A stretch of 64,000 nucleotides of DNA. Source: Dermabacteraceae bacterium TAE3-ERU27. GTDB taxonomy: Bacteria > Actinomycetota > Actinomycetes > Actinomycetales > Dermabacteraceae. The notes under the pieces were generated by a model. That model ran no database searches. It was given only the letters and a program-made list of their open reading frames with translations, and was not told where the DNA came from. The stretch lies in the NCBI GenBank assembly GCA_019218415.1, contig JAHUUL010000001.1:124001-188000 (forward strand). Direction: 5' to 3'. Positions 1-64,000 of this stretch are shown piece after piece (the first letter of the stretch is position 1; each line of letters starts with the position of its first letter). Position numbers and translations under genes: made by a program.

Positions 1-3000
1 GGCACCGCGTCGTAGAGCAGCAGGGCTTTCGCGTCGGGTTTGATCGGGTCGTGGTTGCTGACGAACCTGATGTGGCCGGGAGCGCCGCCGAAGTGTTCGC
101 GCAGCCCTAGTTCCAGCGCGGCCCGCAGGCTGGGCATGGCTTCTTTTTGGCTGCGGGCGCTGACGGCGCTGGGAAGCGAGATCAGCAGGATGTCGGTTTC
201 GATGGTGCGGCTGATTACCACGTCCAGTTTGTCTACCTGTGCCGAGTTGCGGTGGGGGCAGAAAACCTGGTGTTCGCGGCGCATGTTTTTGTTGTTGTGC
301 GCGTCCAGGTGGCCGCATTTGGGGCAGATCTTGAATCCCGGTACGGGGCGTTCTTCGCCGTTCAGGGTGACCTTGCGACTGGTGGGTTCGCCGTCCCTGC
401 CCAGGTTGAATTCGCTGAGCGGGTGGTTGCGGTGCAGCATTACGGCAAGCTGGTTTCCCTGGCTTTCCCAGATGCGGGCCGCTTTATCCGCCTCTAGGTG
501 CACGGTGTGGGCGGTGGTGAAATGTACCCGTTCGCGGTTGTCGGTGGCATCGTTGATGCGTGAATCGTAGCGTTGCGCGTTCGCGTATACCTGCCGCATT
601 TCCACGGTTTCAAGCTGCTGGCCCGGGTCTTTCACTCCCCTATCGCCGCAGCCGCCGCAGGGCGGCATGGGGGCGTCGCGGCTGGTTGCCAAGTTCACGT
701 AACCGCATTTGGCGCAGATCGCGATTTTCTTGAGGCGGGACGATTGGCTGCCGAGGTCTATCGAATCGATCTGCACGTGGGTGCCGTGGGCGTAGAAGTG
801 TGCGCCGGGCGCTAGTTCGGTGATGGCGCTGGCCACGCCGCGTTCGTAGCGTTCCTCTAGCTGGCACCATTCCTGTTCGTGGTCGCGCCAGTTGAGGGTG
901 ACCACCACTTCGGCGGTGTCGTCCACCAGCGTGAAGTTGGGCAGCAGGCCGTAGCGTTCCAGGGAACCGATCCAGTGCTGGTTGTCTATCTCGCTGAGTT
1001 CCTGGCGGGTGCGTACCTTGCTGGAGATGAGGCTGCGTTTTTCGCCTTCCTCGTGTTCGCGCTGGCGCTTTTGGAGGATTTTTTCTTCCTCGCCCAGCAG
1101 GTGCAGATCGTCTTTTAGCTGCTCTTTTTCTTCTCTGAGCGGCGTAAATTGGTTGTTTTCCAGCCGCTGGATCTGTTCCTGGATGTCTTTCAACCTGCGG
1201 CTTAGCGCTTCGCTTTCCTCTTTCCACGCCTGTGCGGCGCGGGAGATTTTTTCTGCCACGCCCCGGTTCTTCGCCCAGGTGCGCAGGTTAGTGGCGCTTT
1301 CTGCCGACAGGTGCGCGCCGAAGCTGGCTATGAAGTCTTCGCAGGCGTCTTCGCGTTCCGCTTCGGTTTTCAGTAGCCCAAGCAGGGTTTGCTGGCCGGT
1401 ATCGGCCAGCACGTCTTGGGCGGTGCGGGGTTCACGGTGTAGCTGACGCGCTACATCGCCGCGCGCGGCGATCTGATCCAGCAGGTAGGCGATGTATTGG
1501 CGTTTTAGCAGTTCGTCGGCGCGCAGGTAGGTGGCGGGGGCGCGCACTTCGCCGTCCAGCACCGTTTCGGGGTTTTTCAGGATCCCCAGGGTGGTGCGGG
1601 TGGAGGGCGCGAGCACCAGGTTCAGGGCGTTGCCGGTGAGCCTGCCCGCGCGGCCTACGCGCTGTAGGTAGCTGGCCACGCTGGGCGGGAAGGAGCCGAG
1701 GATGACGTGCGATAGGTCCCCGATGTCGATACCCATTTCGAGGGTGGGGGTGGCCACCAGCACGTTGGGGCTGCCGGGGGTTTCGCTGCCTTTCTTGAAT
1801 CCTTCCTCATACGCCAGGCGGTCCGTGGCGTCCAGCAGGGAGGAGTGTTCGCGGGCCACCAGGCGGTGCATGTCAGATGCGCCGTAGAGCCTGCGGTAGA
1901 AGTTTTCCGCCGCGAAGTGGGCGCGTAGGTTGCCGGGGCAGTTTTGGGTGAGGCATTTCGCGCCAACCAGGGCGCTGCCGCTGGTGCGCAGGCTATGGCA
2001 CGTATCGCACAGCAGCACATGGGCGCTTGGCGCGTCCCCGCTGCCGAGGTCGGCGGCGGTGAGGGCGCGCAGGGTCAGGCGGCCCTGCGGGATGGCGTAG
2101 TTTTTACCCTTGAACTGGGTGTTCGTGCTGTATTCGCACGCTTCCAGGATGTTTTTGGCGGCGAGTTCTTTCAGCAGCAGCCCCACCAGGTAGGCGGCGT
2201 CCGCCCTGCCGGTTTTGAGTGCGCGGCGGGTGTAGTCCACGTACCAGGAGCCGGGGTTTTGCGCGTCTATCAGCAGGGATTTTCCGTGGAGTTTGCCGAT
2301 GGCGGGGAATTCCGGCACGGAGCGGCCCCGGCTCAGCGCGGGCATGATTTCGCGATCCGGCCTGCCGCCCCAGATGTCATACATCCTGCCGCCGTTTTCG
2401 CGGAACTTTTTCAGCCATGCGTGGTGGATGCCGCCCTGGGCGCGGATGCGTTCCAGCACGCCGCGTATCCACAGCAGGCGTTCGCTATCGCTTATTTCGG
2501 CTTCGCTGAGGCCGCTAAGCGCTTCCTTCCTGCCCCGCCCGCCCTGCGCGGAAGAATCGCTTAGCTGGGAGTCGATGGCTGCCAGCACGGCGCGTAGTTC
2601 GGCCTCTTCCGCGCGCACCTCCAGCAGCGCCGCGTGGGTGTTGTAGAGGGTGCGGCCGATGCCGGACTGCACGCCGGCCTCGCGGGTGATGTCGAAGCTG
2701 AGCCGCCTGTGCAGCAGTTCCAGGGCGCGTTCGCGTTTACGTTTGTTCGCGGCGGGCGCGGCACCGTCGGTGGCAATCAGGGGCTGGAATACTTCCACCT
2801 CGGTTAGGGCGGGCGGCAGCAGCCGGTAGTACTCCCGGGCCTGGCCGTCTGCGGCGGTTTCGGCCTGTGCGATGAGCCGCGTGGCTACGGCGTCGATGTT
2901 CTGCGGCTCTTCCGTGAGGGCGCGGCAGATCATGTTGCGCATGGTCAGGGTGTGGCTGCGGCTTTGCACGAACCCGGCACGGTGCGCGGCGTCCTGCACC

Positions 3001-5035
3001 GAGTCGGTGAAGACGAGGGCCTTCTTTTCTTCCGTGTCCAGATCCGCGTCACCGAACAGTGCCGACAGCGCCACGGAGAGCAGGGTGGAGTTACCCGCGC
3101 CGATGTAGCGGATCGCGTCCTTCGCGCCGCAGGCGGGGCAGGTCTGATCACGGCCCGCTTCTTCGGCGCGTTCCTGGGAGCCGAGCAGTTTCTCGTGGCG
3201 TTTGCCGTAGGCGATCACGTTCACGGTGTAGCCGGTTTCTTCTTCCGGCGGCTGGCTGGAAAGGCTGCGGGTGATCGGATCGTAGTAGTGCAGGGTTCCC
3301 AGCGCGATGTCGGTCTGGGGCGCGGCGGCCTCGGTTTCGGCGGCGTTTGCGGCGATCATCGCGATGACGCGGGAGCGGTCGCGGATACTGGCCTGGCGGA
3401 TCGTGTGCGGGTCTGTTTCTACCTCGTCGCTAGAGGTTTTGCGGGCGCAGGCCCAGCCGGAGCGGCCGCAGAAGCGGCAGTAGATCGCGGGCAGGGCGGG
3501 TTCGTCGTCCAGCACCCGGTTGTCGTCGCTCCAGCGGTATTCGACGTCGGTGCGCACGGCCCTATCCAGGCGGGTTAGTTCGCGCAGCCAAAGGTGGGTT
3601 TCGAAGGAGGGGAAGGTGCCGCGCGCGCTGTTTTTGCGCAGGTGGCCCAGTGCGGCCAGCATTTGGCTGACGGCGTTTTCGCGTTCCTCGGCCTCCCAGC
3701 CGGTTTCCTTAAATAGCTGCTGCGCCACCCGCGCGAGCGGCGCGGGTGAGGTGCAGAGGGTGAGCAGTTGTTTGATCCTGGGATGAATCAGGATCAGGTC
3801 GGTTTTCTTCTGCTCGGTGCCGTAGCCGGGGGTTTCGTGCTGCCCTTCCAGCCAATCCCGGCCGCCGATCCAGAGGGTTTCCAGCAGCGCGTCGGTTAGC
3901 TCGGCGGGGTCTTTTTGCGCCGCCAGCTTTTCGCCATCCGTGCGGGAGGGGGTGCGTTCCTGCAGGGCGATTTCACCGCACGCCCGGTTAGCCGCTGCCC
4001 GGCTGCGTCGCACACCTCGGCCACGCTCAGGCGGTCCTCGCCCACCACGGATTCGGGCGGGAAGTCGCAGCCGAACACGGTCTGCGCGAACTCGCGCATG
4101 GTGTCGGTGCCCTGCTGGCCGCTGCCGCCGAGGGTGGCGGAGGTCGCCACGGGCACCAGGTGCACGCTTTCGCGGCTGGGGGCGTGATGTTCCAGCACCC
4201 GGCGCAGGCGGCGGATCAGCATCGCCACGTCGGTGCCCTGCGCGCCGTCGTAGGTGTGGAACTCGTCCAGCACCAGGTAGCGCAGGCTGGTGGCGCTGGC
4301 GCGCCAAATGCTGTGGTCGGGGGCGCGCAGCAGCATTTGGTCGAGCATTTTGTAATTGGTCAGGATGATGTCCGGCGGGTTACGCCGGATCGTTTCGCGG
4401 TCCGTTATCAGGCCGTTCCTATCCACGGCCTTGCGGGCGGTGGTGCCCGCCTCCCCGGTGTAGAGCGCGGCGGTGATGCCCGACAGTTGCGGATGCTGGG
4501 TTATCAGCCCGGCCAGGCGGCCCGCCTGGTCGGAGGCGAGCGCGTTCATCGGGTAGAGCAGCAGCGCCTTGGTGCCGCTGATGCCCATTCGGCGGGCGCG
4601 GGCCACATGGTCCAGCACCGGGTAGAGGAACGATTCGGTCTTGCCGGAGCCGGTGCCGGTGGTGACCAGGGTGGGGGCGGGGATGCGCAGGCCCGCGCCG
4701 TCGCGCTGCCCGCCCGGCCAGGTCGGGTTACTGGTGAGGCGGCGGAACGCGTTTTCCTGGTGCACGTAGGGCGTGAAACCGGCGGGCAGCCAGGAAAGAG
4801 GGCGGGCTGGCGGGATGCCGCCGCCGTAGGCGCTCTGCGCCCGGTATTCGGCGCTGGGTCGGTAGGGGGTGCGGGCGCGCAGGTAGGGGCCGATAACGAT
4901 GCCGTCTTCACCCTCCAGGAACGCCGCGAGGGCGTTCTTGGCGGGCTGATCGGCCAGCGAGATCGAGGTGGTGATGTATTCGCTGACGGCCCGCACCAGG
5001 TTTTGGGCCTGGCGGGTGGGGAGTAGCTCAGCCAT
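1..5035 (-). pseudogene. Large DEAD/DEAH-box helicase with DUF1998-type C-terminus (partial, frameshifted); DISARM/Druantia-like
   Basis: Third gene of the putative defence operon, at least 1,678 codons and running off the left edge. The ATG at 5035 overlaps the methyltransferase stop by 8 nt (ATGGCTGA); a GTG at 5077 is the alternative start. Frame 1 (5035 to about 3975) carries the Walker A region TTGTGSGKTES, DEFH box VLDEFHTYDG and SATLGGSG. After a -1 slip near 3976, a second frame is open with no stop to position 1. It carries zinc-binding pairs (YCRFC, CPACG), LVFTDSVQDAAHRAGF, motif VI QRVGRAGR, an acidic coiled coil (about 1050-1230), more CxxC pairs (about 240-340 and 640-720) and, at the edge, LLLYDAVP, typical of DUF1998. 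A nucleic-acid translocase role is inferred from the family. The slip may be decay or a base-call error; restoring one G near 3976 rejoins the frames. Confidence 0.8.
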
Positions 5036-8000
5036 GGTTTGTACCTTCGCCGTTCGTTTCGGTTTCCGCGCCGGCACCGCCTGCTGCCGGGCCCGCGCCG
5101 CCGGCGGCGCGCAGCACCTCGGCGAAGTGGGCGTGGGTCTGGATCAGGCCCGCCTCGCGGTCCAGCAGGTCGCCCGCGCCCTTGGGGTGCTGTTTCCCGG
5201 CCAGCGTGCCGTCCGGCAGGTAGCGATACGCCGTGCCGGAGCGGCCGGTGCCCGTGTCGTAGTTGCGCAGCACGCCGAACTGGGTGCGGTAGATGGTGGC
5301 CAGGGTTTCGGCGTCCACGCCACAGACGTGAGCCATGATCGCGTCCAGTTCGATCAGGGCCTGGCAGCGGTCCTCGTCCAGCCGCAGCGGGGTGGCGGCG
5401 TTCCATTCGGGGCCAACGCCGCCGAGCGCGGGCCGGTTCTCGCGCTCGCGCCCGCCCGCCCAGGCATCGCGGGCGAACGAGTCGTCCCAGCAGGCCTCCC
5501 AGAGCGGTGCGTAGGCCTCCGTGAGGCAGTTCAGGCGCAGCACCCGCAGCAGGGCGTGCGGGGCCAGCGGATGGTCCTCGGGAATGCGGGGCAGACGATC
5601 CACCGATTCACCGGAAATCCCACTCCCTACCGATGCGCGGATAAGAAAATCAGCAAGTAATGTCCCCATAGACGCGGCTGCTAACGAAGTACGGACATTC
5701 CCTTTTTCCCCAAAATAACCATGTGCAAAAACACTATGTACGTGAGCAGCCCCGGGAGGGAAAATAGCCGGAACAAGCGTGCGTTCGCCTGTGGGCGCAG
5801 CCATAGCGCGCCAAAAGACACGGAAATAATCCCTCACCGGCACGGTCTCGCTCCCGAACTCGTCCAGCGGCCACTCCCCGTAAGCAGCGTCGTATTCCGC
5901 CCGGCTACGGCCACCCTCGGCGGGCGAAAGGTAGAGCGGCTTGTATTCGGTGACCGGCAGGGCGTCCGCGGGCAGCTCCCGCAGATCCACCGGCGTGTAG
6001 TCCTGGTTGCCGCGCATGGTGGCGTTGCGGGACTTGTTGAAGGGGGTGCCGATGTGGAAGTACGGGCCCTGCAGGATCGCCTCACGCCAGCTCGGGGCCT
6101 GGCCCCAGCGGGAATGGAAGAACCCTTTTCTTCTTCCTGCAGTCTCGTCCCACCCCGTGGAATAACCGTGCGGCCACTCCCCCAGCTTGGGGGCGGTGGC
6201 CAGCGCCGCCAGGGCCTCGGCGGCGGAGGCGTTGACGGCGCTCACCATGCGGACGCTCAACGGGCTGGCCTCAGGGGCCTCCATCACGTCCCGCCAGACG
6301 GCCAGCGCCGCCGCATCCACCCTTTGCAGGCGGGCGCGGTGCGGGCGCAGGTCCCAGTTGCCCTCGTCGTCTTTAAACCCCGGCTCCGGCCCGGAGCCGT
6401 CGTGGCGCAGCGAGCGCAGAACCGTGTCCGGGTGATACAGGCTAACCGCGTTCAGGAACAACGGGCTTTCCCGCCTGTTCCCGTAGACATTCACGCTGTA
6501 TTTCACGAGGTCATGCACCTCGGTAAAGAGCTTTAACTCGTTGATGAAGCCGAAATGGCGGCGCAGCCGCGCGTAGGTGGCCTCCCGCAGCGGATAGGTT
6601 TGTGTATCAGTAAAATGCGTAGGCGGGTGAAGCAGGCAGGTCACGCCGCCGGAGGCCTGGTGCCGCCAGGTCTGCGCCATGAACGCCCGGTAGAGGTCGG
6701 GCCTGCTGCCCGCGATCTCCGGGTAGAGCGCGGGGGCCGTCAGGGTCTCGGCCAGCGCCGTCACCTCCCCTAACTGCCGCAGCACCGTTTTGCGCACACC
6801 CGGCAGGCCCAGCGTGAACGGCAGGCGCTCGCGCTTTTCGGGCTCCGAGGGCTTATCGTGCAGCCCCCACCAGGGGTCGTGCTCAGCGTAAAGGCTAGCT
6901 ATGTTTACCGTCGGCCGTACCCAGGGCGGGTTGCCTACCTGCAGATCGAAGCCGCCGCGCGCGAACACCTGCGGGAACTCCAGCTCCCAGTGGAAGAAGC
7001 GCTGTTCCTCAGCAATATCTCGCACCGTGTCCAGCCACGGGTGCTTCGCCCGCACCTTCGCCACCGGCTCCATGCCCGTGGCGCGCAGGTTCAGCAGCTC
7101 CTCCGCCGCATTTAGCTGCTCCCAGCTCAGGCCCGCCACGTCCTCGGCCGCGCCCAGCACTATATTGCCCGCGCCGGGGCTAACAGCCTTCGCCAGTTCC
7201 TCATCCAGGTGCGGATCGAAGTCGCCCAGCAGCGCCCGGCAGGCCTCCAGGTATTTCGCGCGGCTCGGCGGTAGCCAGCTCGCGGCGGCGGCAGCATCGC
7301 CCGCCGCCTCCGCAGCCGCGCCGTACGCAGCATAGCAGCCCGCGCCGTCCTCCGGCACCGGCCAGAACCAGAACGCGCACCAGGCATCCATCACCAGCCG
7401 CAGGCGCTGATACGCCGAGTCCTCGTCAGCCAGGCCCGCCTCGATCTGTTCGCGCGTGGCCCTATTGCCCCGCTTCTGCGCGGGCAGAAAATCGGCCCGC
7501 CACACCTTCAGATCGCGGCGCGTATCGGCCTCCGCCAGCTCCAGGCGGCGCTGCACCAGGTGCCAAAGCTGCTCGATCCGCTGCGAAAGGCGCTGCAAAA
7601 CTTCTACCTGATCGTTGCTGAAACGCTCCGTGTGCCCCGCCAGCCACTCGCGCAGCAGCTTCGCGTTCGCGGGCGCGAGCTGCTTCACGTCCTTCTGCCC
7701 GGCGGCGGCACCCCAGCCCTCGCCCGGCAGCAGGAACTGGAAAATATGGCCCTTCGGTAGCGGCTCGCTGAACGGCAGCGGCTCGCCCGCCTCCTGCCAG
7801 AAGGACTTCGGCAGCCGCTTCGCCGCCGTGCCCTTCGCCTTCGCCGCCGCCTTATCGTCGGCCCCCAGCGCGCTGCGGGAAAGCACCGTGCGGCGCGCAC
7901 CCACCAGGGAATTACCGTTGCGCAGGCGCAGGCCGAACCAGGGGCGCTCAGGCCCTTCGTCATCGTATCCAGCCAGAGCGAAACCTCCGCCAGTTCCACC

Positions 8001-10126
8001 GCCGTGGAGTTCAGATCCACGCCGTACACGTTGTGCAGCGCGATGTGCGCCTTCACTCGCTGTAGCTCGGTGGCGTAATTCTCCGGGTCCACCCGCAGGC
8101 CCAGCTCCGCCTGGCGGCGGCGCAGATACTCCACCGCGAGCTGGCGCACCGCCTCGATGGCGAACGCGCCGGAACCCAGCGCCGGCTCGCACACCGTCAA
8201 CTTCAACACTTCCTCGGCGCTCGTGCGCCTGCGCACAACCGCCTCGCCCCACACGTTCGTGCCGTGGAACAGGCCTCCCGGTGCGGTCGCCGCCGCCGTA
8301 TCCGCGTCGGCAAAAACCCGCTCCCCGGCGGGCGGCTCCGCCACCACCGGGTCAAGCAGTTCCGCGAGCGCCTGCGAAACTGTGAACCGGGTCAATACCT
8401 CCGGCGAATAGTAGGAGGCCGAACGCTGCCTATCGCGGCCCGAAAGCCTGAACACGAACTCGCCCTCGCCGTAGCGCTTCGACTCCCGGCCGTGGTCAGT
8501 CTCCCTGCTGACCACGAAATCCTCGTATTCGTCGGCCACAGAACCCGCCCCGCCCGGAGTCTCCGCCACCAGCCAGGAACCGTTCTCCGGATCGCCGCCG
8601 CGCGCCACCTCAACCATATTGCGCTTCGCGAACGAACCCGTGTAGCTCATCAAGGATTCGTAGACCGCACCCAACTGGTTAATGCCCAGGGTCGCGTAAC
8701 TGACGTAGCCACGGCCCTTGCCCTTGCGCTCCCGCTGCAACAGCAGCAGCTCCAAAACCTTCTGCAAAACGCCGTTGCCCAGGCCCACCTCGGGGCCTCC
8801 CGGCTCACCCATGCCAGCCTGGCCATCAATCAGGGAAATGCTGCCCGGCCTAAACAGATCGGCCCGCAACGGCTCAAACCGCAGCGAATCGCCAGCTCCC
8901 GCCGCCGCACCATCGGCCAAGCCTTCCGTGCCCGCAGCCGCGCGCTCATCCTCCGGTATGTGCCCCTCATCCACCAGGGTGAACAGCAGGCGCAAAGACT
9001 CATACAGGTACGTGCCCTGCCGGTCCCCGTCGCGCGGCGGGCGCAGCGCAAAATCGCGCAGCCGCGAAAGAGAATAGCCCTCCTCGTAGACCTTTACGCC
9101 CGCTGGCAAAATGCCCAGATCCGGCGAAGCCTCCGCAAACAGCAAAAACAGGATGCGATACAGGTAGCGCAGCGACTGCCGCGCAAGCAGCGCCGCCTCC
9201 TTATCCGTTTTGAGCGGCGGCAGGCCCTGCTGCGCGCGACGGTGCACCACCTCGTTCGCAATCAGCTCGATGCTCTCCCGCACGCCGTTACGCAGATCGG
9301 CCGAAACGCCCACCGCGTTCAACACCGAAGCGGCCAGCACCCCCGTGAACCAGACCTCGCCAGTCGGGCCGGGCAGCAGCGCCGGAGCCGAAACGCACGC
9401 CAGCGCCCGCGCTAGCTCGCCGTACTGTTTCGTATCGTGACGCTCCACCACCGTCTGCAAATCAATCGCCAGGTAACGGCTCTCCGCCCAATTCGCGGAC
9501 GCCCCCAGCAGGGCGAAACGGCCCGCCAGCACCAGCAGGAACTCCGGCGGGTTATCCCCCACCGCCAGCGCGGAAAGCAACGTGGAAACCGATTCCGTGG
9601 TTTTGTCGGCCATCCCCGGCAGCGGAACCACCACCGGCAGCGTACGCGCATCCCGCGCCAGCAAATCCTGCCACGAACCCACCGGCAGCGCCTCCACCAG
9701 CGCCAGTGACGGCGCGGCAGCCACGCCCTCCACCGGGTTCGCCGTGAACAGGCTCAGCGGGCCGTCCTGACTAAAACGCACGTGCGCGGGCACCTGATGG
9801 CGGGCCAGGCCCAGCACCTCAAGCAGCAGCTCGTTCAGTTCGCTGCGCACAAACACCGCGTCCGGCTGCACCGGCGCGGCAGAAGCGGCCTGCGCACCGG
9901 CGGGGCGCGAATCGGCCTCCCGGGACTCCTCCGCGAAACGTTCCGCCTCCACCCCGGACCGCACCAGCAGCGACAACAAACGTTCACGGTTAGCGGTGTA
10001 GCGGCGCCACGGCGAATCCGGCTCATCCTTCAACCCGGCCCACAGATCGCGCACCATCGCGCCGAACGAAGCCGTGCCCGAACCGTCATCGGAAACGAAA
10101 AAGAACTCGCTGACGAAAATCGCCAA
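5028..10126 (-). pseudogene. Eco57I/PglX-type N6-adenine DNA methyltransferase, DrmMI-like (frameshifted)
   Basis: Second gene of the putative defence operon. It is split into two overlapping reading frames (7685-10126 and 5028-8252) that together encode one protein of about 1,699 aa. Frame 1 ends its meaningful sequence with SAM motif I (EPALGSGAF, about residue 645) and VYGVDLN...SLWLDTMTKGL. Frame 2 resumes with PWFGLRLRNGNS and carries catalytic motif IV NPPW (about residue 1065). The switch lies at the CCCC run 7941-7944, and one extra C restores a continuous protein. The start is a TTG at 10126, 14 nt after the helicase stop; an in-frame TGA lies three codons upstream. In related systems such an enzyme modifies host DNA so that the partner helicases spare it; the target site is unknown here. 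Whether the break is natural decay or a sequencing error cannot be told from this sequence. Confidence 0.8.
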
Positions 10127-10140
10127 CCAGATTCAGCGCA

Positions 10141-13068
10141 TCACTCGCCGCCACAAGAAACCCCCGCCTCAACGTCGGCCATATCCTCCGGCACCACAAC
10201 CAGCACCGGCCGCGCAAACACCGCTCTCTCAGAAACCCGGCCCGCCTGCGGATCAAGCATCCCCCGCTGGCGCAAAGCCTCCGGGTTCATCCACGCCAGC
10301 GCCTGCTCCCACTGCGCATTCGCGGCCTCACGCACCGCTTCCATATAGGTGCGCGAACACTCCAGGGCGGGCTTCACCAAGGCCCCGAAACGCTCCGGCT
10401 GCGCCACCGCGATACCGGGAGAATCCGGGCCCAGGCCAAGATCTGCAAACAGCTCCCGGGGAGACGCCGCCGCCTCCGGGCTCCAACCCGTGAAATCGTT
10501 TTTACTGCACCGCAACAGAGCGGAAGAAAGCGTATAACCGAACTGGTTGACCGCGGAAAGCTGCACCAACACAGTCGGGGTATCCACCTTGCCCACCACC
10601 GTGAAGACCTTATCCGGCGGCTGCTTCGCCCGCACCCGATTCGCCACCCACTCCAGCGCCGGATGCAGCGGCGAAAGGAAATGCGTATCCGGCCAGAACG
10701 AAGACGAATCCACGCCCCGCGCCGCCACCAGGCGCTCCCCCGCGAGCGCGCGGTCCTCGGTCAAAACCAGCCGGTTCATCACGCCGCGCTCGTCCCGATA
10801 CTGCTTCGGCAAGACCTCCAGCCGCGCCCGCAAATCGGTATCCGGCACGAAACTGAGCGTGCCCCCCGTGCCGTCGGCCCCCGGATCGCCCTCCCGGCGG
10901 AAAGCGATACCGCCATCTTTCGGGTCCCGTTCCGGCTTGCCGTCAAACAGGCGCACCACGCCCGCCTCCAAAAAGTCACTGCGCGAACGCCACAGGCCGG
11001 TAGCGGCCGCATGATCCATGCCCTGATCGGCCTGCCCGGCGGAAACGTCGGCACGCGCGGCGAGCGCGGCCTGCACCCCCGCCAGGTCACCGTTCAACAA
11101 CATGCGCGCCCAATCCGTGCCGACCTCACCCGCAGCCACGGCGGCCACCGACGGCACCGCCTCATCGAAGTCCACGCGGCCCTCCAGCACGCGCGTAATC
11201 GCCTTCTCTTCCAGGTCAGGGCTGTACGCACCCAGCAGGGAACCCGAATCGCCAAGCGCCCGGTGCGCCTCGCGTTCACGCTCCAACAGGCGCTGCAAAA
11301 CGTGCACGTCACCCACCAGCTTCGGGTGAGCAAGGCGCAGCAACAACGCGTAAATCTGCGGCGGAGTCCGCTGGCCGTAACGGTCAATCCTGCCGTTGCG
11401 CTGCTCAATACGGATCAGCGACCACGGCACGTCATAGTGCACCAGGCGGTGACAGTGCGCGTGCAGGTTCACGCCCTCGCTCGCCACATCGCCCGTAACC
11501 AGGATGCGCAGCGGGGAACGGCCCCGCTTGAACTCCTCCACCAGACGCTGCTGGTCCACGTCATCCATGCCGCCGTGCATGATCGCAATGTTTTCTTCCG
11601 CCAAGCCCGTGTCGGCCAGCAGATTCTTACGCAACCATTCCAAGGTGGGCACGCGCTCCGCGAACACCACCACGCGCTCCGGCGAAAGCGCGCCATCCGG
11701 GCGCAGGCCCACACCCATCTCGGCCAGGCAGCCGCGCAGCCGCACATACTTCGCGCTCAAAGACGCATCGTGCAGGCACGGCTCATTCAGGGCGCGCAGC
11801 CGCACCAGCGCGGCTCGCTCCCTAGCAAGCTGTTCCAGCCGCAAAGAATCCTGCGCGGCAACCGCCGCCTGCTCATGCCTATCAAGTACCCGCAACCGGT
11901 TATGCAGCGTCTCATCCAGCGCGCTGGGGGAAGAAAAGAACGATTTTGCGATAGTCCACGGGAACAGGCGATCACTCCCGCCGGAAACCGGCGATGCGCC
12001 GGTAACCGGGTGGGTCCACACGTCAGCGATCTCGCTACCCACCGCGTTCTCAACCTCGGACGCGGGGATCAGTTCGTTACGCGGTTCCTTAGCCACCGCC
12101 CAGGAATCACCAACCACACCCTTCACTTCGTCCGAGTGGCGATGTCGGCGCACCATCACGTCGGGCAGCCGCTCCTTATCCACCTGCCCCCCGGAAACCA
12201 GGGACGGATCGAGCAGTTTCACCAGCTCCGCAAAAGAATCCTCACGGCCGTTGTGAGGCGTGGCCGAAGCCAGGATCAGCGTGTCCGTATGCGGGGCCAG
12301 CAACTGCGCCAACCTGTTATTTTGCGTATCCCGATTGCTGACGTTATGCGCCTCATCCAGCACCACCGCATCCCAGTGGTGGCGGCGCAGATCGTTCTTG
12401 AAAACGTCCTTTTTCAGGGTGTCAATCGAAATCAGCACGCGCGGGTAGTGAGAAAACGGGTTCTGCGTGGCGGGCAGCTTCTGCTTAATCGCCTTCACGC
12501 CGCGCGAATCCAGGCGCATGAACGGGATCGCGAAACGCGTCCACATCTCATGCTGGAACTGCTCCAACACCTGGCGGGGAGCCACCACCAGGATGCGGTC
12601 ACCGCGCTTGCGTCGGATCAGCTCAGACAAAATCATGCCGATCTCCAGCGTCTTACCCAGGCCCACCGCGTCGGCAATCAACATGCGCGGATGCATACCC
12701 GGCGTCTTCAGAGCCTTAGAAACGGCGCTGAGCTGGTAAGACAGCGGATCGGCCAGGCAATTCCGGGACACGGTCAAATCGGTGTACCCCATCGGCACCG
12801 CGGTGGCAGCCAGCACCGATTCCAGCCAAAGCCGCGTATTGCGGTAATGCGAAGAATTATCCGCAACCGTTTTCACGTTGCTCATATCGAACGGCTTAAT
12901 GTTTTCCAGCTTCGTGAAAAACACGGCCTCTTTATCGGCCACGAAATTCGATACACCGCGCACGCGCAGCAGGCTGCCATCGCCGGTCTGCTCAACGGAG
13001 TTAATCATCCAGGTTTCATCACGCGCATTCACCAGGCTCCCCGAAGCAAAAACGGTATCGGCACCCAC
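10141..13068 (-). CDS. SNF2-type DEAD/DEAH helicase, DrmD-like (putative anti-phage defence)
   Basis: First gene of the leftward defence operon and the only intact one, 975 aa. The SNF2-type ATPase core has Walker A DAVGLGKT (about residues 133-140), DEAH box VLDEAH (about 236-241) and SATPHNG (about 267-273). The C-terminal helicase lobe has GDVASEGVNL and RNGRIDRYGQ (about 555-565), followed by a long C-terminal region I do not recognise. The GTG start at 13068 is supported by AAGGAG 9 nt upstream. The order SNF2 helicase, adenine methyltransferase, large helicase matches the front of class 1 DISARM. That assignment is inference: separate drmB and drmC genes are not in view and could lie past the left edge. 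A GTGCAC repeat element lies about 125 bp upstream, in the only space for its promoter. Confidence 0.85.
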   Translation of the reverse strand: MGADTVFASGSLVNARDETWMINSVEQTGDGSLLRVRGVSNFVADKEAVFFTKLENIKPFDMSNVKTVADNSSHYRNTRLWLESVLAATAVPMGYTDLTVSRNCLADPLSYQLSAVSKALKTPGMHPRMLIADAVGLGKTLEIGMILSELIRRKRGDRILVVAPRQVLEQFQHEMWTRFAIPFMRLDSRGVKAIKQKLPATQNPFSHYPRVLISIDTLKKDVFKNDLRRHHWDAVVLDEAHNVSNRDTQNNRLAQLLAPHTDTLILASATPHNGREDSFAELVKLLDPSLVSGGQVDKERLPDVMVRRHRHSDEVKGVVGDSWAVAKEPRNELIPASEVENAVGSEIADVWTHPVTGASPVSGGSDRLFPWTIAKSFFSSPSALDETLHNRLRVLDRHEQAAVAAQDSLRLEQLARERAALVRLRALNEPCLHDASLSAKYVRLRGCLAEMGVGLRPDGALSPERVVVFAERVPTLEWLRKNLLADTGLAEENIAIMHGGMDDVDQQRLVEEFKRGRSPLRILVTGDVASEGVNLHAHCHRLVHYDVPWSLIRIEQRNGRIDRYGQRTPPQIYALLLRLAHPKLVGDVHVLQRLLEREREAHRALGDSGSLLGAYSPDLEEKAITRVLEGRVDFDEAVPSVAAVAAGEVGTDWARMLLNGDLAGVQAALAARADVSAGQADQGMDHAAATGLWRSRSDFLEAGVVRLFDGKPERDPKDGGIAFRREGDPGADGTGGTLSFVPDTDLRARLEVLPKQYRDERGVMNRLVLTEDRALAGERLVAARGVDSSSFWPDTHFLSPLHPALEWVANRVRAKQPPDKVFTVVGKVDTPTVLVQLSAVNQFGYTLSSALLRCSKNDFTGWSPEAAASPRELFADLGLGPDSPGIAVAQPERFGALVKPALECSRTYMEAVREAANAQWEQALAWMNPEALRQRGMLDPQAGRVSERAVFARPVLVVVPEDMADVEAGVSCGGE

Positions 13069-13191
13069 TAGAAACGGCTCCTTAACGCGTGGCTGGCAGT
13101 GACTTTTCCAGTCTACCGGCCAGGGGTGGCGGCTTTACCGCGCCATTTTTAGCCCCTGGATGAATTAAACGCTGATGCCCCTACCCGATAA

Positions 13192-13322
13192 CGCCTGGGT
13201 GCACTTACCGCAGTTAATCCCCGCCCCCTCACGTGCAGGTGCACTAAGTGTTGCGAAAACCCCGTTTAACCCACAGGAAGTGCACCTGAACGTAAGGGAG
13301 AGCAAAAAGTGCACCCAAACGT
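13192..13322. repeat. GTGCAC intergenic repeat, copy A (orientation 2)
   Basis: About 130-bp element with four GTGCAC words at 13199, 13239, 13280 and 13309 (spacings 40, 41 and 29 bp). The first two words and the last two face each other, and the centre carries the shared CCCCGTTTAACCC-like core. Same family as the copies at 14716, 16434, 22583, about 40945 and 58612. It occupies the 428-bp gap between the divergent helicase gene (start 13068) and the endonuclease-like gene (start about 13497); nothing else is recognisable in that gap. Confidence 0.8.
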
Positions 13323-13496
13323 CACCAACGGAGGCCCAAAGCCCTGCGCAACCAGCGCCCCTGCACACCATTACCGCCCTCGTCTTCCGGGGCCCAATCT
13401 CTTTCCCCCAGCCCTTACCTCTTGCCCACAACCGCTTTCCTCCGCACCTATCCACACCCCCTCGCCTCACGGGAAGAAAACCGCCACGCTGGCCGC

Positions 13497-14492
13497 ATGT
13501 CTCGCCCAGTCGCTCAGCTCCCCCGCCCACTCGCGAAAGCGGGAGCGTTCCCGGTTTCTTTGGCGCGCGCCCACGGGGTTGGCCGCTACCGACTACTCAG
13601 ACAAGACGTGATGCGCCTGGCCAAGGGATTTTATTGCCGCATCGATCCACCGCCTACGGAACTAGAGGTAATCCGAGCACTGCTTTTTACGCGCACAAAT
13701 ACCCGCGATGATCTGGCTCTTTACCCGGTTTCGCATTTTTCTGCCGCGCGCATCTGGGGAATGCCGCTGCCCACACGCAACGCTAGCTACACCCAGGGGC
13801 AACCGGTGGACATAACCTACTTCTCAGGTTCGCCTTCTCGCCGGAACCCACTGCTCAAGTGGCATAAGGCGATACGTTACGGGGCGGAACCGGGAATCAC
13901 CGAACCCGCGATTTATCGCACCGACACCGTTTGCCTGACTTCCCGTTGGCGCACCCTTTTGGATCTGACTCCCCTGCTGCCACCGGACTATCTGGTCATC
14001 ATCGCCGATCACCTGGTTCGCCAGCCCCGGCAAAACTTGGAGCAGCGGAGCAAGCCCTACGCGGCCCTGTCGGATCTGGAACGGGCGGCACGGGCCTGCC
14101 TGAGCATCCGGGCAAAAAGGAAACTACTGCGGGCACTTTCGCTGAGCCGCGTAGGCAGCGATTCTCCGCTGGAAACCCTGCTGCGGCTGCGACTTTTCGA
14201 GGCTGGGCTTCCGGAACCTGACCTGAATTTGCACATCACCGACGACGACGGCAAACCGCTACACCAACCGGACATGTCTTGGCCCCGATATCGAGTAGCA
14301 CTTGAATACGAAGGGCAACACCACAGTCTGCCCGAGCAGATCAGCCGGGATATTTCCCGCGCTGAAAGATGCCGGCGCGCGGGCTGGCGAGAGGTACGGA
14401 TAGAGAAAAGCATGATGCACAACAGGGCGGAGGTTGCCGTGGCAAAGGTTGCCGAGGCCCTGCGCGAACGCGGGTGGCAGGGCACGTGTTAG
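13497..14492 (+). CDS. Actinobacterial DUF559/AbiEi-like putative nuclease-fold protein
   Basis: 331 aa from the ATG at 13497 (MSRPVAQLPRP); an in-frame ATG at 13422 would add 25 residues. The N-terminal half resembles the winged-helix transcription-factor-like region of AbiEi-related actinobacterial proteins. The C-terminus (about 270-320 from this start) has the Vsr/DUF559-type pattern: PDMSWPRYRVALEYEGQHH, then a basic helix and GWREVRIEK. In this fold the acidic residues of PDxxW and EYxG are candidate metal ligands. Its role is unknown; DUF559 proteins are commonly found near defence and mobile loci, and this one sits beside the helicase/methyltransferase operon, flanked by two GTGCAC repeats. 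No Shine-Dalgarno sequence is obvious. Confidence 0.65.
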   Translation: MSRPVAQLPRPLAKAGAFPVSLARAHGVGRYRLLRQDVMRLAKGFYCRIDPPPTELEVIRALLFTRTNTRDDLALYPVSHFSAARIWGMPLPTRNASYTQGQPVDITYFSGSPSRRNPLLKWHKAIRYGAEPGITEPAIYRTDTVCLTSRWRTLLDLTPLLPPDYLVIIADHLVRQPRQNLEQRSKPYAALSDLERAARACLSIRAKRKLLRALSLSRVGSDSPLETLLRLRLFEAGLPEPDLNLHITDDDGKPLHQPDMSWPRYRVALEYEGQHHSLPEQISRDISRAERCRRAGWREVRIEKSMMHNRAEVAVAKVAEALRERGWQGTC

Positions 14493-14547
14493 GGCAGGGC
14501 GCCGTACTAGGGTGAGGTGCCGTATTAGGGCTGGGCAGGTGTTAGGG
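14486..14547. repeat. Imperfect ~18-bp tandem repeat
   Basis: Four copies of GTNNTAGGG at 14486, 14504, 14522 and 14539, embedded in GC-rich linkers, so a period of 17-18 bp. The first copy contains the stop codon of the upstream gene. No terminator is evident here. Confidence 0.5.
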
Positions 14548-14715
14548 CGGGCACGGGGATTTCTAAGCGGCCGGGGTAGGACTTGAATTACCAAATCCCT
14601 CTATCCCGTCCTCACCCCTCAAAACAAGACGCCTTCGGCTACGCACCGCCAATATCCAGCCCCTAGAAATCAGGCACCATCCCCTATCGTGCTCCCCTCT
14701 GCCCCGCTCCCCTTA

Positions 14716-14849
14716 ACGTCTGGGTGCACTTTTGGTTGCCCCTTACGTTCAGGTGCACTTTGTGAGGGTTAAACGGGGTTTTTCACAGCACTTAGTGCAC
14801 CTGAACGTGAGGGGGCGGGGATTAACTGCTATAAGTGCACCCAGGTGTC
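14716..14849. repeat. GTGCAC intergenic repeat, copy B (orientation 1)
   Basis: Element with GTGCAC words at 14724, 14753, 14795 and 14835 (spacings 29, 42 and 40 bp) and central core GGTTAAACGGGG. It lies in the 519-bp gap 14493-15011 between two converging genes. The rest of that gap holds the short tandem repeat at 14486-14547 and nothing else I can identify. Confidence 0.8.
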
Positions 14850-15011
14850 AGGACACCCCTCAAGCGTCCAGGGAAAACCGACCACCGGATCAACCACCCG
14901 GGCGTCGGCCCGTATCTAAGGGCAACCCAGCGCCGAAAGATCAATCAGCTCCTAAGCCCGGAACCACCTGGGTAGCCAGGAGCACCAGGATCACCAGGCA
15001 GAGCCCTTCAC

Positions 15012-16313
15012 TCACTTTGCGCTCAGGTAGCGATCCAGGCGTTCCAGGGCCTCGGCCACCACGTGCTCCGGTGTCGCGATGCTGGCCCGGAACCACCCCC
15101 GGCACCATTCGCCGTAGTCGCAGCCGTCGGCCAGCAGGACCCTGGTTTTCTTAGCCAGATCGTCGGAAAGGCTGCAGGTAGAGATGCCGCTTCCCACAGC
15201 GGCGGGAACCTTGTCCGCCGCTAGCGGCTCCGGTTCGCTCTCAACCACCGTATCGGGGCAGGAAACCAGGCGGCTCGCGTCTACCCAAACCAGGTAGGTG
15301 GCGTCGGCCTGCAACAGTCGCAGCGAATGTTTCTCGCAGAACCCCGCGATCCGGGCGCGGTTTCGCGCCACCAGGGCCAGCATTTCATCGAGCCACACAC
15401 CATCCCCGCCCCAGGCGGTACCGAGTGCGGTCAGCGCCATCAGGTTCGGGTTGGTAAAACCGGCGCGGCGCATGCCTGCGCTTATCGCTTCGCGCAGCTC
15501 AAAATCTGGAATGACCAGCGCGGCGGCCTCCACCCCGGCCAGGTTGAATCCCTTGGCGGGAGAAAACGCGGTGATGGTTTTCAGGGAGAAAGTATCGTGC
15601 GCGGGAACTGAATCAACAGCGCAAACACCACCGTCAGCGCTCACCGGGTCGAGCGCCGCCAGCGCGGGTAGGTGGGTTCCCGCCGGGGCCAGATCGGCGT
15701 GCACCTCGTCGGAAACCAGAATCGTCCCGTGGGCCGCGCAAAGCTCAAACAGGGGGCGCAGCTCTTCGCGCGACCACACCCGGCCGGTCGGGTTATGCGG
15801 GGTGCAGAGAATGAAAACGTCCACCGGCTCGCCAAACGCCTCGCGCAGCGCGGCGGTATCAATTTCCGCGCGCGGGCCCGACATATCGAGCGGCACATGA
15901 TCCACTCGGCAACCGTTCGCCCGCACCACGTTATCGATCGGGCCGTAGGACGGCGAGAAGGTCACGAAACGCGCTCCCGGCCTGAGCACCACGTTGCACA
16001 TCACGGCCATCGCGTTAATCAGGCGGGGCACGAAAACCACGTGGGTCGGGTCAACCGACAGTCCGTGACGTCGGCCCAGCCAGTTCGCAACTAGGGAGCC
16101 GAACGTGGGCGAATAATCCTGGTAACCGTACGCCCCCGCGTCGATCACGCCGCGCAGCGCCGCCGTAATTTCGGGTGCCGCGGGGAGGTCGGGTTCGGCG
16201 GTGGTAAGCGCGATGACGTCATCACCGTAGAGCGCGCGAGCGGGCGGCCACTTCACGCCGTTTTCGCTGGTGCACAGTTCGCCGAACACATCTCCCCCTA
16301 GCTTTTGGGCCAC
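15012..16313 (-). CDS. MalY/PatB-family PLP-dependent aminotransferase (probable cystathionine beta-lyase)
   Basis: 433 aa fold-type I aminotransferase, likely cytoplasmic. Characteristic segments are the N-terminal YGYQDYSP, cofactor-binding LCTPHNPTGRVW (about 170-180), SDEVHADL (about 200-207) and the Schiff-base lysine in FSPAKGFNLAG (about 255). The family cleaves cystathionine or related C-S bonds; some members are antagonists of maltose regulation. There are about 40 extra residues near 355-390 compared with typical members of roughly 390 aa. The start at 16313 is GTG with a weak ribosome site; a GTG about 10 codons inside, after GGGGGA, is an alternative. It is monocistronic, bracketed by GTGCAC repeats B and C. 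Confidence 0.85.
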   Translation of the reverse strand: MAQKLGGDVFGELCTSENGVKWPPARALYGDDVIALTTAEPDLPAAPEITAALRGVIDAGAYGYQDYSPTFGSLVANWLGRRHGLSVDPTHVVFVPRLINAMAVMCNVVLRPGARFVTFSPSYGPIDNVVRANGCRVDHVPLDMSGPRAEIDTAALREAFGEPVDVFILCTPHNPTGRVWSREELRPLFELCAAHGTILVSDEVHADLAPAGTHLPALAALDPVSADGGVCAVDSVPAHDTFSLKTITAFSPAKGFNLAGVEAAALVIPDFELREAISAGMRRAGFTNPNLMALTALGTAWGGDGVWLDEMLALVARNRARIAGFCEKHSLRLLQADATYLVWVDASRLVSCPDTVVESEPEPLAADKVPAAVGSGISTCSLSDDLAKKTRVLLADGCDYGEWCRGWFRASIATPEHVVAEALERLDRYLSAK

Positions 16314-16433
16314 CGGACGATTAAAGCCTAACGCTTATGCCTTGGAAGATGCTTCAAATATGACTTAATGGGTCGCGAGATGAAGATTTGCGGCCGGGGG
16401 CGAGGGCCAGGAGGGGAAACCGTATCAGGCGAG

Positions 16434-16563
16434 CGTTTGGGTGCACTTTTGGCTACCCCTTACATCCAGGTGCACTTTGTGGGGGTTAAACCCCGTTTTC
16501 ACAGCAGTTAGTGCACCCAAATGTAAGGGGGTGGGGTTTACCGGCCAAAAGTGCACCCAAACG
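16434..16563. repeat. GTGCAC intergenic repeat, copy C (best-preserved, perfect 19-bp terminal inverted repeats)
   Basis: 130-bp element whose ends, 16434-16452 and 16545-16563, are perfect 19-bp inverted repeats (CGTTTGGGTGCACTTTTGG and its complement). A second nested pair (CCCCTTACAT.. and ..ATGTAAGGGG) flanks a palindromic core GGGGGTTAAACCCC. GTGCAC words lie at 16441, 16470, 16511 and 16551 (spacings 29, 41 and 40 bp). It lies upstream of the aminotransferase gene, in the 450-bp gap 16314-16763, which otherwise holds only the Asp23-operon terminator. Confidence 0.9.
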
Positions 16564-16681
16564 TTAAGGGGTAGGCAAACACCACCGGGCCAAGGGGCGC
16601 AGCAGGCAGGTGGGAATCAACAATGCACCGCTCCTAGCAATACACTCCTCCGCGGCCGCCACCCTTACCGCCCCAAAACTA

Positions 16682-16714
16682 ATGGCCGACAGGCAAAACG
16701 CACCTGTCGGCCAT
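16682..16714 (-). terminator. Rho-independent-like terminator of the Asp23 operon
   Basis: Perfect 12-bp stem ATGGCCGACAGG / CCTGTCGGCCAT (16682-16693 and 16703-16714) with a 9-nt loop. On the minus strand it is followed by TTAGTTTTGGGG. It lies 50 bp past the last gene of the operon. Confidence 0.7.
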
Positions 16715-16763
16715 CACTGCGGTCATGCCGCCCGCTCCCGGGCAGCAGACCAAACAAACTCTC

Positions 16764-17105
16764 TCAGCCCAGCGACTGCACCTTAACCAAAACGGTGCGT
16801 CCGTCATTCCCCAGGGCCTGCGCCACGGTGCGCTGGATATCAACAACCGTCTCGCGCACGGCGCGCGGCGCGATTTCCAGACCCACTTCGATAGTCACGG
16901 TTTCCTCATCCAGGATCACGCCGTAGCGGGCCTTTTCGCTCGCGCTATCGTCACCGCCGGTGAGTTCCGACGCGGCGCTGCGCAGGCGCGCATCCAGGGT
17001 ACGCAGGGTGCTGGCGATGCCCGGTTCGATCCCGGCAACCCCCGGCAGGGCAGTCACCAGTTCCACCAGGGTCGCCGCATTTACGGCAACGCTCTGTTCA
17101 CTCAT
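16764..17105 (-). CDS. Asp23-like small protein (last gene of envelope-stress operon)
   Basis: 113 aa. No membrane segment or signal peptide. LPGVAGIEPG near residues 19-28 and VTIEVGLEIAPRAVRETVVDIQRTVAQAL near 69-97 follow the Asp23/Gls24 pattern (P-G-V near the start, then an amphipathic beta-alpha unit). The ATG at 17105 overlaps the preceding gene's stop by 8 nt, indicating translational coupling. It is probably a paralogue of the other Asp23-like proteins of this operon, acting at the membrane through AmaP. The exact role is unknown. Confidence 0.65.
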   Translation of the reverse strand: MSEQSVAVNAATLVELVTALPGVAGIEPGIASTLRTLDARLRSAASELTGGDDSASEKARYGVILDEETVTIEVGLEIAPRAVRETVVDIQRTVAQALGNDGRTVLVKVQSLG

Positions 17106-17595
17106 GCAGATCCTCTATGTGTATATCGACCGGGATGTCGTCCAGGCCGAGGTGATCGGCGCAAGCCCGCGCTACGGACGCGCGCACAGCCTCCGCCACA
17201 CCCGGCAGATCGGGCGTGCCAACCTGCACCGTTAAACGACAGCTAACACCCACAGGTGTACCACAAATCAGCAGGTTAGAGGCATTTTCTGCGTAAGTGA
17301 AGGTGGTGCGCAAGGCACGTACGCCCGGCACCGTGTCGATAGTCTCACGAACCAGGGTGCGCAGGGCTAGCTCAGACACCGTGTAGGGGCCCGCCTCGGT
17401 TTCGGGCATCTCTACCTGGCTGCCGCGGCGCGCATCGGCCTTAACGGATTCCTTGATCGTGGACAGCGCCAGGGTGGAAAGCTGCACGGAACTATCGCCG
17501 GCGGCTTCGAGCTCGTCCCATTCCCGGTGTACATCCCGGATCAGGTCTAGGTAGCTGCGTTCGGGGTCGTTGTCTTGGATACGGCTCACCTCCAC
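17098..17595 (-). CDS. Asp23/Gls24-like protein
   Basis: 165 aa. After an acidic N-terminus (DNDPERSYLDLIRDVHREWDEL) comes YTVSELALRTLVRETIDTVPGVRAL, a typical Asp23 opening (about 90-115). The second half, VGVSCRLTVQVGTPDLPGVAEAVRASVARA, is the beta-strand/helix unit of the family. It starts within the end of the sigma-factor gene (GTG at 17595, or a second GTG at 17589 better spaced from GGAGGA). Co-transcription with the sigma factor suggests it is either an output of it or, given its position directly behind, a modulator; this is inference. Confidence 0.65.
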   Translation of the reverse strand: MEVSRIQDNDPERSYLDLIRDVHREWDELEAAGDSSVQLSTLALSTIKESVKADARRGSQVEMPETEAGPYTVSELALRTLVRETIDTVPGVRALRTTFTYAENASNLLICGTPVGVSCRLTVQVGTPDLPGVAEAVRASVARACADHLGLDDIPVDIHIEDLHE

Positions 17596-18179
17596 TCCTC
17601 CATTCGCTCCATGATTCTGGTGCGGGCACGCGCAATCCGACCGCGCACGGTCGATTCGCTCAGGTCCAGGTTTTGGGCAATCTCTTGATAGCTCATTTCC
17701 TCGACTTCTTTAAGCACCCAGCAGGCACGTAGCTCCGGTTTGAGGGTCGATAGCACCCGCGCCAGGGCACTCATTTTCGCGTTCACTTCGCTGGTATGTG
17801 CGGGATCGGCAGGCGGCACCGCCCGGCCCGGATCGTTCGTGTCTGGGCCGACGTCGAGCGCCTCCAGCGTTTCTCCCGGCTGCGCGCTCGTGGCCCGCCG
17901 CGCCTGTCGGCGCACCGCGTCCGTGGCCCGATGGGTACAGATCTTGCGCAGCCAGCCGCGAAATGCGTCCGGATTTTCCAGCAGGTGGATCCGCTTCCAG
18001 GCCAGAATGAACGTCTCTTGGACAACGTCTTCTGTGTCTTGCCTGTTGCCCAAAATCATGTAGGCGGTGCGGAAGAGCCGGGCCTGGTAGATATCTACCA
18101 GTTGCCCGAACGCTTCCGCATCGCCATCTTGCGACCGCAGTACTAGGTGGCGATCACGCGCACCGTTTTCGCTGCTCAT
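17586..18179 (-). CDS. ECF-type RNA polymerase sigma factor of the Asp23/AmaP operon
   Basis: 197 aa sigma-70 family, group 4. Region 2 (about 17-85) has DIYQARLFRTAYMILGNRQDTEDVVQETFILAWKR with the usual acidic DxED-like helix. Region 4 (about 135-190) has LSTLKPELRACWVLKEVEEMSYQEIAQNLDLSESTVRGRIARARTRI, the helix-turn-helix that reads the -35 box. The ATG at 18179 overlaps the amaP-like stop (ATGA). No anti-sigma factor gene with a recognisable ZAS domain follows; the next genes encode Asp23-like proteins. It presumably directs a cell-envelope response and perhaps this operon itself. Confidence 0.9.
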   Translation of the reverse strand: MSSENGARDRHLVLRSQDGDAEAFGQLVDIYQARLFRTAYMILGNRQDTEDVVQETFILAWKRIHLLENPDAFRGWLRKICTHRATDAVRRQARRATSAQPGETLEALDVGPDTNDPGRAVPPADPAHTSEVNAKMSALARVLSTLKPELRACWVLKEVEEMSYQEIAQNLDLSESTVRGRIARARTRIMERMEEWR

Positions 18180-18817
18180 GCCGGGGATGATACCCGGGTT
18201 TCGCTGCCGCCAAGTACCGCTTCGCTGTTGTTACCGCGAGCGCGGGAGCTGCGCAGGGTGACCAGGGCGTCAATCTGTCGCGGCTCCACGCCGAGGGTCT
18301 GGCGAACATCGTCGGCCAGCATGCGCCGCGCGGCATCTACGGACCAGCCGGTTTCGGCGTCCTCAGCCACGTCAAGCTGCGCCTGTAGCCAGGGCTGCTT
18401 CGCGGTGCCACTCACCTCTACCGAGGCGCCAACGATACCGGAAACCTGCTCCTCTACGTGTTCCGCGAGAGCCAGGCCCAGCACGTCCGGCTGGATGGTG
18501 CCGAGCAGGGCACCGTCCGCGTCGCTAATGCGCAGGGTCGAGGTGCGCGGCTTCTTCGGCGCCTGGCCGATGACCAGGTAGAGGCCGAAAAGAACCGCGA
18601 CCAGGCAGACCGCACCAGCGGCCGCCGGGAGCCACTGCGCGTGCATTTCCAGCAGCATCGCAGGTGTGGTTTCGCCGTGCGCCAGGTACCGATCAAAATC
18701 GGGCAGCTGCTTCGTGTAGCCGAACGAGGCCACACCCAGCCAGGCCGCCGCCGCCAGGGATAACACCCCGGCTAAAGCCAGCACAAACCTATTTTTGGTG
18801 CCGGAGATGGAACGCAT
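18176..18817 (-). CDS. AmaP-like alkaline-shock membrane anchor protein
   Basis: 213 aa with two hydrophobic segments (about 10-30 and 65-85) separated by an extracytoplasmic-sized loop, then a cytoplasmic Asp23-type domain (LRISDADGALLGTIQPDVLGLALAEHVEEQVSGI...). AmaP proteins anchor Asp23 at the membrane in Firmicutes, and actinobacterial relatives sit in the same cluster. The start at 18817 is strongly supported by GAAGGAGG 6 nt upstream. A 30-bp gap separates it from the DUF6286 gene, and its stop overlaps the sigma-factor start. Confidence 0.8.
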   Translation of the reverse strand: MRSISGTKNRFVLALAGVLSLAAAAWLGVASFGYTKQLPDFDRYLAHGETTPAMLLEMHAQWLPAAAGAVCLVAVLFGLYLVIGQAPKKPRTSTLRISDADGALLGTIQPDVLGLALAEHVEEQVSGIVGASVEVSGTAKQPWLQAQLDVAEDAETGWSVDAARRMLADDVRQTLGVEPRQIDALVTLRSSRARGNNSEAVLGGSETRVSSPA

Positions 18818-18847
18818 CTGCGCCTCCTTCAGTAATTTGCTGCCTGC

Positions 18848-19396
18848 TTAGTTGATCTGTTTCACGGTGACACGGCTGGCCAGTTCGCTGGCCGGTCGCA
18901 GTTCCCGCAGGGCCTCCGTGACGGCCTCTTCGGCCGCGCGGCGTACCTGCTCGGGTTCGTCCACCACCGTCGCCACGCGCACATCGGCACGCTGGGAGCC
19001 GACGCGCACGTCGGCGCTATGCACGCCGTCCACGCGCAGCACGCGCATCTTCAGGCGGCGCGCTACGTCGCTGCGGGCGATGGCGGTTTCACCGGGAACG
19101 TCGCTACCGAAAGCGCCCATGCGGGACGGCTGGCCCGGCCAGAGGGCGCAGATCAGCAGCACCAGGCCGATCAGGGCCAGCACTACGGCAACGCTCTGGA
19201 AGGCGGTCGAATCGAAACGCAGACCGGCGGCCTGTTCCAGGGAGGCGGAGATGTCGGGCGGCAGCTGCGCACCGGCATAGTGACTGCCCACAACCCAGCA
19301 GCCGAAGCCACCAAGGGCGATCAGGGCGATGCTGAGGATAGTCGCGGGGACTGTGCGGGTGGGCCGCCTGGTAAGACGGCGGGGTGTGTTACTCAA
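18848..19396 (-). CDS. DUF6286-type membrane protein of the Asp23 cluster
   Basis: 182 aa. A basic N-terminus (RRLTRRPTRT) leads into a first membrane segment (about 16-40), followed by a loop and a second segment (about 63-88). A C-terminal domain (SDVARRLKMRVLRVDGVHSADVRVG...) resembles the actinobacterial DUF6286 domain, with an Asp23-like alternation of strand and helix. The TTG start overlaps the previous stop (TTGA). It is probably part of the membrane-bound Asp23/AmaP assembly; no enzymatic motif is visible. Confidence 0.75.
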   Translation of the reverse strand: MSNTPRRLTRRPTRTVPATILSIALIALGGFGCWVVGSHYAGAQLPPDISASLEQAAGLRFDSTAFQSVAVVLALIGLVLLICALWPGQPSRMGAFGSDVPGETAIARSDVARRLKMRVLRVDGVHSADVRVGSQRADVRVATVVDEPEQVRRAAEEAVTEALRELRPASELASRVTVKQIN

Positions 19397-19761
19397 CGTA
19401 GCCCCCTAACGATGCGGCTTTGCGGATTGAGCCAGGAAACTTCCACGTCAATACGGCCAACCTCAACACCCGCCAGGTGTTCCACCCGGGAACGGACGTG
19501 CTCGCGCAGTCCGTGCAGGGTCTTTTCTAGCGGGGCGGGGAAGGCAACGCCGACATTCAGGCGCAGGACGGCGGTGGTGCCGTACAGATCGCAGTCGGCG
19601 GCTGGGCGGGAATCGAAGTTGCGCCTAGCTCCCAGCCCGAGCACACCACCGGCGTCGGAGCCGATGTGCGGGGCCTCGGAGGCAGCCTGCTGCGCAATCT
19701 TCGCCACGACCCGGGCGGGCACTGTGGTGGTGCCGCGCGATTCAACCGGGCTGTGTGCCAT
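19393..19761 (-). CDS. Asp23/Gls24 family envelope stress protein
   Basis: 122 aa, recognisable Asp23 pattern: VPARVVAKIAQQAASEAPHIGS (about 15-36), then DLYGTTAVLRLNVGVAFPAPLEKTLHGLREHVRSRVEHLAGVEVGRIDVEVSWL, the beta-alpha-beta unit. The ATG at 19761 lies only 2 bp after the DUF2273 stop, and its own stop overlaps the DUF6286 start. Soluble; expected to bind the membrane partners encoded on either side. Confidence 0.8.
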   Translation of the reverse strand: MAHSPVESRGTTTVPARVVAKIAQQAASEAPHIGSDAGGVLGLGARRNFDSRPAADCDLYGTTAVLRLNVGVAFPAPLEKTLHGLREHVRSRVEHLAGVEVGRIDVEVSWLNPQSRIVRGLR

Positions 19762-19763
19762 GA

Positions 19764-19940
19764 TTACCGCCCCCGACGGTCAGTGATGCCCTGAATGTCG
19801 ATGCGCCCCTCGATGGCAAGACCAACGGCAAGGCCGATCACGCCGAACACGGCGACCAGGAAAAACTGGGTGAAGGAACCGAACGCGAGGACCGCGCCGA
19901 GGAAAAGGCCCACGAGTAGGGCAAGATGCGTTGTCTTCAA
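19764..19940 (-). CDS. DUF2273 small membrane protein of the Asp23 cluster
   Basis: 58 aa. TTG start at 19940 preceded by GGGAGA at 5 nt, TAA stop at 19764. The sequence (KTTHLALLVGLFLGAVLAFG, then FFLVAVFGVIGLAVGLAIEGRI, ending DRRGR) forms two closely spaced membrane helices, as in DUF2273 proteins that accompany Asp23 genes. It lies in the expected place between two Asp23 paralogues, 113 bp after the first, from which it is separated by a strong hairpin. Confidence 0.85.
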   Translation of the reverse strand: MKTTHLALLVGLFLGAVLAFGSFTQFFLVAVFGVIGLAVGLAIEGRIDIQGITDRRGR

Positions 19941-19983
19941 GGTTGTCTCCCAAAGTTGAGGGTTGGACTGGGGTGGAACGTAA

Positions 19984-20039
19984 GGGTGGGGGCCGACAGG
20001 GCCCGGGTAAGGGGCCGTCGGGAAGGCCGACCCCCACCC
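19984..20039 (-). terminator. Long GC-rich hairpin inside the Asp23 operon (attenuator or processing site)
   Basis: Outer stem GGGTGGGGG / CCCCCACCC (19984-19992 and 20031-20039) with an inner stem (CCGAC 19993-19997 with GTCGG 20017-20021). There is no U-run. It separates the abundant-type first Asp23 gene from the DUF2273 gene, so it could lower downstream expression or protect the upstream mRNA end. Confidence 0.5.
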
Positions 20040-20053
20040 GTTACGCGTTTAAA

Positions 20054-20572
20054 TCACTTGAGCTCGGTACCGCGCGAGTGGCTCTTCTCTTCTTCTTCGT
20101 CCTCGGTGGGCAGGTGCACGTCGGTGACGTTCACGTTGACCTCAATGACCTCGAGGCCGGTGGTGCCCTCAACCTGCTCGATGATGTTGCGGCGAATGGC
20201 GTTGCCAACCTCGACGACGGAGGCGCCGTACTCGACGACTACGGTCACGTCGATCGCGGTCTGGGTCTCGCCCTTTTCGACGCTGATGCCACCGGCAACG
20301 TTGGTCTGAGCGTTCGGGATGCGGTCGGTGACGGCGTTGAAGGCGCGGCGGGCGGCGTTACCCATGTCGTAAACGCCGGGAACCTCGCGGGCTGCCATGC
20401 CGGCAACCTTTGCCACAACGGCGTCATCGAGGGTGGTTACACCGCGGGAGGTCTGCAGAGGGCCGCGCAGGGTCTTCTCCTGGGCCTCTTCCTGCTGCTT
20501 GCGTGCTTCCTTCTCGGCGGCTTCGCGAGCGATTTCCTGCTGCTGACCGGTCTTGGGAATCGAGTTCGACAC
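20054..20572 (-). CDS. Asp23/Gls24 family envelope stress response protein (first gene of operon)
   Basis: 172 aa from the GTG at 20572, chosen because AAGGAG precedes it by 5 nt; upstream codons in the same frame are not expected to be translated. The N-terminal 35 residues are a charged, Gln/Glu/Lys-rich coiled coil (EIAREAAEKEARKQQEE). The core follows: GVTTLDDAVVAKVAGMAAREVPGVYDMG (about 48-75) and TQTAIDVTVVVEYGASVVEVGNAIRRNIIEQVEGTTGLEVIEVNVNVTDVHL (about 103-154). This is the canonical long Asp23 paralogue. Its distance from the rest, across a hairpin, suggests it is the most highly expressed member. Confidence 0.9.
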   Translation of the reverse strand: MSNSIPKTGQQQEIAREAAEKEARKQQEEAQEKTLRGPLQTSRGVTTLDDAVVAKVAGMAAREVPGVYDMGNAARRAFNAVTDRIPNAQTNVAGGISVEKGETQTAIDVTVVVEYGASVVEVGNAIRRNIIEQVEGTTGLEVIEVNVNVTDVHLPTEDEEEEKSHSRGTELK

Positions 20573-20744
20573 GTTTACTCCTTCTTGTCTGACTGCCCGG
20601 AAAGTCGGGCGGTACTTCACCGGCGCTTGGCCGGCTGTTCCATGCGGACACAAGTAAGACGTGGCGTGTTCAGGAATCCTCACGCAAAAGTTTGGTGAGC
20701 TGGATCACTAATTTTTGGTGGAGTGGCTTCAGCCAGACTGAAGC

Positions 20745-21893
20745 CTAGATCAGACCAAATACCTCAAGGACATGATTGGCTCGCAGCAAGGTAACATCCT
20801 CGAAGGTACGTGAGGACATGTAGGCAATGGCTTTCCTCGATTTATCTTTGAGTTCGCTTCGATCCTGCGAAAGCTGGGAAACCACATCAACAGCGGCATT
20901 CAGATCGCGTTTAACAACCCAACCCGCATCCGAGTCTGCAATGATAAGTCGACTCGAATCATTATCGAATGCCAAAACGGGAACCCCTGAACCAAGGGAC
21001 TCAAAGTAGGTACATGCCGGATCTCCTTGCAGATGCGGCAAGAACATCACGTCGATATGATCGCGAACATACGGCTTCCACTCAGTCTCAAAATCCAGGA
21101 AGCCAATCACCTTAAAATTATCTGCAGAATAGGCATTTATTTGCTCGGAAAGCGGTCCTCCACCAAGCATAATAACCTCGGCTGGAACGGTTTTCTTCTC
21201 TAACAACTCGGCAAACTTAGGAAGAAGATGAGCGCCTTTCGCCTCAATCCAACGGGCAGAGAACCCTATCCTTAAAGGTTTGTTGGTAGAGAAATCCTTA
21301 TTTTCTAGAGATTCCTTTGCCAACATCACGTCTTTGTTAAAGACGCGAGAATCATTAAAGAACATCGAATTATTTGCATGCTTCTTATGAGCATCAGCTG
21401 CCGCTCGACCATTAAACTGAACCCCTGCAGCGGATTCCAAGAACTTCTTAAGGAGGCGGTCCTGCCGCAGCAGACCCGCAGCCATGCGCAAGCGCTTAAT
21501 CGGCGGGGTGCCAACCAATAGATCCAGTTTTACCTTTAAAGAATTTTCACTAATCAGGATATACGGTATGCCTAGATCTTTAATCCAAGTATTCCTAAGA
21601 CTATGTAGTGCGATAATTCCCGCATAATCTCCGCGGATATTTCTCTCGATATCATCCGATATCACTACCGAAAAAGGAACGTCTGAACACAGAACGCATG
21701 TAGTATCTGGCCCCGGAACAAAATCATCGGGGAAAGGCGAGAAAATAACCTCTAAATCTACGCCCTTATCTGCAAAAATTTTTGCAGTGGAAGAAATCGA
21801 CGAAAGGAACCGCTTATCTAAAATAAGGAAGCGTTCACCCTTTTTTTCAATAATTCGGGAGTAAAGAGTTGTCAAATAGGCAACCGTTGCCAT
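20745..21893 (-). CDS. GT4-type glycosyltransferase, probably horizontally acquired
   Basis: 382 aa. The C-terminal Rossmann domain (about 195-340) shows the GT-B family 4 layout: NKPLRIGFSARWIEAKG, AEVIMLGGGPL, FKVIGFLDF and the E-x7-E-like stretch ACTYFESLGSGVPVLAFDNDSSRL that binds the nucleotide sugar. The N-terminal half is less conserved. No signal or membrane segment, so it acts in the cytoplasm, possibly on a cell-surface glycan. The gene is visibly AT-richer than its neighbours, uses many AAA/ATT/TTA codons, is alone, and ends up directly beside tRNA-Ala, a common integration target. The ATG at 21893 is followed by an intact frame; acceptor and sugar are unknown. Confidence 0.75.
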   Translation of the reverse strand: MATVAYLTTLYSRIIEKKGERFLILDKRFLSSISSTAKIFADKGVDLEVIFSPFPDDFVPGPDTTCVLCSDVPFSVVISDDIERNIRGDYAGIIALHSLRNTWIKDLGIPYILISENSLKVKLDLLVGTPPIKRLRMAAGLLRQDRLLKKFLESAAGVQFNGRAAADAHKKHANNSMFFNDSRVFNKDVMLAKESLENKDFSTNKPLRIGFSARWIEAKGAHLLPKFAELLEKKTVPAEVIMLGGGPLSEQINAYSADNFKVIGFLDFETEWKPYVRDHIDVMFLPHLQGDPACTYFESLGSGVPVLAFDNDSSRLIIADSDAGWVVKRDLNAAVDVVSQLSQDRSELKDKSRKAIAYMSSRTFEDVTLLRANHVLEVFGLI

Positions 21894-21944
21894 TTCTTCC
21901 CCTTAAATAAGGCAGTAAGTGGGCAACTAAAACCCTCTTTTCTG

Positions 21945-22017
21945 TGGAGCCTAGGAGATTCGAACTCCTGACATCCGCCTTGCAAAGGCGGCGCTCTACC
22001 AACTGAGCTAAGGCCCC
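21945..22017 (-). tRNA. tRNA-Ala (anticodon TGC)
   Basis: 73-nt cloverleaf on the minus strand. Acceptor GGGGCCT / AGGCTCC with discriminator A, D-arm AGCTCAGTTGGTAGAGC, anticodon loop CTTTGCAAG giving TGC, T-arm GGTTCGAATCTCC-like. CCA is not encoded. It stands with tRNA-Ile and the DLW-39 gene in the usual actinobacterial order downstream of gyrA. Confidence 0.95.
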
Positions 22018-22046
22018 TAACGGCTGCTGCCCTACCGGGCAACTAC

Positions 22047-22181
22047 CTAGTTATTGAACGGAAGGTTTTCGGCCTCGGCCCATAGGTCAGACTCAAGATT
22101 CTTCTTCTCCGCCTGCCTCCAAGCGGCTACGCCGCCAACAACCAGGGTGAGAATTCCGAAGATCTTCGCTATGCGCTTCAT
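22047..22181 (-). CDS. DLW-39 family small protein
   Basis: 44 aa, ATG at 22181 with CGGAGGAACGC upstream. It starts MKRIAKIFGILTLVVGGVAAW (one membrane helix) and ends with the diagnostic SDLWAEAENLPFNN. Proteins of this family are single-pass membrane peptides found almost only in Actinobacteria between tRNA-Ile and tRNA-Ala; their function is unknown. The position fits exactly. Confidence 0.9.
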   Translation of the reverse strand: MKRIAKIFGILTLVVGGVAAWRQAEKKNLESDLWAEAENLPFNN

Positions 22182-22200
22182 GCGTTCCTCCGATCAATGG

Positions 22201-22274
22201 TGGGCCTAACTGGACTTGAACCAGTGACCTCTGTCTTATCAGGACAGCGCTCTAACCGACTGAGCTATAGGCCC
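22201..22274 (-). tRNA. tRNA-Ile (anticodon GAT)
   Basis: 74-nt cloverleaf on the minus strand. Acceptor GGGCCTA / TAGGCCC with discriminator A, D-arm TAGCTCAGTCGGTTAGAGC, anticodon loop CCTGATAAG giving GAT, T-arm with GGTTCAAGTCC. CCA is not encoded. Confidence 0.95.
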
Positions 22275-22582
22275 ATCAACCGTTTCGCAACGATCTACCG
22301 ACGAGCCGTAACCCGTCGACGATTAACTCTAACCGACCTTGGGCCGTGAGTCCAACTCGTCACGGGGCCTGTTTTGGAGGTCACACCTCAGAGGGGTATT
22401 AGGTACGCTGACCCGGGGTTATGTCGGCACACTCGCTACTTTCGCGATTCCCGCGCCAGGTTCGCCTGCACGATCCCGCACACGGCGTGTCCCTCCGCAT
22501 GCCGGTCCACACGGACCCCTCTGCGCCGGTTCGGCCGGGTCTCCCTCTCCCCGGTTCCGCACCGTAGTTGCCCCCGGATAAC

Positions 22583-22712
22583 AGCTGGGTGCACTTTCCG
22601 CAGGTAACCCCGACGCCGTTACGTTTGGGTGCGCTAAACGCTACGAAAACGCCGTTTAACCCCCACAAAGTGCACCTGAGCGTAAGGGGTAGCCAAAAGC
22701 GCACCCAAACGT
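22583..22712. repeat. GTGCAC intergenic repeat, copy D (orientation 2)
   Basis: Words at 22589 (GTGCAC), 22629 (GTGCGC), 22670 (GTGCAC) and 22699 (GCGCAC), spacings 40, 41 and 29 bp, the same order as copy A. Two words have one substitution, so the copy is slightly decayed. It sits in the 628-bp gap 22275-22902 between tRNA-Ile and DUF3566; the part next to the tRNA must hold its promoter, but none is obvious. Confidence 0.8.
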
Positions 22713-22827
22713 CACCGCGGCAGAGAGATGGCGGGCAAGGAAGAGAAAAGCCGGGAGGAATGGAAGCGGGCTGGGAAAGAAGAGGGAAACACGGGGGGTA
22801 AGAAAAGGGGAACGGGAAAGAAGAGAA

Positions 22828-22851
22828 GGGCCGGGGAATGATCCCCGGCCC
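22828..22851 (-). terminator. Terminator downstream of gyrA-DUF3566
   Basis: Stem GGGCCGGGGA / TCCCCGGCCC with ATGA loop, followed on the minus strand by a pyrimidine-rich TTCTCTTCTTTCCC tract. It lies 51 bp past the DUF3566 stop. Confidence 0.75.
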
Positions 22852-22902
22852 CTGCCCTGGTTTGGAGCAACGCCCTTATCCAGCCCGCCGCTACCGCCCT
22901 AA

Positions 22903-23466
22903 CTACTCGTCCGTGAACGTGACCCGCAGGCCGCCGATGAGAGACGCGATCAGGTTGTAAACGAACGATGCCAGCGTGCACAGCGCGGTCACGATGACGG
23001 TGTTCATCACGGCAAGCAGAATCGAGAAACTGATGACCTTGCCGAGCTGGAAGTATTCGAGGATCGGCACCGGCTTGCCGCCGTTCATTTCCATGCCGAC
23101 CTTTTGCACGCGATCCCAGAGGCCGATCGCGTCCACCATCGTCCACAGCAGCACGGTGGCGAAAACGGTGGCCACGCCAAGCGCCACGGCGCACAGGAAG
23201 GACAGTTTCATGACCGACCACGGATCGAAACGCGAAAGGGTCAGGTGAACCTGGCGTACCGGGGCATCGCCAGGACGCTCCTCCTGCTGCGGCAGGCTGG
23301 CCTGCGCCGCCTTCAGGCCGGCGTTTACCTTAGCCTGCGCGGCGCGTACACCCTGGCTGGCGCGCTGCTTGAAGCCGCCCTCGGGCTGGGCCGCACGCGT
23401 GGTGCGGCTGCCACCCCTGCCTTCAACTTTCACGGCAGGCATTTTCTGCGTCTTGTCGTCAGCCAC
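22903..23466 (-). CDS. DUF3566 family membrane protein
   Basis: 187 aa. The first 90 residues are basic and disordered (KVEGRGGSRTTRAAQPEGG). The DUF3566 domain follows, VHLTLSRFDPWSVMKLSFLCAVALGVATVFATVLLWTMVD..., with two membrane helices near 102-125 and 155-180 and the ending GGLRVTFTDE. The GTG at 23466 has its ribosome site (GAGGAG) inside the last gyrA codons, so the two are translationally linked. In actinobacteria this protein always follows gyrA; the CwsA/DUF3566 context suggests a cell-envelope role but no function is established here. Confidence 0.9.
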   Translation of the reverse strand: MADDKTQKMPAVKVEGRGGSRTTRAAQPEGGFKQRASQGVRAAQAKVNAGLKAAQASLPQQEERPGDAPVRQVHLTLSRFDPWSVMKLSFLCAVALGVATVFATVLLWTMVDAIGLWDRVQKVGMEMNGGKPVPILEYFQLGKVISFSILLAVMNTVIVTALCTLASFVYNLIASLIGGLRVTFTDE

Positions 23467-23468
23467 GT

Positions 23469-26123
<2,655 letters not shown>

Positions 26124-26254
26124 CGTCTGCTTCTTCTTTCCCCACCCCAGGGGCGGGTTCTACCGGGAGCTGCTGGCCCTGTATCTGCTGACTTCTGTCT
26201 GGTGGGGCGCGCCGTTTCTTGGCCGACGCGCCCGCTTTAGGTTTTCGCTGTGAC

Positions 26255-28324
26255 CTAGATGTCCAGGAAACGGACGTCTTTCGCGTTCTCCTGAATGAAC
26301 GTGCGGCGCGCCTCGACGTCGTCACCCATCAGCACGGAGAAGATCGTGTCGGCGTCGGCGGCCTCCGCGATGGTCACCTGCTTGAGGGTGCGCACATCCC
26401 GGTCCATGGTGGTGGTCTGAAGCTCGCGCCAGTCCATCTCACCAAGGCCCTTGTAACGCTGGATGCCGTTGTCCTTCGGGATGCGCTTGCCCGCCGCGCG
26501 GCCCTCGGCCAGGCGGGTGTCGCGTTCCTCGTCGGAATAGACGTATTCGTGCGGGGCATTCGACCACTTCAGGCGGTACAGCGGCGGCATTGCGATGAAC
26601 ACGTGTCCCAGTTCAATCAGCGGGCGCATGTAGCGGAACAGCAGCGTCAGCAGCAGGGTGCAGATGTGCTGGCCGTCCACGTCGGCGTCGGCCATCAAAA
26701 TGATCTTGTGATAGCGCAGCTTGGTGGCTTCGAAATCTTCGCCGATGCCGGTGCCGAACGCCGTGATCAGGGAGCGTACTTCCTGGTTATCGAGCGCACG
26801 ATCCAGGCGCGCCTTTTCCACGTTCAGGATCTTGCCGCGGATCGGCAGGATCGCCTGGGTGCGGGGGTCGCGCCCCTGCACTGCCGAGCCGCCTGCCGAG
26901 TCGCCCTCCACGATGAAGATTTCGCTTTCGGCGGGGTTGCGGGACTGGCAATCCTTCAGCTTGCCGGGCATACCGCCCGATTCGAGCGGGGACTTACGGC
27001 GGGTGGCGTCGCGGGCCTTGCGGGCCGCCTCGCGGGCCGCCGCCGCCGACTGCGCCTTGCGGATGATGTCGCGCGCCTCGTTCGGGTGGGACTCAAACCA
27101 GTCGGTCAGCTGGTCGGTCATGACCTTCTGCACGAACGTGCGGGCAATGGTGTTGCCCAGCTTCGTCTTGGTCTGGCCCTCGAACTGCGGTTCGCCCAGC
27201 TTCACGGAGATCACGGCGGTTAGGCCCTCACGGATGTCGTCACCCGTCAGGTTGCTGTCCTTCTCCTTCATGATGCCCTGGGCGCGGGCGTAACGGTTCA
27301 CGATGCCGGTCAGGGCGGCGCGGAAGCCCTCTTCGTGGGTGCCGCCCTCGTGGGTGTTGATCGTGTTCGCGTAGGTGTGCACCGACTCGGAGTAGGCGGT
27401 GGTCCACTGCATCGCGATCTCGACGCTGATCATCGCCTCGGTGTCTTCGGCCTCGAAGTCGATGATGTCGGGGTTTACCAGGTCGGAACGCTTTTGCCGG
27501 TTGATGTAGGCGACAAAGTCCTTGAGGCCGTTCTCGTAGGCGTAGGTGACCTCTTTCGGCCCGGCAGGCTTCTTTTCGTCGGCACCGTCCACGTCGAGCG
27601 GCTCGTCGGCGTCGGCTTCCTCGCCCTCCACCGGACGCTCGTCGCGCAGCGTGATCTTGAGACCCTTGTTCAGGAACGCCATCTGCTGGAAACGCTTACG
27701 CAGGGTCTCGAAGTCGTAGACGGTCGTCTCGAAGATTTCCGGATCGGCCCAGAACGTGACGGTGGTGCCGGTGCGGTCGGTGGCCTCCCCCTTCGCGAGC
27801 GGCGCTTCCGGAACGCCGCGCAGGTAGGACTGCCGCCACACGTAACCGTCGCGGTGGATCTCTACCGATAGGCGGGTGGAGAGCGCGTTCACCACGGAGG
27901 AGCCGACGCCGTGCAGACCGCCCGATACGGCGTAGCCGCCGCCACCGAACTTGCCGCCCGCGTGCAGCACGGTCAGCACCAGCTCGACGGCGGGCTTGTT
28001 CTCGGTCGGGTGCATGTCTACGGGGATACCGCGACCGTCGTCCGAGACGCGCACGGCGCCGTCTTCCAGGATCGTTACCTTGATGTCGCTCGCGTAACCG
28101 GCCAGGGCCTCGTCCACGGAGTTGTCCACGATCTCGTAGACCAGGTGGTGCAGGCCGCGTTCACCGGTGGAACCGATGTACATACCGGGGCGTTTGCGTA
28201 CAGCTTCGAGCCCCTCCAGGACGGTGATGTCGGATGCGTCGTAATGCTGCTGATTCAACGCTTCGTGGTCGTTACTTGAGGGTGCCGCGCTATCGCTCAC
28301 GAAGTGGTCCGTTCCTTGGCTCAT
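26255..28324 (-). CDS. gyrB: DNA gyrase subunit B
   Basis: 689 aa. GHKL ATPase with [14 protein letters not shown] (about 96-110) and [19 protein letters not shown] domain with [14 protein letters not shown] (about 470), [14 protein letters not shown] and [15 protein letters not shown] short insertion rich in acidic residues ([20 protein letters not shown], about 223-242) is not found in all homologues. The upstream 247-bp gap (28325-28571) has a perfect tandem pair of TGTACGGCCC at 28449 and 28459 and no gene. Confidence 0.98.
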
Positions 28325-28571
28325 ACAGTCTCTGCCACCAACCGGGAAACCTTCCCGGATAGCAACACGGGCGCGGTGCGCCCATAACGCACTATTCTAC
28401 CGCACGTATTCCCTAGAAACGAGGGCGAAGATCACCCTAGACCCTATCTGTACGGCCCTGTACGGCCCGTGGAACGTACAAAACCGCCCCTCAATGTGGG
28501 CCGCTATACCGATAGGGGCCAAAAACGATCACAGCGGCCCTCCAGCCAATCGTGGCGGAGCGTTTGTTCGC

Positions 28572-29135
28572 CTATCCGTAGGTGTCGCGCGGTCCGCGCC
28601 ATTTCACGGTGCGTTTGCCCTTGGTCCACGAGACGGTGGCCGGTCCCTTCACCTCTACTTTGGTAACCAGGTTTCGCCCGATCTCCTCGTGAATCCGCCC
28701 GATAAGCACCGGCGTCAGGTAGCGCATCTGCGCTGCCCAGGCCGACGAATCGGCCCTCACGATCAGCACTCCCTCGTCGAAGGAGAGCGGTGTGCAGTGC
28801 TCCGCCACCGCCTCGCCGACGATGTTCTCCCAATCGGCCATGACGCGGCCCATCGCGATACCGTCGCTCCAGCCGAGGTCGCCCATCACGCGCGCGAGCA
28901 CCTTCTCTATACCCTGCGGGTCACGCGGGTCGGGGTGCGCGCCCGAATAGCCGGGGGCGCTGGTGGAGCGGTCACGCACGTCGCGGCGGCCCCGGAAACG
29001 GTTGGTCGGGGCGATCCCCATTTCGCGGGCTCGCGCACGGGCCTGATTTAGCGCGCGGCGAGAATATTCGGAGGGGCTGGGGACGTAGGTTTCTTCCTCT
29101 GCCTCCGGCTGCGCCGACGAAGATTCCTCGTTCAC
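28572..29135 (-). CDS. DciA-like DUF721 replication protein
   Basis: 187 aa. The N-terminal half is basic and poorly conserved (RRALNQARARAREMG). The DUF721 domain starts near residue 90: MADWENIVGEAVAEHCTPLSFDEGVLIVRADSSAWAAQMRYLTPVLIGRI, then a Lys/Arg-rich tail. The mycobacterial homologue DciA helps load the replicative helicase where DnaC or DnaI is absent; no dnaC is seen here. The ATG overlaps the recF stop (ATGA), as in other actinobacterial origin clusters. Confidence 0.85.
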   Translation of the reverse strand: MNEESSSAQPEAEEETYVPSPSEYSRRALNQARARAREMGIAPTNRFRGRRDVRDRSTSAPGYSGAHPDPRDPQGIEKVLARVMGDLGWSDGIAMGRVMADWENIVGEAVAEHCTPLSFDEGVLIVRADSSAWAAQMRYLTPVLIGRIHEEIGRNLVTKVEVKGPATVSWTKGKRTVKWRGPRDTYG

Positions 29136-30400
29136 CAGCTCTTTTCCTGCCTTTCGGTGCGGGGGGTGGCGCTGCCCTTAGTGACGTCGATGATCTTGTG
29201 CGACAGCTGGGCCAGGCTTTCGGGGATATCGCTATCGTTCGCGGTCGTGATCAGCACCTGATTCGCGTCGGCAATGATCCGGCCGAGTCTTTCGCGCCGC
29301 TGCACGTCTAGCTCCGAAAAAACGTCGTCCAGTATCAGGATCGGTTCCCCGCCGCCGAGGTCCCCTTCCTCGAGCCGCAGCAGATCGAATGCCCCGAGGC
29401 GCAGGGCGAGGGCCAGCGACCAGGACTCGCCGTGGGAGGCGTATCCCTTGGCCGGGAATCCCGAAAGTTCGATCGTGAGATCGTCGCGGTGGGGTCCGAC
29501 CAGGCATTGCCCGCGTTCGATCTCTTCCTGCCTGCGGGCGGTCAGCTCCGCATGGATAGCCCTGGCAAGGTCCTGCGTGCCCGGCAGCGGCTTATCGCGA
29601 TAAACCTCTTCGATACCGGGGGCGGTGTAGCGGATCGTGGCCGGGGAATCCGTGGGTTCTTCGCGCTGATCCGGGGAGAGCGCCAGCGCGGCGTCTGCCC
29701 CGGCGTCGCTGGAAACCCGCAGGTAGGCGTAGCGGAAATGGGGGCGCAGCCGATCCACCAGGTGCAGGCGGGCCCGCAGCAGTTCCGCGCCCTTGAGGGC
29801 GAGCTGCATATCCCAGACGTCAAGCGTCGCGTAGGCGCTTTCCTCCGGGTCCAGTCCGGCGATGCTTTTCGCGCCCTTGCCCCGGCTCATGCCGCGTAGC
29901 TGTTTTAGCAGGTTGGCGCGCTGTTTCAGCACCCGGTCGTAGTCGGCCTTAACTCCCGCGTAGCGGGGGGCGATCGTGAAAAGGAGTTCGTCCAGGAAGC
30001 GGCGGCGCGATTCCGGATCGCCTTTGACCAGGCTCAGGTCCTCCGGGGCGAAAAGCACCGCACGCACGTATCCGAGTACGTCCCGCACGCGGGGCTGGGG
30101 CGCCCCCTGGATCTTGGCCCGGTTCGACTTTCCGGGTGCTATCTGCACATCTATTTCAACGCGACGCTCGCTTCGCTGCACCGCCGCGCGGATCAGCGCG
30201 TAGTCGTCTCCGCGATGCACCAGCGCACCGTCGTGCGCCACCCTGTGACTGGACAGGGTGGCCAGGTACCAGACCGCCTCCACAATATTGGTTTTCCCCT
30301 GCCCGTTCGGGCCGACGAAAACCGTTACGCCGGGCTCGAACGCGAGCTGCAGGGTCTTGTAGGAGCGGTACTGTCCCAGGCTGAGTGCGAGCAGGTGCAT
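29132..30400 (-). CDS. recF: DNA replication and repair protein RecF
   Basis: 422 aa, a little long for RecF. Walker A GPNGQGKTN (about 30-38), signature region SWSLALALRLGAFDLLR and Walker B ILILDDVFSELD (about 345-356). SMC-like ABC ATPase that helps load RecA at gaps. It starts 13 bp after dnaN and overlaps the DUF721 gene by 4 nt. The added length lies in the C-terminal half, near 230-260. Confidence 0.97.
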   Translation of the reverse strand: MHLLALSLGQYRSYKTLQLAFEPGVTVFVGPNGQGKTNIVEAVWYLATLSSHRVAHDGALVHRGDDYALIRAAVQRSERRVEIDVQIAPGKSNRAKIQGAPQPRVRDVLGYVRAVLFAPEDLSLVKGDPESRRRFLDELLFTIAPRYAGVKADYDRVLKQRANLLKQLRGMSRGKGAKSIAGLDPEESAYATLDVWDMQLALKGAELLRARLHLVDRLRPHFRYAYLRVSSDAGADAALALSPDQREEPTDSPATIRYTAPGIEEVYRDKPLPGTQDLARAIHAELTARRQEEIERGQCLVGPHRDDLTIELSGFPAKGYASHGESWSLALALRLGAFDLLRLEEGDLGGGEPILILDDVFSELDVQRRERLGRIIADANQVLITTANDSDIPESLAQLSHKIIDVTKGSATPRTERQEKSW

Positions 30401-30413
30401 CGCGGCGCGCCGT

Positions 30414-31547
30414 TTAGCCGATACGCATCGGCATGATCAGGTAGCGGTAGGACTCGTCGGGAGTTCCTTCCAGGCTTTCCTGACCAGCGATAACCACGGG
30501 TTTCACCGAGTCAACGAAGTTGAGGCGGGCGAAATCGAAGCCGCCGAGGGCGTTCAGGCCCTCTTTGAGGAATTCGGCGTTGAAGCCGACGACCAGTTCT
30601 TCGCCGTCCAGCGCCGTCTCGATGGTTTCGGAGGCGTGCGCGTTTTCGCCGGCGCCGGCTTCCAGGATCGCCTCCTCACCACGGAAAGTGATCCGCAGCG
30701 GGGTATTGCGCTCGGCCACGAGGGAAACGCGATTGGCCGCTTCGAGCAGCGGCTGGGTTGCGACGACGACGTGGGTGGGCGGGTTCTCCGGGAAGAGGCG
30801 GCGCACCTTCGGGTAATCGCCATCGATCAGGGTCGAGGTGGTGCGGCGGCCGCCCGCCTCGAAACCGATCAGGCGGTGTCCGCCCTCGTCACCGGAGAGC
30901 GCGACGGTTACCTCGCCGCCGGTCGCTACGGAACGGGCCACCTCGGAGAGGGTACGGCCACGCACCAGAGCCGTCATGGAAACGTTCGGGTCCTTCGGCT
31001 GCCAGGTCAGTTCGCGCACCGCGAGGCGGTAGCGGTCGGTCGCGATGAGGGTCATCTTGTCGCCCTCGATCTCGATCTGCACGCTGGTCAGCAGCGGAAT
31101 CGTCTCGTCCTTGGAGGCGGCAACGCTCACCTGGTGGATAGCCTCTGCCAGCACGTCGGAGGCAACGGTTCCGGCCACCTCGGGCATGGCGGGCAGGTTC
31201 GGGTATTCCTCAACCGGCATGATGCCCAGCTGGAAACGCGAGGAACCGCAGGTGACATGCAGTTTGCTGCCTTCGAGGTGTACCTCGACGTTCTGCTTCG
31301 GCAGCGCCTTCACGATGTCAGTGAGCATCTTGCCCTGAACCAGCACCACACCCGGCTCATCTACCTGCGCGGGAATGCGAATTTCGGCGCTGACCTCGTA
31401 GTCGAACGTCGAAAGCGTCAGTTCACCGGTGGTTTCGGCACTGATCCGAACCCCTTGCAAAATCGGCATCGTGGAGCGATTCGGCAGGGCACGGGTACCC
31501 CACGAAACCGCCTCCCCGAAGATTCCTCGATCAAGGCGAAACTTCAC
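30414..31547 (-). CDS. dnaN: DNA polymerase III beta subunit (sliding clamp)
   Basis: 377 aa from the GTG at 31547 (VKFRLDRGIFGEAV), which matches known clamp N-termini; the preceding in-frame codons (from 31607) would add 20 residues that do not look like a clamp. GGGAAG lies 8 nt upstream. Three repeated clamp domains are visible, with LRLTFRGEEAIL near 275 and the C-terminal YRYLIMPMRIG, the hydrophobic pocket edge. It forms a dimeric ring for polymerase III. Starts the dnaN-recF-dciA unit. Confidence 0.97.
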   Translation of the reverse strand: MKFRLDRGIFGEAVSWGTRALPNRSTMPILQGVRISAETTGELTLSTFDYEVSAEIRIPAQVDEPGVVLVQGKMLTDIVKALPKQNVEVHLEGSKLHVTCGSSRFQLGIMPVEEYPNLPAMPEVAGTVASDVLAEAIHQVSVAASKDETIPLLTSVQIEIEGDKMTLIATDRYRLAVRELTWQPKDPNVSMTALVRGRTLSEVARSVATGGEVTVALSGDEGGHRLIGFEAGGRRTTSTLIDGDYPKVRRLFPENPPTHVVVATQPLLEAANRVSLVAERNTPLRITFRGEEAILEAGAGENAHASETIETALDGEELVVGFNAEFLKEGLNALGGFDFARLNFVDSVKPVVIAGQESLEGTPDESYRYLIMPMRIG

Positions 31548-32016
31548 CGTCGTCACTTCCCTCTCTAGGCGTTTAGTTGCTCCAAGGGTAACCGCTGGTG
31601 CGTTCACGCGTCATGTCGCGCACTCGCTTCCCTGCCTTGGTCACCCCGGCTCGCTCTTTGGCTGCGATCCACATCCACACCCTCGCGCGATAAGTAGATC
31701 TTCTAGGAAACCTATTAACGGCTGTTGATTCTGTGGAAAACCGTTATTTTCGCTGGTAATTACAAAAATTCTGCCGTGCAGGCCCTGTGCGCTGTGGCTG
31801 CGCTTGCGTGAGTTGAGTGTGTATCCGCAGAGATCCTTGAAATTACAAGCTCTTGTGCTGTCCACACAGGCCAGTTTTCGTCCCTGCCTAATTACAAAGT
31901 TCGTGCACATTATCCACAATTTCATCCACAGCCGTGGATAGTGGGTCTGACGTGCAGCTTTGTAACTACAGAAAGAAAAGTGATCTGCGAAACACCTCGG
32001 CTTACTTCCCTAGGCC
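31548..32016. other. Likely oriC: dnaA-dnaN intergenic region
   Basis: 469-bp, AT-richer non-coding gap in the canonical actinobacterial origin position. Perfect DnaA box TTATCCACA at 31911. Near-matches CTGTCCACA about 31857, TCATCCACA about 31922, GTGGATAG about 31934 and TGTGGAAAA about 31732. A TAATTACAA-type motif recurs at 31757, 31841 (AATTACAAG), 31889 and, inverted, about 31959. There is no coding potential apart from short spurious frames. Initiation itself is inferred from position and boxes. Confidence 0.75.
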
Positions 32017-33567
32017 CTACGCGGGCGGCGTGGCGTTTTTAATCCGCGCGGTAAGTTCCATGACCTGGTTAAACAGCGACTGTCGCTCGCCCATCAGGGC
32101 CGCGATCTTCTTGTTGGCGTGCATCACCGTCGTGTGGTCACGATCCCCGAACTGCTGGCCGATCCCGGTCAGGGGCACGTCGGTCAGTTCCCGGCACAGG
32201 TACATCGCGATCTGGCGCGCGGTAGTGATGTGCCTGGTCCTTGCCTTGCTGCAAAGATCGTCCACGGTCACGTTGAAGTAGAGGGCGGTCTGGTGCATGA
32301 TCGACGGCACCGTGATCGCGGCCGAATCGTCGGCTGCCAAAAGATCCTGTAGCACCGTTTCCGCCATCGCCACGTCCAGCGGCTGGCGGGAAAGCGAATG
32401 CAGCGCCAGTACGCGCGTAAGTGCGCCCTCAAGTTCGCGAATGTTGGTGTTGATCCGGGAAGCGATGTACTGCAGCACATCCGGCGGCACCTCGCTGCGC
32501 TGCTCCGTCTCCACCATCTTGCGCAAAATTGCGATACGGGTTTCTAGGTCCGGCGGCTGAATATCTACCATCAGGCCCATCTCGAAGCGCGAACGCATCC
32601 GATCCTCGAAGCCGTCCAGCTGCTTCGGCGGCAGATCAGAGGTGATCACGATCTGCTTGTTCGCGTTGTGCAGCGTGTTGAACGTGTGGAAGAAGGCCTC
32701 CATCGTTTCGGGCGCGCGCTGCAGGAACTGGATGTCGTCGATCAGCAGAATGTCGATGTCGCGGTAGCGCCGGTGGAACTCCTGGGTTTTGCCGTACTGG
32801 CCCGACTGCACCGAGTTAATGAAGTCGTTGGTGAACTCCTCCGAGTTCACGTAGCGCACCTGAATCTTGTGGTTCAGTTCGATCGCGTAATGGCCTACGG
32901 CGTGCAGCAGGTGGGTCTTACCCAGCCCGGAACCGCCATAGATAAAGAGCGGGTTGTAGGCGCGGGCCGGGTTTTCTGCGACCGCGCCGGCTGCCGCGTG
33001 CGCAAAACGGTTGGAGGAACCGACCACGAAACGTTCGAACGTGTACTTGTCGTTAAGGCGCGTTACCGAACCGAGGCCACCTTCCTGCGGCGGTGCGCTC
33101 TGCGCCACCGACGGCGCAGTGGTCTGCGTCACGGCTGCTCGGACCGGCGTTTCGGGAGGGTTTTCCGCAACAAATCCCGCTTCTTCCACAGGATTGTGCA
33201 CAGCATTTGCGGACTGCGTGAAAGTGGGCCGGGCAGGCGCTGCCGGGGCGGGCGGCAGCGGCTCTTCGGCGTCGTCGGCAAACAGATTTTCCTCGATCGT
33301 TACGGCGAAGGAGGTAGCCCGGCCGCGTACGCTGCTGAGGGCGTGCCGCACATTATCGGGAAAACGCTGCTCTACCACGTCTTTTGCATAGTTTGAGGGG
33401 ACCGCGAGAAGCGCGGTATCCCCGAAGAATCCGGTGAGGCGGGAAAGCGTCAAAAACGCCATGGCGCGATCGGAAACGTCGGCATCGTTGCGCAGCAGAG
33501 CCAGGCACTCGCTCCAGATCACGTTGTTCTGCATGGATTCATCGGGCATGGGGATAGTTTTCCACAT
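32017..33567 (-). CDS. dnaA: Chromosomal replication initiator DnaA
   Basis: 516 aa from the ATG at 33567; a second ATG at 33549 (MPDESMQNN) is equally likely, giving 510 aa. Domain I about 10-95, a low-complexity linker of Pro/Ala/Glu about 95-170, AAA+ core with GGSGLGKTHLLHA (about 210-222) and LLIDDIQFL. C-terminal helix-turn-helix with the DnaA signature QFGDRDHTTVMHANKKI (about 475-490) that reads TTATCCACA boxes. No good ribosome site is seen; the upstream region holds TTTTCCACA and CTCCACAG, suggesting autoregulation. Confidence 0.97.
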   Translation of the reverse strand: MWKTIPMPDESMQNNVIWSECLALLRNDADVSDRAMAFLTLSRLTGFFGDTALLAVPSNYAKDVVEQRFPDNVRHALSSVRGRATSFAVTIEENLFADDAEEPLPPAPAAPARPTFTQSANAVHNPVEEAGFVAENPPETPVRAAVTQTTAPSVAQSAPPQEGGLGSVTRLNDKYTFERFVVGSSNRFAHAAAGAVAENPARAYNPLFIYGGSGLGKTHLLHAVGHYAIELNHKIQVRYVNSEEFTNDFINSVQSGQYGKTQEFHRRYRDIDILLIDDIQFLQRAPETMEAFFHTFNTLHNANKQIVITSDLPPKQLDGFEDRMRSRFEMGLMVDIQPPDLETRIAILRKMVETEQRSEVPPDVLQYIASRINTNIRELEGALTRVLALHSLSRQPLDVAMAETVLQDLLAADDSAAITVPSIMHQTALYFNVTVDDLCSKARTRHITTARQIAMYLCRELTDVPLTGIGQQFGDRDHTTVMHANKKIAALMGERQSLFNQVMELTARIKNATPPA

Positions 33568-33642
33568 TTTGGGGATACTTTGGGGTTAAACCTCTCCACA
33601 GTGGAAAACAAGCCCTGTCGGCTGTGAGCTGCAACCTACACA

Positions 33643-33672
33643 TTGACCTGGGGGCACGTAAGCGCGTAGCGT
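33643..33672 (+). promoter_or_regulatory. Candidate rpmH promoter
   Basis: -35 TTGACC at 33643 and -10-like TAGCGT at 33667, spacer 18 bp, about 40 bp before rpmH. The only reasonable match in the 145-bp dnaA-rpmH gap. Confidence 0.45.
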
Positions 33673-33711
33673 GTTCCAGTCTGTGCTGTCCTAGTACACA
33701 GGGAGATCAAA

Positions 33712-33849
33712 GTGAGCAAGCGGACTTTCCAGCCGAACAACCGTCGGCGCGCCAAGAAGCATGGCTTCCGCGTACGTATGCGCACCCGCGCTGGTCGTGC
33801 GATCATCAACGCCCGCCGCCGTAAGGGCCGCGTAGAGCTTTCGGCCTGA
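33712..33849 (+). CDS. rpmH: 50S ribosomal protein L34
   Basis: 45 aa, GTG start at 33712 preceded by [51 protein letters not shown] is textbook L34. Starts the rightward unit that continues with rnpA. Confidence 0.98.
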
Positions 33850-33880
33850 CTCTCGGCACGCGCATAAAAGCGCTAGCGAG

Positions 33881-34261
33881 ATGAAAGCCCGACACCGTCT
33901 GCGTAACAGTCGGCAGTTTCTGCTGATTACGCGTACCGGTGTGCGGAGCGCACGAACCCACGTGGCGGCGCACCTCGCCAGTATTGGCGGGGATGATGAA
34001 ACGCCCCGCGTGGGTTTTGTCGTGTCCAAAAAAGTGGGCAACTCGGTGGTACGCCACCGCGTGACACGCCGTCTGCGTGCTCTGGCTGACGCCCAAATTC
34101 CCCTGCTGCCGTCCGGCAGCGGGGTAGTTTTGCGCGCCCTGCCGGGGATAGCCGACACCACCCCGGCCGAACTTGCGCAGGAAGTGAACGGGGCGCTTTC
34201 GCGCGCCCGCGAAAAGCACGCCCAAAAACAGGCACGGCAGAACGCCGCGGCAAATGGCTAA
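33881..34261 (+). CDS. rnpA: RNase P protein component
   Basis: 126 aa. Family motifs [13 protein letters not shown] at the N-terminus and [23 protein letters not shown] near 43-65, the RNR-like basic motif that binds the RNase P RNA and the pre-tRNA leader. 31 bp after rpmH, and its end overlaps yidD by 8 nt. Matures tRNA 5' ends. Confidence 0.97.
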
Positions 34262-34541
34262 GGTCAGCGAACTGCCGCGCCGCGCGCTGATGTTGCTGGT
34301 GCGGGGCTACCAACTGGGGATATCGCGTTACACCCCGCCCAGCTGCCGCTACTATCCGTGCTGCTCCCAGTACGGATACGACTCCCTGCGCATTCACGGG
34401 GCGGTAAAGGGCACCCTGCTAACCGGCTGGCGGCTGCTTCGCTGCAACCCATTCAGCCACGGCGGAGTGGATCATGTACCACCTTTAGGGGCCTGGAAAC
34501 CACCCGAATATCGCGGGCCGGGCGCTACTCCCGTACCCTAG
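34254..34541 (+). CDS. yidD: Membrane protein insertion efficiency factor YidD
   Basis: 95 aa, a single short domain with the diagnostic [31 protein letters not shown] (about 15-45) and [19 protein letters not shown]. Overlaps rnpA. It aids insertion by YidC, encoded next. Confidence 0.95.
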
Positions 34542-34615
34542 GTTAAACACCGTACTATCGACCGTCCGATCGCATGACCGACATGCGCCTCCCGGCGGCA
34601 AGAAAGAACAGGTCA

Positions 34616-35656
34616 ATGGATATTCTCTACCCCATCGAATGGGCAGTTGCCTGGATCATGGTCCAGTTCCATTCGCTATTTACGCTGATTGGTCTGGACA
34701 AGGATTCCGGATGGGCGTGGGCGCTTTCGATCGTCGGTCTGACGGTCGTGGTGCGAATCCTCATCTTCCCCCTGTTCGTGAAGCAGATTAAGTCTTCGCG
34801 CGCGATGCAGATGGTCGCGCCCCGGATCAAAGAGATCCAGAAGAAATACAAGGGAAAGACCGACCCGGCCTCAAAGCAGGCGATGACGGAAGAAACCATG
34901 GCTGCCTACAAGGAAGCCAAGGCCAACCCGTTTGCCTCCTGCCTGCCGATCCTGCTGCAGATGCCGATCTTCTTCGCGCTCTTCCGCATGCTGTTCTACA
35001 AGCTGCCCGAGGCGGCAAAGAACAGCCAGGACTTCGGCCCGCTGACCGCCGACCTGGCCAAGAGCGCCGAACATTCGGTCTGGGTCCTCGGCGTCGGCAT
35101 CTCTCAGTCGTTCATGAGCCCCGGCTGGGAAACCAAGCTGGTAGCGGGCATCATCATCGCCCTCATGTCGCTGGTCACCTTCATCACCCAGAAGGAACTG
35201 ACCATGCGCAACATGCCGAAAGAGTCGCTCGAAGGCCCCATGGCCAGCACGCAGAAGGCCATGCTTTACATGCTGCCCTTCATCTACGTGATCACCGGCC
35301 CGAGCATGCCCATCGGCATCCTGATCTACTGGCTCACCACCAACCTGTGGACTTTTGGCCAGCAGTGGTGGGTTATCAGCGCGACCCCGACCCCCGGTTC
35401 CGAGGCGGAAAAGAAGCGCGAGGAGCGCATCAACGCCCGCCGCGTAAAGAAGGGCCTGGAGCCGATCGACTTTGCTGCGAAGCGCCGCGCAGAGGAACTC
35501 AAGAACAAGCCCGAAACCATCCGCGTGCAGCCCGTCGGCAAGAAGCGTGGCGGCAAGAAGCTTTCCGACGAGGAAAAGCTGCGCCGCGCCCGCGAAACGC
35601 GCGAGCGGCTGAAGGCACAGCGTAACAACGGTAAGGGTAAGAAGGAGAAGCGATGA
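34616..35656 (+). CDS. yidC: Membrane protein insertase YidC
   Basis: 346 aa from the ATG at 34616 (MDILYPIEWAVAWIM). Five or so membrane helices between residues 10 and 250, with LTVVVRILIFPLFVKQIKSSRAMQMVAPRIKEIQKKY after the first and SCLPILLQMPIFFALFR. A long basic, disordered C-terminal tail (about 265-346) of Lys/Arg-rich sequence is typical of actinobacterial YidC and may contact the ribosome. Inserts or folds integral membrane proteins. Confidence 0.96.
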   Translation: MDILYPIEWAVAWIMVQFHSLFTLIGLDKDSGWAWALSIVGLTVVVRILIFPLFVKQIKSSRAMQMVAPRIKEIQKKYKGKTDPASKQAMTEETMAAYKEAKANPFASCLPILLQMPIFFALFRMLFYKLPEAAKNSQDFGPLTADLAKSAEHSVWVLGVGISQSFMSPGWETKLVAGIIIALMSLVTFITQKELTMRNMPKESLEGPMASTQKAMLYMLPFIYVITGPSMPIGILIYWLTTNLWTFGQQWWVISATPTPGSEAEKKREERINARRVKKGLEPIDFAAKRRAEELKNKPETIRVQPVGKKRGGKKLSDEEKLRRARETRERLKAQRNNGKGKKEKR

Positions 35657-36198
35657 CCACCCCCGAACGCGATGATTCCCTCCCCGTAGAGGCGGAGGTA
35701 GAAGAAACCAAGCCCGCGCGTTCAGCGGAAGAAAAGCTGCGCCTGCTGGAAGAGGAAGGCGACATCGCCGCCGACTACCTGGAGGAACTGCTCGATATCG
35801 CGGACCTCGACGGCGACATCGACATCGACGTGGACGGCGACCGTGCCTCGCTGGAGATTCGCAGCGCCGATCAGCTCAGCGACATGAACGGCAGCCGCGG
35901 GGAACTGCTGGAGGCCCTGCAGGAACTCACCCGCCTGGCCGTGCAGACCAAGACCGGCAACCGCTCCCGCCTGATGCTGGACATCGGCGGTTTCCGGGCG
36001 CAGCGCAAGGCCAGCCTGGAAGAGCGCGCAGAGGATGCCATCGAACAGGTAGCAGAGACCGGTCAGCCGGTGCACCTGCAGCCGATGAACGCGTTTGAGC
36101 GCAAGGTTATCCACGATGTCGTGCGCGAGGCCGGCCTGGCATCCGCGTCCGATGGCGAGGGCAAGCAGCGCCACGTCATCGTCTACCCCGCGAAGTAA
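35653..36198 (+). CDS. Jag/KhpB-type RNA-binding protein (KH-II and R3H domains)
   Basis: 181 aa. Acidic N-terminus, then KH-like domain (about 38-115: DIDIDVDGDRASLEIRSADQ, LLEALQELTRLAVQTKTG) and R3H domain with LQPMNAFERKVIHDVVREAG near 144-163. The ATG overlaps yidC by 4 nt (ATGA). Binds RNA, probably in coupling translation to envelope growth. Confidence 0.92.
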   Translation: MTTPERDDSLPVEAEVEETKPARSAEEKLRLLEEEGDIAADYLEELLDIADLDGDIDIDVDGDRASLEIRSADQLSDMNGSRGELLEALQELTRLAVQTKTGNRSRLMLDIGGFRAQRKASLEERAEDAIEQVAETGQPVHLQPMNAFERKVIHDVVREAGLASASDGEGKQRHVIVYPAK

Positions 36199-36201
36199 AC
36201 A

Positions 36202-36846
36202 GTGGACTGCCCGAGCGAGTACCGCGCCCTCGCCGAAGAACTTTTCGGTGAGCGGCTTCCCATGGCGCAGGCCTACGCCGAACATCTCGCCACCAGCGGG
36301 GTGGAGCGGGGACTGATTGGTCCGCGCGAAACGGAGCGTCTCTGGGAGCGTCACATCCTCAACTGTGCGCTGCTCGCGCGCGCGGTCCCGGACGGTACGC
36401 GCACCGTGGCCGACGTCGGTTCCGGCGCTGGCCTGCCCGGTATGGTGCTGGCGATTGCCCGCCCCGACCTGTCGGTGACCCTGATCGAGACGATGCTGCG
36501 CCGCACCACCTGGCTGGAAGAGGTGGCGTCGGAGATCGGTCTGGAAATCGAGATCGTGCGTAGCCGTGCCGAAGAACTGCACGGTCAGCGAGTTTTCGAT
36601 GCCGTCACCGCGCGTGCGGTGGCCGCGCTGGATAAGCTGGCGCGCTGGTGTTTGCCCCTGGTGTCCGACGGCGGCAGCCTGCTGGCGTTGAAGGGGCTTT
36701 CCGCGGCGGAAGAGATCGAGAAGGCGCGCAAAGTGCTCAAGAAACTGGGCGGCAGCGAAAGCCAGATATTAACCATTGGCGAGGGCGAGCTTCCCATCCC
36801 CACTAGAGTGGTACGGGTAAGTGTTAGCCGTGCGGCGAAAGGATGA
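36202..36846 (+). CDS. rsmG: 16S rRNA (guanine-N7) methyltransferase RsmG
   Basis: 214 aa, GTG at 36202 only 3 bp after the previous stop. SAM-binding VADVGSGAGLPGMVLAI (about 68-84) and RSRAEEL then VTARAVAALDKLARWCLPLV. Methylates G527 of 16S rRNA. Overlaps parA by 4 nt. Confidence 0.95.
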   Translation: MDCPSEYRALAEELFGERLPMAQAYAEHLATSGVERGLIGPRETERLWERHILNCALLARAVPDGTRTVADVGSGAGLPGMVLAIARPDLSVTLIETMLRRTTWLEEVASEIGLEIEIVRSRAEELHGQRVFDAVTARAVAALDKLARWCLPLVSDGGSLLALKGLSAAEEIEKARKVLKKLGGSESQILTIGEGELPIPTRVVRVSVSRAAKG

Positions 36847-37751
36847 CCGGCGTGGCCGTTGACCCCAACGAAACCCCACTGATGCGTCAGCTTCAGCGCG
36901 ATCACGAACGCCGCCGCGAACTTGAGGGCGCAGTTTTTGAGCCGCCCGCGCAGACCCGCATCTTCACCATCGCAAACCAGAAGGGCGGGGTTGGCAAGAC
37001 CTCGTCGGCCGTGAACATGGCCGCCGCGCTGGCGCTGGGCGGGCTGCGGGTGCTGGTGGTAGACGTCGACCCTCAGGGCAATGCCTCCACGGCGCTTGGT
37101 ATAGACCATCATTCCGAGGTGGCCAGCATGTACGACGTGCTGGTGGACGACATGCCGATGAAGGATGTCGTGCAGCCCTGCCCGGACGTGGAAAACCTGC
37201 TTTGCGCGCCGGCGACGATCGAGCTTTCGGGCGCGGAGATCGAGCTTGTTTCCCTGGTGGCGCGCGAAAATCGCCTCAAGAACGCGATCGCGCAGCTGCT
37301 TCAGGACCTGGACAGCGCGGGTGCCCGCCGGATCGATTACGTGCTTATCGACTGCCCGCCCTCGCTCGGTCTGCTAACCGTGAACGCCCTGGTGGCGGCA
37401 AAGGAAGTGCTCATCCCGATCCAGTGCGAGTACTACGCCCTGGAGGGACTGTCGCAGCTGCTGAAAAACGTGGAGCTGATCAGGACCCACCTGAACCCGC
37501 AGCTCGCAGTCTCAACCATTATGCTGACCATGTTCGATGGGCGTACCAGGTTAGCGGCGCAGGTGGCCGAGGAAGTGCGCGAGCATTTCCCGGATCAGAC
37601 CCTGAACGTAACGATCCCCCGTTCGGTGCGTATCTCGGAAGCCCCGAGCTACGGGCAGACGGTAATTACCTACGATCCTTCGAGCACCGGTGCGCTGGCT
37701 TATCGCGCGGCGGCGAAGGAACTTAACGAGCGCGCAGCCCAGCAGGGCTGA
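36843..37751 (+). CDS. parA: Chromosome partitioning ATPase ParA
   Basis: 302 aa. Deviant Walker A KGGVGKT (about 45-51), DVDPQGNAS, LIDCPPSLGLLTVNAL and YYALEGLSQL. The 35-residue charged N-terminal extension before the ATPase is typical of chromosomal ParA in actinobacteria. Drives segregation with ParB, encoded 73 bp downstream. Confidence 0.97.
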   Translation: MTGVAVDPNETPLMRQLQRDHERRRELEGAVFEPPAQTRIFTIANQKGGVGKTSSAVNMAAALALGGLRVLVVDVDPQGNASTALGIDHHSEVASMYDVLVDDMPMKDVVQPCPDVENLLCAPATIELSGAEIELVSLVARENRLKNAIAQLLQDLDSAGARRIDYVLIDCPPSLGLLTVNALVAAKEVLIPIQCEYYALEGLSQLLKNVELIRTHLNPQLAVSTIMLTMFDGRTRLAAQVAEEVREHFPDQTLNVTIPRSVRISEAPSYGQTVITYDPSSTGALAYRAAAKELNERAAQQG

Positions 37752-37824
37752 GCGCACCAGTACGTAAAATTCTTGCCCGTTGGTGGGCGAGGGTATTTGA
37801 TTTTTAGTCGAAGGATGCAGCGAA

Positions 37825-39222
37825 ATGACGCAGAAGCGAGGACTCGGACGCGGTTTGGGCGCCCTGATTCCGGGCGCTACCGGCAGTAGCAAACCGGGCG
37901 GTGCCACACCTCAGCGTCAGCGCGGCGGAGTGCTTGGTGCGCTCGGCACGCCGGCAGAAGCTGCTCCCGCAGACGAGGCTCCGCAGCAGCAGGCTGAGGA
38001 AGCCCCGGCAGCGAGCGAAACCCCTGTCGAAGAGGGCAAGGCGCGCCCGGTAGACATGTTCTTTAGCGGTCCGCCGAGCCGGAAGCTGTCCAGCTCCATC
38101 GATCTGGTGGGTGACCTACAGAAGTCGGCCGTGGCGCGAAAGGCGCGGGGCAAGAAGAAGCCCGCCGCCGCAGCCAAGGGGACACAGGAGAAGGAAAACG
38201 CGTCGGTTTCTGCAGGCGCGAAGGAGGAGACCGCCAAGGCCCCTCAGAGCGCACAGGCGGATCGGAAATCGCAGGAGCCTAGCAAGGCGGCAAAGGCGGC
38301 GGAAAAGGCCGCTGTAGCCCCCGAGAAGGCCGTGCAGGCGGAGGTTGGGGCCAGCGGCGTCGCTGCCGCTCCCTCCCCCGAGGGCGAGGGCCTGCGCCCC
38401 GTACCGGGAGCGACTTTCGCGGAAATTCCGATCAGCGAGATTCGAGAAAACCCGCGCAACCCGCGCACCATGTTCGACGAGGACGCGCTGGATGAACTCG
38501 CGTTCTCCCTGCGCGAGGTGGGCGTTTTGCAGCCCGTCGTGGTGCGCACGATTCCGGCCACCGACGAGGGCGAATCTTTCGAGCTGGTTATGGGCGAGCG
38601 CCGCTGGCGTGCCGCGCAGCGGGCCGGACTGGACACCATTCCCGCGATCATTCGGGAAACCACGGACGACGACCTGCTGCGTGATGCGCTGCTGGAGAAC
38701 CTGCACCGTGCGCAGCTGAACCCGCTGGAAGAGGCTGCCGCCTACCAGCAGTTGCTGGAAGATTTCGGTTGCTCTCACGATGAGCTTTCGCAGCGGATCG
38801 GGCGTTCCCGGCCGCAGATTTCCAACTCCCTGCGCCTGCTGCGCCTGCCCCCGCTGGTGCAGCGCCGCCTGGCAGCCGGGGCGATCACGGCGGGCCACGC
38901 ACGCGCCCTGGTGACGCTGGATAACCCCACGCTGGTAGAAGAACTGTGCCAGCGCATCATCACCGAGGGGCTTTCGGTACGCGCCGTGGAGCGCCTAGTT
39001 GGGCAGGGCACCATCGCAGCGGTTAAGCGAGTGCCGCGCCGCACCAGCTACGATCCGCACGTTGTGGAGGCAACTTCTCGCTTGGCGACCAGGTTCGAGG
39101 CCCCGGTACGGATCGACGTGGGCAAGCGTAAAGGCAAGATCACCATGGAGTTCACGAACATGGAGGATCTGGACCGGCTGCTGGCGAAGCTCGGCATCGA
39201 AACCACGCTGGAGAACGAATAA
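37825..39222 (+). CDS. parB: Chromosome partitioning protein ParB, with a long disordered N-terminal insert
   Basis: 465 aa, about 130 longer than usual. The N-terminus KRGLGRGLGALIPGA is the ParA-stimulating motif. Residues about 30-190 are Ala/Lys/Glu/Pro-rich and disordered. The Spo0J core begins near 195 (AEIPISEIRENPRNPRTMFDED), with the CTP-binding motif GERRWRAAQRAGL (about 255-268), helix-turn-helix RIGRSRPQISNSLRLLRLPP (about 325-345) and C-terminal dimer domain near 425-465. ATG at 37825, with GAAGGA upstream. Its binding sites lie in the 2 kb just downstream. Confidence 0.97.
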   Translation: MTQKRGLGRGLGALIPGATGSSKPGGATPQRQRGGVLGALGTPAEAAPADEAPQQQAEEAPAASETPVEEGKARPVDMFFSGPPSRKLSSSIDLVGDLQKSAVARKARGKKKPAAAAKGTQEKENASVSAGAKEETAKAPQSAQADRKSQEPSKAAKAAEKAAVAPEKAVQAEVGASGVAAAPSPEGEGLRPVPGATFAEIPISEIRENPRNPRTMFDEDALDELAFSLREVGVLQPVVVRTIPATDEGESFELVMGERRWRAAQRAGLDTIPAIIRETTDDDLLRDALLENLHRAQLNPLEEAAAYQQLLEDFGCSHDELSQRIGRSRPQISNSLRLLRLPPLVQRRLAAGAITAGHARALVTLDNPTLVEELCQRIITEGLSVRAVERLVGQGTIAAVKRVPRRTSYDPHVVEATSRLATRFEAPVRIDVGKRKGKITMEFTNMEDLDRLLAKLGIETTLENE

Positions 39223-39378
39223 GACGGAGGGCGGGAAATCCCTAATTTGTATCAAGCAAATGATACATAAAGGGTGGTTTTTTCGATCCTAGACGCTAGT
39301 TCACGTGTATTTCGGAGCCGAATCAGCCGTGAAAATCCTTCTCTAAGAAGACATAACTGCTGGTCAGAGCCATATTTA

Positions 39379-39410
39379 TACCCCGTACCCCGGTACGGGG
39401 TATTTTTTAT
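39379..39410 (+). terminator. Rho-independent terminator of parAB
   Basis: 12-bp stem ATACCCCGTACC / GGTACGGGGTAT with a 2-nt loop, followed by TTTTTTAT. It lies 156 bp after parB and overlaps the start of a DnaA box. Confidence 0.9.
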
Positions 39411-39415
39411 CCACA
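39407..39415 (+). promoter_or_regulatory. DnaA box TTATCCACA
   Basis: Perfect match, immediately after the parAB terminator stem. Confidence 0.6.
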
Positions 39416-39456
39416 TTTTTCTGCACAGTGTGTGAAAAAGCATCGCGGGTATCGCG

Positions 39457-40641
39457 GTTTCACATGAAACACGGACTCCGAGGCCGAAGTGGTTGAGAGG
39501 CGGTTGGCGTTAATTCATACGCTTTTCGCCTCGCCGTTTTGGTTATGCGCGTAAAAATTTTCATGTGAATCGGCTTTTTAAGCTATTTCCCTGAGCTGTC
39601 TCTTGCTTGCAGACGCGGAGAAGCCCTACTGGTTATACATGGATTGTGCACAACTGTGGAATCAAGTTTCACGTGAAACTCATGAGATGCAAGCTATGAC
39701 TGCGACATGTCGTGTAATTTTCAGAGTCTCGGAACAACAGCGTGCAACTGATGCACACGGAAGATGTTTCACGTGGAACTGTGCGGCATACACGTCCGAA
39801 TACTGGGGCAGCCTGAGACTTTGCTTTTTTGCGCAACAGGTTTCACGTGAAACATGTTCTCTTCTAATCAAATTGGCAGAGTTCTACACCAGACGTTCCA
39901 CGTGAAACCTGCGCTCGTAAAGTATTTTTAGTGAGCGTTTCACGTGAAACAGAATCACTACGCGATGAGTGCCGGTATCTGCATCGACCGCCGGAAAAGT
40001 TTTCTAGCAAGTTTCACGTGAAGCGTGATTGTGGCGTTTCATATCTTCGCGTCCAAGCGCAAACAACGGTTCCACGTGAAACAACGGGTAACGCAAAGGA
40101 CGCAGATAAATTAAATGCACTACGGGCTAAAAGTTTCACGTGAAACCGTAACACCTATGAGCGTCCCTTTTGTAAGTAAATGTTTCACGTGAAACGTGAT
40201 TATTGCTTCCATTTGAAACGCCGCAAAGTTTCGACCGACACCCACTCCGATATACAGCTCTTGGTTTCACGTGAAACCATGAAACGGACATCACTAGGCA
40301 GCTACAGTGCATACCTGGTTTCACGTGGAACCAGGTTACGCATACTAAATAAAGGTGTCCCTGTTTGGTGGGTTTCACGTGAAACTTATCCGGCACAATC
40401 CCTAGAGAACTAGAGCATCGTGTTCCACGTGAAACCGGTATGAATGTTGATTTGGGCTTGCTGGTATGCGATCAAACTTATTACTTATCGTCCCAACCGA
40501 ATTGATCCCTCTGTATGGAGCTCTCTTGCCTACCCAATAGGGAACTCCTGGTGAATAGTCATGTGACTAACCAACCCTAGTTTCTTGTGAACACGCTGCT
40601 ATCACCCAGTGTGGATAATCGGTGAATGTTTCACGTGAATC
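39457..40641. repeat. parS array: 15 ParB-binding sites in 1.2 kb
   Basis: The 14-mer GTTTCACGTGAAAC recurs 15 times, always as a palindrome. Exact copies start at 39666, 39840, 39937, 40133, 40182, 40264 and 40372. Single-mismatch copies start at 39457, 39766, 39895, 40011, 40069, 40318, 40422 and 40628. From 39666 to 40435 the 13 sites are 42-100 bp apart, mean about 63. There is no gene here: the interval 39223-41239 is non-coding. Chromosomal parS (TGTTTCACGTGAAACA) is a long-established ParB target, so this is the centromere of the parAB system encoded alongside. Confidence 0.95.
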
Positions 40642-40795
40642 TGCGCCAGAGTGACAATATTTTCGTTCGATTAACGCCATTCCGGGCTACTTATCCACAA
40701 AAAGAAAAAATATTTCCACCGCGCTGCGCGTGCCTAAGCACTTCAGCACGATTTATCCACATTTTTCTCCCAAGTAATCCATATTTTGTGGATAA
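40610..40795. promoter_or_regulatory. Cluster of four perfect DnaA boxes
   Basis: TGTGGATAA at 40610, TTATCCACA at 40691 and 40753, TGTGGATAA at 40787, with AT-rich AAAAAGAAAAAATATTT between. Perfect matches to TTATCCACA. Could be a second initiation region, a DnaA titration site, or part of an origin that extends beyond dnaA. Confidence 0.7.
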
Positions 40796-40944
40796 CGGAC
40801 TCGAACTCCCAGATATGAGGTAGGTCACTATTCTTAATGGGTGCCCTAATCATCCGTTATGGCTTTGTGCATGGGAGCCGCCCGTTGGTCCACTCAGATG
40901 GACTTAGGGCAGGCAAGTGCGCGCGGGTGCAGTGTTTGTGCTAG

Positions 40945-41035
40945 CCGTGTTTTGTAGCGTTAATGCACCTAAACGGTAGACGGCAGGGCAAAAAGGGCGG
41001 TTAGCACCCACCCCAAATGTAAGGATTGGGCGGCG
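40945..41035. repeat. Decayed GTGCAC-type repeat, copy E
   Basis: GTTTTGTAGCGTTAATGCACCTAAACGGTAG and GGTTAGCACCC..AAATGTAAGG match the right half of copies C and F, with several substitutions and losses. The nearby GCGGGTGCAGTG may be the remains of the left half. It is the only copy in the parB-trxB gap. Confidence 0.5.
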
Positions 41036-41147
41036 CAAAGTCTGGTACGCGGTAGTGCTTACGCCACTACTGAAGAGATCCGGTATCCCCCGGAATGCGG
41101 CACCCGGGCAGAGCGAAGACAACTTAAAAAGGGCACAAACACCAAAA

Positions 41148-41188
41148 CCGGGGCCTGGAGAACGGCAAACCGTTCACCCAGACCCCGG
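41148..41188 (-). terminator. Probable terminator of trxB
   Basis: Stem CCGGGGCCTGG / CCCAGACCCCGG with one mismatch and a stem-loop in the loop (GAACGG / CCGTTC). On the minus strand it is followed by TTTTGGTGTTTG and a run of T. It lies 52 bp past trxB. Confidence 0.65.
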
Positions 41189-41239
41189 ATCGGCAGCCCA
41201 TCCCTGCGCAAGCCTTTCGCAGAGGTGGGTTGAAAAGTT

Positions 41240-42172
41240 TTATTCGCCCAGCGCAGCCAGGTAACGCTCCGCATCCAGGGCGGCGGCGCAGCCGGAACCG
41301 GCAGCCGTAATTGCCTGACGGTAGGTGTGGTCAACCACGTCGCCGCAGGCGAAAACGCCCGGCAGCGAGGTGCGGGTGGAACGTCCCTCGACCACGATGT
41401 AGCCCTCGTCGTCCAGATCGATTTGCCCCTGCATCAACTCGGTACGCGGCAGGTGGCCGATCGCCTCGAACAGTGCGGCAACCTCAAGCCGACGCTCGGA
41501 ACCGTCAACGGTGTCGCGCAGGGTGATTGCCTCCAGCGCGTTTTCACCGTGCAGGGCAACCACTTCGCTATTCCAGGCGAAGCTCAGCTTCGGATCGTCC
41601 TCAGCACGCTTCGCCATGATCTTCGAGGCGCGCAGCGTATCGCGGCGGTGAATCAGGGTAACGGACTTTGCGAAACGGGTCAGGAAGGTGGCCTCCTCTA
41701 CGGCGCTATCGCCGCCGCCCACCACAGCGATGTCGCGATCCTTGAAGAAGAAACCGTCACAGGTGGCGCACCAGCTAACGCCGCGCCCCGACAGACGCTT
41801 TTCCCCGTCGATGCCCAGCTCGCGGTACGCGGAACCGGTCGCCAAAATGATGGCCTTGCCCTCGTAAACAGTGCCGTCTTCGCAGGTCACGCGCTTTGCA
41901 GCAAGGTCCAGCTCGGTGGCGTCCTCATACAGCAGCTCCGCCCCGAAACGTTCGGCCTGCTCCTGCATGTTCGTCATCAGTTCCGGGCCCATGATGCCCT
42001 CGGGGAAGCCGGGGAAATTCTCTACCTCGGTGGTGTTCATAAGGGCGCCGCCGGCAGCCAGCGAACCCGCGATTACCAGGGGGCTGAGGCCCGCGCGGGC
42101 CGCGTACACGGCGGCGGTGTACCCGGCGGGGCCGGAACCGACGATGATTACTTCACGCTGAATAGCGCTCAT
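41240..42172 (-). CDS. trxB: Thioredoxin-disulfide reductase
   Basis: 310 aa. FAD-binding [17 protein letters not shown] (about 12-28), redox CATC (about 134-137), NADPH-binding [10 protein letters not shown] and C-terminal GVFACGDV. Cytoplasmic. Unlike in many actinobacteria, no trxA follows it: the next features downstream are a terminator and the parS region. Confidence 0.97.
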
Positions 42173-42237
42173 GGTGCTCCTTAAAGAACCTCAAAGATTA
42201 GTACTGCCCCAGGTTACCTGGCCTATTACCCGGCCCG

Positions 42238-42780
42238 TCACCTAGCGGCGGTATCGCTATGCTTTACGGCCCCCACCATTACGGTGCCGGACCAATAAAC
42301 CTGTGGCGGAGTGTCACCCTTTGCCGTGCAATTTGGGCTTACCACTACCGCGTTCACGGAACCTCCGGTGCTGCGGATGTCGGCCAGGGTACGGGTGGAG
42401 TGGAGGATTAACCAGCCGGGAGTGCTTTGCTGCCCCCACTGCACCTGTTCGAGCGCAAGCGCAGTTTCGGAAACGTCTATCGCCCCCAGACAGTCGGAAA
42501 CCTTAAAGGGTGCGCTAGCTCCGGCGCGGCCGTTGCTGACCACCGACTCGACCTCTTTGCCCACATCCAACGGGGAGACGATAGGCAGCGCGTTAGTGCT
42601 CAGCGGAATGTCGGCCGACACCGTGCTGGAGTTTGCCGAGGAGTCCTGCATGGGCGCGGTGGAAAGCACCAGTGCTCGCGAGAGTAAAACCCCCATCAAC
42701 AGAGCGAACAACACAAAAACCACCATCATTCCCCTGGCGGGGCCGTGTAGGCGGCCTTGTGTGCGGAATGCTCGGCGCAC
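42238..42780 (-). CDS. Uncharacterised single-pass membrane protein, coupled to the MurJ-pseudokinase operon
   Basis: 180 aa. One membrane helix near 20-38 (MMVVFVLFALLMGVLLSRAL), then an extracytoplasmic domain of about 140 residues rich in Ser, Thr and Val with two cysteines (DCLGA and PNCTA). The GTG start shares one base with the upstream TAG stop (TAGTG), so it is translationally coupled to the pseudokinase. No family is recognised. Operon order suggests it is an accessory of the MurJ/pseudokinase pair. Confidence 0.7.
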   Translation of the reverse strand: MRRAFRTQGRLHGPARGMMVVFVLFALLMGVLLSRALVLSTAPMQDSSANSSTVSADIPLSTNALPIVSPLDVGKEVESVVSNGRAGASAPFKVSDCLGAIDVSETALALEQVQWGQQSTPGWLILHSTRTLADIRSTGGSVNAVVVSPNCTAKGDTPPQVYWSGTVMVGAVKHSDTAAR

Positions 42781-45215
42781 TATTCGACGCCAATCGAACC
42801 GATCTTGATGCGGAAGCCCTTGGGATCCGGCGGCAACTTATCGATCCAAACCGCGAAGCGGTCCAGGTCGGTATTGGGCGGAAGCTCCAGACGGGTTTCT
42901 CCGTCACCGTTGAATTCGCCCTGCGCCAGGACATCACCGGGGGCACCATCCGCGTTTACGCGGCGAATCTCCAGGTGACCGCCCCGGTTAGCGCCACGCA
43001 GCAAGACTGCCTTCACGGGGGCCTTCTGGGAAAGGTTCACCACGAAACCCTGGCCCTTGCTCAGCCCGCCGAAGTCCTCACGCTTGTAGTACTTGGTCGG
43101 CCACAGTTTATTCGGGTCACCATCCAGCATGCGATCCAACAGGTCGGCATGGTCCAGATCGCCGCCGATGGCGCTAAGACCGCTAATTTCGGGCTTCACG
43201 GCGGGGGCCTGCTCCGGCTTCTTCTCCGGCTCGGCCTTCTTCTCGGCAGGCTTCTTTTCGTCGCTCTGCTTCGCTTGCTTCGGGGCCGACTGGGTGGTGT
43301 TCGGGTTATCCGGCACCGCCGCGCGATTACGGCCGACAGAGGTCAGCGTCGTAATCGCAAGGATCAATGCCAGCACGAGCAGGAGTGCCGCACCGAGCAC
43401 GATCCAGCGGCTCAGGAGGGGGCGGGCCGTATCGTTGCGCTGCTGGGGAGCGTCGGCCGCGAAAGCGACGTTAACTACGTCCTTAAACAGTTCGGAGCTG
43501 TTCGGGGCTGCATCCACGGCGCTTCTACCCGGCACCCGGATGGTACCTGCGGTGGCTAGCTGCTCACCGTTTGCCACCTTCACCTTGGGAAGTTTCGCGG
43601 TCGGCAGCACCTGCGGGTTATCGCTCGGCGTAACCCGTGCCTGCTGGCCCTCGCCGACGGGGATCGGTGCCGCCAGGATACGAGGCTCGCTGGGGCGCGG
43701 GCTGCCTGGGTCAATCACCGGGTCGGCAGGAGAATCTGAAACGTCCGCAAACAGCTTGGGCTTAACCGGAAGCGGAGCCGGGAAGCTGGAAGCTTCTCGC
43801 GGAGCCAACAGGGTATCTAGTCCGGCCTCGGCGTCAGCGGACTCGGATTCTGCCTCTTCCGGGGATTTTTCCGTTGCGGGTGCTTCCTCGGGGGCCGGCT
43901 CCTCCGCTGCCGCGTCCTGTTCCACGGGTGCAGCCGGGGGTTCCGGATCTGATTCAGCGCGGGTGGCGAGATCCGCGGCGAAAGCGGGTTCCTCGCTAGC
44001 GGAAGAAACGGGGGCCAGCAGCATTGTTTCGTCCGTTGCCTGGCTCAAGGTTTCTACCGGTGCCTGCGAGGCGGGGCCGGATTCCTCATTGGTCCGCGCT
44101 TCATGGCTAGGCTCAGCGGGGTCCTCTTCGGGGGCCGCGACAGCAGGTTCTTCGACAGCAGGTTCCTCACGCTTCGGTTCCTCCTGCGAAACAGGGGAAA
44201 ACACCGCAGTTTCGTCGGCCGCCGGTCGCTGCGGTTCGGAGGGTTCGCCCTCCGTGAGCGGGAGAGGCTTAATAGCGCTGGTTTCTTCGTTATCGGCAGC
44301 CCGTGCCGCGAGAGTGCTGCCTGCGACAAGCGTGCCTCCCGTCAAGACGGCGGCCCCGGCGGCGTCCGAAACGCTGCCGGTGGCGACCGGGCGGGTACCG
44401 GTGTTTAGTACCTTCGCGGTGAGCTGACCGGGAATATCCTGCGAATCCCAGGCTTCGAGCGTGACGGGGATCGACTGCCACGGTTCCAGGCTCGCGGCCA
44501 GGCCGCGCACGGTGCGCGGGGTGAGCAGAGCGGGGCCGGTGCCGTTCAGAATGGCATCGCAAAGCTGCACCAGTTCGTCGGGCAGGGGACGTTCGGTGGC
44601 TTCGTTTGCCGGTGCCACTACGCCCTCCTCGGGCACGATGACGCCGGTCATCATTTCGTAGAGCAGCCCGGCCAGCGCGATCGTGTCGTTATGGGCAGCG
44701 TCGGAATCTGTGTCCGACAGTTCCAGTGCGGCAGCGAAAACACCGGTACCGCGCACGTGAACCAGGTTGCCGGGCACGTCAACAAAAATATGCTCCGGAG
44801 CAAGCACCTGATGGTGCACGCCGCGCCTGCGGGCGACCTCCAGTGCCTCCGCCACCTGGCCGGTAATCGCCCGCGCGGTTTCGGGGCGCAGCAGCCCCTT
44901 TTCAAGCAGTTCTTCCAGCGAGGGAACGTTTACCCGCTCAATCGGGATGCAGGCGACCGGACCGGAATCGGTTACCAGCAGGGAAGCGTCGAGGATATGG
45001 CAGAGGCGGTCATCCTCAACCAGCATGGTGCGGCGGGCCGCATCCACCACCTCAGCGGCACTATTTCCCGGCACCACCAGTAGGTCTACGTCCTGGCGGT
45101 CCTCGCGGGAGCGGGCGTGCCACAGGAGTGGGCTGCCCTGTTCGTCGCTAAGCGGGATATGCGAAAACAGCTCCCACTGCTTCCCGACGGCGTCCACGTA
45201 TGCTTGCTCGTTCAC
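42780..45215 (-). CDS. MviN/MurJ-associated membrane pseudokinase with extracellular jelly-roll domain
   Basis: 811 aa. The N-terminal kinase-like fold (about 1-240) lacks the glycine loop, and the HRD and DFG motifs are replaced (VHHQVLAPEHIFV, RGTGVFAA), so it is not expected to phosphorylate. A long low-complexity Pro/Glu/Ala/Ser linker (about 300-580) leads to a membrane helix (about 615-640: IVLGAALLLVLALILAITTL). The C-terminal galactose-binding-like beta domain (about 690-811) has DGDPNKLWPTKYYKREDFGGL. In mycobacteria the same parts are fused to MurJ; here they form a separate gene 62 bp after murJ. It may be read by an FHA-domain regulator of lipid II export. Confidence 0.8.
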   Translation of the reverse strand: MNEQAYVDAVGKQWELFSHIPLSDEQGSPLLWHARSREDRQDVDLLVVPGNSAAEVVDAARRTMLVEDDRLCHILDASLLVTDSGPVACIPIERVNVPSLEELLEKGLLRPETARAITGQVAEALEVARRRGVHHQVLAPEHIFVDVPGNLVHVRGTGVFAAALELSDTDSDAAHNDTIALAGLLYEMMTGVIVPEEGVVAPANEATERPLPDELVQLCDAILNGTGPALLTPRTVRGLAASLEPWQSIPVTLEAWDSQDIPGQLTAKVLNTGTRPVATGSVSDAAGAAVLTGGTLVAGSTLAARAADNEETSAIKPLPLTEGEPSEPQRPAADETAVFSPVSQEEPKREEPAVEEPAVAAPEEDPAEPSHEARTNEESGPASQAPVETLSQATDETMLLAPVSSASEEPAFAADLATRAESDPEPPAAPVEQDAAAEEPAPEEAPATEKSPEEAESESADAEAGLDTLLAPREASSFPAPLPVKPKLFADVSDSPADPVIDPGSPRPSEPRILAAPIPVGEGQQARVTPSDNPQVLPTAKLPKVKVANGEQLATAGTIRVPGRSAVDAAPNSSELFKDVVNVAFAADAPQQRNDTARPLLSRWIVLGAALLLVLALILAITTLTSVGRNRAAVPDNPNTTQSAPKQAKQSDEKKPAEKKAEPEKKPEQAPAVKPEISGLSAIGGDLDHADLLDRMLDGDPNKLWPTKYYKREDFGGLSKGQGFVVNLSQKAPVKAVLLRGANRGGHLEIRRVNADGAPGDVLAQGEFNGDGETRLELPPNTDLDRFAVWIDKLPPDPKGFRIKIGSIGVE

Positions 45216-45277
45216 GATAGGTACGGTCCTTTGCGGTTAGCTAGATAACCCCATGCTACGGGGCGGGCGGGAGTTCG

Positions 45278-47125
45278 TTAGGCGCGGCGCAGCACTTTTC
45301 GCTTCAGCGTGGTCATCACCGCATCCAGTTCCTGCACCTTCAACAGCAGGGTGATGCCGACGAATACGGCTGTGATTACCGCACCGACTACGCTGCCGAG
45401 CAGCACCGCGGTGAGTCGGTTAACCCAGACGTATTCCCACACCAGCCATAGCGCACCGAGGCCTACCAGCGCGCTGGCCAGCGAAGCCACGATTAGTTTT
45501 AGGTAAACGAAGACGGAGGGCAGGATGTCCATGCGCAGCCCGCGTTCACGCAGCTGACGCGAAAGCACCCAGGAGCCAAGGATCCAAGCGAAGCAGGTGC
45601 CGAGGGAGGAAACCAACGCCGCCATCGCGGTTGCCCAACGCGGGTCCACGAAATGCAGAATCGGCCACACCGCAATTAGAGAGGTGATCGTGATCGGTAT
45701 CTGCATCAGGAACGGGGTGCGGGCGTCCTCGTAGGCGTAGAACATACGCTTCATCAGATAGGTTGCGGCGAACGGCACCAGGCCGATCATGTAGGCCGCC
45801 AATACCCACCCGAGCGCGATCGACCCCTGCTGTCCGCTGCGGCCGACGATCACCCACATGACGGGCGCGGCCAACACGCTAAACAGCACTGTGCAGAGCA
45901 TCATCGGGATGGCCAGCATGCGCGACATCTGCGTGTACTGGTTGTGTGCCTGCGCGTGGTCCTTAGCTGCGGCGGAGCGAGAGATGGCAGGGAAGATTGC
46001 CGTCACCAGAGAGACGGTGATGATCGACTGCGGCAGCATAAACGCCAGGTAGGAGTTGTCTATCGCACTGATGGCCGGGTAGTTGACGTATGCCGCATCT
46101 CCCGCGCGCTGTAGGCGCTCAGACGCCTGTGATGCGGTAGTGGTGGACCAGCGGGTAGCGAATACGGCTACCTGGCCCAGGGTAAGCATGGCGATCGACC
46201 AACCGCCGATCTTGCCGAGCTTCGTCAGGCCCATGCCGCGGAAACCCCACTTGGGGCGGAGTTTCAGGCCCAGGCCGCGAATGGCGATCCAGACCAGCAC
46301 CCCCTGCGCGGTGCTGCCGCCCAGGTTGATGATGGCGAGCGTGACCACCATCGACATAGTCCAGCCGTGCTGACCGGTCTGGGTGCCGTACATGAACAGG
46401 AACGCGACCGCGCCGATAATGGCCACCACGTTGTTTAGGGCGGGTGCCCAGGCATAGGCCGCGAAAGCGTTGTGCGCGTTCAGAATATGGCCACACAGAA
46501 CATAGAACGCGGAGAACACGATCTGCGGCATCAGCCAGTAGCCGAGGGTCAGTGCCAGCACATACTTTTCCGCCGGAAGTACACCGTTTGCGATCGGTAG
46601 CAGCAGCGGTACCGCCAGCGTGCAGAGCACGGTCAGGCCGCCCGCCAGCAGCATGACCAGGGTCATGAGTCGGGAAATATAGTCGGCCCCGCCATCGCTG
46701 TTCTTCATTGCCCGTACCACCGCGGGCACCAGGATCGCGTTCAGGGTGCCGCCACCCACCAGGATCCACACCGAGTTAGGCAGTACGTTGGCGGCGCTGA
46801 AAGCGTCTGCAGCAATGGTCTGGCTGCCGCCAAAAACCATCCCCATCAGGAAGTTCTTTACGAATCCCAGGACGCGGCTAACGATGGTTCCGGCGGCCAT
46901 GATGGCGCTGGCGCGCAGCAGGAAAGAGCTCGATGCCGGATCGTCCTTGGAGGCCCCACGGGGGCGGCTGATGCGAGGTTCTTCCGGGGAGGGAGCGCCC
47001 TGATCCATCTCTCCCTGGGCTTCCAAAACGGCGCTGAAGGGCTTCAGTTCCGGATTGAACATCGGTTCGTGTTTGCCGATGTAGCGGCGGGGCCGCTTAC
47101 GGGGTGTCCTGCCCCTGGGCGTCAT
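45278..47125 (-). CDS. murJ: Lipid II flippase MurJ (MviN)
   Basis: 615 aa. Basic disordered N-terminus to about 65, then 14 or so membrane helices of the MATE/MurJ type, with SRVLGFVKNFLMG near the first and FAATYLMKRMFYAYEDARTPF in the C-terminal half. It flips lipid II across the inner membrane for cell-wall synthesis. The ATG overlaps the DUF6049 stop by 4 nt. No pseudokinase tail, since that is encoded separately downstream. Confidence 0.93.
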   Translation of the reverse strand: MTPRGRTPRKRPRRYIGKHEPMFNPELKPFSAVLEAQGEMDQGAPSPEEPRISRPRGASKDDPASSSFLLRASAIMAAGTIVSRVLGFVKNFLMGMVFGGSQTIAADAFSAANVLPNSVWILVGGGTLNAILVPAVVRAMKNSDGGADYISRLMTLVMLLAGGLTVLCTLAVPLLLPIANGVLPAEKYVLALTLGYWLMPQIVFSAFYVLCGHILNAHNAFAAYAWAPALNNVVAIIGAVAFLFMYGTQTGQHGWTMSMVVTLAIINLGGSTAQGVLVWIAIRGLGLKLRPKWGFRGMGLTKLGKIGGWSIAMLTLGQVAVFATRWSTTTASQASERLQRAGDAAYVNYPAISAIDNSYLAFMLPQSIITVSLVTAIFPAISRSAAAKDHAQAHNQYTQMSRMLAIPMMLCTVLFSVLAAPVMWVIVGRSGQQGSIALGWVLAAYMIGLVPFAATYLMKRMFYAYEDARTPFLMQIPITITSLIAVWPILHFVDPRWATAMAALVSSLGTCFAWILGSWVLSRQLRERGLRMDILPSVFVYLKLIVASLASALVGLGALWLVWEYVWVNRLTAVLLGSVVGAVITAVFVGITLLLKVQELDAVMTTLKRKVLRRA

Positions 47126-49386
47126 CGGGCATCCTCTCTAGCCTGTTCGTCAGGAACCTCTTCAGCCCCTCGTTCGGCGGGAGCGCGCGTTTCCGAACGG
47201 GTGCGTCGTGCGCGCACGACACCGATGGTCACCAGCGCCGCCATACCCAGCACAAGAACGAGCGTCGTGGTGTTCTCCCACTCGGGGTTAACTACCAGGG
47301 ACACGGTCTGGGTATCCCCGAGCGGCACGTCGTTCACAGTAGCCAGGCTGATGGTTAAATCTACCTTGCCCGACATGAGAGCCTCCACGGGAATCGTCAC
47401 AGTCGCCTGCCCGTAGGGAGCTATCGTCACCGGCTCCACCTTGCCCGCTATCTTCAGAATCGGGCGGGACACTTTCAGCGACGGACGCACCTGCACGCTG
47501 GTCGGAAGCTTGTTTTCCACCGTTACGGGAACCCCGGCGGAGGAAGAAACGAGGTTGTAGCTGGAGGCCGGGAGCACCTGTACGGAGTTGTAGAACTTAC
47601 TCAGTTGCGCGGTGGTTTCCTGCAGCCGGTTGCGCAGATCGTCACTGCTGCCGCGCAGGGGCGGGCCGACGATGGCCAGCAGGCTGCGCACCAGGGGATC
47701 GGAAACGCGCGGCTGCCCAAACGAACTGCTTACGGTGGCCAGTTTTTGGAGGCGCAGGTTGGCGCTTTCGATGGTGGCGAGCTGATTTTCGGTCACCACC
47801 GGTTCGTCCGGCTTGCCGGAGCCGGTGAGTTCGCGCACCGTACCGTGGGTTAACAGGGGGCCGGCGGCGGGAACGACGCGGGACGCCGGGTCGGTAACCG
47901 GTTCGGTGACCGCCGTATCCGCCGCGAGCAGCCGTGAGGTACGGGCGGGAGCCAGCCAGCTAGCCCCGGATAGAGCATCCAGCACGGAATTAACATCGTC
48001 GCTGGTCGGGTCGAAATTGGTCTGTGGAACGATCAGGATCTGGCGCGATTGGGCGGTCGGCTGAGCCGCAATCAGGGCCGTGTCGGCCAGTATCCGCTGC
48101 CGCGAAAGCACCCTGTTTTCGGGGGTGAGGCGGTTAATTACCCCGGAAAGGCGGGCGTCGGAAACCAGCATGCGGGTGCCGTGCTCACCATCGTTCGCGG
48201 AGGCTATGCCGGAGGGGGTGACGGCGTTTTCCTTGCCGGGCAAATCAGCGGAAGAAGCGATCAGCGTCTGGGGGTCGGCGTCCAGTGCCGCGTGCAGAAG
48301 TTTCGTGTTTACACCGCTGCCGCTCAGACGGATCGCCGAACCGTCGGAATGAATGCCACTTTCCTCCTGGCTGCGCTTAGTAGCCTCGGCAACCTGGGCC
48401 GTGATGGCCGCGGTAGTAGCCGGATTAGCCGACGCTATCGCAGGCAGATTCACGTTTTGGTAAGGCATCAGCAACACGGTTCGGTCGCGGGAAACCCGGC
48501 TTAGTTTTTCCGCGTAGTCGGCGGCGGAGCGCATGGGGCTAGCCGAGACGCCTGCTTCGGTGGAAGGAGAGGCGGAGCTTGCCGCTGCCTGCGCGGACTT
48601 GGGAAAGACCATCGGCGGATCCAAGAGGGAGGGATCCAACAGCCAGTCCACCTCGGGCCGCTGCGCCAGGGTAAGGAGGGAGTGTAGCCGTCCCCCCTCA
48701 ACCGACTGGCGGAAGTCATCGGGAGCGAGGATCTGCTCTGCCGCCTGCCGGGTGGTGATCGGCAACAGGAAAGAATAGGAGAGCCTGTCGGGAGTGACAC
48801 CGCTGGGGATCCATACCAGGAAGGTGCGCAGAACCGAGAGGGGCTGTCCGCCGTCGTCGGTGAGGGTAATGCTGATCCTGCGCGGGCCCCATTCGCGGGG
48901 ATCGGTGGGCAGGTTTAAGGAGTCGGCCGGTAGCGAGAAACGCACCTTTGCGGATGTATCGGGGGCCAGCGACGGTAGGGCGGGGATTACCTCCGCCCCT
49001 TCGCGTGGCGCTTTTCCGGTGGTGGCCAGTTTGCGCCCGGTTTCTTCCGTGTCGGTACGAGAGGCCCAAGCCGACAGCTCCTCGCGGGAGCGCGCCGGGG
49101 AGTCCAGAATCCCGAGGGTCGCCCGGGGCGCGCTCAGGGTGCGTCCGGATATGTTGCGAAGCGATATTTCGACGTCGAGGGTCATGCCTGGGCCGAGGGC
49201 GGGGGTAACCCTTTCCAGCTTCAGCAGTGAGGTCTGCCCGGCGGGAGAGTCGGGCGCTGCCGGTGCCGCGCTAGAATGGGGCGCGAGCGTGACAACGGCG
49301 AAGCTAACCGCCAACACCGCGCACAGAAACAAAGCTGCGGCTCTGCGGCCACCCTCTAGGAGTGCCGCGAGTGAACGTCGAGACAT
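47122..49386 (-). CDS. DUF6049 family secreted/membrane protein
   Basis: 754 aa. N-terminal signal-like helix (about 14-40), a large extracytoplasmic region with several beta-rich stretches (SLRNISGRTLSAP, VDWLLDPSLLD, VPVTVENKLPTSVQVRPSLKV) and a C-terminal membrane helix (about 710-730) followed by a short charged tail. Proteins of this family lie immediately upstream of murJ in most actinobacteria, suggesting a link to cell-wall assembly; no function is known. The C-terminal 30 residues are acidic. Divergent from cca, 62 bp away. Confidence 0.9.
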   Translation of the reverse strand: MSRRSLAALLEGGRRAAALFLCAVLAVSFAVVTLAPHSSAAPAAPDSPAGQTSLLKLERVTPALGPGMTLDVEISLRNISGRTLSAPRATLGILDSPARSREELSAWASRTDTEETGRKLATTGKAPREGAEVIPALPSLAPDTSAKVRFSLPADSLNLPTDPREWGPRRISITLTDDGGQPLSVLRTFLVWIPSGVTPDRLSYSFLLPITTRQAAEQILAPDDFRQSVEGGRLHSLLTLAQRPEVDWLLDPSLLDPPMVFPKSAQAAASSASPSTEAGVSASPMRSAADYAEKLSRVSRDRTVLLMPYQNVNLPAIASANPATTAAITAQVAEATKRSQEESGIHSDGSAIRLSGSGVNTKLLHAALDADPQTLIASSADLPGKENAVTPSGIASANDGEHGTRMLVSDARLSGVINRLTPENRVLSRQRILADTALIAAQPTAQSRQILIVPQTNFDPTSDDVNSVLDALSGASWLAPARTSRLLAADTAVTEPVTDPASRVVPAAGPLLTHGTVRELTGSGKPDEPVVTENQLATIESANLRLQKLATVSSSFGQPRVSDPLVRSLLAIVGPPLRGSSDDLRNRLQETTAQLSKFYNSVQVLPASSYNLVSSSAGVPVTVENKLPTSVQVRPSLKVSRPILKIAGKVEPVTIAPYGQATVTIPVEALMSGKVDLTISLATVNDVPLGDTQTVSLVVNPEWENTTTLVLVLGMAALVTIGVVRARRTRSETRAPAERGAEEVPDEQAREDAR

Positions 49387-49448
49387 GCTGCAACTCTAAA
49401 ACGTAACCCCCGAGCCGTGCGCTCCCAACCAGGATCGGCCTTCTGCTT

Positions 49449-50903
49449 GTGACGAAACCCGCCGCCCTTACCCCCGAATTGGCGCAACGCCGCGCGCGAA
49501 TGCTGTTCGCCGCCCTGCCACAGGAAATCCAGGAACTTGGTGAGCTGTTTCGCGCCGCCGGGCATCGCCTAGCGCTGGTCGGCGGGCCGGTGCGTGACGC
49601 TCTGCTCGGCCGCTCCAGTTCCGATTGGGACTTCACCACCTCGGCACGCCCCGACGAAACGGAAGCTCTGCTGCGCCAGTGGTCCCGCTCCATCTGGGAG
49701 ATGGGACGCGACTTCGGCACCATCGGTGCCGCGCGTGGCGAGCTGAAGGTGGAGATCACCACCTACCGCACGGAGGAATACGATCCGGCCTCCCGCAAAC
49801 CTGTGGTTAAGTACGGGGACACCATCGAAGGGGACCTGAGCCGCCGCGATTTCACCGTGAACGCGATGGCGGTTTCGCTGCCCGACCTCGAATTCATCGA
49901 TCCCTTCAACGGCCTGCAGGACCTCGCGGATGGCCTGTTGCGCACCCCCGTGGACCCTGGGCAGTCCTTTAGCGACGACCCGCTGCGCATGATGCGAGCC
50001 GTGCGTTTCGTGGCGCAGCTCGGGTTTGAGATCGAAGCGGGCACGGCCGACGCCATCACTCGCCTGGCCGAACGCATCGAAATCGTGTCCGCCGAACGGG
50101 TGCGCGACGAACTGGTGAAGCTTTTCCTGGCACCCTCCCCGCGGCGCGGCCTGGAACTGATGGTTGACCTGGGGCTGGCCACACGGGTGCTGCCCGAACT
50201 GCCCGCGCTGAAGCTGGAGATAGACGAACACCACCGTCACAAGGACGTTTTTGTTCATTCGCTGACGGTGCTGGAGCAGGCGATTGCGCTGGAATCTGCC
50301 CCCGGTAGCGGCGGCCCCTGCGAAAGCCCCGACCTGGTGCTGCGCATAGCCGCGCTCTTGCACGACATCGGCAAGCCCGCCACGCGGCGCTTCGAGACGG
50401 GAGGCGCGGTTTCGTTCCGACACCACGACGTGGTGGGCGCGAAAATGGCCGCCAAGCGCATGAAAGCGCTGATGTTCGATAAGGAAACCACCAAGGCGGT
50501 GGCACGCCTGGTAGAGCTGCACATGCGTTTCCACGGCTACCGCGAGGCTGCCTGGACCGACTCCGCCGTGCGCCGTTACGTTACCGACGCCGGCCCGCTG
50601 CTACAGCAGCTGCACAGGCTTACCAGGGCCGACGTAACCACGCGCAACAAGCGCAAGGCCGCCACCCTGGCGTCGGCCTATGACGAACTGGAACGCCGGA
50701 TCGCAGAGCTGGCGGAAAAGGAAGAGATCGCGAAGATCCGGCCCGACCTGGACGGGGCGCAGATCATGGAGATCCTTAACCTGGCCCCAGGCCGCGAGGT
50801 GGGGCTGGTGCGTAACTTCCTGCTGGAGCTACGGATGGAGGAAGGCCCCCTCGGAGAAGAAGAGGCGAAACGGCGTCTGCTTGAGTGGTGGCAGCAGCGC
50901 TAA
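49449..50903 (+). CDS. cca: CCA tRNA nucleotidyltransferase
   Basis: 484 aa, GTG at 49449. Class II polymerase-beta fold with LVGGPVRDALLGRSSSDWDFTTSARPDE (about 37-64) and the RRDFTVNAMA motif (about 130). The HD domain has LLHDIGKP (about 300) and a C-terminal helical part. Adds CCA to tRNA 3' ends, needed because none of the three tRNA genes here encodes it. Often annotated PcnB/Cca in actinobacteria. Confidence 0.95.
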   Translation: MTKPAALTPELAQRRARMLFAALPQEIQELGELFRAAGHRLALVGGPVRDALLGRSSSDWDFTTSARPDETEALLRQWSRSIWEMGRDFGTIGAARGELKVEITTYRTEEYDPASRKPVVKYGDTIEGDLSRRDFTVNAMAVSLPDLEFIDPFNGLQDLADGLLRTPVDPGQSFSDDPLRMMRAVRFVAQLGFEIEAGTADAITRLAERIEIVSAERVRDELVKLFLAPSPRRGLELMVDLGLATRVLPELPALKLEIDEHHRHKDVFVHSLTVLEQAIALESAPGSGGPCESPDLVLRIAALLHDIGKPATRRFETGGAVSFRHHDVVGAKMAAKRMKALMFDKETTKAVARLVELHMRFHGYREAAWTDSAVRRYVTDAGPLLQQLHRLTRADVTTRNKRKAATLASAYDELERRIAELAEKEEIAKIRPDLDGAQIMEILNLAPGREVGLVRNFLLELRMEEGPLGEEEAKRRLLEWWQQR

Positions 50904-51026
50904 CTGTGAGCTGCAACATATTTGCTCTGTGGGGCGTGTGACGCTTCCTGACGTTAATTCACCCCTCGCGCGTGCCTTGCCCATACTTGGGGTGTCAGTA
51001 ATTTCCCGGAAACAGGAGACTCGCAC

Positions 51027-53474
51027 GTGAGCGATGGGTCAACGCCTAAGGGCCGCTCCCGCACCAAGGGGCGCCGCCGCGCCGCCGCGCCGGCAGCAGC
51101 TACCAGGCCTGCCAGGGCGCGGAAAGCGGGTAAGAAAAACCTGCTGAATTACCCCCGTGCAGGCAAAACCAACCCGTGGCGCTGGCTACCCTCGCTGCGC
51201 CTGCTGGTGGTGGGGGCCTGCGTTTCCGTCGTGGCCATGCTCGGCCTGTTCGCACTGGCCTACAGCCTGACCAAGGTTCCCGAGCCGAATCAGGTGGCGC
51301 TCGCGCAGACCACCACCGTCTACTTCTCTGACGGTAAGACTCAGATGGGAACGTTCAGCGACGTAAACCGCACGATCATTCCCGAAAACGAGATCCCGCA
51401 GAACATTAAAGACGCCGTGGTGGCGTCCGAGGATTCGACCTTCTACGAGAACCGCGGTATCAGCCCCAAGGGCATCGTACGTGCGCTCATCAACAACCTG
51501 ACGGGCGGTGCACGCCAGGGCGGTTCCACCCTCACCCAGCAGTATGTCGAGAACTACTACCTGGGGCGCACCACCGGCTACCTCGGCAAGATCAAGGAAG
51601 CGCTGATGGCGCTGAAGGCCGATGAGCAGCTGAGCAAGGACCAGATCCTTTCGCGCTACCTGAACACGATCTACTTCGGTCGCGGTGCCTACGGCGTGCA
51701 GCAGGCAGCGAAGGAGTTCTTCGGTAAGGACGCTAAGGACCTCACTAACTCTGAGGCCGCCATGCTGGTGGCCATCATTCCCGCACCGTCTGCCTACGAT
51801 CCGGCGAAAAACCCGAAGAAGGCGCAGCAGCTCTGGGACCGTGTGGTTAAGCGGCAGGTGGAGGTCACCAAGACCCTCACCCCGCAGCAGGCAGCGGAGA
51901 TGAAGTTCCCCGAGGTTAAGGAGCGGGTGCGCAAGAACCGCCTGGGGGGCACCAACGGCTATCTGCTCAGCATGGTGCGTAGCGCCATGGTGAACCACGG
52001 CATCGATGCCGACAAGATCGATACCGGTGGTTACAAGATCGTCACGACCGTGGACGTGAATGTTCAGAAGAACACCGTCGAGGCGATAGCTAAGCTGCCC
52101 AAGGGGCGCCCCGAAAACAACCGCGTCGGCACCATGACCCTGGATCCGCGCAGCGGCGCTATCCGGGCTGCCTACGGCGGTCCCGACTACATCAAGCAGC
52201 AGCGTAACGACGCCACCCAGGCGCGTATGCAGGCTGGTTCGATCTTTAAGACCTTCACCCTGATCGCGGCCCTGCGCGACGGGGTATCCCTCGGTTCGCA
52301 GTGGCCCGGTAATACGCCGTACGTTTACCACGACTGGACCGTGAAGAACTTTGATAACGCCAACTACGGCAACAGGATCGATCTGATCTACGCGACCGCG
52401 CACTCTTCCAACACGGCGTTTGCGGCGCTAAACGTGGCGATCGGTCCGCAGAAAACCAAGGAAACCGCTGAGCTTCTCGGCTTGACCGACGTTCCCGGAC
52501 TCGATTCCGTGCCCTCCAACGTGCTCGGCTCTGCCTCTCCGACCGTAAAGCAGATGGCGCAGGCCTACGGGACGATTGCCTCCGGTGGCGTCTTCCACGA
52601 TGCCTACATTCTGGAGAAGGTGACCGATCCGAGCGGGGAGGTCGTCTACGAACACAAGGACAACGGCAAGCGCGTTATTTCCGAAGCCGTGGCGGCGAAC
52701 GCCACCGTGGCGTTGCAGGGGCCGACCGGTAAGGGCGGTACCGCTCGCCAGGTTGGTTACTCGATGGATCGTCCGGTAGCGGGTAAGACGGGCACGGCGG
52801 AAAAGTTCCGTGCAGCCTGGTTCGTGGGGTACACCCCGCAGCTCGTGACCGCGGTGGGCATGTTCCAGCCCTCGGCTGACGGCAAGCTAGAGGAGGTGCT
52901 GACTCCGTTCGGCGGAGAGCGCCACATCACCGGCGGCACTTTCCCCGCGCAGATCTTCGTGAACATCATGAAGCCTTCGCTGAAGGGCCAGGAGGTCATC
53001 CCCTTCCCCAAGCGCGTGTACGCGAACCTACGTGAGAAGCAGCGGGATACCCAGCCTGCCCGTCCGGTGCGTAAGCCGCGTAACGAACGGCCCGTCGAAA
53101 AGCCCAAGCCCGAGCAGCCCAGCGAACAGCCGCAGCCGAGCGAGCAGCCCGCCGCGCCGGAGCAGCAGCCTGCCGAGCAGCCCGCACCCGCGCAGCCGAG
53201 CGAGCAGCCTAAGCCCGCTGAGCCGGAGAAGCCGAAGGAATCCGATAAGCCGAAGGAACCGGAAAAGCCCAAGGAGCCAAAGCCCAAGGAGTCCGATAAG
53301 CCGAAGCAGCCGGAAAAGCCCAAGGAGTCTGAAAAGCCGAAGCAGCCGGAAAAGCCCAAGAAGTCCGACGCCGAAAAAGAGGCCGAGCGTAAGCGTGCGG
53401 AACGCAAGCGCGACCACGAGCGGGGCAGGCAAAAGCAGGCTGAAAAGGAAAATAAGGGCCAAAAGGACGGTTAG
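51027..53474 (+). CDS. Class A penicillin-binding protein (transglycosylase/transpeptidase) with KP-rich tail
   Basis: 815 aa. Basic cytoplasmic tail, one membrane helix (about 52-75), glycosyltransferase 51 domain with SEDSTFYENRG (about 132-142) and GGSTLTQQYVENYYL. Transpeptidase has SIFK (active serine about 410), SSN (about 462) and KTGTAE (about 588). Ends in a tail of about 130 residues rich in Pro, Lys and Glu with repeated KPKE/KPKQ units (about 680-800), probably wall-spanning. GTG at 51027, with ACAGGAGA upstream. It polymerises and cross-links peptidoglycan. Confidence 0.93.
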   Translation: MSDGSTPKGRSRTKGRRRAAAPAAATRPARARKAGKKNLLNYPRAGKTNPWRWLPSLRLLVVGACVSVVAMLGLFALAYSLTKVPEPNQVALAQTTTVYFSDGKTQMGTFSDVNRTIIPENEIPQNIKDAVVASEDSTFYENRGISPKGIVRALINNLTGGARQGGSTLTQQYVENYYLGRTTGYLGKIKEALMALKADEQLSKDQILSRYLNTIYFGRGAYGVQQAAKEFFGKDAKDLTNSEAAMLVAIIPAPSAYDPAKNPKKAQQLWDRVVKRQVEVTKTLTPQQAAEMKFPEVKERVRKNRLGGTNGYLLSMVRSAMVNHGIDADKIDTGGYKIVTTVDVNVQKNTVEAIAKLPKGRPENNRVGTMTLDPRSGAIRAAYGGPDYIKQQRNDATQARMQAGSIFKTFTLIAALRDGVSLGSQWPGNTPYVYHDWTVKNFDNANYGNRIDLIYATAHSSNTAFAALNVAIGPQKTKETAELLGLTDVPGLDSVPSNVLGSASPTVKQMAQAYGTIASGGVFHDAYILEKVTDPSGEVVYEHKDNGKRVISEAVAANATVALQGPTGKGGTARQVGYSMDRPVAGKTGTAEKFRAAWFVGYTPQLVTAVGMFQPSADGKLEEVLTPFGGERHITGGTFPAQIFVNIMKPSLKGQEVIPFPKRVYANLREKQRDTQPARPVRKPRNERPVEKPKPEQPSEQPQPSEQPAAPEQQPAEQPAPAQPSEQPKPAEPEKPKESDKPKEPEKPKEPKPKESDKPKQPEKPKESEKPKQPEKPKKSDAEKEAERKRAERKRDHERGRQKQAEKENKGQKDG

Positions 53475-53566
53475 CTCGCATCCGCTTCCACCGTCGCGGT
53501 GGGGCGGGTAGACTTAGGCGGTCCATGCACTTTCGGCACCCGTCGGAAGTAATTGGATGGCATGAC

Positions 53567-53610
53567 CCTCCTGCCACGGAAGGACCGTGGCCGCGTTAGA
53601 CCACAGGAGG
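53567..53610 (+). ncRNA. S6:S18 ribosomal-protein leader-like structure before rpsF
   Basis: Outer stem CCTCCTG (53567-53573) pairs with CAGGAGG (53604-53610), which contains the rpsF ribosome-binding site. Inner stem CCACGG / CCGTGG (53574-53579, 53585-53590), then a 13-nt bulge on the 3' side beginning CCG (53591-53593). A CCG trinucleotide in the asymmetric bulge is the known feature of the S6:S18 leader motif that represses the rpsF operon. The match is to the described layout, not to a covariance model. Confidence 0.55.
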
Positions 53611-53622
53611 TGGGTGAAACGC

Positions 53623-53910
53623 ATGCGTAAGTACGAAATGGTCGTGATCCTCGACTCGGATGTCGATGAGCGCACTGTGCAGGGCTCCTTCGAGAAGCTC
53701 GTGCAGGTGGTTCCCGCCGAAGGCGGCACCATCGACAACATCGATATCTGGGGCAAGCGCAAGTTTGCTTACGAGATCAACAAGAAGTCCGAGGGCATCT
53801 ACGTGATCCTCAACTTCACCGCGGAATCGAAGACCGCTCAGGAGCTGGATCGTCAGCTGGGCCTGAACGAGACGGTTGTACGCACCAAGCTGATGCGGGT
53901 CGAGGCCTGA
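53623..53910 (+). CDS. rpsF: 30S ribosomal protein S6
   Basis: 95 aa from the ATG at 53623 (MRKYEMVVILDSDVDERTV), the canonical start; upstream in-frame codons belong to the leader. IDIWGKRKFAYEINKKSEGIYVILNF near 43-68 is diagnostic. First gene of rpsF-ssb-rpsR-rplI; binds 16S rRNA with S18. Confidence 0.96.
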   Translation: MRKYEMVVILDSDVDERTVQGSFEKLVQVVPAEGGTIDNIDIWGKRKFAYEINKKSEGIYVILNFTAESKTAQELDRQLGLNETVVRTKLMRVEA

Positions 53911-53963
53911 TTCGCACCCCCAAGCTCTAGTAACACCCCGCAAGATACGTCCAAGGAGGATCC

Positions 53964-54527
53964 ATGGCAGGCGAAACCGTCATCACCGTGGTTGGAAACC
54001 TGACCGCTGACCCGGAGCTGCGCTTTACCCAGTCGGGTGCCGCCGTAGCGTCGTTTACCGTGGCTTCTACCCCGCGTAACTTCGATCGCCAGTCGGGCGA
54101 GTGGAAAGACGGCGAAGCCCTCTTCCTGCGCTGCTCCGTATGGCGTGATGCTGCCGAGAACGTTGCGGAGTCCCTCGAAAAGGGCAACCGCGTGATCGTG
54201 CAGGGTCGGCTGCGCCAGCGTTCCTACACGGATCGCGAAGGCAATAACCGCACCTCGCTCGAGCTCGACGTAGATGAGGTTGCACCCTCGCTGCGTTACG
54301 CGACCGCTAAGCCGCAGCGCGTACAGCGCGGTGGCGGCGGATTCGGCGGCAATAACGGTGGCGGCAACTTTGCCGCGGGCGGCGGAAACTTCGGTGGCGG
54401 GCAAAACGCCGCCGGCGGTTTCGGCGGCGCACCGCAGCAGGGTGGCTTCCAGAGCCAGGGCAATACCGAGGACCCCTGGAAGGGGATGTCCTCGGGTGGT
54501 GGCTACGACGAACCCGCCCCGTTCTAA
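53964..54527 (+). CDS. ssb: Single-stranded DNA-binding protein
   Basis: 187 aa. OB fold from the start ([32 protein letters not shown]) to about 115, then a Gly/Asn-rich linker and the acidic tip YDEPAPF, a variant of the usual DDEPPF. Binds ssDNA as a tetramer and recruits partners by its tip. Good ribosome site AAGGAGG 6 nt upstream. Confidence 0.96.
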
Positions 54528-54664
54528 CGGGTAGGCGGCGGCCTTGCCGCTGCCATTGCGAGATCATCGCAGCTACAAAAATCTTTCATTTCAGGTCTCG
54601 CCGTTAAGCGAGATTCCATCCCGGGTCACCGCCCGGGCTCCCAGATGCTAAAAGGAGCACCACG

Positions 54665-54901
54665 ATGGCAAAGCCAGTTCTTCGCAAGCCGAAGAAGAAG
54701 CAGAACCCTCTCAAGACCGCCGGTGTTGAGGCTGTCGATTACAAGGACGCCGCTCTGCTGCGTAAGTTCATCTCGGACCGCGGCAAGATCCGCGCGCGCC
54801 GCGTAACCGGCGTGTCCGTGCAGGAGCAGCGCAAGATCGCAAAGGCCGTTAAGAACGCCCGCGAGATCGCCCTGCTGCCGTACTCGTCCTCCGGCCGCTG
54901 A
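54665..54901 (+). CDS. rpsR: 30S ribosomal protein S18
   Basis: 78 aa. [44 protein letters not shown] is typical S18. No CxxC zinc motif, so probably the zinc-free form. 137 bp after ssb, with AAAAGGAGC upstream. Confidence 0.96.
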
Positions 54902-54925
54902 GCCTAACCCCGAGGGAGAAGAACT

Positions 54926-55381
54926 ATGTCTACGAAACTGATCCTCACCCACGAGGTGTCCGGCCTCGGCACCGCTGGCGACGTTGTGGAAGTTAAGGAC
55001 GGCTACGCCCGTAACTTCCTGCTGCCCCGCAACCTGGCCACCCCGTGGACCAAGGGTGCTGAGCGCCAGCTCAACCAGATCCGTGCGGCCCGCAGCAAGC
55101 GCGCCATCGAGAACCTGGAAGAGGCACAGGCACTGCGCGATCTGCTGCAGAGCAAGCCGGTTGTAGTTTCCGAGCGTTCGGGCGACAACGGTCGTCTGTT
55201 CGGTGCGGTTACCCAGGCCGACGTGGCCGCCGCTGTTGAGGCTGCTTTCGATAAGCAGATCGACAAGCGCAAGGTTGAGTTCCCGACCCCGATCAAGGCG
55301 CTCGGATCGCACACCGCGACCGTCCGCCTGCACGACGAGGTCTACGCGAACCTGACCGTTCAGGTCACCGCCGCTAAGTGA
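54926..55381 (+). CDS. rplI: 50S ribosomal protein L9
   Basis: 151 aa. [34 protein letters not shown] at the N-terminus, long helix, and C-terminal domain ending LTVQVTAAK. Last gene of the unit, followed by a strong palindromic terminator. Confidence 0.97.
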
Positions 55382-55401
55382 TTTAGCAAAACCTTTTAAA
55401 G

Positions 55402-55433
55402 ATGAACCCCGTGTCATATGACACGGGGTTCAT
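55402..55433. terminator. Palindromic terminator after rplI
   Basis: 32-bp perfect palindrome with arms ATGAACCCCGTGTCAT, followed by TGCTTTTCTG on the plus strand. Confidence 0.85.
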
Positions 55434-55509
55434 TGCTTTTCTGTAACGAAATGATGAACTATTAAGCAGAAATGGCGGGTAGGGACTTTTCCGCCGTAAT
55501 GTACCGGTC

Positions 55510-56898
55510 ATGTCAACCGTAAAATCCAACGAACTAAAACGCTCTCTGGGCCACGGCCAGATGGCGATGATTGCCATGGGATCGGCTCTTGGTACAGGCC
55601 TATTCCTCGGTTCGGGAGCCGCCATTGGTGTGGCGGGCCCCGCGGTAATCCTCGCCTTCGCCTTTGGCTCCCTGATCGCAGCGTGTATCGCCGCCTGCAT
55701 GGGGGAAATGGCTTCGCGCTATCCCGTGCGTGGCGGCTTCGGCACCCTCGCCTCCGCCTTCATCGGTCCCTTCTGGGGCTACCTGGCGCGTTGGTGCTAC
55801 TGGTTCGTTACCGTCGCCGTAACCGGCGTGGAGCTGGTGGCGGTCGCTAAGTACCTGCAGTACTGGGCTCCCGGACTGGATCTGTCGGTAAGCATTCTGG
55901 GATTCGCGGCACTCATTTTCGCGCTAAACATCTTCAGCGTAAAGAGCTTCGGAGCGGTCGAATTCTTCCTTTCCTCCATTAAGGTAATCGCCGTATTCGC
56001 ATTCATTATCGTGGGTGCGCTGCTGGTATTCGTGGGCCTGCCCGGAACCGAGGCAGTAGGCGTAGCCAACCTGACCAACGACGGCGGCTTCGTGCCGAAC
56101 GGTTTCAAGGCGGTCTGGCTGAGCATGTCCATCGTCATTTTCTCCTTCGGCGGCATCGAGCTGATCAGTATCTCCGCCGCCGAGGCGAAGGATCCGGGGC
56201 GCAGCGTGAAGACGGCGGCCCGCTCCACCATGGTGCGCCTGGCGTTTTTCTACGTGGCGGCCATCGCGATCATCGTCTGCCTCGTTCCCTGGCAGCAGGC
56301 GGCGCAGGTGGATGGCGTGGAGGCCAGCCCGTTCGTGCTGGCGTTCAACCAGGCGGGTATCCCGGCCGCAGCCAGCGTCATGAACTTCATCGTGCTCGTG
56401 GCCGCGCTGAGCGCCGCTAACGCCAACCTCTACGCCGGCGGGCGCATGATGCACTCGCTGTCGGCCGATAAGTTCGCGCCGCAGGCGTTCGGCAAAACCT
56501 CCTCCGCGGGTGTTCCCGTGGCGGGCCTGCTCGCCTCCTGTGTAGGCATCATCGCCGCGGCATCGCTGGCCTACTTCGAGGTGAAGGACCTGTTCGGCAT
56601 CATGATGTCGGTAGTGGTGTTCTCCGTGATGGTGGTGTGGCTACTGATCCTGAGCAGCTACCTGTTCTACGCCAAGCACCGCGACGGCAAGGCGCCGTTC
56701 AAGGTGCCGGGCGGGCGCTTCGTGGCCTGGTTCGGAATCTTCGGCGTGCTTTCCATCCTGGCTACCGCCGTGGAGATGGATGGCATCTGGACCGCTATGA
56801 AGATGGGTGTTCCGTTCATTCTGCTGCTCGCGGCGTTCTACTACGCCGTGGTGCGCAAGAACGTGCAGCCGATCGGTAATCTGGATGAGATTAGCTGA
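55510..56898 (+). CDS. APC-superfamily amino-acid permease (GABA/aromatic-type)
   Basis: 462 aa, 12 predicted membrane helices. N-terminal motif KRSLGHGQMAMIAMGSALGTGLFLGSGAAIGVAGPAV (about 7-45) and SIVIFSFGGIELISISAAEAKDPGRSV (about 205-240) are those of AAT-family permeases; substrate cannot be told. Flanked by terminators on both sides, so monocistronic. Cytoplasmic-membrane importer driven by proton symport in the family. Confidence 0.92.
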   Translation: MSTVKSNELKRSLGHGQMAMIAMGSALGTGLFLGSGAAIGVAGPAVILAFAFGSLIAACIAACMGEMASRYPVRGGFGTLASAFIGPFWGYLARWCYWFVTVAVTGVELVAVAKYLQYWAPGLDLSVSILGFAALIFALNIFSVKSFGAVEFFLSSIKVIAVFAFIIVGALLVFVGLPGTEAVGVANLTNDGGFVPNGFKAVWLSMSIVIFSFGGIELISISAAEAKDPGRSVKTAARSTMVRLAFFYVAAIAIIVCLVPWQQAAQVDGVEASPFVLAFNQAGIPAAASVMNFIVLVAALSAANANLYAGGRMMHSLSADKFAPQAFGKTSSAGVPVAGLLASCVGIIAAASLAYFEVKDLFGIMMSVVVFSVMVVWLLILSSYLFYAKHRDGKAPFKVPGGRFVAWFGIFGVLSILATAVEMDGIWTAMKMGVPFILLLAAFYYAVVRKNVQPIGNLDEIS

Positions 56899-56908
56899 TT
56901 AGGCGTGC

Positions 56909-56947
56909 AAGGGCGGGAGGCTAGCTGGCCTCCCGCCCTTTTCTTTG
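56909..56947 (+). terminator. Terminator after the permease
   Basis: Stem AAGGGCGGGAGGC / CCTCCCGCCCTT around CTAGCTGG, then TTCTTT. 11 bp past the stop. Confidence 0.85.
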
Positions 56948-57053
56948 TCCAAAATAGCCATATTGCTTGATGGTGCGCTGGATCACTCCTATGGTGATAG
57001 ATGCAAGCCCTCGCATATGCGGGGGATGCCACCCACTCGAGGAGGAGAGCGTT

Positions 57054-58124
57054 ATGCGCGCTGCCCGCTACTACGACAATCGCGACATCCGTATCGAAGA
57101 GGTAGAGGCTCCTGAGCCCGGACCGGGGCAGGTTCTGGTGGAGGTTGCCTGGTGCGGCATCTGCGGCACCGACCTGCATGAATATCTTGACGGCCCCATC
57201 TTCATTCCCCCGGCGGGGCACCCCCACCCCGTGAGCGGTGAGGAAGCCCCCCTGACCATGGGGCACGAAATGTCCGGTACCGTCGCCGCGCTCGGAGAGG
57301 GCGTGACTGACATCGAGGTAGGACAGCCGGTGGTGGTCGAGCCGTACATTATCGACGAAAAGTTCTCCACCGAACCGGAGGACAACTACCACCTCAGCGA
57401 AAACATGAACTTCATCGGCCTCGGCGGTGGCGGGGGCGGCCTTGGCGAAAAGATCGCCGTGGATCGCCGCTGGGTGCATCCCATCAGCGAAAAGATTCCG
57501 CTCGACCAGGCGGCCCTGATTGAGCCGCTCGCCGTCGGTCACCACGCCTTCGTACGTTCCGGCGCAAAGGCCGGAGACGTGGCCCTGGTGGGCGGCGCGG
57601 GGCCCATCGGGCTGCTACTCTCCGCGGTTCTCAAGGCGGAGGGCCTTACGGTTATCGTTTCCGAGCTTTCCTCCCTGCGTCGGGAAAAGGCGGTAGAGGC
57701 GGGCGTGGCCGATCACGCGATCGATCCGCGCGAACAGGACGTGACGGAGGCCGTGCGCGAACTTACCGGCGGTAAGGGGGCCGACGTCGCCTTCGAGTGC
57801 ACCTCGGTCGACGTCGTGCTTAACACCCTGCTGGACGCGGTGCGCCCCGGCGCGGTGGTAGTAAACGTGTCCATCTGGGGCCACCAGCCCAAGATCGACA
57901 TGCACAAGCTCGTGCTCAAGGAAATCGACCTGCGCGGCACCATCGCGTGATCGGCCACGCCCGCCACCATCAAGCTGGTCGAGGAGGGCAAGGTAAACCT
58001 GGAGCCCTTCATCACGGGCAAGATCGGACTCGATGACCTGGTCGATAAGGGCTTCGATACCCTGATCAACCGCAACGAAACGGCGGTTAAGATCCTGGTT
58101 TCACCCTCCGGCAAGGGGCTCTAA
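57054..58124 (+). pseudogene. 2,3-butanediol dehydrogenase-like zinc MDR with in-frame TGA at codon 299
   Basis: The start ATG at 57054 follows CGAGGAGGAGAGCGTT. Residues 1-298 are a normal zinc-dependent medium-chain dehydrogenase: WCGICGTDLHEYLDGP (about 38-53), MGHEMSGTVAALGEG (about 70-84) and GAGPIGLL in the NAD(P) domain. Just after KEIDLRGTIA comes TGA at 57948-57950. The same frame then continues for 57 codons with PATIKLVEEGKVNLEPFITGKIGLDDLVDKGFDTL, the family's conserved C-terminus, and ends at 58124 (356 codons, a normal length). So it is a nonsense mutation, a small local change or a sequence error; the truncated product lacks the final helix of the catalytic domain. Confidence 0.85.
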
Positions 58125-58157
58125 AGGAGTCGCTGCGGTAGCAGATAACCGAATACG

Positions 58158-58196
58158 TGCGCGGGGCGGGTCACCTCTTGGGCGGCCCGCCCCGCG
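58158..58196 (+). terminator. GC-rich hairpin after the dehydrogenase gene
   Basis: Stem GCGGGGCGGG / CCCGCCCCGC with a loop of about 13 nt, no U-run, 40 bp past the restored stop. Confidence 0.55.
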
Positions 58197-58200
58197 TCGT

Positions 58201-58262
58201 GCGTCAGCTAGCCCTCGGTGGATGGGCCTTTCTGTTTGTGCGGGGTTCGGCCTAGCTGACGC
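58201..58262. repeat. 11-bp perfect inverted repeat with 40-bp loop
   Basis: GCGTCAGCTAG (58201-58211) and CTAGCTGACGC (58252-58262). Together with the hairpin at 58158 and the tRNA-Leu promoter these are the only things I see in the 318-bp gap 58125-58442. Confidence 0.6.
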
Positions 58263-58364
58263 TAGCGAGATTGACCAGCTCAGGGCGTAGGTGGCGGGGG
58301 AGACGAGTTTTGTCGGGAGACGGATCCTTCCGCCTGTGTCTTACGTCTCTACACGCTCCCTGGA

Positions 58365-58394
58365 TTGTGTGTTTATGCCGCGGCGCGGTAATAT
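58365..58394 (+). promoter_or_regulatory. Candidate promoter of tRNA-Leu
   Basis: -35-like TTGTGT (58365) and -10 TAATAT (58389), spacer 18 bp, about 50 bp before the tRNA. Confidence 0.4.
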
Positions 58395-58442
58395 TTTTCT
58401 TGCCTCGTTGTCAGACTGATAACAGCTGGTGGTGGGGCGATT

Positions 58443-58526
58443 GCGCGAGTGGCGGAATTGGTAGACGCGCACGGTTCAGGTCCGTGTGTCCTAACAGACG
58501 TGGGGGTTCGAGTCCCCCCTCGCGCA
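58443..58526 (+). tRNA. tRNA-Leu (anticodon CAG)
   Basis: 84-nt class II tRNA. Acceptor GCGCGAG / CTCGCGC with discriminator A, anticodon loop TTCAGGT within stem CACGG / CCGTG giving CAG, a long variable arm (GTCCTAACAGACG) and T-arm GGGGGTTCGAGTCCCCC. CCA is not encoded. Confidence 0.93.
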
Positions 58527-58531
58527 CAGCG

Positions 58532-58572
58532 AGTAAGCCCCGTGAACGGCATAGCCGGACGCGGGGTTTCTT
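58532..58572 (+). terminator. Terminator of tRNA-Leu
   Basis: AAGCCCCG ... CGGGGTTTCTTT hairpin with an internal GGCATAGCC loop, 8 bp after the tRNA. Confidence 0.75.
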
Positions 58573-58611
58573 TATGCCTAAAAGCTGACGCCTGGTGCTG
58601 GCCGTATTTTG

Positions 58612-58716
58612 CGCGTTTGGGTGCACTTTTGGTTCTTCCTTACACCTGGGTGCACTTTTGGTGGCTTAAACCGCGTTTTCGTAGCGTCTAGTGCACCCAA
58701 ACGTTAAGGGGTGGGC
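58612..58716. repeat. GTGCAC intergenic repeat, copy F (orientation 1, right end missing)
   Basis: GTGCAC at 58621, 58650 and 58691 (spacings 29 and 41 bp), same order as copies B and C. The left 19 bp (58614-58632) are identical to copy C. The fourth word is absent. Lies in the 340-bp gap 58527-58866, between the tRNA-Leu terminator and the symporter terminator. Confidence 0.85.
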
Positions 58717-58770
58717 CAGACGTCCGCAGGCTATTCCCGCGTGCGGGGCTCAGGCGGTTTCGCGCGCGAT

Positions 58771-58806
58771 AAAAAGCGGCGGCCGCACCGATGGGTGCGA
58801 CCGCCA
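58771..58806 (-). terminator. Terminator of the dicarboxylate/amino-acid symporter gene
   Basis: Stem GGCGG-CGCACC / GGGTGCG-CCGCC, read on the minus strand into GCTTTTTATC. 61 bp past the stop. Confidence 0.8.
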
Positions 58807-58866
58807 CTTTCTATCTGGCGTGAACGGTACCGCTCCTGAGGCAGGGCGATACCGAAACGCTGAGAA

Positions 58867-60132
58867 TCAGAGCTTGATCTGTTCCTCCGGCGTAACGCTG
58901 CCTTCGCCCAGCACGTCGGCTATTTCGCCGCGTGAGATCTGATCGTCTAGTTCGTTGCGCGAAATGTTGCCCTTTGCCAGTTTGTTTATCACCAGGGCGA
59001 TCGCGCCGTCACCGGTCACGTTGCAGGCGGTGCCGAACGAATCGATGGCGATGTAGGCGGCAATCATGATTGCCACCTGACTTTCATCGAAACCGAGCAT
59101 GGATGCCAGCAGGCCGGTGGCGGCCATGATCGCGCCGCCGGGAACGCCGGGAGCGGCAACCATGGTAATGCCGAGCATCAGGATGAAGCCGAACGCTGTG
59201 GCGGGGCTGAGGGGCATGCCGTTCATGTGCATGATCGCGAAAGCGAACAGGCTGATCTTCAGCATGGAACCGGCCAGGTGTGTGGTGGCGCAAAGCGGCA
59301 CGGTGAAACCGGCTACCGTGGAGGCCACGCCGTTCTTCTTGGTGCAGGCGTAGGTCACCGGAATGGTGGCGGCGGAAGAAGAGGTACCGAGCGCCGTCAG
59401 GTACGCGGGGAGCATGTTCTTAAATGCCGTGACGGGGTTCTGGCGGGCGATGGCCCCGGCGATCGCGTACTGGATTACCAACAGCACGATGGTCATAACG
59501 ATCGCGACCAGCAGCACCTTCGCAAAGGCCGACAGGGTGGCGGTGAGATTCCCGTTCATCCCCATGGCCAGGAACATGCCGTAGATGAACACGGGCAGCA
59601 GCGGGATGATGAAGGCAGAGATGACGCGCATGATGACGCGCTCCAGATCGCGCACCCCCGCGTAGAGGGTGTCGCTACGTACGGCGGTCATGGCCACGCC
59701 GATGGTGAATGCCAGCAGCAGAGCGGTCATAACCCCGAACGGGGCGGGCATTTCGATCGCGAAGTAGGGAGCCAGCGCCCCCTTATCAACGTCCATCGCC
59801 TTGCCGGTCGTCTGCCCGGCCAGCAGGGTCGGGTAGAGGGATACCGACGCGAGGTAGCCGAGCAGCCCCGCAAAGACGGTAGAGCCGTAGGCCACCCCGG
59901 TGGTGATCGCCAGCCACTTGCCCGCTCCCTTGCCCAGCCCGGCGATTGCCGGCGTGATGAGGGCAAAAATCAGGACGGGAATAAAGAAGCCGAGGAAGTT
60001 ACCGAACAGGCTGTTGAAGGTGACGAACACGCGGGCCAGCCAAGCGGGGAAAAACAGGCTGGAAATAATTCCCAGAATTATCGCGAGCGCGACCTTGAAC
60101 AAAAGGGAGGAGAATGCTTTACGCAGATTCAT
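58867..60132 (-). CDS. Dicarboxylate/amino-acid:cation symporter (DAACS family)
   Basis: 421 aa from the ATG at 60132 (MNLRKAFSSLLFKVALAIILG), the natural start. Eight helices plus two re-entrant loops in the family; the first loop has the serine-rich ALGTSSSAATIPVTY (about 260-275) and the second GAPGVPGGAIMAATG (about 330-345). IAIDSFGTACNVTGDG (about 365-380) holds the substrate-binding residues. Likely imports a C4-dicarboxylate, serine or threonine, or glutamate with Na+ or H+; substrate not determinable. No clear ribosome site. Confidence 0.92.
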   Translation of the reverse strand: MNLRKAFSSLLFKVALAIILGIISSLFFPAWLARVFVTFNSLFGNFLGFFIPVLIFALITPAIAGLGKGAGKWLAITTGVAYGSTVFAGLLGYLASVSLYPTLLAGQTTGKAMDVDKGALAPYFAIEMPAPFGVMTALLLAFTIGVAMTAVRSDTLYAGVRDLERVIMRVISAFIIPLLPVFIYGMFLAMGMNGNLTATLSAFAKVLLVAIVMTIVLLVIQYAIAGAIARQNPVTAFKNMLPAYLTALGTSSSAATIPVTYACTKKNGVASTVAGFTVPLCATTHLAGSMLKISLFAFAIMHMNGMPLSPATAFGFILMLGITMVAAPGVPGGAIMAATGLLASMLGFDESQVAIMIAAYIAIDSFGTACNVTGDGAIALVINKLAKGNISRNELDDQISRGEIADVLGEGSVTPEEQIKL

Positions 60133-60254
60133 TGGAGAGGCCTTAGACCGGGGGCGGGTATGAGAACGGGGCGGTATCACGCGCCATAAAGGTATGTGAC
60201 CCACCCCGCTGTTAGGTGGGTCAAAGTTTAACAGAGGCCCGCCTTACCGAAAGG

Positions 60255-60998
60255 TTATGGGGTACGTAATATTAAATCCGCGCTGATCGGGCGGTGATCG
60301 GACGCCTCGCTGCGGATGACGCGATAACCCGCAACGCTCATTTCTCGCGCAAATATGTAGTCGATCCTAAAAAGTGGGGTGCGAACCGGGAACGAGCCTT
60401 TCTGTCCGTACTTATCCGAGCTCGCCGCCCCCGTATCAACCAGTCCCGCGCCGACCAGCGTACGCACCTCGGGGTTCTTGGGGATCGAATTAAGATCGCC
60501 CATCACCACCAGCGGGCCGGACACCTGCTTCACCTCCGCGGCTAACTGCCGCGCCTGGGATAGACGCTGCAGCGGTTCCACGTGATCGAAGTGGGTACAG
60601 CCCAGGGTCACCCGTTGCCCGGAAATAACGGTTTCGGCCAGGAGTAGCACACGGGTTTCGTCGGCGCTCACCGTGGGATCGGGACGGAACGTGACCGTGC
60701 GGGTGTCAGTGAAAGGTGTGCGGCTGAGCAGGGCGTTGCCGAACCTGCGCTCCCGCCTACCGCCGCTCCCAGGGCGCACTATGCCCGGCGCGTAAAGCAC
60801 GTGCATGTCCAGCATTTCTGCCAGCAGGCGGGGCTGATCGTCGAAGTTAGTGGCCTCGCGGTAGGAGTCCTCGACTTCTTGCAGGCCGACGACGTCGGCA
60901 CCGGACGCGGCGATCACCTCCGCGATGCGGGAAAGATCGTAACGCTTGTCTAGGCCGATTCCGGCATGAATGTTGTAGCTGAGTGCGCGCAAGCTCAT
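60255..60998 (-). CDS. Endonuclease/exonuclease/phosphatase (EEP) family hydrolase
   Basis: 247 aa. SYNIHAGIGLDKRYD, GLQEVED (about 38-44), metal and catalytic motifs GDLNSIP (about 166) and SDHRPISADL at the end. Mg-dependent phosphoesterase of unknown substrate; no signal peptide, so cytoplasmic. Divergent from the VanZ-like gene, 37 bp apart. Confidence 0.9.
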   Translation of the reverse strand: MSLRALSYNIHAGIGLDKRYDLSRIAEVIAASGADVVGLQEVEDSYREATNFDDQPRLLAEMLDMHVLYAPGIVRPGSGGRRERRFGNALLSRTPFTDTRTVTFRPDPTVSADETRVLLLAETVISGQRVTLGCTHFDHVEPLQRLSQARQLAAEVKQVSGPLVVMGDLNSIPKNPEVRTLVGAGLVDTGAASSDKYGQKGSFPVRTPLFRIDYIFAREMSVAGYRVIRSEASDHRPISADLILRTP

Positions 60999-61035
60999 GG
61001 GGTAAGGGTAGAGGGGTTTCGCCTAGCATGGGGGA

Positions 61036-61473
61036 ATGGAAACTCTGCGCCGCGCACTCGATGACATAGCCGACTACGGCTATTCGCGTCCCCTGAGGAT
61101 TGGGCTGGCGGCCTTGGCGCTCCTGCTTAACATCGGGTTTTACCTGCCGAAAGTGCCCGGGGGAGGAGAGCTGGGGGTAGGCGGCTTCGCCCATGCCGAC
61201 AAGGTGTTCCACGCTCTCGTTTTCGCTTTCACCGTCTGGACCCTGGGCAGGTTGCTGGCCCCCGTGCGACGCTTCCCCATCGGCTGGGTGGTGCTGGCAG
61301 CGGTGGTAAACGCCCTTTTCAGCGAGGCTTTTCAGGGACTGTTCCTGCCCTCGCGCAGCGCCGACTTTTTCGATCTGGTAGCCGATTCCCTGGGGATCGT
61401 GCTGGGCGCTGCGGCCTGGCGCTACGAGCAGCTACGGGCGGGCCTGCAAAACGAAGAGGCTGATCGGTCTTAA
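61036..61473 (+). CDS. VanZ-like membrane protein
   Basis: 145 aa with about four membrane helices (about 18-38, 56-75, 85-105, 115-130). The HADKVFHALVFAFTVWTLGRLL and RSADFFDLVADSLGIVLGA pattern (conserved Asp, His and DxxAD) is that of the VanZ superfamily. Function unknown; no glycopeptide-resistance genes near. Confidence 0.75.
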   Translation: METLRRALDDIADYGYSRPLRIGLAALALLLNIGFYLPKVPGGGELGVGGFAHADKVFHALVFAFTVWTLGRLLAPVRRFPIGWVVLAAVVNALFSEAFQGLFLPSRSADFFDLVADSLGIVLGAAAWRYEQLRAGLQNEEADRS

Positions 61474-61486
61474 GCGTACGGCCAGA

Positions 61487-62407
61487 TCAGGCGAGGGCTG
61501 CCCGCAGCGCACCCTCCAGTAGGGGATGGCTGAAGTGAAAGCCGCTTTCCATAACCCGGTGGCAGCTAACGTTCTGATCGGTGTGCACCAGCTCCCGGGC
61601 ACCCTCCCGCCCCAGCACCAGCGCCGGGCCAAACGGCGGCGCTGGCAAAAGCGCGGGACGGCGCAGCACGGCCCCCAGGGTGCGGGCGAACTCGGCGGCC
61701 GTCACCGGCTGCGGCGCTACCGCGTTAACCGGCCCGTTCAGGCTCTCCTCCGTCACGGCATGCACGTACATGCGGGCGATGTCGGTAAGCGAGATCCAGC
61801 TCTGGTAAGCCCCGGCGCGGGTTATGCGCCCGCCCAGTCCCAGGCGAAACAGTTTCAGTTGCGGCGGCAGGCTGCCGCCGTCGGCGCTTAACACTAGGCC
61901 GGTGCGCAGGTAGGCGCTGCGGGTGCCGGAACCGGGCGTGCCGGCCTGTTCCCAGGCCGCGCAAAGGTCGGCCAGGAAACCGCTACCCGCCCGTGAGGTT
62001 TCCGTGAGCAGCTCGCCTGGCCTGCGCGGGCCGTAGTAACCGATAGCGCTGGCCTGTACGTAGGTGGGAACTTCGGCGCGGGTGACGGCGTCGGCCAGCA
62101 AAGCTGCGCTGCTTAGGCGGGAGCGCAGCATTTCCCGTTTGGCGGCGCGCGTAAAGCGGGTGCCGATGCTGCGCCCGGCCAGATTTATCACCGCATCTAC
62201 CCCGGCGAGCGATCCCGGATCGAGCTTTCCCTGCGCGGGGTCCCAGGGAATGTTCGGGCCGACGTCTGCGCCGCTGCCGCGCACCAGTCGCCGCACCTCG
62301 TGGCCGTCCGTGCGCAGCAGCGAACAGACCTCGCTGCCGATCATGCCGGATGCTCCGGCGACGGCGACGGTCAGCTTGGGTGTGGGCGAAGTTTCCTGGA
62401 CTGCCAT
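61487..62407 (-). CDS. TIGR01777 family epimerase (SDR-type oxidoreductase)
   Basis: 306 aa. GASGMIGSEVCSLLRTDGHEVRRLVRG (about 18-45), VDAVINLAGRSIGTRFT and the DUF1731-like C-terminal half FGPALVLGREGARELVHTDQNVSCHRVMESGFHF. NAD(P)-binding, possibly related to SulA-type cell-division inhibitors; substrate unknown. ATG at 62407. Confidence 0.9.
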   Translation of the reverse strand: MAVQETSPTPKLTVAVAGASGMIGSEVCSLLRTDGHEVRRLVRGSGADVGPNIPWDPAQGKLDPGSLAGVDAVINLAGRSIGTRFTRAAKREMLRSRLSSAALLADAVTRAEVPTYVQASAIGYYGPRRPGELLTETSRAGSGFLADLCAAWEQAGTPGSGTRSAYLRTGLVLSADGGSLPPQLKLFRLGLGGRITRAGAYQSWISLTDIARMYVHAVTEESLNGPVNAVAPQPVTAAEFARTLGAVLRRPALLPAPPFGPALVLGREGARELVHTDQNVSCHRVMESGFHFSHPLLEGALRAALA

Positions 62408-62409
62408 AG

Positions 62410-63885
<1,476 letters not shown>

Positions 63886-63922
63886 AAACCGCTTTCGCGC
63901 GGGCCGTGTCCGGTCCGCGATG

Positions 63923-63965
63923 GGGGAGCCTCGCACCTTTCGGTGCGGGGCTCCCCGTTTTCGTT
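63923..63965 (+). terminator. Terminator of gdhA
   Basis: Stem GGGGAGCCTCGCACC / GGTGCGGGGCTCCCC with TTTC loop, then GTTTTCGTTTT. 38 bp after the stop. Confidence 0.9.
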
Positions 63966-64000
63966 TTGGGGTGAGCGCGCGAGGGACGTTCCTCCCTGAG

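Follow-up and report, generated by a model that had tools for sequence, protein, structure and literature searches.

The window, by which we mean the whole 64-kb stretch of DNA from Dermabacteraceae bacterium TAE3-ERU27 that was analysed, contains the genes dnaN-dnaA-rnpA-yidC-rsmG-parA-parB in their usual order, followed by a 2-kb interval and by trxB on the other strand. Gene names were read from the open reading frames, and ParA, ParB and TrxB were confirmed by Pfam. The parA gene (36843–37751, forward strand) encodes a Walker-type ParA ATPase of 302 residues (AAA_31, 7.9e-57; CbiA, 4e-26), and parB (37825–39222, forward strand) encodes a protein of 465 residues with ParB_N (residues 198–294), HTH_ParB (residues 297–394) and ParB_C (residues 410–457) domains; among solved structures, the closest matches to it are chains 6sdk (stage 0 sporulation protein J, 4.7e-49) and 6t1f (ParB, 4.5e-48). 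An Ala/Lys-rich N-terminal extension of ∼190 residues precedes the CTPase domain of ParB, which begins at residue 198; in the organism's own family (denoted f1) the ParB open frames, measured from stop to stop in genomes with an unbroken match, are up to 460–903 residues long. The adjacent ParA ATPase, the ParB with its ParB_N, HTH and C-terminal dimer domains and the palindromic parS sequence GTTTCACGTGAAAC near parAB place the locus among the chromosomal ParABS (type Ia) systems. Beyond the interval lies trxB (41240–42172, reverse strand; Pyr_redox_2, 6.2e-51), a conserved gene that has this position in the f1 genomes read as well.

The interval between parB and trxB contains no recognisable gene: its single open reading frame of at least 100 residues begins with TTG and matches no Pfam family, and an Rfam search of positions 39000–41500 returned no family above threshold. 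The earlier note had described the interval as free of genes, which was upheld, and a small RNA or gene inside it was rejected as a candidate. A terminator scan identified a hairpin and T run resembling an intrinsic terminator 3′ of parB (39378–39403, forward strand). Terminator-like hits in the region number six, against 2.1 expected, with one after parB and one overlapping parS site 10; no promoter-like hit was found there (2.0 expected).

Fifteen parS sites resembling GTTTCACGTGAAAC are located between parB and trxB at positions 39457–40641 (1,185 bp), all listed on the forward strand. Seven are exact, namely sites 2 (39666–39679), 4 (39840–39853), 6 (39937–39950), 9 (40133–40146), 10 (40182–40195), 11 (40264–40277) and 13 (40372–40385), and eight have one mismatch, namely sites 1 (39457–39470), 3 (39766–39779), 5 (39895–39908), 7 (40011–40024), 8 (40069–40082), 12 (40318–40331), 14 (40422–40435) and 15 (40628–40641). 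The 13 inner sites (39666–40435) are spaced 42–100 bp apart, and the two outermost sites are set off from these by 209 and 206 bp. The scan agrees with the earlier note in the numbers of exact and one-mismatch sites and in the 42–100 bp spacing of 13 of them; the note had also proposed a genome-wide count and a comparison of the interval in relatives. No further site was found in the 64-kb window with up to two mismatches, for which shuffled windows gave a mean of 0.12 sites and a maximum of one. The draft genome (1,998,373 bases in 37 contigs) is 98.05% complete. Every site in it that matches parS with no more than one mismatch, 15 in total, belongs to the array, and the two parS-like places with two mismatches found elsewhere equal the number obtained with a reversed-pattern control (two). 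As in compact clusters of the Myxococcus xanthus type, in which nearly all sites fall within a few kilobases, the sites are confined to a short segment (15 of 15 in 1,185 bp). The GC content of the array interval is ∼46%, compared with ∼63% in its flanks. The array is not a tandem repeat, because nothing but a core of about 16 bp recurs, and the spacers are unrelated to one another; tandem duplication was accordingly ruled out as its source, and the array differs from an iterated plasmid-style centromere, in which the repeat unit includes the spacer. Helical phasing was sought in the parS spacings and gave no signal.

Family f1 is represented by 47 genomes, with ParB matched in 43. Four genomes (G046, G049, G050 and G052, of 410–750 contigs each) gave no match in the ParB search, and the par region was read in 40, that is, in the ParB-positive genomes apart from G051, G032 and G047. 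A duplicate contig of G002 (L099) was left out of the DnaA-box, AT-minimum and spacing counts, and G003 was also left out of the DnaA-box counts. Between parB and trxB, all 40 genomes read contain 10–18 parS sites (at most two mismatches). The array spans 1.1–4.3 kb in 39 of them and 6.7 kb in G003; G039, whose sites fall into two groups separated by 2.8 kb, was included among the compact arrays. Many sites in the large genus g4 have two mismatches, and G033 has 13 sites of which only two have at most one. In the g4 arrays, alongside GTTTCAC (302 among 788 half-sites counted), many half-sites are GTTTCCC (126) or GTTTCGC (41), a drift at the motif centre that might track recognition by ParB.

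The yidC–parB block of the window genome is 93% identical to that of G001, a genome of the same genus, and the parB–trxB interval is 52% identical over 1,732 columns, 474 of them gapped. With the parS sites and two DnaA-box blocks removed, the identity of the interval is 44%, and twelve shuffles of the G001 stretch give 39–42%. The conserved islands are the parS sites (15 in the window genome and 13 in G001) and the DnaA-box blocks at both array edges; the hairpin after parB and the DnaA-box block adjoining it are kept in G001, but the spacers are not. Spacer DNA thus turns over almost completely while the dense set of sites is retained.

Compact parS clusters are common in the order. Among 40 genomes from 16 other families, 37 have 2–12 sites (at most one mismatch) in the 13–20 kb read around parB, spanning 5 kb or less in 31 genomes and 6.5–15 kb in six; the remaining three, all from family f8, have no parS site in the 13–20 kb read. 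Six of seven other-family genomes scanned in full have every site, among the matches listed, in one cluster of 0.9–3.5 kb. The sites lie mostly upstream of parA in 25 of the 37 genomes and downstream of parB in six, which are all four f6 genomes and two of the four f7 genomes. When a collection covering 84,980 species was searched for parS triplets with 40–70 bp spacing, at least 119 stretches from many phyla were found, 42 of which have a ParA or ParB match in the stretch examined. The window has 15 sites within 1.25 kb, and the best of these at least 119 stretches has 13 (with a 41–43 bp period, in a Bacilli MAG). Since compact clusters are common in the order and dense triplets occur in many phyla, the array is ordinary in kind; it stands at the dense extreme among the genomes and stretches sampled. 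That chromosomes usually have their parS sites strewn over tens of kilobases, as the earlier note assumed, is not borne out: 31 of 40 other-family genomes have spans of at most 5 kb, dense triplets are found in many phyla, M. xanthus has a compact cluster (PMC3899335) and published work describes scattering as restricted to few lineages (PMC8357415). Two further layouts were seen among the relatives. Upstream of parA, the par locus of G113 (family f12; L253) has a series of six parS sites at exact 28-bp intervals. The 20 kb read around parAB in the f4 genomes G274 and G078 (L279 and L283) contain parA, parB and parA-side DnaA boxes but no parS site within one mismatch of the consensus; G274 is judged to lack ScpB.

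A search of the TAE3-ERU27 genome for ScpB gave no match. Three SMC_N matches exceed the cut-off, in open frames of 434, 566 and 603 residues, the first of which is a recF-like gene beside dnaN; the longest SMC_N-matching frame (1,107 residues) is matched at 26 positions only (6.5e-4). The combination of SMC and ScpB that characterises an SMC-loading centre was therefore not detected in this genome, a point that lay beyond the reach of the earlier note. In f1 as a whole the SMC model passes the cut-off in one of 47 genomes (G003, 7.7e-271), and the other 46, five of which are less than 90% complete, have weak partial matches of 3e-12 at best; among control genomes the model passes in ten of 14. 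ScpB was found in one of 36 f1 genomes (again G003) versus 22 of 22 others, and across the order in 259 of 298 genomes, with all 20 listed of the 39 ScpB-less genomes belonging to f1. In a seven-gene tree the 39 SMC-less f1 genomes form one clade (support 0.98) with G003 as its sister. MksF is present in all 47 f1 genomes. The Mks condensin locus of TAE3-ERU27 (contig C23 of G000, 94157–95557; L273, 8107–13622) lies beside tgt and runs tgt, MksF, MksE, MksB (1,114 residues); the next open reading frame after mksB encodes a CshA-repeat protein, and no MksG (JetD) nuclease was found at the locus. G001 has the same gene order, and in G006 tgt is beside MksF, with MksE and MksB 4 kb further on. 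In G003, MksG is beside MksB, and this MksB is only 25% identical to that of TAE3-ERU27.

The dense array might then be an adaptation to the loss of SMC-ScpAB, in which a larger amount of ParB on a short segment would replace SMC in compacting the origin or would load MksF/MksE/MksB. The median parS spacing is in keeping with this: it is 133 bp (range 61–258 bp) in the 39 SMC-less f1 genomes and 466 bp in G003, the sole SMC-positive member, sister to the rest and holder of the loosest f1 array. Outside f1 it is 570 bp across four f6 genomes, and for f7, in which two genomes had sufficient sites downstream, it is 249 bp. The family-wide MksF and the presence of MksG beside the Mks genes of G003 but not at the TAE3-ERU27 locus point in the same direction, as do two of five ScpB-less f4 genomes, each with eight sites over 3.2–3.3 kb, four of them 42–105 bp apart. 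However, the loss in f1 is one single evolutionary event, the f7 spacing overlaps the SMC-less range, the ScpB-positive G113 reaches eight sites in 1.25 kb and the other three ScpB-less f4 genomes have at most one site. As an independent test, these five genomes (G256, G274, G283, G291 and G299, with confirmed f4 membership and an apparent lack of ScpB) gave a mixed to negative result: their site counts (at most one mismatch), in ascending order, are 0, 1, 1, 8 and 8, which does not bear out SMC loss as a simple cause of density; a further five f4 genomes (G078, G130, G142, G154 and G217, with 0, 1, 1, 1 and 2 sites), in which the absence of ScpB is presumed, were not counted. Eleven ScpB-positive f4 genomes have 3–8 sites, and one of them, G188, has three sites 36 bp apart. 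Because ScpB-less f4 genomes can be sparse and SMC-positive genomes dense, SMC status does not set the parS layout. In Corynebacterium glutamicum, moreover, MksBEFG is described as being without obvious influence on nucleoid architecture (PMC7083940). We consider this adaptation unlikely.

Five perfect DnaA boxes, TTATCCACA, which the earlier note does not mention, are found in the parB–trxB interval. One marks the left array edge (39407–39415, forward strand) and four lie within 186 bp at the right edge (40610–40795), at 40610–40618 (reverse strand, just before parS site 15), 40691–40699 (forward), 40753–40761 (forward) and 40787–40795 (reverse); the left-edge box and the two forward boxes on the right also occur in G001. 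The whole genome has 15 perfect boxes, so that a third of them are at this locus, and a reversed control gives three. The presence of DnaA boxes at the parS locus is the arrangement expected of a DnaA-bound centromere. We then counted strict boxes (TTRTCCACA) across f1, taking as the right flank the 700 bp next to the array. All 39 genomes have a strict box there (two or more in 32, one in seven), with totals of 96 to the right of the array (26.7 kb), three within the arrays themselves (72.2 kb), 11 to the left (22.9 kb) and 93 in the remaining 612 kb, to which the dnaA region belongs. With the reversed pattern the corresponding counts are 0, 0, 1 and 0. G003 has no strict box to the right of its array and three copies of TTTTCCACA instead. 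At least two strict boxes lie just upstream of parA in 18 of 21 f4 genomes; of 39 genomes from neither f1 nor f4, only five have a pair of strict boxes in the rsmG–trxB interval. As the f4 boxes upstream of parA are found in genomes with the SMC partner ScpB, DnaA boxes near par are not tied to SMC loss.

The boxes beside the array could instead mark the replication origin or part of a split origin, in which case origin and centromere would be fused. The array edge holds the densest group of perfect DnaA boxes in the genome, its right flank includes a 40-bp stretch of 30% GC and the position of the boxes beside the array is conserved in f1. In a weighted scoring of DnaA boxes, for which 18 f1 stretches were listed, 15 of them including dnaA, the array-edge group scores highest in six of the 15 (G055, G009, G004, G039, G034 and G056), but the dnaA-side group outscores it in eight, and in the window genome the two regions tie (22 and 22). 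Nor do the AT-rich minima speak for the array edge, being lower there in 14 of 36 cases and equal in 11, and the cumulative skew minimum (over 400 kb) is at 148 kb of the contig, compared with 163.5–164.6 kb for the array; fourfold-site skew of nine genes was uninformative for origin placement, and neither skew nor AT content is decisive on this point. Because many f4 genomes have several dnaN–dnaA boxes as well as parA-side ones, the reading of the par-side boxes as an additional element, similar to that of the Caulobacter centromere, is favoured, and an origin at the array appears rather improbable to us. A titration or regulatory sink for DnaA, modelled on datA, would merely share free intergenic space with parS. 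Strict boxes are indeed rare within the array, and their number and layout differ between species, as such a sink would allow; yet the boxes adjoin parS in 39 of 39 f1 genomes and recur upstream of parA in 18 of 21 f4 genomes, which suggests a link to par, and we consider a simple sink rather improbable. Capture of a plasmid-type centromere by the chromosome, for which compactness alone speaks, is very improbable given the standard chromosomal parS consensus, the usual domains of ParB, spacers that are not tandem repeats and the same syntenic position in the 40 f1 genomes read, so that the earlier note's single compact array beside parAB is supported and nothing points to a plasmid origin.

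We regard it as probable, with some reserve, that the array is the sole centromere of this chromosome, from which ParB would be loaded at one point for ParA-driven segregation without SMC, and at the edge of which DnaA would act. This reading is drawn from sequence, namely from the sites, their uniqueness, their conservation in the face of spacer turnover, the DnaA boxes and the failure to detect SMC or ScpB. We infer from these features that ParB binds and is loaded at the array: the 15 sites, being adjacent, would act in effect as a single point at which ParB dimers load as CTP clamps, which would slide outward and build one partition complex. The heavy loading of ParB from one point that the earlier note suggested as a possibility is plausible. 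ParA would move the single complex, and the many sites would serve ParA-driven segregation and not SMC loading, an assignment made because the lineage has no recognisable SMC. DnaA would bind the boxes at the trxB-side edge and so, as the replication initiator, influence the centromere directly, in the way reported for Caulobacter, and would couple the partition complex to replication, and the MksF/MksE/MksB condensin may have taken over the duties of SMC. Published work connects the possession of several parS sites with SMC loading and suggests, for Bacillus subtilis, that clustering keeps SMC complexes from colliding (PMC8357415). If collision avoidance were the main reason for clustering, relaxation would be predicted after SMC loss; the sites stay many and close, which argues that their number serves the partition complex itself. 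They may, alternatively, provide robustness only, since a single parS site is enough for wild-type-like growth in C. glutamicum (PMC7083940). A broader scenario, which we put forward tentatively and with considerable doubt, is that the clade lost SMC-ScpAB, kept a vertically inherited, nuclease-less MksF/MksE/MksB as its main condensin and remodelled the centromere into a dense parS array with DnaA at its edge, giving a replication-coupled, SMC-independent unit of ∼1.5 kb.

A clade apparently without SMC but with 10–18 close sites separates the SMC-loading role of parS from its other roles. Site number has been maintained in it with no recognisable SMC to load, and the lineage is a natural test of what parS clusters are for. 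Thanks to the DnaA boxes at the edge, a direct coupling of initiator and centromere can be put to the test in Gram-positive bacteria, and the occurrence of MksF throughout f1 offers a starting point for studying a possible condensin swap.

Several known systems resemble parts of this arrangement. TAE3-ERU27 encodes MksF, MksE and MksB, as do MksBEFG/Wadjet systems (PMC10123090), but its locus has no adjoining MksG/JetD nuclease. Tandem parS arrays of 9–13 sites at 41–58 bp were found in Bacilli and Ruminococcus MAGs (L165, L121 and L214; one L121 site is 569 bp off); these have a near-constant period and resemble tandem repeats, whereas the window array varies in both spacing and spacers, and a ParA and ParB match is present in the stretch examined of L214 and in neither of those of L165 and L121. 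In the open-licence literature, a Streptomyces review that names Brachybacterium once is silent on this family in its parS passages. Caulobacter crescentus shares DnaA boxes at the parS locus; there, DnaA binds to parS and promotes partitioning even when its level is insufficient to start replication (PMC6399470, on Mera et al., 2014). This species belongs to an unrelated lineage, and its five functional parS sites have a multi-peaked arrangement (PMC10387095). C. glutamicum has, like TAE3-ERU27, an actinobacterial chromosome with clustered parS sites and ParABS segregation; its ten sites form one cluster over 35 kb, 73 kb from oriC, and also load SMC (PMC7083940), compared with 1.2 kb here. 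The closest published case that we found in the sources consulted is M. xanthus, in which 22 parS sites occupy some 3 kb that lie roughly 4 kb upstream of parA (PMC3899335, PMC3778016). The array described here differs in having 15 sites in 1.2 kb downstream of parB, DnaA boxes at its borders and no detectable SMC in the genome, and in both species many parS sites are gathered in one compact chromosomal cluster near parAB.
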